Source: a virus. From it: DNA of 28,255 bases. The stretch covers positions 25,655 to 53,909 of IMG/VR virus record IMGVR_UViG_3300003322_001190; one strand, 5' to 3'. Below the pieces are notes generated by a model. That model searched no databases. It saw only the letters and a program-made list of their open reading frames with translations, and was not told where the DNA came from. This document shows, in pieces, positions 1 to 28,255 of the stretch (positions are counted from its first letter, which is position 1; every line of letters starts with the position of its first letter). A program made the position numbers and the translations under genes.

Positions 1-641
1 TTCATGGACTTCACGAGAGCATCAGCTCTCCAGCTCAACGTAGTCTGAAAGATGCCCGCGAAGCGGTCCTCCCGGGCGTGCCTCCGGGCCGCCTGGGTAC
101 GGTCCTCCACCGTGCGCCCTCCCGGCGCCGAGCGGGCGTCCTGGTACCCCTGTGAGAGCGCCTGCTCCCAGATGGCCTTGGCGTACATGGCGTCACCCCT
201 GATGGAGGCAGCCTCCTGCTCCCAGGCGAACAGCCGGACCGTGATGCGGAAGAGGAAGTCCCGCACGTGCGCCGAGGTGAGCCGGGAGTAGTCCTCGATG
301 TACCCGCCAGTGTCGGTGCGGGCCCACATGGTGAAACCGTGCTCGTCCTCCTGGATCTCCTGGGTCACCGGATCCACCAGGGGCTCACGGACGATCTCGT
401 ACAGATCGTTGATGATCACGTACGCATCGCCGAAGCGCTCCAGCATGATCCGGTCGGCGATCCCCCGCAGCCCGTCCACGGCGTCCTGGTCCTCCGGCCG
501 CAGGTCGTGCCGCATGCGGCCCTCCCGGCGCGGGGTGAACTCCTGGGTGCGGTCGTCATGAGGCTCCACGGACATGGGCCGGTCGGCCTCCGCCGACTCG
601 TCGCGGATGATCTGGTCCTCGGTCCGGTCGTCCTCAGACAC
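1..641 (-). CDS. Unknown phage protein, C-terminus beyond the window
   Basis: An open frame runs from a GTG at 641 to the left edge with no stop, giving at least 213 residues. The GTG overlaps the stop of the upstream RuvC-like gene by 8 bases (GTGTCTGA), the kind of tight coupling seen throughout this window. The protein starts MSEDDRTEDQ and has an acidic, Arg-rich, probably disordered first 50 residues. A more regular, helix-rich part follows, containing the stretches VDGLRGIADRIMLERFGDAY and FRITVRLFAWEQEA. I see no catalytic motif, signal peptide or membrane segment and do not recognise a family. Third-position G/C bias agrees with a real gene. Its place at the end of the recombination-nuclease cluster hints at DNA metabolism, but that is only context. 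Confidence 0.8.
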   Translation of the reverse strand, partial: MSEDDRTEDQIIRDESAEADRPMSVEPHDDRTQEFTPRREGRMRHDLRPEDQDAVDGLRGIADRIMLERFGDAYVIINDLYEIVREPLVDPVTQEIQEDEHGFTMWARTDTGGYIEDYSRLTSAHVRDFLFRITVRLFAWEQEAASIRGDAMYAKAIWEQALSQGYQDARSAPGGRTVEDRTQAARRHAREDRFAGIFQTTLSWRADALVKSM

Positions 642-1251
642 GGTGGATCGCCTTCAGGCCGACGAAGACCGCGTCCCGCACGTGCTCCGTCCACGCACCG
701 GTGCCCTTCTCGTGCCAGGTCACCAGGGATTCCACGACGTCGCTGGAGACCTTCTTCGTGGCCCCCTTGTCCCCACAGAGGGCCGCAGCGGCCGAGGTGC
801 GGGAGACGAACGTGGGCCACGGCTTGCCGATCCGGTCCAGTTCGATACAGATCGTCACGGCGGCCACGAGAGAGGACTCCGTGCGGTACCCGGTGACCGA
901 CGGCAGTTCGATGACCACTTCGTCGTACGAGTACAGATGATCTCCGAGCAGCGTCCTGAGCCGCCGGGCCAGAACCACGGCCTTGGTGAAGGTCCCCTCG
1001 AAGCCCTTGGTGTCCACCTGGGGCGGCCGGATCGTGCCGGAGTGGGCCACGTGGATCTGGTTGCGGGTGCCCAGCAGGGCCCAGCCGCAGTTGTTCAGGG
1101 CCTGGTCAAAGCACAGGACCTTGCGGTCCGGCTCGAAGTCGTCCGGCAACGGGGGGCGCCAGTCCTTGGCGGGCTGGACCTTCCGCGCTCTGGCGGCCTC
1201 TTCCTTGATCCGCCGGAGGATCTCCTCCGGCAGCATGCTCGTCACGCTCAT
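634..1251 (-). CDS. RuvC-like Holliday junction resolvase (RNase H fold)
   Basis: This 205-residue protein fits a RuvC-type resolvase, which cuts four-way DNA junctions with two metal ions. The first strand VLCFDQALNNCGWALL places the catalytic Asp at D49. The second acidic residue is E115 in EVVIELPS. The C-terminal helix HVRDAVFVGLKA supplies H190 and D193, matching the HxxDA pattern of the family. About 40 charged, Lys/Arg-rich residues precede the fold. The ATG at 1251 follows AGGAGAGACC, and just upstream lies the start-associated motif described separately. The stop overlaps the next gene. In the phage it would resolve recombination or replication intermediates before packaging. Family membership is inferred from the motif pattern; it could also cut other branched structures. 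Confidence 0.85.
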   Translation of the reverse strand: MSVTSMLPEEILRRIKEEAARARKVQPAKDWRPPLPDDFEPDRKVLCFDQALNNCGWALLGTRNQIHVAHSGTIRPPQVDTKGFEGTFTKAVVLARRLRTLLGDHLYSYDEVVIELPSVTGYRTESSLVAAVTICIELDRIGKPWPTFVSRTSAAAALCGDKGATKKVSSDVVESLVTWHEKGTGAWTEHVRDAVFVGLKAIHRV

Positions 1252-1256
1252 GGTCT

Positions 1257-1270
1257 CTCCTGGCGGGATC
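1257..1270 (-). promoter_or_regulatory. Start-associated motif with RBS, RuvC-like gene
   Basis: The minus strand reads GATCCCGCCAGGAG just before the ATG at 1251. The part GATCCCGCCA recurs exactly at three other gene starts (4438, 8258 and 21127). AGGAG is the ribosome-binding site, so the motif is an extension 5' of the Shine-Dalgarno sequence. Confidence 0.6.
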
Positions 1271-2114
1271 AGATGGTTCGGATGGTGCAGCCCGTGGCGG
1301 CGCAGGAACCGGCCTCAGGGCTCCGTACGGCGCAGCAGGGCTCCGGCATGTAGCCGGTGTCGGCCCAGCTCCTCACGCGGCGGTACTTGGCCTCCAGGGC
1401 CAGCACGTACGCGGCGTCGTACTCGACGTGGATCTCCTTCATGACCCAGGGGAAGCCCATGCCGATGAACAGCATGATCATCATCCGGAGGCCGGAGAGG
1501 GCCATGTACTCCTGCATCTGGCCGTAGTAGTACGGGTGCTTGGTCTTCAGCCACTCCAGCGCCTTCTCGCTGGTCGGCCCGTCCGGGATCTTGGCGGCCG
1601 AGAAGTGGTTGATGGTCTTGATGTCCAGGCCGGTCATGCCGAGGGACGGGGTGAGCACCACGCCGTCCATGTGGCCCCGGCGCTTCAGTTCGTGGTCGAC
1701 GACCCCCGGCTCCCCGCACTGGCCCTCCTTGGGGCCGTACGGGCGCGAACAGGCCGGGCAGGTCCCCTGGGGGATCTGCCAGATCCGGAGGTCCCTGAGG
1801 GCCATCTGGACGATCTCGTGCTCCAGGGTGCCCACGGTGACCGACATGCGGCCCTCGTAGCTCCAGGGCTCCGGCTCCCACCGGTCCGGCTGGGTGAGGT
1901 ACAGGTAGAGCTTGCGCTCCGGCATGGTCGGGTGGGTGGAGGGCCAGAACCAGTCGTTGGGCTCCCGGTCGGGATCCCCGCCCTCCAGCCGGATCATCGT
2001 GTTTCGGGGGAACCGGCCCTCGGCGATGTAGAGACGCACCAGCGGCGCGAGGACGTAGCCGCTTGCGGCGGCAGCCCCCTCGCGCCGCATAGCGGCTTCA
2101 GGATCGAAGCTCAT
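1269..2114 (-). CDS. Cas4/RecB-family PD-(D/E)XK exonuclease
   Basis: This 281-residue protein carries the RecB/Cas4 nuclease motifs in order: GTLEHE (H99), GHMDG (D150), LDIKT (D164, K166) and QMQEY (Q199, Y203). Proteins of this family resect DNA ends and often hold an Fe-S cluster. Here C119, C122 and C133 form one Cys group inside the fold, and C260, C261, C271 and C276 lie in the C-terminal tail. Whether they bind Fe-S or zinc cannot be told from sequence. The start ATG at 2114 overlaps the previous stop (ATGA), so translation is probably coupled. The N-terminus FDPEAAMRR is almost the same as that of the ssDNA-binding protein at 9302. Likely role: end processing for RecA-type recombination. 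Confidence 0.85.
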   Translation of the reverse strand: MSFDPEAAMRREGAAAASGYVLAPLVRLYIAEGRFPRNTMIRLEGGDPDREPNDWFWPSTHPTMPERKLYLYLTQPDRWEPEPWSYEGRMSVTVGTLEHEIVQMALRDLRIWQIPQGTCPACSRPYGPKEGQCGEPGVVDHELKRRGHMDGVVLTPSLGMTGLDIKTINHFSAAKIPDGPTSEKALEWLKTKHPYYYGQMQEYMALSGLRMMIMLFIGMGFPWVMKEIHVEYDAAYVLALEAKYRRVRSWADTGYMPEPCCAVRSPEAGSCAATGCTIRTI

Positions 2115-2548
2115 CGGCAGCAGTCACAGCCCTGGGTCATCGTCAGCTCGATCTTCTTGCTGGCGATCCTCTCGCTCAACTCCTGCTGGGCCTGCCACTT
2201 CCGGGCGTCCGCGAGGACCTCGGCAAAGAACCGGGAGTCCACCACGGTCAGGTCGGTGTCGACCTTGCGGAGCGTCTCGTCCGCGTAGAAGCGCAGGTGC
2301 AGCGAGGGCTCCATGCCCTGGAAGGTCTGCTCCCTGGCCTTGGCCCACATGTCCCGGGTGATGCCGATGGACTTGCCCAGGGTGGACTTGCCGTCCCCGG
2401 CCATGGCGTACGGGACGGCCGGGTCGTTCACCACGTCCATCTGGTTGTGCCACTGGTTGCCGGAACCCTTCTGGACGCGGCCCTTCAGCCACTCGGCGAT
2501 GTCCGCCTCATGCGCGTCGCCCATCTGCTGGTTCAACGTCCTCGGCAT
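2111..2548 (-). CDS. Small nuclease-like protein, possible Hjc-type resolvase
   Basis: This 145-residue protein begins with a helix that has the spacing of archaeal-type Holliday junction resolvases (GDAHEADIAEWLKGR). It continues with KGSGNQWHNQMDV and then AGDGKSTLGKSIGITRDMW, where D and K could form the (D/E)xK part of a PD-(D/E)XK site. It ends in a Cys-rich tail (CDCCR). The start at 2548 has a good ribosome-binding site (GGGAGGATCAGG) lying inside the upstream gene, so the 41-bp overlap looks real. It sits between a Cas4-like nuclease and a RecA-like recombinase, which fits recombination. The nuclease assignment is tentative because the acidic residues are not all placed. It could instead be a non-catalytic DNA-binding partner. 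Confidence 0.7.
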   Translation of the reverse strand: MPRTLNQQMGDAHEADIAEWLKGRVQKGSGNQWHNQMDVVNDPAVPYAMAGDGKSTLGKSIGITRDMWAKAREQTFQGMEPSLHLRFYADETLRKVDTDLTVVDSRFFAEVLADARKWQAQQELSERIASKKIELTMTQGCDCCR

Positions 2549-2915
2549 CCTGATCCTCCCACAGCTTGTTCTTGACGGTCTCGCAGTAGACCGCGATGTG
2601 CAGCAGCCCGGCCGGACCTGCCTCGGGCCAGATCAGTACGCGCTCGCCGGGGTGGATGACCCGGCCGTGGCAGATGCAGCGCTTGGAGATCTCGGGGATC
2701 TCCGGGTCGTAGTCCCGCCACTCCGGCACGAGGCCCTCCCAGGCCCGCCGGGGGCGGTCCTTGCGCCAGTTATGACGCAGGACCTGTCGCCGGTAGAGCC
2801 TCCAGCCCCCGGCGACCACCAGCGCGGCCATCAGGCCGGTGAGGACGCCGAAGAGGAAGGAGGTGACCTGGAAGAACCAGGTCAGGAAGTCGAGGAACGC
2901 GAAGAAGTCATCCAT
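2508..2915 (-). CDS. Membrane-anchored protein with a Cys/His cytoplasmic domain
   Basis: This 135-residue protein has one or two N-terminal membrane segments (roughly residues 3-40, ending FGVLTGLMAALVVAGGW). A very basic stretch (RLYRRQVLRHNWRKDRPRR) follows, predicting a cytoplasmic C-terminal part by the positive-inside rule. That part contains a CxCH group (KRCICHGRV), a His in GLLHIAVYC and another Cys, a possible metal site. The ribosome-binding site is poor (a G-run 5' of ATG 2915). It lies between the recombinase and nuclease genes, which is odd for a membrane protein. It could tether replication or recombination factors to the membrane, but this is speculation and no family was recognised. 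Confidence 0.75.
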   Translation of the reverse strand: MDDFFAFLDFLTWFFQVTSFLFGVLTGLMAALVVAGGWRLYRRQVLRHNWRKDRPRRAWEGLVPEWRDYDPEIPEISKRCICHGRVIHPGERVLIWPEAGPAGLLHIAVYCETVKNKLWEDQDAEDVEPADGRRA

Positions 2916-2954
2916 GGGGACCCCCGGGATTTGCTGTGGTGTGCATCACTCCTA

Positions 2955-4040
2955 TCACCCCCGCCGGAACTCGATGGAGGCCTCGGGGGTCAGCTCACCG
3001 GCGATCGACTCCAGGGACTTGGCCCGGACGGCCTCCAGGGCCTTGGGGTCGTCCCGCAGGCGCCTGATGGCTGCGGCCTTGCCGTTCTCCTTGGTGCCGT
3101 CGGGGAAGACCCAGTAGTGGCCGTTGCCCTTCACCAGAGCCTCGGTCTTCACGCCGACGTCGAAGGCCTCGGCGGCCACGTCGATGCCCGCCGGGTTGCC
3201 GTCGAACTCGACCTTGTTGAACCAGAACTTCGCGATCCCTCCGGCCGTACGGAGCTTGCTGCGCTCCACGCGGGCGGTGACCGTGTGGGCGACCTCGATC
3301 TCCTGGCCGTCGCTGTCCTTGATCTTGGTCGTGTCCTCGGCGCCGAAGCCTCGGCGCATGACCACGGAGTCCGTGGTGGTGTAGCCCATGATCATGGGAC
3401 CGGCCGCCTTGTCCCCGCCCATGGCGAAGTCCGTGCGGTACTGGTTCACCAGGATCGTGCCGGTGTTGGAGTCGTTGCCGATCACCGCAACCTGCTTGCA
3501 CAGGCGGGAGATGACCTGGGCGTTCTTGCCCATGTCGCTCTCCTCGGCGCCCTTCTCGTACATGGCCTCCGCGCGCTCCATGGAGCCGATGGAGTCCACG
3601 CCGACGAGGGAGAACAGCTCCGAGCGGAGCATGTCCCGCAGGATGTCCGAGACCTCCTCGGAGGACTGCGGCTTGACGTACAGCAGGCGCTTCTTGCTGA
3701 CATCGATCCCCATGGCCTGCGCCCGCTCCCAGGTCCAGGTGCGCTCCATGTCGATGTAGCCGACCTGGAGGTCCGGGTACTCCTTCTGGGCGTTGGCGAG
3801 GCCGATCATCACCATGGCCGTCTTGCAGCAGCCCGGCTTGCCGATGACCTGGTGCATGCGTCCACGGGCCCAGCCACCTCCCAGAGCGACGTCCAGCCCC
3901 GCGACGCCCGTCGGGACGTACAGGATCTCCTCGGCCGTCTCGTGGCGCTCCACGCGGTCTCCGTAGCGCTTCTCCATCTGGGCCCGGAAGGCATCCAGGG
4001 AGGACGGCGGAGAGTAGGCCTTCTTGGTCTTCGGGGGCAT
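2955..4040 (-). CDS. RecA/UvsX-like strand-exchange recombinase
   Basis: This 361-residue protein has the RecA core. It shows a P-loop region at 67-74 (GKPGCCKT), a YIDMER strand with E99 at the place of RecA's catalytic Glu, a Walker B strand LVGVDS (D149), and ILVNQYR (N199, Q200) followed by the Gly-rich loop region. It should coat ssDNA and drive homologous pairing for repair and recombination-dependent replication. The invariant Gly of the P-loop is replaced by C72. As I recall, T4 UvsX also departs from the consensus there (GPSKSFKS). The open frame extends to 4559, but ATG 4040 has AGGAG at proper spacing, the conserved fold starts after it, and the extension overlaps the next gene in another frame. 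It lies 8 bases after the stop of the gene at 4049. Confidence 0.9.
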   Translation of the reverse strand: MPPKTKKAYSPPSSLDAFRAQMEKRYGDRVERHETAEEILYVPTGVAGLDVALGGGWARGRMHQVIGKPGCCKTAMVMIGLANAQKEYPDLQVGYIDMERTWTWERAQAMGIDVSKKRLLYVKPQSSEEVSDILRDMLRSELFSLVGVDSIGSMERAEAMYEKGAEESDMGKNAQVISRLCKQVAVIGNDSNTGTILVNQYRTDFAMGGDKAAGPMIMGYTTTDSVVMRRGFGAEDTTKIKDSDGQEIEVAHTVTARVERSKLRTAGGIAKFWFNKVEFDGNPAGIDVAAEAFDVGVKTEALVKGNGHYWVFPDGTKENGKAAAIRRLRDDPKALEAVRAKSLESIAGELTPEASIEFRRG

Positions 4041-4048
4041 CGGATCTC

Positions 4049-4438
4049 CTACTGGTTCCGGGCGTTGCCGAGGGTCTGGCTGTTGCCGAACCTGGTGTCG
4101 TGACTGACCTGGGCCGGACCCCGGTACTCCAGGGCGCTGGCCGTCTGCGTGGTCCCGGTGGGCTCGGCGTCGCCCAGGAACACCTGGACGTACTCCTCCG
4201 GGCTGCTCGCGATGTTCCTGCGCTGGCCGTCGATCTCCAGCGAGGTGGCGGACTGGACCCACTGCCCCCGGAAGAGCCGGTAGGTGCAGGTCATGCGGAC
4301 ACGGTCGTTCTCGTGCTCCAGCACGAGGTGGATCCCCCGGCGGACCACCGTGGGCTCCACCGAGGTGTGCTCGGTCAGGAAGTCCCGGAGGATCCGGATG
4401 AAGGGCGGGACGTGCTCTGGTCGCACGGGTGAGGACAT
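4049..4438 (-). CDS. Unknown 129-residue protein between polymerase and recombinase
   Basis: The protein has an alpha/beta look: an N-terminal helix (PPFIRILRDFLTEH), then alternating strands (GIHLVLEHENDRVRMTCTYR, QWVQSATSLEID) and a polar tail rich in Thr, Ser and Asn. There are no Cys clusters, membrane segments or catalytic motifs that I recognise. The ATG at 4438 is preceded by AAGGAGATCCCGCC, which combines a ribosome-binding site with the start-associated motif. It is separated by 12 bases from the polymerase gene and by 8 from the recombinase gene, so it is in the same transcription unit. A role as an accessory factor for either neighbour is possible but unsupported. Confidence 0.8.
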   Translation of the reverse strand: MSSPVRPEHVPPFIRILRDFLTEHTSVEPTVVRRGIHLVLEHENDRVRMTCTYRLFRGQWVQSATSLEIDGQRRNIASSPEEYVQVFLGDAEPTGTTQTASALEYRGPAQVSHDTRFGNSQTLGNARNQ

Positions 4439-4447
4439 GGCGGGATC
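4438..4447 (-). promoter_or_regulatory. Start-associated motif directly before ATG 4438
   Basis: The minus strand reads GATCCCGCCA, ending on the A of the start codon. Unlike the other copies, the Shine-Dalgarno sequence (AAGGAG) lies 5' of the motif rather than 3', so the 10-mer is conserved while its order relative to the RBS is not. Confidence 0.5.
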
Positions 4448-4450
4448 TCC

Positions 4451-7400
4451 TTACACAGGGAGGTATTCCTGCACGATGTAGCCCTTGTCGTCGGCCTGCT
4501 TCTCCAGGACGACCAGACAGAGCTGACCCTCGTGCATACCGGTCTTGATCTCGGCCCACTTCCGGGGGAAGCAGACGGCCTCCACGGTGGACAGCTCGGT
4601 GTCCAGGTTCAGGAAGGCCATCTCGTCCCCGCTGGCGCGGGTCTTGGTCTTGCGGATGCCCATCAGGATCGCGGCGACCGTGTACATCCGACCCGCGTCC
4701 CCCTCAGGCATCTCCTCAGCGTCTCCCAGCAGGCGCTGCCGGTCGACCGGGTCGAGCCGGTCGAACGGGGTCGACGAGAGGAACACCCCGAGCAACTCGT
4801 GCTCGATCGCCCGGATCGTCTCGTCGTCGTACGGCTCCACGGAGCCCAGGTCCAGCGGGGGCCGGGGCGTGTACTGGCGGCAGGCCTTGGTGCAGCGCTT
4901 CGGCGGGGGCTTCCTGGGGAGGACCTTGAGGGTCCTCGGGTTGACCGGCGGCTCCTCGGTGCTCCAGTCGAACCCGCAGCCCGCCGGTGCGCCCTCGTGG
5001 CAGGTGCCGGAGCCGAGGTGGACGCACTTCGCGTCCTCCTTGCTCTTGCGCATCTCCAGCAGGCGCACCAAGCCCGCGCGATGGGGCTCCAGCGAGTCCA
5101 TGGCGCCGACCTTGGCCAGCAGCATCTGGATGCCCGCGTTGGCACCGGAGCCCTTCTGGGTCACGTACTCGTCGAAGGCCTCCCAGGAGGTGTACGGCTG
5201 CCCGGCGATCAGGTAGTCGACGGCGGCCTCGCCGATGCCGTTGATCGCGTCCAGCCCGTAGCGGACGGCCAGCGGCTCGGCCTGGAAGCCCTTGCGGGAG
5301 GCGTTGATGTCCGGCGGGAGCACGGTGTACCCGTTGCGGCGCACCTCCTTGATGAACTCCGGGATCCGCTTCTGGTCGATCGTGCTCAGGGCGGCCGTGA
5401 AGAACTCCACCGGGTAGTGGAACTTCAGCCAGGCCGTCCAGTACGCGAGGACTGCGTAGGCGTACGCGTGGGCCTTGCCGAACGAGTACTTGGCGAACTC
5501 GGCCATCTGGTCCCACAGGTGCTGGGCGGCCTCGCGCTCCATGCCGTTGGCCACGGCCCGGGTGACGAACTCCTGGCCTGCCGGACCGATCTTCTCGATC
5601 TTCTTCTTGCCGAGGATCTTGCGGACCTCGTCGGCCTCGTCGGAGGTGTAGCCGCCCAGGACGATGCAGGCGGACATGATCTGCTCCTGGTAGATCATGC
5701 AGCCCCAGGTGGGACCGAGGATCTCCTCCATGCGGGGGTCGGGGTAGCTCACCGGCTCCAGCCCGGCCCGCCGCTTCAGGTACAGCTCGGTCAGGCCGGA
5801 GCGCATGGGGCCCGGCCGCACCAGGGTGATCATGTCGCACAGCTCGGCCAGCGTGAGCGGGCCCATGCGCTGGCACAGCCGGGTACCGGCGTGCGTCTCG
5901 ATCTGGAAGATCCCGAGGGTCTTGGCCGCCGCGACCTCTTCCCAGACCTGCGGGTCCTGGTACTCCTCCTGCCAGTCGTAGACGTCCACCGAGACGTCCC
6001 GGATCTCCTTGACCAGGTCCACCGTCCATTGGACTGTGTCCAAAGTTCGAATGGTGAGGATGTCGAACTTCACCAGGCCCATGGACTCCAGCGCGTTCAT
6101 GTCGAACTGGGTGACCATCCGGCCGTCCTCGCCGCCCATGAGCGGGAGCCAGCCGGTCAGGGCCCGGTCCGTGGAGATCACGACACCGGCCGCGTGCTTG
6201 CCGTAGCTCTTCAGGCGTCCCTGGAGCCGGTCCGCCATGGAGAACAGTTCGGGGTACTTCTCCCGGTAGGGCTGGAGGTCGTCACCGAACTGGGCCCACA
6301 GGTCCTCCCAGGCCATGCCGAGACCGGCCTTGTCCGACTCCGCCAGCTTCACAATGTCGGCGACCTTCGCCATGTCCTTGTGGACCTCTGCACGGCGCTC
6401 TGCGAGCCTCTCCCGGGCCCGGCCGATGGCGGAGTCCACCCCGGACTCCAGAGCCTCGTCCAGGGCCGCCTGCTCCTTGGCGACCATCACAGACATCATC
6501 GAGCGCGTGAGGTCCTTGACGATGCCCTTGGACTTCAGGCGCAGGTGCGTGCCGATCTGGACCACGAAGTCGGCCCCGTAGGTGTCGGCCAGGTACCCGA
6601 GGATCTTCTCCTTCATGGACGCCGGGAAGTCGACGTCGAAGTCCGGCAGGGAGGTCCGGCCCTCGGTCATGAAACGCTCGAAGGGAAGGTCTCCCTCCAC
6701 CGGGTCGATCTCGGTGATCCCGCACAGGTACGCGACCAGGGAGCCGCCGCCGGAGCCGCGTCCCGGACCCACGAGGATGCCCTCCTCCTTGGCCCACCGG
6801 CAGTAGTCGGCGACCATCAGGAAGTACCCGCAGAAGTCCTTCTGCTTGAGCAGGGCGAACTCCCGCTCGAAGCGGGCCATGTAGTCCTCGGACCGGCCTT
6901 TGGTCTCTACCTTGGACCAGCTCGCCAGACAGACGTCCAGGAGACGTTCCGTGTCCCTCTTGTGGCCGCCCTTCTTAGAGAAGACCGGAGGTTCGGGTTT
7001 GCCCCCGATCCGCGCGTCCGTACGGGTGACAAGGTCGAGCGTGTTGCCGACCGCCTCTTCGACCGCTTCAGGACCGAGGTAGGCCAGCCCGCGCCGGACG
7101 TCCTCCTCTGTCTGCATGTAGAGATCAAGGTTGACTGCGAAGAGGTCTCCCTCGTCGGCGACGTCCTTGTCCGTCTGGACGGCGATCCAAGCCTGATGAG
7201 CATCATGGTCAGTCTGCTGGGGGTAGTGGGAGTCGACCGTGGCCATGAGGGGGACCCCGAACTCCTTCCCCAGACGGACCATCGCCTCATTGACCTTGCG
7301 CTGCTCTGCGAGCGCATTGGGCTGCACCTCCAGGTAGAAACGGTCCCCGAAGATGTCCAGGAGCTTGGCCAGGTTCGTCCGGGCCAGCCCCTCGTCGTCG

Positions 7401-8245
7401 TTGAGGACCGGGACGGCCAGGGGGCCACGGAGGCAGCCGGAGGCCGCCATGATGCCCGTGGAGTGCCTCCGGAGGGTGTCCCAGTCCATCCGGGGCTTCT
7501 TGTCGTACATGCCGTCGCGGAAGGACTCCGTGGACATGGCCCAGAGGTTGTGGAGCCCCTCGTCGTCCATGGCCCACAGAATCAGGTGGTGGTACCCGTA
7601 CCGGATCTCCCTGTTCTGCTCGGGGGTGTTGTCCGGCGAAGAGCGGGCGAAGCGGTCGTCCTGGAAGTACGCCTCGATGCCGAAGACCGGCTTGATCCCG
7701 GCCTTGTCGCACTCGGCCTGAAGCTCGGGGTGGCCGGAGACTCGTCCGTGGTCGGTCAGGGCCAGGCCGGGCTGGCCGTCGGCCACCGCCTGGGCCACCA
7801 GTTCGGAGACGGTGCTCAGGCCGTCCAGGGAGGAGTACTCCGCGTGGGTGTGGCCGTGCACGAAGCCGGTACGGGCCAGGGTCTGCCGGGGGATCACCAG
7901 TCCCCCGCGCGGGGCCGCGTAGACCTCGGAGTAGTCGGGTACGTGGTCGAACAGGGACCACGAGGACCGGGGGATGACGTAGTTGGGCCGACGCTCCTCG
8001 CGGTCCTCCGCGAAGCGCTCGGCCGTCATCGCACGGATTTTAAAATCGGAAGGGGAGATGATCCCCACGGCACCGGCGGCACTCGCGCGGGCCCACAGGG
8101 GTCCGTAGACCTCGTCGGCCGAGTGGTGCAGCAGCCAGCGCATGCCGTCCTCGGTGCTCTCCACGAGGCAGACGGCAGGGTACGTACGGCCCTCCAGGAC
8201 GATCGTGTCCTGGCGATCGGCCATGTACGACTCGATCAGTTGCAC
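4451..8245 (-). CDS. dnaE: DNA polymerase III alpha subunit (DnaE-type) with PHP domain
   Basis: This 1264-residue C-family replicative polymerase starts with about 128 residues not typical of DnaE. A PHP domain follows: HGHTH at 130-134, LALTDHG at 161-167, GIEAYF near 190, and MATVDSHYP with a later DHDAH. Its metal ligands look intact. The palm has GPGRGSGGGS, the catalytic pair PDFDVDF near residues 534-540, and the third Asp in VKFDIL near 728, plus HAAGVV and FGKAHAYAYA. Near 1071-1122 lies a Cys-rich insert (CVHLGSGTCHEG to KRCTKAC), a possible zinc site, followed by an OB-like C-terminus. GTG 8245 was chosen because CAGGAGGACCT precedes it; ATG 8224 has no good RBS. With no DnaQ homologue seen, the PHP site may proofread. 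Confidence 0.95.
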   Translation of the reverse strand: MQLIESYMADRQDTIVLEGRTYPAVCLVESTEDGMRWLLHHSADEVYGPLWARASAAGAVGIISPSDFKIRAMTAERFAEDREERRPNYVIPRSSWSLFDHVPDYSEVYAAPRGGLVIPRQTLARTGFVHGHTHAEYSSLDGLSTVSELVAQAVADGQPGLALTDHGRVSGHPELQAECDKAGIKPVFGIEAYFQDDRFARSSPDNTPEQNREIRYGYHHLILWAMDDEGLHNLWAMSTESFRDGMYDKKPRMDWDTLRRHSTGIMAASGCLRGPLAVPVLNDDEGLARTNLAKLLDIFGDRFYLEVQPNALAEQRKVNEAMVRLGKEFGVPLMATVDSHYPQQTDHDAHQAWIAVQTDKDVADEGDLFAVNLDLYMQTEEDVRRGLAYLGPEAVEEAVGNTLDLVTRTDARIGGKPEPPVFSKKGGHKRDTERLLDVCLASWSKVETKGRSEDYMARFEREFALLKQKDFCGYFLMVADYCRWAKEEGILVGPGRGSGGGSLVAYLCGITEIDPVEGDLPFERFMTEGRTSLPDFDVDFPASMKEKILGYLADTYGADFVVQIGTHLRLKSKGIVKDLTRSMMSVMVAKEQAALDEALESGVDSAIGRARERLAERRAEVHKDMAKVADIVKLAESDKAGLGMAWEDLWAQFGDDLQPYREKYPELFSMADRLQGRLKSYGKHAAGVVISTDRALTGWLPLMGGEDGRMVTQFDMNALESMGLVKFDILTIRTLDTVQWTVDLVKEIRDVSVDVYDWQEEYQDPQVWEEVAAAKTLGIFQIETHAGTRLCQRMGPLTLAELCDMITLVRPGPMRSGLTELYLKRRAGLEPVSYPDPRMEEILGPTWGCMIYQEQIMSACIVLGGYTSDEADEVRKILGKKKIEKIGPAGQEFVTRAVANGMEREAAQHLWDQMAEFAKYSFGKAHAYAYAVLAYWTAWLKFHYPVEFFTAALSTIDQKRIPEFIKEVRRNGYTVLPPDINASRKGFQAEPLAVRYGLDAINGIGEAAVDYLIAGQPYTSWEAFDEYVTQKGSGANAGIQMLLAKVGAMDSLEPHRAGLVRLLEMRKSKEDAKCVHLGSGTCHEGAPAGCGFDWSTEEPPVNPRTLKVLPRKPPPKRCTKACRQYTPRPPLDLGSVEPYDDETIRAIEHELLGVFLSSTPFDRLDPVDRQRLLGDAEEMPEGDAGRMYTVAAILMGIRKTKTRASGDEMAFLNLDTELSTVEAVCFPRKWAEIKTGMHEGQLCLVVLEKQADDKGYIVQEYLPV
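8036..8047. repeat. AT palindrome GATTTTAAAATC, inside the polymerase gene
   Basis: This perfect 12-bp palindrome lies within the coding sequence for the polymerase's N-terminal extension (residues DFKI). TTTTAAAA is very rare in this G+C-rich sequence. It is one of four related sites, the others being at 15349, 21193 and 25375. Confidence 0.6.
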
Positions 8246-8250
8246 AGGTC

Positions 8251-8267
8251 CTCCTGCTGGCGGGATC
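8251..8267 (-). promoter_or_regulatory. Start-associated motif with RBS, polymerase gene
   Basis: The minus strand reads GATCCCGCCAGCAGGAG before GTG 8245. It matches the copies at 1257 and 21123 except for a 3-base insertion between the motif and the Shine-Dalgarno sequence. It supports GTG 8245 as the real start. Confidence 0.6.
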
Positions 8268-8269
8268 AA

Positions 8270-8324
8270 GACAGCCACCCGCGCCTCAACCGGGGCCCAA
8301 GGCAACCCGGCGCGGGTGGCTGTC
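8270..8324 (-). terminator. 16-bp perfect stem-loop between SSB and polymerase genes
   Basis: Arms at 8270-8285 and 8309-8324 are perfectly complementary, with a 23-base loop. The hairpin lies between the stop of the ssDNA-binding protein gene (8349) and the polymerase start. On the minus strand it is followed by TTGATCC rather than a U-run, so it may be a weak terminator, an attenuator that lowers polymerase relative to SSB, or an mRNA-stabilising end. Confidence 0.7.
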
Positions 8325-8348
8325 GTTCAGTGGGTCGTGGTCAGAGAC

Positions 8349-9302
8349 CTACGACCGGGTGATCCGCGCCTTCATGGCGGCCAGGGCGTCCGCGTTGGGC
8401 GTCGCCGGGGCGCTGCCCGAGGGGGTGCCGCCGGAGCCGCCCGAGGACTTGCCCGAACCCTTCGCGGCCGGGACCAGCTCGCCGGTCTCGCGGCGGACGT
8501 CCACCGAGGCGAAGCCGTCCTCCTCCAGGAAGAACTTCTTGTAGTAGTCGTCGGTGGTCTTCGAGTAGATCATCGTCGCCAGCTTGATGCCGAACGCGTC
8601 CACCGCGAGCTGGTAGAACTCCCAGTGGTCGGTGCCCGGGAGGATGTCGGGGTCCTTGTCCAGCGGGAAGACCTGGTAGATCGTGCCGGTGCCCGAGGGG
8701 TTCTTGACGCGCTTGATGCGGTAGTCCCGGTCCATCAGCGTGTCGTACGACTCGCCGCAGGACTTCAGCGAGTTCATGAGCATGTACATCGTGTTCGAGA
8801 CGATCACGATGGACGGGACGGAGACCTTCTCCTCGGTCGGCTTGCCGTCCTCGCCGAGGACCGGGATCTCGACCATCTTGTCCCGGTAGGCCTTGCGGCC
8901 GGTCGTCTCGTCCTTGTACGCCTCGCGCTCGACCGCCAGGGTGTAGCGCAGGTCGTCGCCCTTGTTCTCCTTGCCGTACTTGTTCTTGTACCCGGACTGG
9001 CACAGCGGGCAGCCCTCGGGGTACAGGTGCGCGAACGCGGGCTCCTGGCGGCAGGTGGCGGGCATCGCCGACGGCCACTTGCCCTCGTAGTCGGCGGGCT
9101 CGGCCTTGGTCGGGAAGAAGCGGTGGGTGCGGGCGCGGTACCAGTCGGCGGACTCGCTCAGAAAGCGGAGGATCGCCTCCTCGCCCTCCTTGAGGTCCCA
9201 GTGCGGCTCCTTGCGGAAGCCGCCTCCGGCACCACGGTTCTCGTCCTCGTCGTCGCCACGGCGCAGTGCGGCCTCGGGGTCGAAGTCGGGCGCGATCGTC
9301 AT
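8349..9302 (-). CDS. Probable ssDNA-binding protein (gp32-like, zinc-binding)
   Basis: This 317-residue protein has the pattern of phage gp32-like ssDNA-binding proteins: a basic/aromatic N-terminal OB region (LRFLSESADWYRARTHRFFP), a zinc group C84-x7-H92-x5-C98-x2-C101, and a long core. A Gly/Ser/Pro linker (about 280-305) leads to a short C-terminal tip (DALAAMKARITRS). Gp32 tails are normally acidic; this one is not. The N-terminus FDPEAALRR at 7-15 is shared with the Cas4-like nuclease. ATG 9302 has GAGGAG at good spacing. It would coat unwound DNA and coordinate polymerase, helicase and recombinase. The assignment rests on the zinc pattern and the position next to the polymerase gene, without an alignment. 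Confidence 0.7.
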   Translation of the reverse strand: MTIAPDFDPEAALRRGDDEDENRGAGGGFRKEPHWDLKEGEEAILRFLSESADWYRARTHRFFPTKAEPADYEGKWPSAMPATCRQEPAFAHLYPEGCPLCQSGYKNKYGKENKGDDLRYTLAVEREAYKDETTGRKAYRDKMVEIPVLGEDGKPTEEKVSVPSIVIVSNTMYMLMNSLKSCGESYDTLMDRDYRIKRVKNPSGTGTIYQVFPLDKDPDILPGTDHWEFYQLAVDAFGIKLATMIYSKTTDDYYKKFFLEEDGFASVDVRRETGELVPAAKGSGKSSGGSGGTPSGSAPATPNADALAAMKARITRS

Positions 9303-9329
9303 GTGGTCTCCTCGTGAGACAGGGAATGA

Positions 9330-10175
9330 TCAGGAACTGAGGGAACTGAGGAACTCGGTGAACGCCTGGCGGGCGATCTCCGAACTGGGCTCGATCTCCG
9401 TGGAGAAGAACAGCACCGGCCTCTCGCGGACGTAGTCCATCATGAACGGCTGGTCTGACACCGACGTCACGCCGATGCCCATCTCCGGGTACGAGCCCTG
9501 TCGTGCGGCTTCGACCGCCAGGAGGCTCTGCCACTGCCGGAGGGTGTCCTCGTCCTGGACGAAGCTCTTGGTCCTCCAGGCGTAGTAGCTGTAGTCCCAG
9601 CTCTCTGCCTTTCGACGCCTCTGATCTTGCCGGAAGGCCTTGACGCTGTCAACCTCTTCTTCGTCGAGACTGACGTACCCCCAGTCTTCCAGCACATCGT
9701 CCGAGGTCACGGGCTGTCCGAGGCGCTGAGAGCGCTCGGCGGCCTCCCGGTGAGCCCGGCGCTTGAGGTCCTCCTCGGTGTAGTCGTCGAGGAAGACCTC
9801 ACCCTTCTTGGTGCGGTCGTACGCCTCCCGGGTGACCGGGTCCAGGAGCTGCTTGAAGACGTACGTGAGCCGGGTGGAGGACTGGCCGTCCAGGGCCACA
9901 TAGGCCTCCCGCAGCTCCTTCTTGGTGGCCCGCCAGTCCACCCCCAGCTCCCGGTAGTAGCCGTTCACGTCGTGGCAGACGCGCTCGACCGGCACCAGGG
10001 ACATGGAGGTAGACCAGCGGTCCGGACCCCAGCCCAGACGGGCGGGGCGCTCGTAGCAGAGCACCTCGCCCGCGTCCTGCCCCTTGCGCATGGCCTCCAC
10101 GGTCTCGGCCGTCGGCAGCACCTCGGCGTACTGGCCGAGGATGCCCGCCAGGTCCAGGTCGGGTCGGGCGCCCAT
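9330..10175 (-). CDS. J-domain-like protein lacking HPD, role unknown
   Basis: Within this 281-residue protein, residues 72-121 resemble a J-domain: GYYRELGVDWRATKKELREA for helices I and II, then FKQLLDPVTREAYDR for helices III and IV. The HPD tripeptide that activates Hsp70 is missing; the loop is short (VALDGQSSTR). It is therefore unlikely to act as a normal DnaJ. A long charged helical part follows (EDLKRRAHREAAERSQRL), then a C-terminal alpha/beta part. The ATG at 10175 overlaps the stop of the preceding small gene by one base (TGATG), and CGGAGGACTG serves as RBS. It sits between primase and SSB, so it may be a replication assembly factor, by context only. Confidence 0.8.
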   Translation of the reverse strand: MGARPDLDLAGILGQYAEVLPTAETVEAMRKGQDAGEVLCYERPARLGWGPDRWSTSMSLVPVERVCHDVNGYYRELGVDWRATKKELREAYVALDGQSSTRLTYVFKQLLDPVTREAYDRTKKGEVFLDDYTEEDLKRRAHREAAERSQRLGQPVTSDDVLEDWGYVSLDEEEVDSVKAFRQDQRRRKAESWDYSYYAWRTKSFVQDEDTLRQWQSLLAVEAARQGSYPEMGIGVTSVSDQPFMMDYVRERPVLFFSTEIEPSSEIARQAFTEFLSSLSS

Positions 10176-10315
10176 CAGTCCTCCGTGGGTTCCTCGCCCT
10201 CCCGCTCGATGTCCCGGACGTCCTGCCGGGTGAGCGGGGTGGCTGACGCGATCTTGCGGACGGTCTCGCCGTCCTCAGTGATGACCTGGCCGGTGCCGGT
10301 CTTCTGAAGGGCCAC
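10175..10315 (-). CDS. 46-residue unknown protein downstream of primase
   Basis: This short frame runs from GTG 10315 (preceded by TAGGAGGCCCCT, a strong RBS) to TGA at 10175. The product is VALQKTGTGQVITEDGETVR followed by a charged tail ending EEPTED, so it is acidic at the C-terminus and without Cys or membrane segments. It begins 9 bases after the primase stop and its TGA overlaps the ATG of the next gene, filling the gap exactly. This makes it a real gene despite its length. No function can be given. Confidence 0.75.
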   Translation of the reverse strand: MALQKTGTGQVITEDGETVRKIASATPLTRQDVRDIEREGEEPTED

Positions 10316-10324
10316 AGGGGCCTC

Positions 10325-11488
10325 CTAGGGGTTGCAGGGGCCCTCATGGGCCCGGTTCTTGCACCGATAGCAGTACAGGGTCTCAGGGCGCCTCCAGATG
10401 CCCCAGGGGACCGCTGCGGCCTTCAGGGCCACCGCTTCCTCTGCGGGCAGCTCCTGAGCGTCCTGGGACCACGGTGAGTCCACGACGAGGACCTCGGTGT
10501 AGTGGGCGAGCTGCTCGGCCAGTCCCGGCTCCGCCTCACGGCCCTCAGGACGCTCCCTGGTCGGCCGCTCCTCGGGCCTGCCCTCCACGGCCTTCCATCC
10601 GGCGTCGTCGTTGTCCATCCACAGGATCACGCGCTCGTGCTTCACGAGACGGCGGACCTGCATCTCGGTGAACTTGGCCCCGAACAGGGCCTCCGAGTGG
10701 AAGTGTTCCTCGTGGGTGATCGCCGACAGCATGGCCTCCATGACCACGGCCTCCGGGGCACGGGGGTCGTAGTTGAAGACCGTGGACTCCTTGGGGAAGT
10801 CCGCGCTGGAGAAGTACTTGGGCGACCTCGGGTTGCCGGAGTGGATGTCCACCGCCTCCTCCCCGTCCTTGCGGGGCGGCCGGGGAACCCACTCCTCGGA
10901 GCGCCACTCGGGCGGCAGCTTGCGGGACTGCCAGCCGACCAGGGTCCCCTGCCAGAAGTGCGGGATCACCACCCGGTCCCACATGGGATCCCAGCCGAGC
11001 TGGAAGCGGCGGTACAGCTCCGGGGAGATCCCCCGCTCCTCAATGAGGTACGGGTGGTCGAAGGCCCAGCTCTGGAGGATCCGCTCGGAGTACCGGGGGA
11101 TCGGCTGGGTCTCCGCCTTGGCGTAGACGGCGTCCAGGAAGCGGAGCATGGCGTCCAGCTCCAGGACCTGGCCACCGAGCCCGGCGGTCTCCTCCAGCCA
11201 CCCACGGGCCTCCTGGGAAGTCCCTCCCCGGCAGGTGGCGATGAACCACAGCAGACCGCCGGATGACCCACAACCCAGGCAGTTGTAGGTGAGCTTCTTG
11301 TAGTTGAGCGACGCGGTGGGGTTCTTCTGCTGGTCCCGGTGCAGGCCAGGAGAGACCAGACAGGCGTGGACCATCTCGCCGGTCTTGTCGTTCACCCGGA
11401 CGGAGGACACCCCGAACTCGGAGAGCAGCTCCTCGCACAGGGCCTTCTTCGAGGGGTCCGGCAGCATGGCGGCTTCGAAGTAGCTCAT
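10325..11488 (-). CDS. DnaG-like primase
   Basis: This 387-residue protein starts with a primase zinc-binding domain (C43, H50, C70 and C73, the last pair in NCLGCG) that would recognise the template. The RNA polymerase core follows with a TOPRIM fold: E251 in VVMEAMLSAI and the acidic cluster MDNDDAG (D292, D294). The usual EG of TOPRIM is EA here. A second possible metal group ends the protein (YCYRCKNRAHEGPC). The frame is open to 11767, but ATG 11488 overlaps the previous stop (ATGA) and the zinc domain begins shortly after it. The protein is shorter than cellular DnaG (about 600 residues) and lacks a clear helicase-binding domain, as is common in phages. It would make primers for the polymerase at 4451. 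Confidence 0.88.
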   Translation of the reverse strand: MSYFEAAMLPDPSKKALCEELLSEFGVSSVRVNDKTGEMVHACLVSPGLHRDQQKNPTASLNYKKLTYNCLGCGSSGGLLWFIATCRGGTSQEARGWLEETAGLGGQVLELDAMLRFLDAVYAKAETQPIPRYSERILQSWAFDHPYLIEERGISPELYRRFQLGWDPMWDRVVIPHFWQGTLVGWQSRKLPPEWRSEEWVPRPPRKDGEEAVDIHSGNPRSPKYFSSADFPKESTVFNYDPRAPEAVVMEAMLSAITHEEHFHSEALFGAKFTEMQVRRLVKHERVILWMDNDDAGWKAVEGRPEERPTRERPEGREAEPGLAEQLAHYTEVLVVDSPWSQDAQELPAEEAVALKAAAVPWGIWRRPETLYCYRCKNRAHEGPCNP

Positions 11489-11946
11489 GCCGCGTCCGCC
11501 GTCTTCGTCGGGTAGCCATAGCCGCAGCGCACGCACCGCAGGCACAGGTGCTGCGTGGTCTGGTCGGAGAGGATCCCCGAGAGCACCCAGGCCCCGCAGG
11601 GGAAGCCCTGCCCCTCCCCCACGGTGATCACCACTCGGGAGTGGTAGATCACCTGCATCTGGGAGAACCCGCACTTGGGGCAGGCCCGGTCCTCGTTGTT
11701 GAGGTCGTAGTCCCTCAGGCCCATGTCGGCCAGGGTCAACGCGGGCTCGTCCGGCGGACAGCCACACCCCTCACCCGCATGGTGCCCGCAGCGCTCGCAC
11801 CGGGACTCTCCCGGGCACGGACGATCGGCGTTAGGCCCGTCGCCGGTCTCCCCACAGACTCCGCAGACGAGGTAGTCCACCTCGCCCCCGGGTCCCTGGC
11901 GCTCGTCGTCCGGCTCCCAGCGGTGCTGCCTCGTGTCGTCGCTCAT
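11485..11946 (-). CDS. Zinc-ribbon protein with multiple CxxC pairs
   Basis: This 153-residue protein contains at least four CxxC or near-CxxC pairs: CGVCG, CERCGHH, CPKCGFSQ and CLRCVRCGYGYPTK. They form two or three zinc ribbons separated by an acidic linker. Zinc ribbons of this kind bind nucleic acids or proteins, for example in primase, helicase or polymerase accessory factors. It lies between the helicase and primase genes and overlaps both by four bases (ATGA at each end). ATG 11946 also has GGAGGAGATC upstream, though at a long distance. The frame extends to 12060, but the extra 38 residues lie over the helicase gene. Its role in the helicase-primase step is inferred from position. 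Confidence 0.8.
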   Translation of the reverse strand: MSDDTRQHRWEPDDERQGPGGEVDYLVCGVCGETGDGPNADRPCPGESRCERCGHHAGEGCGCPPDEPALTLADMGLRDYDLNNEDRACPKCGFSQMQVIYHSRVVITVGEGQGFPCGAWVLSGILSDQTTQHLCLRCVRCGYGYPTKTADAA

Positions 11947-13256
11947 CCGCGCGGCTCCGTGATCTCCTCCAGGGCGTCGATCTGGCCGAGGTACGGCCGC
12001 CAGACACCCACGCGCCAGTTCTTGTTCTCCGAGCCCCGGCGGGTGGCCATGGTCTGCCACTTCACCATCTGGGCCGCCCGCTCGTCGGGGCTGGCGTACA
12101 GACCGAAGGCCCAGTCGCAGGTGCGCTCGACCTCGGAGCCCTCGGCCAGCATGTACATCTCCAGCCAGCCGTTCTTCTTGGCCTCGCGCATGCCCTCACG
12201 GTTGATCTGGTGGGCCAGCAGGCACGGGATCGGCAGGTTCCCGCCGATGGCGTCCTTCAGGTCGTGCATGACGTCCTTGATCAGCTCCGGCCCCCGGAAC
12301 CGCCGGTCGCTCGGCTCCATGAACGTGAGCTGGTCGATCAGCAACGACTCTGTCCCGACGGAGCGGGCGTGCCGGGTGATCCACTGGACGGTGCGCTCCC
12401 CGCGCTGGGGCTGGACGACCCGGATGTACTCCTTCAGCTCGTCCCCGCGCTCCTCCAGGAACGACTGGACGCGGGCCACCTCGTCCTCGGTGCACTCGCC
12501 GCGCCGGTACCGGTCGTGGTCGACGTGCATCAGGATGCAGACCAGCCGGTCGTACGTCATCTCGACCGAGTTCTCCAGGGTGTAGTACGTCGCCCGGCGG
12601 CGCTTCTTCCACTCCTTGAGCAGGATGTACGCGAGGGTGACCGACTTCCCCGTCTTGGGCCCGGCGGCGAGGACGGCAAGCTCGCCGCCGTGGATCCCGA
12701 AGGTGTAGTTGTCGATCTCCTCGATCCCGAACGCCATGCCCTGGTGCTGCATGGCGGTCGCGGCCCGGCGCTCGTAGAGGGAGAACGAGCGCTGGAAGCC
12801 CTCGATCCCCTCCACCTCCTGGGTCTTGTCTCGCAGGCCGAGGTACATGGCGTTCAGGGCCTGGATCTGCTCGCCCATGGTCACGAGCTTCTCGGCCGAG
12901 GAGACGGCCGACATGGCGGAGGCGGCCTCCTTCTGCCAGGTCTGGAAGAGGTAGTCGGCCCGGCGGGCCTTGAGGACCCCGATCGCCCAGGTGACGTCGT
13001 CCAGTTGGACGTCCGTCTCCTCGATCACCACCTCGGAGTCCTCGATCGTGTCGCGCCAGGTCTCCATCAGGGCGGCCCGCGAGGGCGCCTTGGTCATGCC
13101 GGTCTTGTCGAAGTACTCGATGGCCCAGGCGACCACCTTGCGCATGGCCTGGGTGGGGATGCAGTCCTCCGGCAGGCCGACCCTGACCATCTGCTCCAGG
13201 GCGTCGGCGTCCGTGAGGGAGGAGTAGACCACGTCCTCGGCGTGGGAGGTCGTCAT
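11943..13256 (-). CDS. DnaB-like replicative helicase
   Basis: This 437-residue RecA-fold hexameric helicase has an N-terminal helical domain (about 1-150), a P-loop AAGPKTGKS (198-205), a Walker B strand LLIDQL (D308), and LLAHQINRE as the sensing motif H3. The length matches phage DnaB-type helicases. It would unwind the fork and recruit the primase encoded downstream. The long frame to 14066 lies over the loader gene. ATG 13256 overlaps the loader stop by ATGA and begins the conserved N-terminal domain (MTTSHAEDVV). It is followed directly by the zinc-ribbon and primase genes, a helicase-primase cluster. Confidence 0.92.
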   Translation of the reverse strand: MTTSHAEDVVYSSLTDADALEQMVRVGLPEDCIPTQAMRKVVAWAIEYFDKTGMTKAPSRAALMETWRDTIEDSEVVIEETDVQLDDVTWAIGVLKARRADYLFQTWQKEAASAMSAVSSAEKLVTMGEQIQALNAMYLGLRDKTQEVEGIEGFQRSFSLYERRAATAMQHQGMAFGIEEIDNYTFGIHGGELAVLAAGPKTGKSVTLAYILLKEWKKRRRATYYTLENSVEMTYDRLVCILMHVDHDRYRRGECTEDEVARVQSFLEERGDELKEYIRVVQPQRGERTVQWITRHARSVGTESLLIDQLTFMEPSDRRFRGPELIKDVMHDLKDAIGGNLPIPCLLAHQINREGMREAKKNGWLEMYMLAEGSEVERTCDWAFGLYASPDERAAQMVKWQTMATRRGSENKNWRVGVWRPYLGQIDALEEITEPRG

Positions 13257-14095
13257 GCGATCACCAGCGGGCGCATCAGCCGGTCGTCCATCTCCTGGTG
13301 CATGCGCTCCTGGGCCCGGGGGCGCCAGTCGATGCCGGAGGTCTCGACGAACAGGGCGGTCTCCGAGAGCAGGGAGGCCACGTACTGGTTGTAGCCGCCG
13401 CGCACCTGGTCCGGGGTGAGGTTCGTGGTGATCAGGGTCGGCAGGCTCGCGGCCGTACGGTGGCGGATCACACGGTCTAGAAGCCGGTCGATGAAGTCGA
13501 CGTGGTTCTGGCCGGTCTCCTTGCCGAGGTCGTCGACACAGAGCACGCCGCAGTTCATGATCCGGCGCTCGAAGTAGTCCTTCTCGGCCTTCTCCCGCCA
13601 CCCGGAGGTGTACAGCTCCACGATCGTGTTCATCTGGGCCACGAAGACGTCGTAGCCCAGCTTCAGGAGCTTCTTGGCGGCCAGCATGAGCATGAGGGTC
13701 TTGCCGGTACCGGCGTCCGGGGAGTGCAGGATCAGGTTGACCCCGCGCTCCACGTAGAGGTCGGCCCCGTCCAGGTACCGCAGGACTTCCATCTGGGTCG
13801 TCTCGGGGACGTCCACGGCGTCGGCCCAGCCGAGGCGCTGGTAGTTCTTGCCGATCCCGTGGACGAGCAGGAACCGGTGGAGGATCCACTGGGCGGTGCA
13901 GTTGCACTCCCAGACGACGATCTCCGTGCGGTCCTCGTCCCACCAGCGGAAGGTCTTCTCGCCGGTCTTGTGGAACAGGCAGGTGATGCAGGACTTCTGG
14001 GGCGTGGCCCACAGGTCGGGGTACTGCTGGCGGAGCCGGTCGGAATCCGGCTCCTCCAGCATCCACTTCAGGGGTACGTCAGGCAGTTGGGGCAA
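13253..14095 (-). CDS. DnaC-like helicase loader (AAA+ ATPase)
   Basis: This 280-residue protein has an N-terminal possible zinc site (C36, C39, H42 and the CNC pair 64-66). A DnaC/IstB-type ATPase follows: P-loop SPDAGTGKT (125-133), Walker B VLCVDDLG (D188, D189), and LITTNLTPDQV as the sensor 1 region. Proteins of this family load the replicative helicase onto DNA. The gene is immediately upstream of the DnaB-like helicase and overlaps it by ATGA, which supports this. The start appears to be TTG at 14095, with GAAGGAGAGACC directly before it, nearly the same leader as the RuvC-like gene. No ATG nearby has an RBS as good. Confidence 0.88.
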   Translation of the reverse strand: MPQLPDVPLKWMLEEPDSDRLRQQYPDLWATPQKSCITCLFHKTGEKTFRWWDEDRTEIVVWECNCTAQWILHRFLLVHGIGKNYQRLGWADAVDVPETTQMEVLRYLDGADLYVERGVNLILHSPDAGTGKTLMLMLAAKKLLKLGYDVFVAQMNTIVELYTSGWREKAEKDYFERRIMNCGVLCVDDLGKETGQNHVDFIDRLLDRVIRHRTAASLPTLITTNLTPDQVRGGYNQYVASLLSETALFVETSGIDWRPRAQERMHQEMDDRLMRPLVIA

Positions 14096-14142
14096 GGTCT
14101 CTCCTTCGGATCTCTTTGCGTCCGTGGCGGGTCGGACGGGAC

Positions 14143-14589
14143 TCAGGGGAGGCTCTTCTGGATGTAGGCCATGTCCTTCTCCAACCGGTCCAGGTTCGCC
14201 TCCAGTCGGCCGAGGTAGGTGTTGCAGGGTCCACAGAGGAGCCCTCTCACCTTCCCGGTAGTGTGACAGTGATCTACGGCGAGTCGCAGAGCCTCCTGCG
14301 GGGGTTCCTCACATCGAGCACAGACTCCGCCCTGGGCCTCGAACATCTCCTCGTACTGCTCGATCGAGATGCCGTAGATCCGGAGGAACCGAGCTTGCCT
14401 CTGGGCCTCTCGAACGGCTGGATCGGTCCTGTACCGAGAGTTCTCGTCCCATCGACGGGAATCTCCACAGCGCCAGTAGTTCCGACCCTTGTACTTCGGC
14501 CCGACCATGATCCCTACAGGACCGCAGGCGGAACAAGTGCCGGTGCGGGTGTCCGGATCAGGGTTGGAGATCCTGTGCCGGATGGTCAT
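14143..14589 (-). CDS. Recombination endonuclease VII (HNH family)
   Basis: This 148-residue protein has an N-terminal zinc group (C19, C22, C41). A classic endonuclease VII centre follows: C90 and C93, then VDHCHTTGKVRGLLC with D106, H107 and H109, and C119, C122, N123. T4 endonuclease VII (gp49) cuts Holliday junctions and other branches before packaging. The ATG at 14589 overlaps the previous stop by ATGA, which fixes the start. A longer frame to 14844 lies over the upstream gene. Together with the RuvC-like protein and the Hjc-like candidate it makes two to three branched-DNA nucleases in one window. A free-standing homing HNH nuclease is an alternative, but the VDHCHTTGKVRGLLC signature favours endonuclease VII. 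Confidence 0.9.
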   Translation of the reverse strand: MTIRHRISNPDPDTRTGTCSACGPVGIMVGPKYKGRNYWRCGDSRRWDENSRYRTDPAVREAQRQARFLRIYGISIEQYEEMFEAQGGVCARCEEPPQEALRLAVDHCHTTGKVRGLLCGPCNTYLGRLEANLDRLEKDMAYIQKSLP

Positions 14590-14984
14590 CCCAGACGCTT
14601 CTTGATCGGGTCCGCGAAATAGACATCGCTGGCCTTGCAGAACCGGTTGACCGCGATGGGGGCGCGCTGCCACATGCCGCGCTGGACCTCGAAGGCGTAC
14701 CGGGCGATGGCGGGCGCCTTGTCGCCGTGGCGGGCGCAGAAGGACTTGAAGACCGACGCCTCCTTCAGGGCGTTGCGGACCTGCGGCCCGTGGTACTGCT
14801 CGATCTGGCCCACGACGTAGTCCCGGAGGTCTTCCCAGGACCACTCGGCGTCCGCCTTCAGGAGGAAGGTCGCCCCGGCCACGGCGGTCACGGTGACTCG
14901 CTCGGTGACCACGGGGACGGTCTCTGACGTCTTGCTCTGGCGGGCCAGGAGCTGGCGGAAAGCCTCCTGCTGTGCGTTGCTCAT
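14586..14984 (-). CDS. Unknown 132-residue protein
   Basis: The product starts MSNAQQEAFRQLLARQSK and has a beta-rich middle (VTVTAVAGATFLLKADAEW). A helical C-terminal half with conserved-looking aromatic residues (WEDLRDYVVGQIEQYHG, SFCARHGDKAPAIARYA) follows. I do not recognise the family. Two starts are possible: ATG 14984, which lies 11 bases after AAGGAG, or GTG 14993, which overlaps the upstream stop as GTGA but sits only two bases from that Shine-Dalgarno sequence. ATG is kept here, and the two differ by three residues. The stop overlaps the endonuclease VII start, so both are probably made together. Confidence 0.78.
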   Translation of the reverse strand: MSNAQQEAFRQLLARQSKTSETVPVVTERVTVTAVAGATFLLKADAEWSWEDLRDYVVGQIEQYHGPQVRNALKEASVFKSFCARHGDKAPAIARYAFEVQRGMWQRAPIAVNRFCKASDVYFADPIKKRLG

Positions 14985-14989
14985 GCGCT

Positions 14990-15337
14990 TCACTGCTCCT
15001 TCTTGGACGGTCCCACGTAGGTCTTCCCGCACACTGCCCAGAAGGGCTCTCCGATGGCCTCCACCGCCTTGCGGTTCACCTCGGACTCCTCACTCAGCAT
15101 GTCGGGAGTGAAGACCACCACGGGACAGGTCTTGTGCACCAGGGCCGTGTAGACCCCGCGATCTCTGTGGATGGCTGCCACGAACCAGTGGAAGTCGTCC
15201 GATCCGACGACGTACCCGGCGAGATCGAAGGCGTCGGTGTGGAAGGCGAGTTTGCGGCCCTCTACGGCCGCCCGGCCGACTTGCTTGTCCGATGTGGCCG
15301 CTCCCCTGCGGGTCTGCGGCTTCTTCGCTTCTTCCAC
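14990..15337 (-). CDS. Unknown 115-residue protein
   Basis: This GTG-started gene (GTG 15337, preceded by GGGAGGGGCCA) encodes a basic N-terminal tail of about 25 residues. A compact alpha/beta domain follows (LAFHTDAFDLAGYVVGSDDF, YTALVHKTCPVVVFTPDML) with a Cys near the end. No motif points to a function. It is the first gene after a 171-bp gap that holds two hairpins and an AT-rich site, so it may begin a separately controlled transcription unit running through endonuclease VII, loader, helicase and primase. Confidence 0.78.
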   Translation of the reverse strand: MEEAKKPQTRRGAATSDKQVGRAAVEGRKLAFHTDAFDLAGYVVGSDDFHWFVAAIHRDRGVYTALVHKTCPVVVFTPDMLSEESEVNRKAVEAIGEPFWAVCGKTYVGPSKKEQ

Positions 15338-15348
15338 TGGCCCCTCCC

Positions 15349-15360
15349 GTTTTTAAAATC
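15349..15360. repeat. AT site GTTTTTAAAATC upstream of the 15337 gene
   Basis: One of four G[AT]TTTTAAAA[AT]C sites; this one has a single mismatched pair in the palindrome. It lies 12 bases before the GTG at 15337, between a G+C-rich hairpin and the RBS. It could be an operator or simply the U-run of a terminator. Confidence 0.5.
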
Positions 15361-15396
15361 CCGCCCCCGCCTGCGGTCGGTGCAGACAGGGGCGGG
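15360..15396 (-). terminator. G+C hairpin followed by ATTTT before the 15337 gene
   Basis: On the minus strand CCCGCCCC (15396-15389) pairs with GGGGCGGG (15367-15360) and is followed by ATTTTAAAAACGG. It resembles an intrinsic terminator ending the nuclease operon. It could instead be a 5' leader stem if transcription starts at the CATAAT box near 15401-15406. The -35 region is weak, so a promoter is only possible. Confidence 0.5.
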
Positions 15397-15471
15397 TCGC
15401 ATTATGCGCCGCGCGCCTTCTCGTCTGGCGGACCGAGGAAGGGGGTGGGACAGCTCCCGATCGTATCAAGC

Positions 15472-15501
15472 GGTGGTCAGCGAAAACAGGGTCTGACCAC
15501 C
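15472..15501 (-). terminator. 9-bp stem-loop just after the 5' nuclease gene
   Basis: GGTGGTCAG at 15472-15480 pairs with CTGACCACC at 15493-15501 around a 12-base loop. It begins 8 bases after the stop of the FEN gene on the minus strand. No U-run follows. It is likely a transcript end structure or weak terminator. Confidence 0.5.
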
Positions 15502-15508
15502 GGCCAGG

Positions 15509-16375
15509 TCAGTCCTGGTCGTTCATCCAGAGGGTTCCGGTCATGGCTCGCGCGAGGAGCTGCTTCAGCTCGTAGCGCTCCAGGAACTCGATCAGCGCGT
15601 CATGGACCGGGCTGCGCATGCCGGTCGGATGGAACCTCGGCGGGGGCGGTACCTCCAGTCCCGGCAGGGGGAGCCGGAGGTTCACCAGGACCCGGCTCAG
15701 ACGGGCCTGAGGGAGGTTCTCCCGGACTTTCGGGTCCTCGATGGACTCCAGGTCCCCTCGGGCCTCCCGGACGAGCTGTGTGGCCTTCACAGGGCCGATG
15801 CCGGGGACGCCGGGGATGTTGTCCGACGTGTCGCCGACGAGGGCCATCCAGGTGGGCAGCCACTCCGGCGGGATCCCGTACTTGTCCTGGACGGTGAACC
15901 GGTTCCAGCGTTCGCCGGTGGAACGCAGGACCTCGCAGTCGTAGCCGTTGGGGTTCCACACGGCGAGCTGGAGGAAGTCCTTGTCCTCGGAGACGAGGAC
16001 GATCTTCTCCTCGGCGTCGTGCCAGTACTTGGCGATCAGGTCGTCCGCCTCCACGCCGGGGCGCTCGGTGTGGAACACCCCGGCCAGCGAGAGGAACTCC
16101 TTCACGAGAAACCGCTCCCGGCTGGAGCGCATGGAGGTGGCCGTCCGACGGTGGGCCTTGTAGGTCGGCAGGAGGTTCGAGCGGTAGTGCGACCCTCCCC
16201 CGTCCCAGCAGACCGCGACCCGGTCCGGCTGCTCCTCGCGGATGTGCCGCAGCAGGATGTTCGTGAAGACCACCAGGGCCGCCGTGGACTCCCCGTCGGC
16301 CGTCATCGCCTCGGTGCGGGTGGCGTGCCACGCCCTCGCGAAGAGGTTGTTGGCGTCCACGAGGAGCAGGGTCAC
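15509..16375 (-). CDS. FEN/T5-type 5'-3' exonuclease (flap nuclease)
   Basis: This 288-residue protein matches the PIN/FEN fold nuclease that removes RNA primers and 5' flaps. D7 is in LLVDANN, D58 in VCWDGG, and E109, D111 and D112 in GVEADD. D131 and D133 are in SEDKDF, and D182 and D185 in VGDTSDNIPG. The last leads into the helix-hairpin-helix PGVPGIGPVKA that grips DNA. The arch region YKAHRRTATSMRSSRERF is strongly basic. GTG 16375 overlaps the phosphoesterase stop as GTGA and has GGAGGCCGGAGA before it, so the longer frame is rejected. It is the last gene before the gap at 15338-15508. No polymerase A domain is attached, consistent with a separate DnaE-type polymerase. Confidence 0.92.
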   Translation of the reverse strand: MTLLLVDANNLFARAWHATRTEAMTADGESTAALVVFTNILLRHIREEQPDRVAVCWDGGGSHYRSNLLPTYKAHRRTATSMRSSRERFLVKEFLSLAGVFHTERPGVEADDLIAKYWHDAEEKIVLVSEDKDFLQLAVWNPNGYDCEVLRSTGERWNRFTVQDKYGIPPEWLPTWMALVGDTSDNIPGVPGIGPVKATQLVREARGDLESIEDPKVRENLPQARLSRVLVNLRLPLPGLEVPPPPRFHPTGMRSPVHDALIEFLERYELKQLLARAMTGTLWMNDQD

Positions 16376-17421
16376 TCTCCGGCCTCCAGGGCGAAGTCCC
16401 GCTCGATCGCGTCCGAGTAGCCCGAGAAGGTCTTGCCGGACCAGGTGAGGGTGAAGCCCTTGCCGGAGTACTCCTTGCCGTCCAGCTCCATGTCGAGGTC
16501 CTTGCCGACCTCCAGGACCGCGATCGAGGCCGTCTTCATACCGGTGCCGCCGGAGTGCCGGGAGGCCTCCGGGTCGCAGTCGAGCGCCTTCACGTACGTG
16601 CCGTTGGGCAGGTACTGGTCGTAGGGCCAGTGGAGGTGGCCGTGGCACAGGAGCTTGGGCTTCTTGGCGTCCACCACCTCCTGGATCGCCTCCTGGTTCG
16701 GCCAGCAGTCCACGAGGTCCTTGCGGTTCCAGTCTGGCGAGGACAGGCGCGGCTTGTCGTGGGTGAGCAGGATGTCGACCTCGCCCTCCCGCAGCGCGTA
16801 GTCCAGCTCCTCCTGGGAGATCTCCTCCTGGGACCACCACTGGAGCTGGCCGGTGTGCAGGATGTAGCGGTCGTTTCGGCTGAGCGTGCGGCCCGCATCC
16901 TGGCGCATCTGGGCCTTCATGAGCAGCGCGCGGTCCTGGTGGACCCTCGGCGCCTTGTCGACGCTGTACGCGCCTCCCAGGGACATGAACCGGACCCCGT
17001 TCCAGGTCCACCGGTGGCCCCTCGGGGAGTAGAACAGCCACGGCTTGACCTCGAAGAAGCCGTCGGCCGTACGGGGCTTCTCGGCCTCCCACTGGAACAG
17101 CAGGTCGTAGTTCTCGTGGTTGCCGGGCAGGAAGCACACCGGAACGTTCATGCGCTGGGCCCACTTCGAGACCCCGCTGGTGAAGGCGCCGTTGTCGAGG
17201 TGGTCCCAGACGCCGAAGTCGCCGAGGACGAACACGGCGTCGCACCCGTTCTTCTTGGCGTGCTGGAGCAGCCACCGGACGTGGTTCTCGTCCCCATGCG
17301 TGTCACCGGAGAGCAAGATGCGCGAGGGCTCGAAGTCCTCGAAGAGCTTGTGCGCCTGGTCGGCGGCAGCGGCCTTGCGCGGGGGCTTGGCGTACTTCTG
17401 GATCCTGGCGGGATTCGTCAC
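16372..17421 (-). CDS. Calcineurin-like metallophosphoesterase
   Basis: This 349-residue protein has the five metal motifs in order: GDTHGD (D40, H42), LGDFG (D68), PGNHEN (N101, H102), LLTHDKPR and CHGHLH. The family covers phosphatases, phosphodiesterases and Mre11/SbcD nucleases. The substrate cannot be read from sequence, and no Mre11-type DNA-binding domain is evident. The first 30 residues are basic. GTG 17421 overlaps the previous stop as GTGA and follows GAGGAGCCCGTTCC. It overlaps the flap nuclease gene, so a role in trimming nucleic acid ends or nucleotides is plausible but inferred. A related 10-mer (TGGCGGGATT) lies just inside its start at 17406-17415. Confidence 0.88.
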   Translation of the reverse strand: MTNPARIQKYAKPPRKAAAADQAHKLFEDFEPSRILLSGDTHGDENHVRWLLQHAKKNGCDAVFVLGDFGVWDHLDNGAFTSGVSKWAQRMNVPVCFLPGNHENYDLLFQWEAEKPRTADGFFEVKPWLFYSPRGHRWTWNGVRFMSLGGAYSVDKAPRVHQDRALLMKAQMRQDAGRTLSRNDRYILHTGQLQWWSQEEISQEELDYALREGEVDILLTHDKPRLSSPDWNRKDLVDCWPNQEAIQEVVDAKKPKLLCHGHLHWPYDQYLPNGTYVKALDCDPEASRHSGGTGMKTASIAVLEVGKDLDMELDGKEYSGKGFTLTWSGKTFSGYSDAIERDFALEAGE

Positions 17422-17906
17422 GGAACGGGCTCCTCGATCACTCGGTGCAGGACAGCCTGGAGCAGGACGAGCTGGAGAACGATCGAGAACTTCGCCCCGT
17501 CGATCGCCCCGTTCTCCACGAGGGCGTGGGCCATGCGCTCGATGTCGGCCAGCGTGTAGTAGCGGTTGCCGGTCTCCGTGCGCTTGGGCTCCAGGACCAC
17601 GTCGTCCAGGACGAAGTAGCCCTGCGGGTAGTGGTTGGCCGGACGGTACCTCCAGCGGAGCCAGTCCGGCCCCTTGCCGAAGAACAGCTTGGCCGTCTCC
17701 TGGACGGTGTACGCGGGCAGCGGCTGGCCGCTGTCGTTGAGGGTGAACATGTGGTCCCACATGAAGAACTCCCGGTCGCTCTCGGGGTCCTTGCGGGCCT
17801 GGATGTCGTACTTCACGGTCAGCTCGGAGAACGGCACCACGGCGAGGCCCTCAGCGGCCTCGTGGACGTCCTCCGAGCCGCCGTGCGGGTCCTGGGTCTC
17901 TGTCAT
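17418..17906 (-). CDS. MerR/excisionase-like helix-turn-helix protein
   Basis: This 162-residue protein has two parts resembling MerR-type winged helices. YTVQETAKLFFGKGPDWLRW looks like helix-turn-helix, and NRYYTLADIERMAHALVENG looks like the second element, near residues 115-135. The N-terminus is acidic and the last 30 residues form a hydrophobic helix (FSIVLQLVLLQAVLHRVIEE) that may dimerise. There is no effector domain. ATG 17906 has TAGGAGGAAACCC, one of the strongest ribosome-binding sites here. A strong hairpin lies just upstream. It may regulate phage genes or act as an accessory DNA-binding protein. The HTH call is from pattern only. Confidence 0.7.
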   Translation of the reverse strand: MTETQDPHGGSEDVHEAAEGLAVVPFSELTVKYDIQARKDPESDREFFMWDHMFTLNDSGQPLPAYTVQETAKLFFGKGPDWLRWRYRPANHYPQGYFVLDDVVLEPKRTETGNRYYTLADIERMAHALVENGAIDGAKFSIVLQLVLLQAVLHRVIEEPVP

Positions 17907-17925
17907 GGGTTTCCTCCTACAGCGG

Positions 17926-17958
17926 GGCCGGGGAAGCCCGTGGAGGGCGTCCCCGGCC
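17926..17958 (-). terminator. Strong stem-loop between 17972 and 17906 genes
   Basis: GGCCGGGGA at 17926-17934 pairs with TCCCCGGCC at 17950-17958. GCCC/GGGC inside extends the stem around a five-base loop. It lies 13 bases past the upstream stop, with no U-run, and is followed directly by the RBS of the HTH gene. It is probably an attenuator or RNA-processing/stability element. Confidence 0.6.
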
Positions 17959-17971
17959 GGGGGTGTCCGGG

Positions 17972-18712
17972 TCAGCGCTTCTTCTTCAGAGCGCGCAGGT
18001 ACAGGGCGGAGCCGTCGCGGCCCTTCTTGACGGTGCGGCTGAGCAGCTCCACGCGGCCGGTCTTCAAGACGAAGGCTCGGATCTTCTCGGCGGTCGGCAC
18101 CCGGCGGACCTCCGTCATCGCGTAGTACTCCTCCTTGGTCAGCTCACCGGCCTCGTACATCTCGGTGATCGCGCCGAGGTTCTCGGAAGTGCGGCCCGAG
18201 CTGAACTGGGTGGAGAAGCGGAGCGTGGTGCCGGGAATCTCGGTGTCCACCGGCTCGCCCTTGGCCGCCAGGATGTAGTGGCCGTCCTTGTCGCGCGGGG
18301 TCGCCGGGGTGACGACCTTGCCGCCACGGACGACGTCCTTCGGGACCGCGAGTCCCTGCTCCTCGGCGTCCACGTCCTGGTGCGTCTTGACGTACTCCTT
18401 GAGGATCTCCTCGCGCTCGGACAGGAGCTTGCCGACGGCCTTGATCGCCTCCATCTCGACGCCGATCGAGCCGATCTCCTCCGGGCGCATGGTGCGCCGG
18501 TCGGTGACCGTGACCTTGTTGAAGGTCGAGGACAGGACCTTGAGGGCCTGGCGGATCTCCGTGGTCGCAGTGAGCGGGGTCGGCAGGGTCGGGAAGTCCG
18601 AGCCCGCCTCCTCCTGCGGGATCTCCACGGAGAGTCCCTCGGCGATGTCCTTGAGGGACTTGTCCGCGAGCTGGAGCTTCTGAGCGCGGGAGATGGCAAC
18701 GAGTTCGGTCAT
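17972..18712 (-). CDS. Unknown 246-residue protein
   Basis: The start MTELVAISRAQKLQLADKSL follows CAGGAGGCGCCCT at ATG 18712; an earlier in-frame codon at 18754 lies before the RBS and is rejected. The protein is helical in its first half (residues 1-110, including EIRQALKVLSSTFNKVTV and MEAIKAVGKLLSEREEILKE, with coiled-coil character). It then has a mixed region (KDGHYILAAKGEPVDTEI) and a basic C-terminus (SRTVKKGRDGSALYLRALKK). It has no Cys, no signal peptide and no known catalytic motif. It is the first gene after a strong terminator and a candidate promoter, so it may be well expressed. The function is unknown; a structural or DNA-binding role would fit the basic tail. Confidence 0.82.
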   Translation of the reverse strand: MTELVAISRAQKLQLADKSLKDIAEGLSVEIPQEEAGSDFPTLPTPLTATTEIRQALKVLSSTFNKVTVTDRRTMRPEEIGSIGVEMEAIKAVGKLLSEREEILKEYVKTHQDVDAEEQGLAVPKDVVRGGKVVTPATPRDKDGHYILAAKGEPVDTEIPGTTLRFSTQFSSGRTSENLGAITEMYEAGELTKEEYYAMTEVRRVPTAEKIRAFVLKTGRVELLSRTVKKGRDGSALYLRALKKKR

Positions 18713-18737
18713 AGGGCGCCTCCTGGGGCGGTTGGTG

Positions 18738-18760
18738 TCTCTGGCGTTGGTCAAAGACTA
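18738..18760 (-). promoter_or_regulatory. Candidate promoter for the 18712 gene
   Basis: A -10 like TAGTCT (minus strand, 18760-18755) is followed 7 bases later by ACGCCAGAGA (18747-18738). The same 10-mer follows the -10 of the DinG-gene promoter. The -35 is poor (TTCCCT at 17-base spacing). Start would be near A18747, giving a leader of about 35 bases with AGGAGG. Confidence 0.45.
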
Positions 18761-18780
18761 CAGGATTTCTTGGAGAAAGG

Positions 18781-18817
18781 GAAGAGGCCCCTCTGTCCGT
18801 GGCAGAGGGGCCTCTTC
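18781..18817 (-). terminator. Intrinsic-terminator-like hairpin, 15-bp perfect stem
   Basis: GAAGAGGCCCCTCTG at 18781-18795 and its exact complement at 18803-18817 enclose a 7-base loop. It starts 3 bases after the stop of the 19108 gene and is followed on the minus strand by CCTTTCTCC. It should end the DinG transcript. Confidence 0.8.
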
Positions 18818-18820
18818 CGC

Positions 18821-19108
18821 TCAGGGAGTGATGGTCCAGCTCCAAGGCCTGGGAGGGTCCGGATCGGGCCGGTCGGCGTTGAGCTGCCGCACGTACTCGA
18901 CCTCCTCGTGCAGCTCCTCGGCGCGGCGATTCTCCTCCCAGAAGCTGCCGGTGACCTTGACCTCAATGGGCTGGTTCAGCCCCCGGAGCTTGGGCAGGTC
19001 GTCGAAGTAGACCACCGACCGGATCTTCGGATCGTTCGGGCTGCACTCCCGCAACCGACACCAGTCGAGGAACTGGCGCCGGTTGACCGAGAGGACGACG
19101 GTGATCAC
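18821..19108 (-). CDS. Unknown 95-residue protein overlapping the helicase gene
   Basis: GTG 19108 overlaps the helicase stop as GTGA, and the frame ends at 18821 just before a strong terminator, so the gene fills the operon's end precisely. The product starts VITVVLSVNRRQFLDWCRLR and contains SPNDPKIRSVVYFDDLPKLR, with a charged, Pro-rich tail (PDPDPPRPWSWTITP). It appears to be a small alpha/beta domain. There is no recognisable motif. Translational coupling suggests that it is made together with the helicase and could be a partner, but that is inference. Confidence 0.75.
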   Translation of the reverse strand: MITVVLSVNRRQFLDWCRLRECSPNDPKIRSVVYFDDLPKLRGLNQPIEVKVTGSFWEENRRAEELHEEVEYVRQLNADRPDPDPPRPWSWTITP

Positions 19109-21117
19109 CGGCCGAAGCTCTTGCCCGCGTAGAACTCCCGGACGTCCGAGAGCTTCGTGGTGACGGGGAAGTCCGGCAGCGCGTGGACGATCGAGCGGCC
19201 GTACGGGGTGGAGCTGAGGCGGGAGTCCATGATCGCCACCACGCCCCGGTCCTCCCGGGTCCGGATGAGGCGGCCCACGCCCTGCTCCAGGGTGAGGGTC
19301 ATCATCGGGATCGAGAGGGTGGCGAAGGGGCGGCGCCCCGCGCGCTCCTCGGCCAGGGACCGGGCCGCGAAGATCGGGTCGGTCGGGACCGGGAAGGGCA
19401 TCTTGTCGATGATCACCAGGCGGCAGGCGTTGCCCGGGATGTCGACGCCGACGAAGAAGGACTTCAGGGCGAACAGGACCGAGTGCTCGTCCTCCTTGAA
19501 GACCCTCGCCAGCTCCTTGTTGGTGCGGCCGTCGCCCTGCATGAGGGTCGTCAGGCCCCGGTTCTCCAGGGACTCGGAGAGGTTCTCGTAGGACTCCTTC
19601 ATCGCGGCCCGGGAGGTGAAGAGCAGCAGGGCCCCGCCCTCGGCCATGTCGATGAGCTGGAGGGTGTCCGCCATCGTGCGGGCCATCCAGGCCTGGCGGT
19701 CCTTGGGGTTGGGGACGTCCTTGCCCGGGACGTACATCAGGGCCTGCTTGCCGAAGTCGAACGGCGTACCGACGTCCACGGTGCGGGCGTCCCACAGGCC
19801 CAGCGTGCGCTGGATGTAGCTGAAGTCCTTCGAGCCGTCCTTGTTGACCCCGGCGGACAGGGTGGCCGACATGATCACGGCCTCCACGTAGGCCCAGAGG
19901 TTCGCCTGGAGCCAGGGGCCGACCTGGACCGGCGCGACCTTCATCCGCCAGCGCTCCTCGCCGCGCACCTCGTACTTCTCGACCCAGCGGACGCGGTCAG
20001 CGTCCTCGGAGACGAGCAGCTCCTCCAGGGTGGACATGGCGTTCGACAGACGGGTGAGGAGGATCTTCCGGCGGGCGTTCTCCCGGTCGGCCTCGCTGCG
20101 GATCTCCAGGGACTGGAGGTCCAGGCGCAGGAGAGTGAACAGCTCCAGGACCTCGGCGAAGGGCTCGTAGTTCTCGGCGAACCAGGCCAGGGTCACGGCC
20201 TCGCCGCCGAGGGGCAGCAGGAGGTCCGCGAGCTTGTCCGCGATCACGCCCATGGCCTCGCCCCGGTGGGAAAGGTCGGTGCCGTGCAGGGCCGCGAAGC
20301 TGATCACGTCGCGGACGGTCAGCGCCAGGCCGGTGCCGGTGATGTCGTTGCCGAGCGCGTTCATCGCGTACTCGGGCAGCTCGTGACCCTCGTCGAAGAG
20401 GACCATGCCGTAGTCGCCGAGCATGGCCACCGGGCCCTGCTCGCGGTCGCGGGTCTTCTCACGGATCGCGACATCCGTCATCAGCATGGCCTGGTTGGTG
20501 ATCACCACGTCGACCTGCTGGCCGCGCTCCTTGACCGCCTCCGCGTAGCAGATGGCGCCGAAGGGGCACTCGGACTTGCCGGGGCACTCGTTGGAGCTGG
20601 AGGACATCTTCATCCAGCTCATGTCGTCGATCTCGGTGGCGAAGTGCTCGCGGTCGCCGTCGTGGCCGGGGTCGGCCTCCAGCTCCTCGCGGACGGCGAT
20701 GGCGACCTCGTGGCGCTCCAGGTCCTCACCGAGCAGCTTGGCCTGGCAGGCGTAGTTGGAGCGGCCCTTGACCAGCGCCCAGGTGAAGTCGATGCCGCTC
20801 TTCTCCTGGAGGAACGGCAGGTCCTTGTTCGCGTACTGCTCCTGGAGGGCCTTGGTGGCGGTGGCGACGACCACGCGGGTTCCCTGCGCGAGGGCCTGGA
20901 GGATCATCGGGACCGTGCCGCCGATGGACTTGCCGGTGCCGCAGCCCGCCTGGGCCAGGAGGTGCGACCCGTCGGCCATGGCCTGCTCGATGGAGGTCGC
21001 GAGGACCTGCTGGGGGATGCGGGGCTCGTAGCCCGGCATCCCCCTGGCGAGGTTGACCTCCACGTCCGCCCACGTACGCGGGGCTGCGGTGAAGGTCTCG
21101 GGGGCGATCGTGGTCAT
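19105..21117 (-). CDS. dinG: DinG/XPD-family Fe-S DNA helicase
   Basis: This 670-residue superfamily 2 helicase has QAGCGTGKS (P-loop, 58-64), VLFDEGH as motif II (242-245), IMSATLS as motif III, and VGVDIPG and QGVGRLIRTREDRG as motifs V and VI. Four cysteines (C124, C178, C184, C190) lie between motifs I and II, the place of the 4Fe-4S cluster in XPD and DinG. DinG unwinds 5'-3' and removes R-loops, D-loops or G-quadruplexes, useful in a G+C-rich genome. ATG 21117 follows GATCCCGCCAGGAGGCCCC, so the longer frame to 21294 is rejected. A promoter lies just upstream, and a coupled small gene and a strong terminator follow. Polarity and substrate are taken from the family. Confidence 0.92.
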   Translation of the reverse strand: MTTIAPETFTAAPRTWADVEVNLARGMPGYEPRIPQQVLATSIEQAMADGSHLLAQAGCGTGKSIGGTVPMILQALAQGTRVVVATATKALQEQYANKDLPFLQEKSGIDFTWALVKGRSNYACQAKLLGEDLERHEVAIAVREELEADPGHDGDREHFATEIDDMSWMKMSSSSNECPGKSECPFGAICYAEAVKERGQQVDVVITNQAMLMTDVAIREKTRDREQGPVAMLGDYGMVLFDEGHELPEYAMNALGNDITGTGLALTVRDVISFAALHGTDLSHRGEAMGVIADKLADLLLPLGGEAVTLAWFAENYEPFAEVLELFTLLRLDLQSLEIRSEADRENARRKILLTRLSNAMSTLEELLVSEDADRVRWVEKYEVRGEERWRMKVAPVQVGPWLQANLWAYVEAVIMSATLSAGVNKDGSKDFSYIQRTLGLWDARTVDVGTPFDFGKQALMYVPGKDVPNPKDRQAWMARTMADTLQLIDMAEGGALLLFTSRAAMKESYENLSESLENRGLTTLMQGDGRTNKELARVFKEDEHSVLFALKSFFVGVDIPGNACRLVIIDKMPFPVPTDPIFAARSLAEERAGRRPFATLSIPMMTLTLEQGVGRLIRTREDRGVVAIMDSRLSSTPYGRSIVHALPDFPVTTKLSDVREFYAGKSFGR

Positions 21118-21122
21118 GGGGC

Positions 21123-21136
21123 CTCCTGGCGGGATC
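21123..21136 (-). promoter_or_regulatory. Start-associated motif with RBS, DinG gene
   Basis: The minus strand reads GATCCCGCCAGGAG before ATG 21117, identical over 14 bases to the copy before the RuvC-like gene 20 kb away. Confidence 0.6.
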
Positions 21137-21139
21137 GTC

Positions 21140-21184
21140 TCTCTGGCGTCTCCGACGATACACCCAGGATTGTTGGAGGGGCAA
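21140..21184 (-). promoter_or_regulatory. Promoter for the DinG operon
   Basis: On the minus strand TTGCCC (21184-21179), 18 bases and TATCGT (21160-21155) form a fair sigma-70 type promoter. ACGCCAGAGA (21149-21140) begins at the expected start point and is repeated at the 18712 gene. The leader is about 30 bases. Confidence 0.65.
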
Positions 21185-21192
21185 CCCCTACT

Positions 21193-21204
21193 GTTTTTAA
21201 AAAC
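21193..21204. repeat. Perfect AT palindrome GTTTTTAAAAAC between divergent promoters
   Basis: This 12-bp palindrome is followed by GCG, so 15 bases are identical to the copy at 25375. It lies just upstream of the -35 box of the DinG promoter and next to a strong hairpin. It could act as an UP-like element or operator, or as the U-run of that hairpin on the minus strand. Confidence 0.65.
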
Positions 21205-21238
21205 GCGAAGCCCCAGGTTTCCCTGGGGCCTCTTCGCG
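21204..21238 (-). terminator. Strong hairpin followed by TTTTT on the minus strand
   Basis: CGCGAAG/CTTCGCG (21204-21210 with 21232-21238) and CCCCAGG/CCTGGGG (21211-21217 with 21222-21228) form a 14-bp stem with a 3-base bulge and a 4-base loop. On the minus strand it runs into GTTTTTAAAAAC, a textbook intrinsic terminator. It would stop leftward transcripts crossing the inverted cassette before the DinG promoter. Confidence 0.75.
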
Positions 21239-21256
21239 ATGCGCCCTTCGCGGGGG

Positions 21257-21262
21257 TACGAT
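21257..21262 (+). promoter_or_regulatory. Candidate -10 box for the plus-strand cassette
   Basis: TACGAT ends 6 bases before the GTG at 21269, so transcription would start at the start codon and give a leaderless mRNA, common in actinobacteria. The 10-mer GGGTACGATC recurs at 23350. The -35 region is not recognisable. Confidence 0.5.
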
Positions 21263-21268
21263 CGCTGC

Positions 21269-22273
21269 GTGCTCGATCGGGACTGGCATCCCATCGAGCA
21301 GACCCGCCCAACGCGAGCAGAACGGGCCTACATGAAGATGTCCTCCAACGCTACCGCAGCGACTCCCCCATTGCACGTTGACCTTGACGACATCAGGTCC
21401 GTGTTGCTGAACTCCCCTGACGCGATCGTGGAATGCCGCATCGCGTTCGCCCTGTACCTGAACCCCGACCAGCGCGGCATGCGTGCCCTGGAGCGCTCGG
21501 CCGGGGTCGCCTTCAACTCCGTTCTGGAGACCCTCTCCCCCACGCAGTGGGGCCACTCCGAGCACCGGCTGATCCAGACGATCGATCGCGGGAAGTCCTG
21601 GGACGCCGAGGGTCGCGAGATCTCGGTCTACCGGCTTGCCGAATCGGTGCGGGAACGAGTCACTAACTGCTCTATCTCTAAGAGCCCTTCAGACCCTGTA
21701 GGTCTGAAGGGCTGGAACTCTGCTGGAGATAGTGACTCACTCGCGCACCGATTGGCCGTCCTGGACCCGGCCCTGGACCTGTGGAGCCGCAAGAAGGACT
21801 CGCTGGGCCCGGAGGGCTGGAGGATCGCGGTCATCACGGGCATGGAGTCCATGGACCTGTCGGCCAAGGAGTGGGCCGAGCTGGCCGGAGGGAGCGACAG
21901 GGCCAAGCGGCTGGCCAAGAAGCTCACCGAGTACGGCTGGGGCCTGCTCACGCGCACGGGCAAGGCCAGGGCGACCCGGTACCGGCTGGACTGGACGATG
22001 CTCCTGGACGAGCGCTTCGGGGATCTGCTGATGGACCTGCGCGGCCGAGAGGGGCGTCTCCTGCTCCAGCACGCCGAGGAGCAGCGCCGGATCACCCAGC
22101 CCCAGCGGCCGAACCGGGGACCGGCCATGGCCGACGCTCTGCTGGCCGAGCTGGACGGAACGGAGACGGCAGAGCACCGGGAAGGGATCGAGCGGTTGGC
22201 CGAGCTGTGGCGTACGGCCACGGCCGAGGACTGGAGCAGGTGGTCCGAGGACCCTGTCAGTGTGAGGGCCTAG
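21269..22273 (+). CDS. Tandem winged-helix-like DNA-binding protein
   Basis: This plus-strand gene encodes 334 residues from GTG 21269. Residues about 37-125 look like a helix-rich DNA-binding domain with a wing (MRALERSAGVAFNSVLETLS, then RLIQTIDRGKSWDAEG). Residues about 198-242 look like a second winged helix (KEWAELAGGSDRAKRLAKKL, then TRTGKARATRYRLDW). The polar linker at about 130-160 is encoded by a 112-bp nested palindrome. GTG 21269 is chosen because a TACGAT -10 box sits right before it, fitting leaderless translation. ATG 21332 has no ribosome-binding site, though it remains possible. Candidate roles are repressor/regulator of the cassette or a replication initiator; lambda O also carries its origin inside its own gene. 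Neither is proven. Confidence 0.75.
   Translation: MLDRDWHPIEQTRPTRAERAYMKMSSNATAATPPLHVDLDDIRSVLLNSPDAIVECRIAFALYLNPDQRGMRALERSAGVAFNSVLETLSPTQWGHSEHRLIQTIDRGKSWDAEGREISVYRLAESVRERVTNCSISKSPSDPVGLKGWNSAGDSDSLAHRLAVLDPALDLWSRKKDSLGPEGWRIAVITGMESMDLSAKEWAELAGGSDRAKRLAKKLTEYGWGLLTRTGKARATRYRLDWTMLLDERFGDLLMDLRGREGRLLLQHAEEQRRITQPQRPNRGPAMADALLAELDGTETAEHREGIERLAELWRTATAEDWSRWSEDPVSVRA
21642..21753. repeat. 112-bp nested imperfect palindrome inside the 21269 gene
   Basis: The outer arms 21642-21665 and 21730-21753 match at 21 of 24 positions. The inner hairpin 21683-21695/21701-21713 is a perfect 13-bp stem with loop CTGTA. CTATCTC (21672-21678) can also pair with GAGATAG (21726-21732). The frame stays open through it, coding for a Ser/Asp/Gly-rich linker. 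Confidence 0.85.
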
Positions 22274-22291
22274 GATCCCCACCAAAGACGA

Positions 22292-22314
22292 AGGCCCGAC
22301 ACAGGGCCGGGCCT
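22292..22314 (+). terminator. Weak hairpin between the two plus-strand genes
   Basis: AGGCCCG (22292-22298) pairs with CGGGCCT (22308-22314) around a 9-base loop. It lies between the stop at 22273 and the RBS at 22332-22338. There is no U-run, so partial read-through into the antirepressor gene is expected. Confidence 0.4.
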
Positions 22315-22343
22315 CCATCTACTGCTGAGCACGAGGAGCGTAC

Positions 22344-23240
22344 ATGACCGACCTGACCAGATCGAGCACCTCCCCCTTCGACGCGATCCGCCGCGAGGAT
22401 GAGAACGGGGAGTACTGGCTCGCCCGGGACCTCCAGCCGCTGCTGGGGTACGCCCAGTGGCGCCGGTTCAACGACACGATCAACCGGGCCCGGGTCTCCG
22501 TGGCCGCCGCAGGCGGAGACGTCCGGCACCACTTTTCGCAGGTCAGCCAGGTTGCCGATGCTGGCAACCTGGGGACTCAGACCCGCTCGGACTTCCGGAT
22601 GACCCGCTATGGGTGCTACCTGGTGGCCATGAACGGCGACACCTCCAAGAGGGAGATCGCCGACGCCCAGCAGTACTTCGCCGTCCAGACCCGCAGGGCC
22701 GAGGTGGCCGAGGAGCGCCCGGCCCTGCCCGGGACCTACCTGGAGGCCCTGAGGGCCCTCGTGGCCGAGGTGGAGGCCAAGGAGCGGGCCGAACTCCTCG
22801 CGGCCGAGAAGACGGCCGAGGCGGACATGCTGAGGCCTCCTGCCGAGGCCTGGGAGACCCTCGCCGACACCGGCCAGGACTACTCGGTGAGGGAGGCGGC
22901 CTACATCCTGAAGCGGGACGCGGCCATCGCCGACCGTGTGGGACCCCGGCGCCTGTTCGACTGGATCGTGAGCCACGGGATGGCCCAGAGGAAGCCCACG
23001 GGGGCGTACGTGCCCTACGCGGACCACAGTGACCACCTGCGCCTGAAGCCCCAGTCCCGGCCCGATCACGAGTCCGGCGGCCTGAAGGAGGCCCACGCCC
23101 AGCTCCGGGTGACCGTCAAGGGCCTGTCCTGGATCCAGCAGCGGATGCGCGAGGAGCTGAAGCCCGAGCTGGTTTCCGAGGGTCCCCGGGCCGAGGTGAT
23201 CGACTTCACCGCGATCAGGACCGCGCCCCTGCGCCGGTAA
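22344..23240 (+). CDS. BRO-N/KilAC phage antirepressor
   Basis: This 298-residue protein starts with a BRO/DinD-type domain (about 10-125: FDAIRREDENGEYWLARDLQ, then FRMTRYGCYLVAMNGD). A charged helical linker follows (about 126-165, Glu/Ala-rich). It ends with a KilAC/ANT-type domain (about 170-275: YSVREAAYILKRD, then RLFDWIVSHGMAQRKPTGAY). This layout is typical of phage antirepressors, which bind and inactivate a repressor or bind DNA. ATG 22344 follows GAGGAGCGTAC, a strong RBS. It shares an orientation, and probably a transcript, with the tandem winged-helix protein, which could be its target. Such a pair suggests a regulatory switch, although no integrase is visible in the window. Confidence 0.88.
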   Translation: MTDLTRSSTSPFDAIRREDENGEYWLARDLQPLLGYAQWRRFNDTINRARVSVAAAGGDVRHHFSQVSQVADAGNLGTQTRSDFRMTRYGCYLVAMNGDTSKREIADAQQYFAVQTRRAEVAEERPALPGTYLEALRALVAEVEAKERAELLAAEKTAEADMLRPPAEAWETLADTGQDYSVREAAYILKRDAAIADRVGPRRLFDWIVSHGMAQRKPTGAYVPYADHSDHLRLKPQSRPDHESGGLKEAHAQLRVTVKGLSWIQQRMREELKPELVSEGPRAEVIDFTAIRTAPLRR

Positions 23241-23310
23241 CGCCGTGAGGGTGTTACCGTGAGGGCCATAACATCCACGCCCCTGTTCCCAGGCGCGGTG
23301 TTCTGTCAGG

Positions 23311-23344
23311 CGAGAGCCCCTCGGACGTCACCGAAGGGCTCTCG
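23311..23344 (+). terminator. Hairpin downstream of the antirepressor gene
   Basis: CGAGAGCCC (23311-23319) pairs with GGGCTCTCG (23336-23344). TCGG/CCGA continues the stem after one mismatch, around the loop ACGTCA. It lies 70 bases past the stop and could end the plus-strand cassette, though no U-run follows. A -10 box for the next unit begins 8 bases later. Confidence 0.6.
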
Positions 23345-23352
23345 CTGTTGGG

Positions 23353-23358
23353 TACGAT
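23353..23358 (+). promoter_or_regulatory. Candidate -10 box before a putative small RNA
   Basis: TACGAT lies within GGGTACGATC, identical over 10 bases to the box before the 21269 gene. A start near 23365 would begin an RNA with a 9-bp G+C hairpin. No clear -35 is visible. Confidence 0.45.
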
Positions 23359-23364
23359 CTGCGC

Positions 23365-23489
23365 ACCCCCGGGGCCTGGACACACCCCGGGGGCTCCAGT
23401 GGGGACTGGGGAATGCAGAAAGGCCCCTCCGGTGCAAAACCCGCTCTCCACGAGTCGAGCGGGCCGGAGGGGCCTTCTGCGCTTCATTT
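23365..23489 (+). ncRNA. Candidate structured small RNA of about 125 nt
   Basis: From the predicted start the RNA would fold CCCCCGGGG (23366-23374) with CCCCGGGGG (23385-23393) around a 10-base loop. A short G-rich linker follows, then a large terminator hairpin (23415-23480) ending in GCTTCATTTC. There is no open frame with an RBS. A promoter-like box, compact structure and terminator in about 135 bases make a small RNA likely but unproven. Confidence 0.45.
23415..23480. terminator. Long bidirectional terminator-like hairpin
   Basis: The outer arms 23415-23432 and 23464-23480 pair over 17 bp with one bulged base. The inner arms CCCGCTC (23440-23446) and GAGCGGG (23457-23463) pair as well. 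CATTTC follows on the plus strand and CATTCCCC on the minus strand, so it could stop transcription from either side in this convergent region. Confidence 0.65.
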
Positions 23490-23523
23490 CGGGACCGGGC
23501 GAACGCTTCTCCCAGGTTGGACG

Positions 23524-23599
23524 CCTGAGTTCTGCCCTCAGTCCGGAGTCCACCGACCAGGCACAGCCGGTGTATCTCGACAGACCTCTTGAACTCAGG
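23524..23599. repeat. 9-bp inverted repeat enclosing 58 bases
   Basis: CCTGAGTTC at 23524-23532 is exactly complementary to GAACTCAGG at 23591-23599. CACCG/CGGTG inside can form a second arm. The 76-nt span is tRNA-sized but has no anticodon or T-arm pattern. Confidence 0.5.
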
Positions 23600-23651
23600 T
23601 GCTCCCTGCGACCTTTTCCGGGGCTGCGGGAGGACGTAACCCACAAGCGAG

Positions 23652-23671
23652 CCGGTTGTGCCAACAACCGG
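23652..23671. repeat. 8-bp hairpin with 4-base loop
   Basis: CCGGTTGT (23652-23659) and ACAACCGG (23664-23671) enclose GCCA. It is compact enough for a protein-binding or RNA hairpin. Confidence 0.55.
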
Positions 23672-23679
23672 ATGCCCCT

Positions 23680-23709
23680 CCCGGCGAGTGGAGTTGCAGA
23701 CTCGCGGGG
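23680..23709. repeat. 10-base arms, one mismatch
   Basis: CCCGGCGAGT (23680-23689) pairs with ACTCGCGGGG (23700-23709) at nine of ten positions around a 10-base loop. It is the next member of the hairpin series. Confidence 0.5.
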
Positions 23710-23718
23710 ACCTTTATT

Positions 23719-23781
23719 GTGACCGCCCTTGGCACGGCGGGGGAGGCCCTCTGGAGTTCAGATAAAGCCGAGGGCGGTCAC
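23719..23781. repeat. 14-bp stem with 35-base loop
   Basis: GTGACCGCCCTTGG (23719-23732) pairs with CCGAGGGCGGTCAC (23768-23781), 13 Watson-Crick pairs plus one G-U. It is the strongest stem of the series. CTTTAT just upstream (23712-23717) and ATAAAG in the loop (23762-23767) could form an alternative pairing. Confidence 0.6.
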
Positions 23782-24074
23782 ACGCACTCCCGTTGAGGAG
23801 CGCTAGTGCAGGACCGGAGATTCGCACTCCGAACGGTCAGCCGGATCAACAGGGCATTCGGCTGCCGCGCGGCCGTAGGGCGGGTTCCTGTGCACCCATC
23901 GGGCCGTCCTGCTCCTCGTGCAATTTTGAGCGTTCCTGGTCGCCAAGCGGAGTTGGGGCTCCGCGAGGGACCGTCGTACAGCCCGTCCGGCCGCAGAGGT
24001 AGCCATCGGGGCACGAGGAGTGGCGCTCGACCTGTCCTACGAGTTCTGACGCGGGTCCTCGTTCTTGCCGCCAT

Positions 24075-24099
24075 CCCCGGAAGGGGTTGACGTCGTCAA
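24075..24099. promoter_or_regulatory. Tetraloop hairpin joined to palindrome TTGACGTCGTCAA
   Basis: CCCCGGAAGGGG (24075-24086) is a 4-bp hairpin with a GGAA loop. TTGACG-T-CGTCAA (24087-24099) is a perfect 13-bp palindrome and also a near-perfect -35 box, but no -10 at proper spacing was found. It could be an operator or the end signal of the leftward SNF2 operon, whose last stop is at 24131. Confidence 0.45.
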
Positions 24100-24130
24100 G
24101 GTTACTACAACGAATCCCGGGGAGTCAATT

Positions 24131-24406
24131 TCAGATCCGGGAGTCCTTGCAGCAGCACCAGCCGTCCATCTGGACCCCGAACCCCTCCCTCAGCTCATCG
24201 TCGCAGGAGAAGCAGCAGGGACCGATGTGGTGCCGGGAGGTGCACCAGAACCCGGAGAGGTCCTGGGAGCGGCTCAGGGCGGGCCAGAAGCGCCTGAACC
24301 ACCGGAGCTGGGACGCGGGAGCCCACTTGGCCACCACGTCCGGCACACGGCCGCGTACGGGCTTGTGGACGGGCTCGTAGGAGGGGTCCTCCAGGGGCGC
24401 GGTCAC
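24131..24406 (-). CDS. Small Cys-rich, probably metal-binding protein
   Basis: GTG 24406 overlaps the helicase stop as GTGA, and the frame gives 91 residues (VTAPLEDPSYEPVHKPVRGR at the start). The C-terminal half is Cys/His-rich: FWCTSRHHIGPCCFSCDDE, then DGWCCCKD, seven cysteines and two histidines in about 40 residues. This suggests one or two zinc sites. The middle is basic and aromatic (LRWFRRFWPALSRSQDL), compatible with nucleic acid binding. No family was recognised. Coupling to the SNF2-like helicase suggests a joint role, by context only. Confidence 0.7.
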   Translation of the reverse strand: MTAPLEDPSYEPVHKPVRGRVPDVVAKWAPASQLRWFRRFWPALSRSQDLSGFWCTSRHHIGPCCFSCDDELREGFGVQMDGWCCCKDSRI

Positions 24407-25953
24407 CCCTCCATCCCCTCGGTGAGCATCTGCTTGCGCATGGCGGCCGTCATGTACTCCTCGCCGGTGACTCCCCGGCCGAGCAGCTCGTCCGATTGCA
24501 CATTGCCCCGCAGCATCGAGTACATCAGGCCGACCTCCACCGTCCGGCGGGCCAGCATCGAGCGCACGGTCACCGAGGGGCCGCCGGATCCGATCCGGCT
24601 CACCCGGTTCAGGCGCTGGGTGCGGATGCCGTACGTGGTCGCCATGTCGTACTCGACGAGGTAGGAGGCCTCGGGGACGTTGATCCCCCGGGCCCCGGCG
24701 TCCGAGGAGAGCAGCACCGCTCCCCCGGGATGGGCCTTGAAGGAGTCCAGCTCGTGGAGCATGAACACCCGGATGCCCGCCTTCGTCAGGGCCTCCGCGA
24801 GCCACGGGATCACCGAGGGGCCGAAGAAGGTGAAGACCATGGCCTTGTCCTCCTGGTCCAGCACCACCGGCTCCAGATAGGCCACGAGGGCCTCTGTCTT
24901 GGCGCTGGAGAGGTTCAGGAAGTACTCCAGGCCGAATTCCTCCACCAGGCCCTTGGCGAGCTTGGAGGAGCCCTCCTGGGCGCTGTGGACGACCGCTCTG
25001 GGGTGAGCGCAGATCTGCCGCAGGGCCTGGAGCTGTCCTCCCACCCCGTCGAACTCCTTGACGAGGTCGTAGAGCTTGCGCTGGTCGGCGTCCAGCTCCA
25101 CCCAGAGGGCCTCCTCGGTCATCCGGGGGAACTGATCGATCACGTCGGCGTCCGTCTTGGACTTCGAGAGCATCAGCGGCTGGCAGATCGCCGCGAACTC
25201 CTCGGTGCGGTGGTCCCAGTAGCGGGCCTTGCCGTAGATGTCCCGGCCCCGCACGAAGTAGCTCTCGAACTCCTTGACCAGCGGCATGGACTGCGGCCTG
25301 AGCAGCCGGAGCTGGTTGAAGGAGTTCTCGTAGTCCTTGCGGATCGAGGTGGCCGTCATCATGACCGTGGGCAGGTTTTTAAAAACGCGCCTCAGGGTCT
25401 TCAGGGTGTGGTCGTACGCCTTGTAGGTGGCCGAGGTCCGGTTCGAGAGCTTGTCGGCCTCGTCGAAGATCACCATGGGGTGCGTTTGCTGGACCCTCTC
25501 CAGCAGCTCTCCGGACTCCACGGCCTTGCGGCGGTTGCGCATGACCGTCTTCACGAGGTCGGCCTTGCCGGTCTCGTACGTCGTGATCAAGACATCCGGG
25601 AGCGCTTCCTTAGCGAGCTTGTTCTTGCGCCCGGGACCGTGGTGGATGCGGACCGTGAGCTTCGTGAACCTCTCGAAGTCGTCCTTCCACTCCCTCAGCT
25701 TGTTCTTCTCGCACACGAGCAGCACGAAGTCCACCGTGTGGTCCTCGAACGCCAGGGCAGCGAGCTGCATGGCCGCGTGGGACTTCCCGAGGCCGGTGTC
25801 CCAGGCAAACATCCACTCCGCCTGGGAGCCGTTCAGCATCCCCAGGTAGGCCTGGGCGACGTGCTCCGTCTGGAAGGGGTACAGGCCCCTCGGGGAGTAG
25901 TAGAGAGCCCCCTCGGGCCAGGCCGAGGGGGCTTCCAGAGTCTGTGCGGTCAC
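24403..25953 (-). CDS. SNF2-like superfamily 2 DNA helicase/translocase
   Basis: This 516-residue protein has both helicase lobes. Lobe 1 has WDTGLGKS (P-loop, 52-58), LLVCEKNKLREWKDDF (motif Ia), ITTYE, VIFDEADKLS (DEAD, 164-167) and MMTATS (motif III). Lobe 2 has VFTFFGPSV (motif IV), LLSSDAGARGINVPEA (motif V) and QRLNRVSRIGSGG (motif VI). SNF2-type proteins move along dsDNA and can remodel protein-DNA complexes or branch-migrate junctions; phage members assist replication and repair. GTG 25953 overlaps the previous stop as GTGA, but the RBS is weak, so coupling probably matters. The AT palindrome at 25375 codes for residues VFKN, in the lobe 1 region just before motif III. Confidence 0.88.
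   Translation of the reverse strand: MTAQTLEAPSAWPEGALYYSPRGLYPFQTEHVAQAYLGMLNGSQAEWMFAWDTGLGKSHAAMQLAALAFEDHTVDFVLLVCEKNKLREWKDDFERFTKLTVRIHHGPGRKNKLAKEALPDVLITTYETGKADLVKTVMRNRRKAVESGELLERVQQTHPMVIFDEADKLSNRTSATYKAYDHTLKTLRRVFKNLPTVMMTATSIRKDYENSFNQLRLLRPQSMPLVKEFESYFVRGRDIYGKARYWDHRTEEFAAICQPLMLSKSKTDADVIDQFPRMTEEALWVELDADQRKLYDLVKEFDGVGGQLQALRQICAHPRAVVHSAQEGSSKLAKGLVEEFGLEYFLNLSSAKTEALVAYLEPVVLDQEDKAMVFTFFGPSVIPWLAEALTKAGIRVFMLHELDSFKAHPGGAVLLSSDAGARGINVPEASYLVEYDMATTYGIRTQRLNRVSRIGSGGPSVTVRSMLARRTVEVGLMYSMLRGNVQSDELLGRGVTGEEYMTAAMRKQMLTEGMEG
25375..25386. repeat. Perfect AT palindrome inside the SNF2-like gene
   Basis: GTTTTTAAAAAC here, with the following GCG, is identical over 15 bases to the intergenic copy at 21193. 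It uses TTT and AAA codons, unusual in this G/C-ending gene set, so it looks kept for its DNA sequence. Confidence 0.6.
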
Positions 25954-26249
25954 GCCGTCACCGTCGCTTCGTTCACCTCGAAGGTCCAGGAGACCTGCGC
26001 CAGTCCCCCGACGGGGTCCAGGAGCTTGACGGCCACCAGGTCCTCGCCGCACTTCAGCTCCGCCGCGATGGGACCGGAGCCCATCAGCGGCAGGATCGCG
26101 ATGAAGGTGACGTGGTCCTCTCCGACGACCTTTCTCGCCTCCCCCATGTAGGGACCGGCGGTGATCGTCCAGGGTCCGGGATCGTGCAGGGCCCGTTCGA
26201 TCTGCCGGGCACGCAAGACCATGCGAGCGGCCACGTGATCGAGGCTCAT
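25950..26249 (-). CDS. Unknown 99-residue protein upstream of the SNF2-like gene
   Basis: ATG 26249 follows GGGAGGGACGGAC, a fair RBS, and the stop overlaps the helicase start as GTGA. The protein begins with a helix (MSLDHVAARMVLRARQIERA). It continues as a beta-rich domain (HVTFIAILPLMGSGPIAAEL, GEDLVAVKLLDPVGG) with an acidic end. There is no catalytic motif and a single Cys. It is the first gene of the early-type minus-strand unit after the tail gene. Its function is unknown. Confidence 0.78.
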   Translation of the reverse strand: MSLDHVAARMVLRARQIERALHDPGPWTITAGPYMGEARKVVGEDHVTFIAILPLMGSGPIAAELKCGEDLVAVKLLDPVGGLAQVSWTFEVNEATVTA

Positions 26250-26329
26250 GTCCGTCCCTCCCGTCCTTCTCCAGGAATTGTTCCTAGCAGGAGTTTAGCC
26301 AGACGAACGGAAGGCCGTCTACCACAAGA
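26250..26329 (-). promoter_or_regulatory. Intergenic region between tail gene and replication unit
   Basis: The minus strand holds a small nested hairpin (AGACGGCC..CCGTTCGTCT, 26302-26321) shortly after the tail-gene stop, without a U-run. TAAACT then follows as a possible -10 with a poor -35. It may separate late structural from replication transcription. The promoter call is weak. Confidence 0.3.
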
Positions 26330-28255
26330 TCAGAATCCGAAGGGGAGCACCAGGAAGTCGGAGACCTTCGTCGTCTCCGTAATGCGATACCCGAATTTCA
26401 CGCGAGTGGTCCAGGTGGAGTCGGTGAAAGTGGAGATCTGGGTTCCGTTGGCCCGGATGACGACGGAGGTCCCGTTGCAGTCGGCCTGGAGAAGCTGGCC
26501 CGTGGCCACCGGAGCGGAATGGGTCGCCACGGTGCCGGTGATGGTGTTCCCCGACGTCGAGTACACGTACCGGCGCCCGACCAGATACCCCTTCAGGGTC
26601 GCGACGGGCTGACCGCCCACGACGGACTTCTCGTGCAGGCACCTCAGCATCAGGCCGGTGGCGTCGTCGTGCGGGTGGTAACCGCCGGAGTCCACGTAGG
26701 GCTGGAGGGTCTGGGACCCCGTGGTGAGCATGGCCCCGTCGATGTGCATGATCGCGGTGTTCGGGACCACCACCGAGTCGTCGTTGCAGTAGCCGACGGA
26801 GACCGCCGCATTGATGGCTCCGGCAGGAGCCGTGGCCCCGATGTTCAGCCGGGTCCAGGTGTTCAGGGTGGGCGCATTCACGATCGACTTGCTCGCCGAG
26901 ATGAAGTCCCAGGTGTTCGTGAACCACTCGATGATCACGCCGACCTTATAGTTCTGCTGAGGCCGCACGTGGACCGACCAGTTCACATTCGTACCGGCGG
27001 TCGTGGTGAACACGAAGGCGGTCCGGTTGTACGTTCCCGTGCCGCTCGGGGTGAGCTTCAGCGAGTAGTTGCCGAACTTGGCGTAGGTGTTGTCCTGGAG
27101 AAGACCGAGCCCTCCGTCCCAGGCGCTCCAGCCGTTCGTGTCCGTCTCGAACTCGGAATTCCAGATGGCATTGGTGCCGGTGGGGTTGTAGACGAACTGG
27201 CCCTGCACGATGACGTCCGAAAGGGCCGCCGAGTAGATGCCGGGAATCCCCATCGAGGGGAAGGGGCCGTTCGCCGAGTTCAGGACGATCTTCGAGGAAG
27301 CGATCGTGAGATCGTTGGTCGCCCGGTAGTCCGGGCTCGTCGGAGGCAGCTTCCACTGGAGGGCCTGGCCGGTCTCGGCGAACTCGATCCGGGTCCCGTC
27401 CGCTCCGTGGCCGCCCTCGTACACCTGGGGGATGTCGTTGGTGTAGATCAGCCCGAGCCGGGACAGGGCCTGCATGGTCGACGTCAGAACCGGCCGCGAG
27501 TAGTCCCCGGAGTTGTAGGTGATCTTCTGCCGGGTGGTCCCCGTCTGGCCGAAGAAGCCCAGGGTGGTCGTGGCGTTCTGGTAGGTCCGCTGGCCGTTGA
27601 CCACGACGTCGCCCTTGGCCCTCAGAGCCATCCGGGTGACCGCGTTGCCCTGGAGCAGCGTGAGAGACGGGGAGAAGCTCGTGGAGTTCGTCCCCATGGC
27701 CATGGGTCCGATGCCGCAGAACACGTCATCGGCGCTCGCCTGGTCCGAGGGGTCTCCGGCCAGGGTGATGTTCTTGCCCAGGGCGATCGGGTTCTGGGCC
27801 GTGGCCCAGGGGAGGTTGTTGTTCTGGGCCGAGTTCGCGTTGCCGATCACCGTGTGGTTCGGCCCGGCGCCGGTGGTCGTGGTGTGGTTCGCGCCGATCT
27901 TGACGGTGCCGGAGGCCCCCACCGAGGAACCGGGTCCGATCAGGACCGAGGTGGCCGCGTTGGCCGTGGCCGTGGAGAAGCCGCCCAGGACGGTCATCTC
28001 CCGGCCCAGGGAGGTCATGTTGACGGGACCGGCCACCGTGGAGGAGTACGTGGCGTCTCCGTCCCCGGAGGAGAGCACCGTGGCCATGTCGCCGGAGACG
28101 CCGGTGGAGTGGGCCACGATCCCCGCGATGCCGAGCACCGTGGAGGAGGCGCCGTTCAGCTCCGCATGGGGACCGAGCGCGCTGGATCCCGCCGACGAGG
28201 AGGCAGTGTTCTCGCCCGCGTGGTAGCCGATCCAGGTCTGGTAGGGGTTGAAGTC
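26330..28255 (-). CDS. Tail fibre / receptor-binding protein, N-terminus beyond the window
   Basis: The frame is open to the right edge, giving 641 visible residues. Residues 1 to about 190 are low-complexity repeats of the YadA/Hia head kind (SSALGPHAELNG, TSVLIGPGSSVGASG, NPIALGKNITLAG, GPMAMGTNS), which fold as trimeric beta-rolls. About 205-260 (GDVVVNGQRTYQNATTTLGF) looks like a beta-prism or neck. About 360-512 is a carbohydrate-binding-module-like beta-sandwich (NSEFETDTNGWSAWDGG, YSLKLTPSGTG, MHIDGAMLTTG). The last 130 residues form another beta domain with a conserved-looking end (TTRVKFGYRI, FLVLPFGF). The protein would sit at the tail tip or virion surface and bind host glycans. 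Exact placement cannot be told from sequence. Confidence 0.82.
   Translation of the reverse strand, partial: DFNPYQTWIGYHAGENTASSSAGSSALGPHAELNGASSTVLGIAGIVAHSTGVSGDMATVLSSGDGDATYSSTVAGPVNMTSLGREMTVLGGFSTATANAATSVLIGPGSSVGASGTVKIGANHTTTTGAGPNHTVIGNANSAQNNNLPWATAQNPIALGKNITLAGDPSDQASADDVFCGIGPMAMGTNSTSFSPSLTLLQGNAVTRMALRAKGDVVVNGQRTYQNATTTLGFFGQTGTTRQKITYNSGDYSRPVLTSTMQALSRLGLIYTNDIPQVYEGGHGADGTRIEFAETGQALQWKLPPTSPDYRATNDLTIASSKIVLNSANGPFPSMGIPGIYSAALSDVIVQGQFVYNPTGTNAIWNSEFETDTNGWSAWDGGLGLLQDNTYAKFGNYSLKLTPSGTGTYNRTAFVFTTTAGTNVNWSVHVRPQQNYKVGVIIEWFTNTWDFISASKSIVNAPTLNTWTRLNIGATAPAGAINAAVSVGYCNDDSVVVPNTAIMHIDGAMLTTGSQTLQPYVDSGGYHPHDDATGLMLRCLHEKSVVGGQPVATLKGYLVGRRYVYSTSGNTITGTVATHSAPVATGQLLQADCNGTSVVIRANGTQISTFTDSTWTTRVKFGYRITETTKVSDFLVLPFGF

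Follow-up and report, generated by a model that had tools for sequence, protein, structure and literature searches.

The replication module and its genes

The window analysed here, a stretch of 28,255 nucleotides, is part of the 53.9-kb IMG/VR record IMGVR_UViG_3300003322_001190. Its genes for the single-strand DNA-binding protein (SSB) and for a Cas4-like nuclease both recur, at 100% identity, in the 156-kb record 3300003316_000301 (hereafter G001). The window contains the replication/recombination module of a large actinophage, with RuvC, the Cas4-like nuclease, HJR, a UvsX/RecA-like recombinase, a DnaE-like polymerase, SSB, a DnaJ-like protein, primase, a DnaB-like helicase and a loader. 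The identical module order is annotated in three Ceeclamvirinae, Myrna, Tonenili and ET08, as well as in Skog, Pupper, RedWattleHog, E3, Finch and Phrappuccino, and the relatives compared in this study are other actinophages of about 100-160 kb that have the window's gene order. The features of the window that are relevant here are the following:

634..1251, minus strand: RuvC-like resolvase with the N-terminal extension MSVTSMLPEEILRR (PHROG RuvC-like, E 9.1e-10)
1269..2114, minus strand: Cas4-like exonuclease, 281 aa (PHROG exonuclease, E 1.1e-21; Cas4-domain exonuclease, E 1.9e-6)
2082..2108, minus strand: putative tail peptide FDPEAAMRR, nuclease residues 3-11, kept or co-varied in relatives
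8349..9302, minus strand: SSB, 317 aa (match to the PHROG profile for this protein)
8358..8399, minus strand: SSB C-terminal tip NADALAAMKARI (alignments; helix 304-316 in the AF2 model)
9258..9284, minus strand: putative tail peptide FDPEAALRR, SSB residues 7-15, with an acidic GDDEDE run after it
10325..11488, minus strand: DNA primase, start MSYFEAAM (PHROG DNA primase, E 1.2e-37)

Based on its profile match and its PD-(D/E)xK residues, the nuclease fits the Cas4/RecB-like exonucleases. In an alignment with relatives, D150, D164-x-K166 and Q199-M-Q-x-Y203 are nearly or fully invariant, and seven cysteines (C119, C122, C133, C260, C261, C271 and C276), candidate ligands of an Fe-S cluster, are invariant in six relatives. 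The AF2 single-chain model of the nuclease was poor, and no docking site was discernible in it.

The annotated phage SSB family phrog_1607 was matched by 16 of the 20 members of the SSB family, and the gene lies in the position of the annotated SSB in Myrna, Tonenili, E3, Finch, Skog and Phrappuccino. The protein has no sequence match in the PDB and no Pfam family; OB-fold proteins (RPA, SSBs) were listed by Foldseek for its model, but at E 0.15 or worse and a TM of about 0.1. In the AF2 model, residues 9-16 form a low-confidence helix, the tail has a pLDDT of about 30, and a docking site is not discernible. The C-terminal tip is constant across relatives whose N-terminal tails differ, and it is thus a separate element; its segment LAAMRARI, which resembles EAAMRRE, was for the same reason rejected as a copy of the tail. 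As regards the zinc-binding cysteines that a gp32-like core would have, the window SSB contains CPLC and C84, and the orthologue in the relative G005 reads GCAIDRS at CPLC, with the second cysteine gone.

A peptide shared by the nuclease and the SSB

The nuclease begins with MSFDPEAAMRREG and the SSB with MTIAPDFDPEAALRRGDDED. The preliminary description had placed FDPEAAMRR at residues 3-11 of the former and FDPEAALRR at residues 7-15 of the latter, and both peptides were confirmed there. It had also argued that the resemblance is no recent DNA duplication, and the codons bear this out: the two nine-residue stretches agree at 8 of 9 residues and 20 of 27 bases, and identity at just 2 of the 9 codons (seven differ) excludes a recent DNA copy. 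No further occurrence of DPEAA[LM]RR was found in the six frames of the window. When the whole collection was searched for DPEAAxRR, genuine N-terminal cases were confined to the window's clade, and a scan of the collection for EAxLRRG[DE] gave nothing useful among the matches listed.

Among the 192 N-termini of G001, the nuclease was the first-ranked match to the SSB tail. Some pair as good was obtained in 2 of 200 shuffled G001 gene sets, which corresponds to a coincidence of about 1 in 100 for one genome. The peptide match within one genome, taken alone, is therefore suggestive, and the relatives must decide.

Co-variation of the two tails in related phages

An N-terminal tail is present on the SSB in every genome compared. 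Close relatives keep the peptide on both proteins (SSB/nuclease: FDPEAALRR/FDPETALRR in G002, FDPEAALRR/FDPEVALRR in G003). With greater distance the sequence changes and the resemblance within a genome persists, as in G004 (EIEALLRR/DYEALLRR) and in G005 (DDDLIERGD/LDDLFAREGD), although the remaining G005 nuclease is 71% identical to that of the window. Further pairs were read in L253 (FNRGITQTSS/FRKLISQTSN), L267 (MPFGTGGD/SPFATMAD), L273 (VEIDFGGHM/VEIDFGSVM), the L262 group (NFRRGG/SFRRVG), L274 (SKFRSG/SKFGTV) and L020 (PEFN/PTFN).

These resemblances were evaluated by a permutation test, in which each SSB was paired with a nuclease from another genome. Across 26 genomes the observed score was 468 vs 306.8 +/- 25.2 (z 6.4), a value reached in none of 100,000 permutations, and with one genome for each of 13 lineages z was 5.2 (again 0 of 100,000); the metagenomic start codons in both tests were partly picked by eye. 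With automatic starts, by which many nuclease starts were misplaced, the signal was weaker and still significant (z 2.8, p 0.004). Among the cultured phages alone, the SSB and exonuclease tails did not pair above chance (z -0.4 to -1.2), with Myrna as the exception. The nuclease scores were weak in L265, L269, L271 and L274, so that the tail in these lineages may be shorter or less strict. By this cross-genome comparison, the match between SSB and nuclease is far more than chance would give.

As to whether relatives drop the peptide from one of the two proteins, the outcome mostly favours the preliminary description: the metagenomic relatives change both tails together. Against it, the exonuclease has no clear match in most cultured phages, where it is the primase that matches.

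Other proteins that carry the tail

Additional carriers were found when the N-termini of each genome were compared with the tail of its own SSB. The primase is one of them: it reads DNPFGTG in L267, where the SSB has EMPFGTG, and TKFTSGASAAK in L274, where the SSB has SKFRSGAEEAAK. RuvC also carries the tail in L274 (LSKFRIG, with the same sequence in L277), and the primase and RuvC, both identified by profile, were the best two of the 159 N-termini of L274 against the SSB tail. A third carrier is a 65-aa zinc-ribbon protein (EEIEAMMRR in G001, EEAEALLRG in G004), which together with the nuclease made up the best two of 198 N-termini in G004.

The cultured phages show the same pattern in their primases (primase vs SSB): VAKTGLAAM vs MAKTGLKAI in the Mycobacterium phage Myrna, VRTGIGAIR vs ARTGLDALK in Skog, VKTGIGAIR vs AKTGLDALK in Pupper, and KRGFGFIQ vs ATGFGAM in Tonenili and ET08. 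A start codon followed by A-K-S/T-G-L/F occurs just three times when both strands of the 164,602 bp of Myrna are searched, and these three sites are where the primase, the SSB and the exonuclease begin. The zinc-ribbon protein, whose gene comes after that of the exonuclease, begins with VKTGFGG in Phrappuccino, MAHKGFS in Pupper and MANRGFA in Skog, sequences that again resemble the local SSB and primase tails.

The pairing of SSB and primase was significant by permutation in the 11 genomes in which an additional segment precedes the primase domain (z 4.5-4.8, p 1e-5), and no signal was found in the nine genomes without such a segment. In eight cultured phages, for which deposited starts were used except for the Phrappuccino SSB (start taken 26 codons downstream), p was 0.004-0.014. 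With automatic start calls, the SSB-primase signal was not significant.

Six further proteins of the module, namely the loader, DnaB, DnaJ, the polymerase, RecA and HJR, gave no match to the SSB tail by permutation in the eight cultured phages. The primase of the window's clade is without the tail, and its orthologues in other lineages bear one of SSB type; the start MSYFEAAM of the window primase was rejected as a tail, because FEAAMLP recurs in the primases of relatives as a normal conserved segment (FEAGMLP in L267). Likewise, PEEILRR in the window RuvC was rejected, as it belongs to a conserved helix of its own ([VL]PEE[IV]LxRI in the clade) that does not co-vary. The co-variation, together with the same tail on additional replication proteins, gives good sequence support to the earlier proposal that these proteins dock on the same partner through a short N-terminal peptide.

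Proposed docking site and alternative explanations

Unrelated proteins that share a peptide changing in concert point to a single, co-evolving site encoded by the phage, because a conserved host partner would fix the peptide. From the sequence comparisons and by analogy with T4, we consider it somewhat probable that the peptide is a selected, co-varying N-terminal docking tail for a single partner encoded by the phage, with the SSB core as the likeliest candidate. Copies of the SSB tail front otherwise unrelated enzymes of single-stranded DNA, namely the Cas4-like exonuclease, often the primase, the zinc-ribbon protein and, in one lineage, RuvC. Within a given phage every copy would fit the same phage-encoded socket, and drift of the socket would make all the tails drift too. 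As in T4 gp32, each SSB would attach through its N-terminal tail to the core of the next, which would make the filaments cooperative, and an enzyme bearing the same tail might plug onto a free SSB core, for example at the end of a filament, and thereby be recruited to single-stranded DNA.

The SSB core is favoured over the polymerase, helicase or recombinase suggested in the preliminary description, since the SSB is the sole family that always has the tail, since T4 gp32 offers a precedent, and since the core has diverged in G005. Compared with the window, the SSB core of G005 is 49% identical vs 71% for the nuclease, 68% for the primase, 68% for the polymerase, 67% for DnaB and 62% for the loader; this argument from divergence of the core at a tail switch rests on the one lineage G005. 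In G004 the SSB core is 48% identical vs 58-65% for the other proteins, a smaller gap than in G005.

A rather unlikely alternative is that the docking motif is shared as proposed and the socket lies on a third protein (the DnaE-like polymerase, the helicase, RecA/UvsX or an unknown hub), on which the SSB and the enzymes compete or co-assemble. The evidence of shared, co-varying tails fits this alternative equally well, it is equally simple, and phage T7 provides a precedent in the acidic C-terminal tails of gp2.5 and gp4 that contact the polymerase (PMC12593628 for gp4). Against it, the polymerase, DnaB and the loader of G005 show no unusual divergence at the identities given above, in contrast to the SSB core; for RecA the identity is 53-58% in each of the close comparisons, so that G005 does not stand out.

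That the tails act as degradation or localisation signals, by which the proteins would be removed or placed together (e.g., through N-terminal recognition by ClpX), is improbable. The N-terminal site and the presence of the tail on several replication proteins would suit such a role, and an N-terminal ClpX motif is known in lambda O. But a conserved host protease would not make tails change in step between phage lineages, and the tail is absent from the polymerase, the helicase and RecA. It is more improbable still that the match arose by coincidence, from a bias in composition or through copying of DNA from one gene start to another, for the equally good pairs in shuffled sets of one genome and the weakness of some lineages are outweighed by the codon differences, the cross-genome permutations and the six module genes without signal, and for the group overall the permutations have already refuted coincidence, single weak lineages apart.

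If the docking site is indeed the SSB core, the tail could be regarded as a phage-specific code by which the enzymes of single-stranded DNA (nuclease, primase, zinc-ribbon protein, resolvase) enter the SSB filament in the way SSB subunits do, with the code drifting between lineages. This extension is put forward tentatively.

Comparison with known systems

SSBs that dock through a tail are well known, and in T7 different proteins share such terminal tails. The acidic C-terminal tail of T7 gp2.5 contacts the polymerase, and the tails of gp2.5 and gp4 are interchangeable. The acidic C-terminal tails of gp4 bind gp5 at its basic patches, and gp5 binds both gp2.5 and gp4 better in the presence of thioredoxin (PMC12593628). 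T7 thus resembles the present case in that an SSB and a primase-helicase have similar terminal tails for one partner, the polymerase. The T7 tails, however, are C-terminal and acidic, whereas those described here are N-terminal, varied and lineage-specific, and they also occur on a nuclease, a zinc-ribbon protein and RuvC.

In T4, cooperativity comes from the N-domain of gp32, which attaches to the core of the adjacent SSB (PMC12893549; PMC3016280). This N-domain (B-domain, with the LAST motif) is likewise a short N-terminal segment on a phage SSB, but LAST is KRKST, a sequence unrelated to FDPEAALRR and to the other tails. In the consulted parts of the same reports it is described just as an SSB-SSB contact and not as a tail shared with enzymes (PMC12893549; PMC3016280). 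The likeness to gp32 is drawn here as an analogy; the searches gave neither a PDB sequence match nor a significant fold match for the SSB of the window. The C-terminal tip of bacterial SSB is also a tail that serves as an interaction point for enzymes (PMC9917605). There, one tail meets pockets on many partners, whereas here the partners would themselves bear N-terminal copies of the tail of the SSB.

A literature search of incomplete coverage found no account of an N-terminal tail shared in this way between an SSB and enzymes. As far as could be seen, the N-terminal, lineage-specific and co-varying tail on SSB, nuclease, primase, zinc-ribbon protein and RuvC is undescribed.

Significance for actinophage replication

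Unrelated enzymes that bear the N-terminal tail of the SSB and change together with it would be a new arrangement. It would allow the proteins that join SSB-coated DNA to be predicted from sequence alone for the hundreds of actinophages already sequenced, among them Myrna and the Bxz1-type phages, and it also predicts partners for small proteins without a name, of which the zinc-ribbon protein is one. For tests of specificity, the lineages provide a ready-made set of tails and sockets in matching and non-matching pairs. If the tail code is real, its drift would separate the machinery of each phage from that of co-infecting relatives.

SSB and RuvC

The C-terminal tip of the SSB, D-x-L-A-x-[LM]-[RK]-A-R-[IVL] (positions 8358-8399 in the window, and the SSB C-termini of relatives), is kept across lineages with differing N-tails and is probably a second, constant interaction site. 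RuvC (634-1251, minus strand, and relatives) carries an N-terminal extension of 25-45 aa with a helix of its own, [VL]PEE[IV]LxRI, that is kept in the window's clade; the extension is absent from the RuvC of phage E3.

Zinc-Ribbon, DUF6011 and Exonuclease Proteins

A family of zinc-ribbon proteins of 61-101 aa was found at six loci, and its annotation in cultured phages is hypothetical, nothing more.

Zinc-ribbon proteins
L041:1915-2112, minus strand
L047:3840-4037, plus strand
L054:18070-18255, plus strand
L345:10885-11148
L340:15988-16233
L033:15657-15962

The N-terminus of the zinc-ribbon protein resembles the local SSB tail in sequence, and its gene adjoins the exonuclease gene in Phrappuccino, Pupper and Skog. 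A 238-aa DUF6011-containing protein of the L271 genome (L338:2740-3456, minus strand) has RPAFRTGAPAA near its N-terminus, similar to SPAFRKGGDVA, the SSB tail of that genome. The exonuclease of ET08, a Bxz1-type phage, is 587 aa long (L344:10560-12323), and its nuclease domain contains what looks like an inserted intein (VELKSLACSTPILTT ... VPTHNTQNSR), which the Tonenili exonuclease lacks.

Occurrence in Streptomyces Assemblies

The replication module of this phage group is also present on Streptomyces assembly contigs of approximately phage-genome size, which suggests that these are phages of the group, either extrachromosomal or carried.

Streptomyces contigs with the replication module
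NZ_SSBL01000019.1 (L251), 152,548 bp
NZ_MULI01000008.1 (L252/L265), 156,949 bp

Follow-up and report, generated by a model that had tools for sequence, protein, structure and literature searches.

The DNA analysed here (the window; 28,255 bases) is the final part of a 53,909-base IMG/VR virus record, and the same region occurs in a near-identical record of 155,979 bases, IMGVR_UViG_3300003316_000301, with 4 mismatches over 11,002 bases. In addition to a DnaB-like helicase, its DnaC-like loader and a divergent DinG-like helicase, the window has genes for a Pol III alpha polymerase, a primase, a UvsX-like (RecA-like) recombinase, a 5'-3' exonuclease and endonuclease VII. Beyond the DinG gene, on the other strand, lies a gene for a protein with two predicted winged-helix domains, and a long nested palindrome is contained within it. 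The features concerned are as follows:

11943–13262, minus strand: DnaB-like replicative helicase (phrog_19)
13253–14095, minus strand: DnaC-like helicase loader (phrog_50)
19105–21138, minus strand: divergent DinG-like helicase (Pfam Helicase_C_2, phrog_2488), the anchor for finding relatives
21207–21232, minus strand: terminator-like hairpin followed by TTTTT, between the palindrome gene and dinG, also present in three close relatives
21332–22273, plus strand: gene of the two-winged-helix protein, proposed initiator (open reading frame; homology from the ATG at 21332)
21383–21637, plus strand: code for the N-terminal winged-helix-like domain (residues 19–103 of the 314-aa row; AlphaFold model 2)
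21641–21754, plus strand: linker code and palindrome, codons 105–142 (low-pLDDT linker, residues 111–156)
21642–21665, plus strand: left outer arm, AATCGGTGCGGGAACGAGTCACTA (inverted-repeat pairing; compensatory changes in homologues)
21683–21695, plus strand: 5' side of the inner stem, AGCCCTTCAGACC (perfect 13-bp stem)
21696–21700, no strand: 5-base loop CTGTA at the axis
21701–21713, plus strand: 3' side of the inner stem, GGTCTGAAGGGCT (perfect 13-bp stem)
21730–21753, plus strand: right outer arm, TAGTGACTCACTCGCGCACCGATT (inverted-repeat pairing; compensatory changes in homologues)
21794–21988, plus strand: code for the second winged-helix domain (residues 156–220; AlphaFold models 1 and 2)

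The predicted protein and the surroundings of its gene

The listed open reading frame comprised 334 aa from a GTG at 21269, and the 314-aa alignment row starts at 21329; because homology to relatives begins at the ATG at 21332, this codon is probably the true start. AlphaFold models (five sequences) placed helices at residues 19–68 and beta strands at 82–103, giving an N-terminal domain of helices followed by a beta hairpin (pLDDT about 54–72, model 2), then a stretch with pLDDT below 50 (residues 111–156), and a second domain with helices at 156–201 and beta strands at 207–220 (pLDDT about 60–79, models 1 and 2). The protein probably consists of two winged-helix-like domains joined by a disordered linker, a predicted fold to be taken as a guide only, since its mean pLDDT of 54.7 represents modest confidence. 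Foldseek returned weak matches to winged helices of the MarR/ArsR type, all with E ≥ 0.001, and Foldseek searches of PDB (twice) and BFVD (once), together with a PDB sequence search, yielded nothing beyond generic winged helices. Searches of Pfam, NCBIfam and PHROGs gave no match worth keeping, and no sequence, family or fold match marked the protein as an initiator. The O-like initiator phrog_270, the sole initiator profile searched genome-wide, was absent from the 156-kb record, and GC skew over this record had no clean switch at the palindrome.

The interval between dinG and the palindrome gene (21177–21235) contains hairpins of terminator type, with T-runs pointing either way; antisense transcription out of the palindrome gene would be ended by the leftward one at 21207–21232. 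This block of T/A-runs and GC hairpins recurs in the relatives L010, L011 and L013, with a similar one in L036. Downstream of the palindrome gene, a BRO-N/KilAC antirepressor is encoded at 22344–23240, and the arrangement is kept in L010, L011 and L013, the last of which carries extra sequence with ORFs between the two genes. Within the replication operon, a J-domain-like stretch was noted by eye in the protein encoded at 9330–10175 on the minus strand, with no Pfam match at E ≤ 0.001.

Outside the window, positions 45650–46400 of IMGVR_UViG_3300003316_000301 (5650–6400 of L043) contain an array of about three tRNA-like units, in which a T-arm half precedes a D-arm half, with a repeated GATGCGAAnGCGCGGGTTCCTTC and flanking stems of 25–28 nt. 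The array gave two hits to YrlA (Y RNA-like) in Rfam, both below threshold, and some of the phage's lowest-GC windows fall within it. As the neighboring gene encodes a TROVE (Ro60/Rsr) protein, the region looks like a phage-borne Ro60 accompanied by several Y RNAs. A putative second TROVE-like (Ro60-like) protein was noted by eye upstream of dinG in a more distant phage (L014, 7755–9350).

Geometry and conservation of the palindrome

An earlier, sequence-only reading of the window had described a 112-bp imperfect palindrome with 24-base arms matching at 21 positions, a perfect 13-bp inner stem and a 5-base loop, and this structure was reproduced exactly at 21642–21753. The axis of the outer arms (21697.5) coincides with that of the inner stem (21698) to within 0.5 bp. 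Its claimed place between two winged-helix-like domains was likewise borne out, within the modest confidence of the AlphaFold models, as the palindrome occupies codons 105–142 and the wing of the first domain ends at residue 103. The palindrome has a GC content of 0.536 (about 0.52–0.56) compared with 0.65–0.67 for the gene, and its interior about 0.47–0.55 compared with 0.67; the dip is real, but it is one among several and not the lowest in the genome. There are no tandem iterons at the palindrome, where there is a single inverted pair, and an AT-rich unwinding element is doubtful, the sequence being nowhere strongly AT-rich.

The same reading held that a coding region would not form such a structure by chance, and this applies to the arms but not to the folding energy. 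The 112 bases fold as RNA at −63 kcal/mol, with a z-score of −9.6 against dinucleotide shuffles but of only −3.8 against synonymous shuffles that preserve the protein, and other 112-base windows of the same GC-rich DNA fold down to −66, so the dinucleotide comparison overstates the case. In contrast, arm complementarity at 21 of 24 positions compares with 12.9 ± 1.7 under a synonymous-codon null and was reached in none of 20,000 draws. In 12 trials with random 28-kb sequences matched for dinucleotide content, the top score for an ungapped inverted repeat was 10–13 in 11 cases and 16 in the remaining one, compared with 15 plus a co-axial 13 for the palindrome. Arm complementarity is the part that goes beyond chance, and it is not a product of the protein code.

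The divergent DinG-like helicase served as the first route to relatives, and alignments of the palindrome-gene protein as the second. No homologue was found in cultured phages using tblastn, nor in bacterial genomes, and five distinct further phages carried one: L010, L011 and L013 (77, 62 and 63% identity over the alignment, respectively) and the more distant L036 and L050 (36 and 39%). The last two are short contigs on which replication modules could not be seen; L036 also encodes a serine-recombinase-type integrase at 12343–13848 (phrog_95, phrog_125), from which its phage is probably temperate.

All five homologous genes have their strongest inverted repeat in this position too, although the sequences of the arms differ. 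The left arms of L011 (AATCGGTGCGGGAAGGTGTCACCA), L036 (ATACCGATCGCGAAAACGTCACCA) and L050 (AATCCCCCCGCGAAGACGTCACCA) are each matched by a complementary right arm of their own. Across the six phages, 10 of the 24 arm pairs (16 cells) had changed on both sides while keeping the pair, compared with a mean of 3.5 in shuffles, none of 500 of which reached 10, and with 1–2 when the partner was slid by 1–3 columns. Every one of the six arm pairs beat the synonymous-codon null, five at P ≤ 5e-5 and L050 at 3.5e-4. In the six-homologue alignment, few parts of the protein vary more than the linker, so that the covariation of stem pairs along a drifting linker, proposed beforehand as the check for a selected structure, was indeed found. 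From the double changes and the performance of all six against the null, the complementarity of the arms itself is under selection, as the sequence-only reading had supposed. Here the same DNA is clearly selected both to encode a protein and to keep a symmetric structure, and the encoded linker is free to drift.

The interior, too, has hairpins in every homologue, differing in length and place; one short hairpin, AGACC..TGAA..GGTCT, is shared by L011, L013, L036 and L050. Arm-to-arm spacing in the six phages was 88, 88, 88, 109, 100 and 100 bp; with regard to helical phasing, the increment of 21 corresponds to two turns and that of 12 to no whole number, which are too few changes to establish a pattern.

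Candidate functions of the palindrome

Three functions had been offered for the element, namely a lambda-O-like origin, an autoregulatory operator and an intragenic attenuator. The attenuator, or intrinsic terminator, was rejected, as there is no G+C stem followed by a T-run at the palindrome on either strand and almost no G.U pairing in its arms. The terminator scan did detect nearby hairpins, at 21177–21189, 21207–21232 and 22293–22308, but none at the palindrome. More generally, a hairpin in the mRNA or in an antisense RNA might act as an attenuator, ribosome pause, or processing or stability element. Both strands fold strongly, pairing in RNA would also give compensatory changes, and the position of the leftward terminator at 21207–21232 would allow an antisense transcript. 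Helices in RNA usually change by way of G.U intermediates, however, and the arms contained a single G.U among 144 pair cells (six phages), with 10 variable pairs changed on both sides compared with one changed on one side. The folding energy is also unexceptional against synonymous shuffles, and Rfam gave no match at the palindrome, its only hit, BjrC68 below threshold, being to the terminator hairpin upstream. An RNA element is therefore considered improbable. The near absence of G.U and of a terminator T-run favors a symmetric DNA site over an RNA hairpin, an indication that is suggestive rather than conclusive given that the sample consists of six related sequences.

Copy number bears on what kind of DNA site this may be. 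Each of four records (26–156 kb) contained exactly two copies of the half-site decamer AATCGGTGCG, one in either arm; no second copy of the element was found in the records searched, nor was there an excess of the inner core motif elsewhere in the window. With its arm motif confined to this one place in each record, the palindrome resembles neither a mobile repeat nor the operator of a regulon, and a single-copy site is as expected of an origin or another cis site used once per genome. Rickettsia is known to carry palindromes of comparable length in frame, and an inserted palindrome of the Rickettsia-palindromic-element or REP type that happened to be in frame could produce such a structure; those types, however, occur in several copies per genome, whereas here there is one copy in every record searched, in an orthologous place in six diverged phages and with compensatory changes in its arms. 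Insertion of a mobile palindrome is largely refuted on these grounds, and a chance origin was rejected by the synonymous-codon null and the homologues; taken together, insertion or chance is a very remote explanation.

An operator within the gene, at which the protein would block elongation through its own gene with no role in replication, fits some of the observations. A pair of winged-helix domains that Foldseek weakly matches to MarR/ArsR regulators, a dyad with coordinated change in its half-sites such as a dimer site co-evolving with its protein would undergo, and an antirepressor gene that follows in the window and three relatives are all consistent with it. Yet no further copy of the half-site lies close to the promoter or elsewhere in the record, which weakens autoregulation in particular; operators 310–430 bp inside a gene are unusual, a nested palindrome of 112–133 bp exceeds a simple dimer site, and the antirepressor was not found in L036. 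This proposal of the sequence-only reading is thus a possible but unlikely one. The palindrome, being single-copy, long and symmetric, could also be a site of another kind, bound by this or another phage protein, such as a pac site (SPP1 and P22 have theirs inside a gene), a partition site or centromere, or a site of dimer resolution or recombination. Against this, the gene adjoins DinG and the replication operon, and no terminase, ParA or recombinase was recognized beside the gene or in the protein, making such a site rather improbable.

The best supported of the three proposed functions is the origin. Given the palindrome and its place, its compensatory conservation, its single copy, the two-domain model and the replication genes of the window, we favor, with moderate confidence, a replication origin lying within the gene for the initiator that the phage itself encodes. 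The main argument for it comes from two distant phages, L015 and L016 (DinG about 40% identical), in which a recognized O-like initiator (phrog_270) lies upstream of the loader and dinG. Wide inverted repeats occur in the linkers of both initiators, at 8319–8341/8411–8433 in L015 (codons 102–140) and at 8311–8327/8466–8482 in L016 (codons 132–189). With arms of 17–23 bp and gaps of 69 and 138, these are the highest-scoring wide-gap inverted repeats in 22 kb. Other such repeats were rare in the scan (gap ≥ 40, score ≥ 14; several hundred kilobases), comprising two Y-RNA-like stems and one unexplained case, the latter at 16744–16858 of L013 with 21-nt arms, a 73-base gap and a score of 15. The likeness is one of architecture, as the arm sequences are unrelated and the proteins not detectably related (hhalign probability 0.1% between the palindrome-gene protein and the L015 and L016 initiators).

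We infer that the protein binds at the palindrome, opens it, loads the helicase there and so initiates replication. Two or more units of the protein would bind the two inverted 24-bp half-sites, which share the core CGnGAAnnnGTCAC, and would bring together these sites lying 88–109 bp apart. The AT-richer, hairpin-capable interior might then open or extrude and take up the phage DnaC-like loader and DnaB helicase. A more tentative proposal, which we regard as possible but hold less firmly than the origin itself, is that this is a new class of phage origin, in which one nested palindrome is kept by compensatory evolution in the linker of an unrecognized tandem-winged-helix initiator. Joining of two distant half-sites, with the hairpin between them extruded or melted, would here replace iterons and an AT-rich element, and the same architecture would have arisen in the O-like initiators of other large phages (L015 and L016). 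Among large phages with a Pol III, DnaB and DnaC-like loader of their own, replication origins have rarely been mapped. The locus offers an exact 112-bp origin candidate and a candidate initiator without family assignment, and the six natural variants with compensatory arms make the origin idea directly testable.

Comparison with known origins inside initiator genes

Origins in the middle of initiator genes are established, and the palindrome is like them in arrangement but differs in the family features of its protein and has no tandem iterons. In the plasmid pT181, the double-strand origin lies within repC and its inverted repeat is extruded as a cruciform upon Rep binding (PMC5703833). The palindrome, as an origin, would share with it both the inverted repeat and the placing within the initiator's coding sequence, but pT181 replicates by rolling-circle nicking with a Rep_trans enzyme, a family for which the protein gave no Pfam match at E ≤ 10. 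In the RepA_N plasmid pSK41, the origin in the middle of rep codes residues 121–199 of the 319-aa Rep, a dispensable linker (PMC5703833). The position of the proposed origin and its coding of a linker are similar, whereas pSK41 has four Rep boxes in place of a palindrome, and no RepA_N domain was found in the protein here (Pfam, E ≤ 10).

Among phages, SPP1 has its oriL within gene 38, with gp38 as initiator, gp39 as loader and gp40 as helicase (PMC6316719). The origin within the initiator gene and the use of a phage loader with a DnaB-type helicase would be common to both, although SPP1 has direct repeats and an AT-rich element.

The phage lambda ori, inside gene O, consists of four 18-bp iterons with short internal symmetry and a 39-bp AT-rich tract (PMC6022878). 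When lambda was used as a positive control, the same inverted-repeat scan found no long palindrome at ori, as the lambda iterons are short. The window has one 112-bp nested palindrome with 24-bp arms where lambda has iterons, and the encoded protein, with a second predicted winged helix, does not match O-like profiles. The comparison that had been offered with lambda O is therefore one of arrangement and not of family, since the protein is not detectably related to lambda O. As an arrangement it is close: in both, the cis site would code the linker that connects the DNA-binding domain at the N-terminus with a C-terminal one, at codons 117–145 of 299 for the lambda iterons and 105–142 of 314 for the palindrome, and a helicase loader and a helicase would be used, which here are encoded by the phage (phrog_50 and phrog_19).
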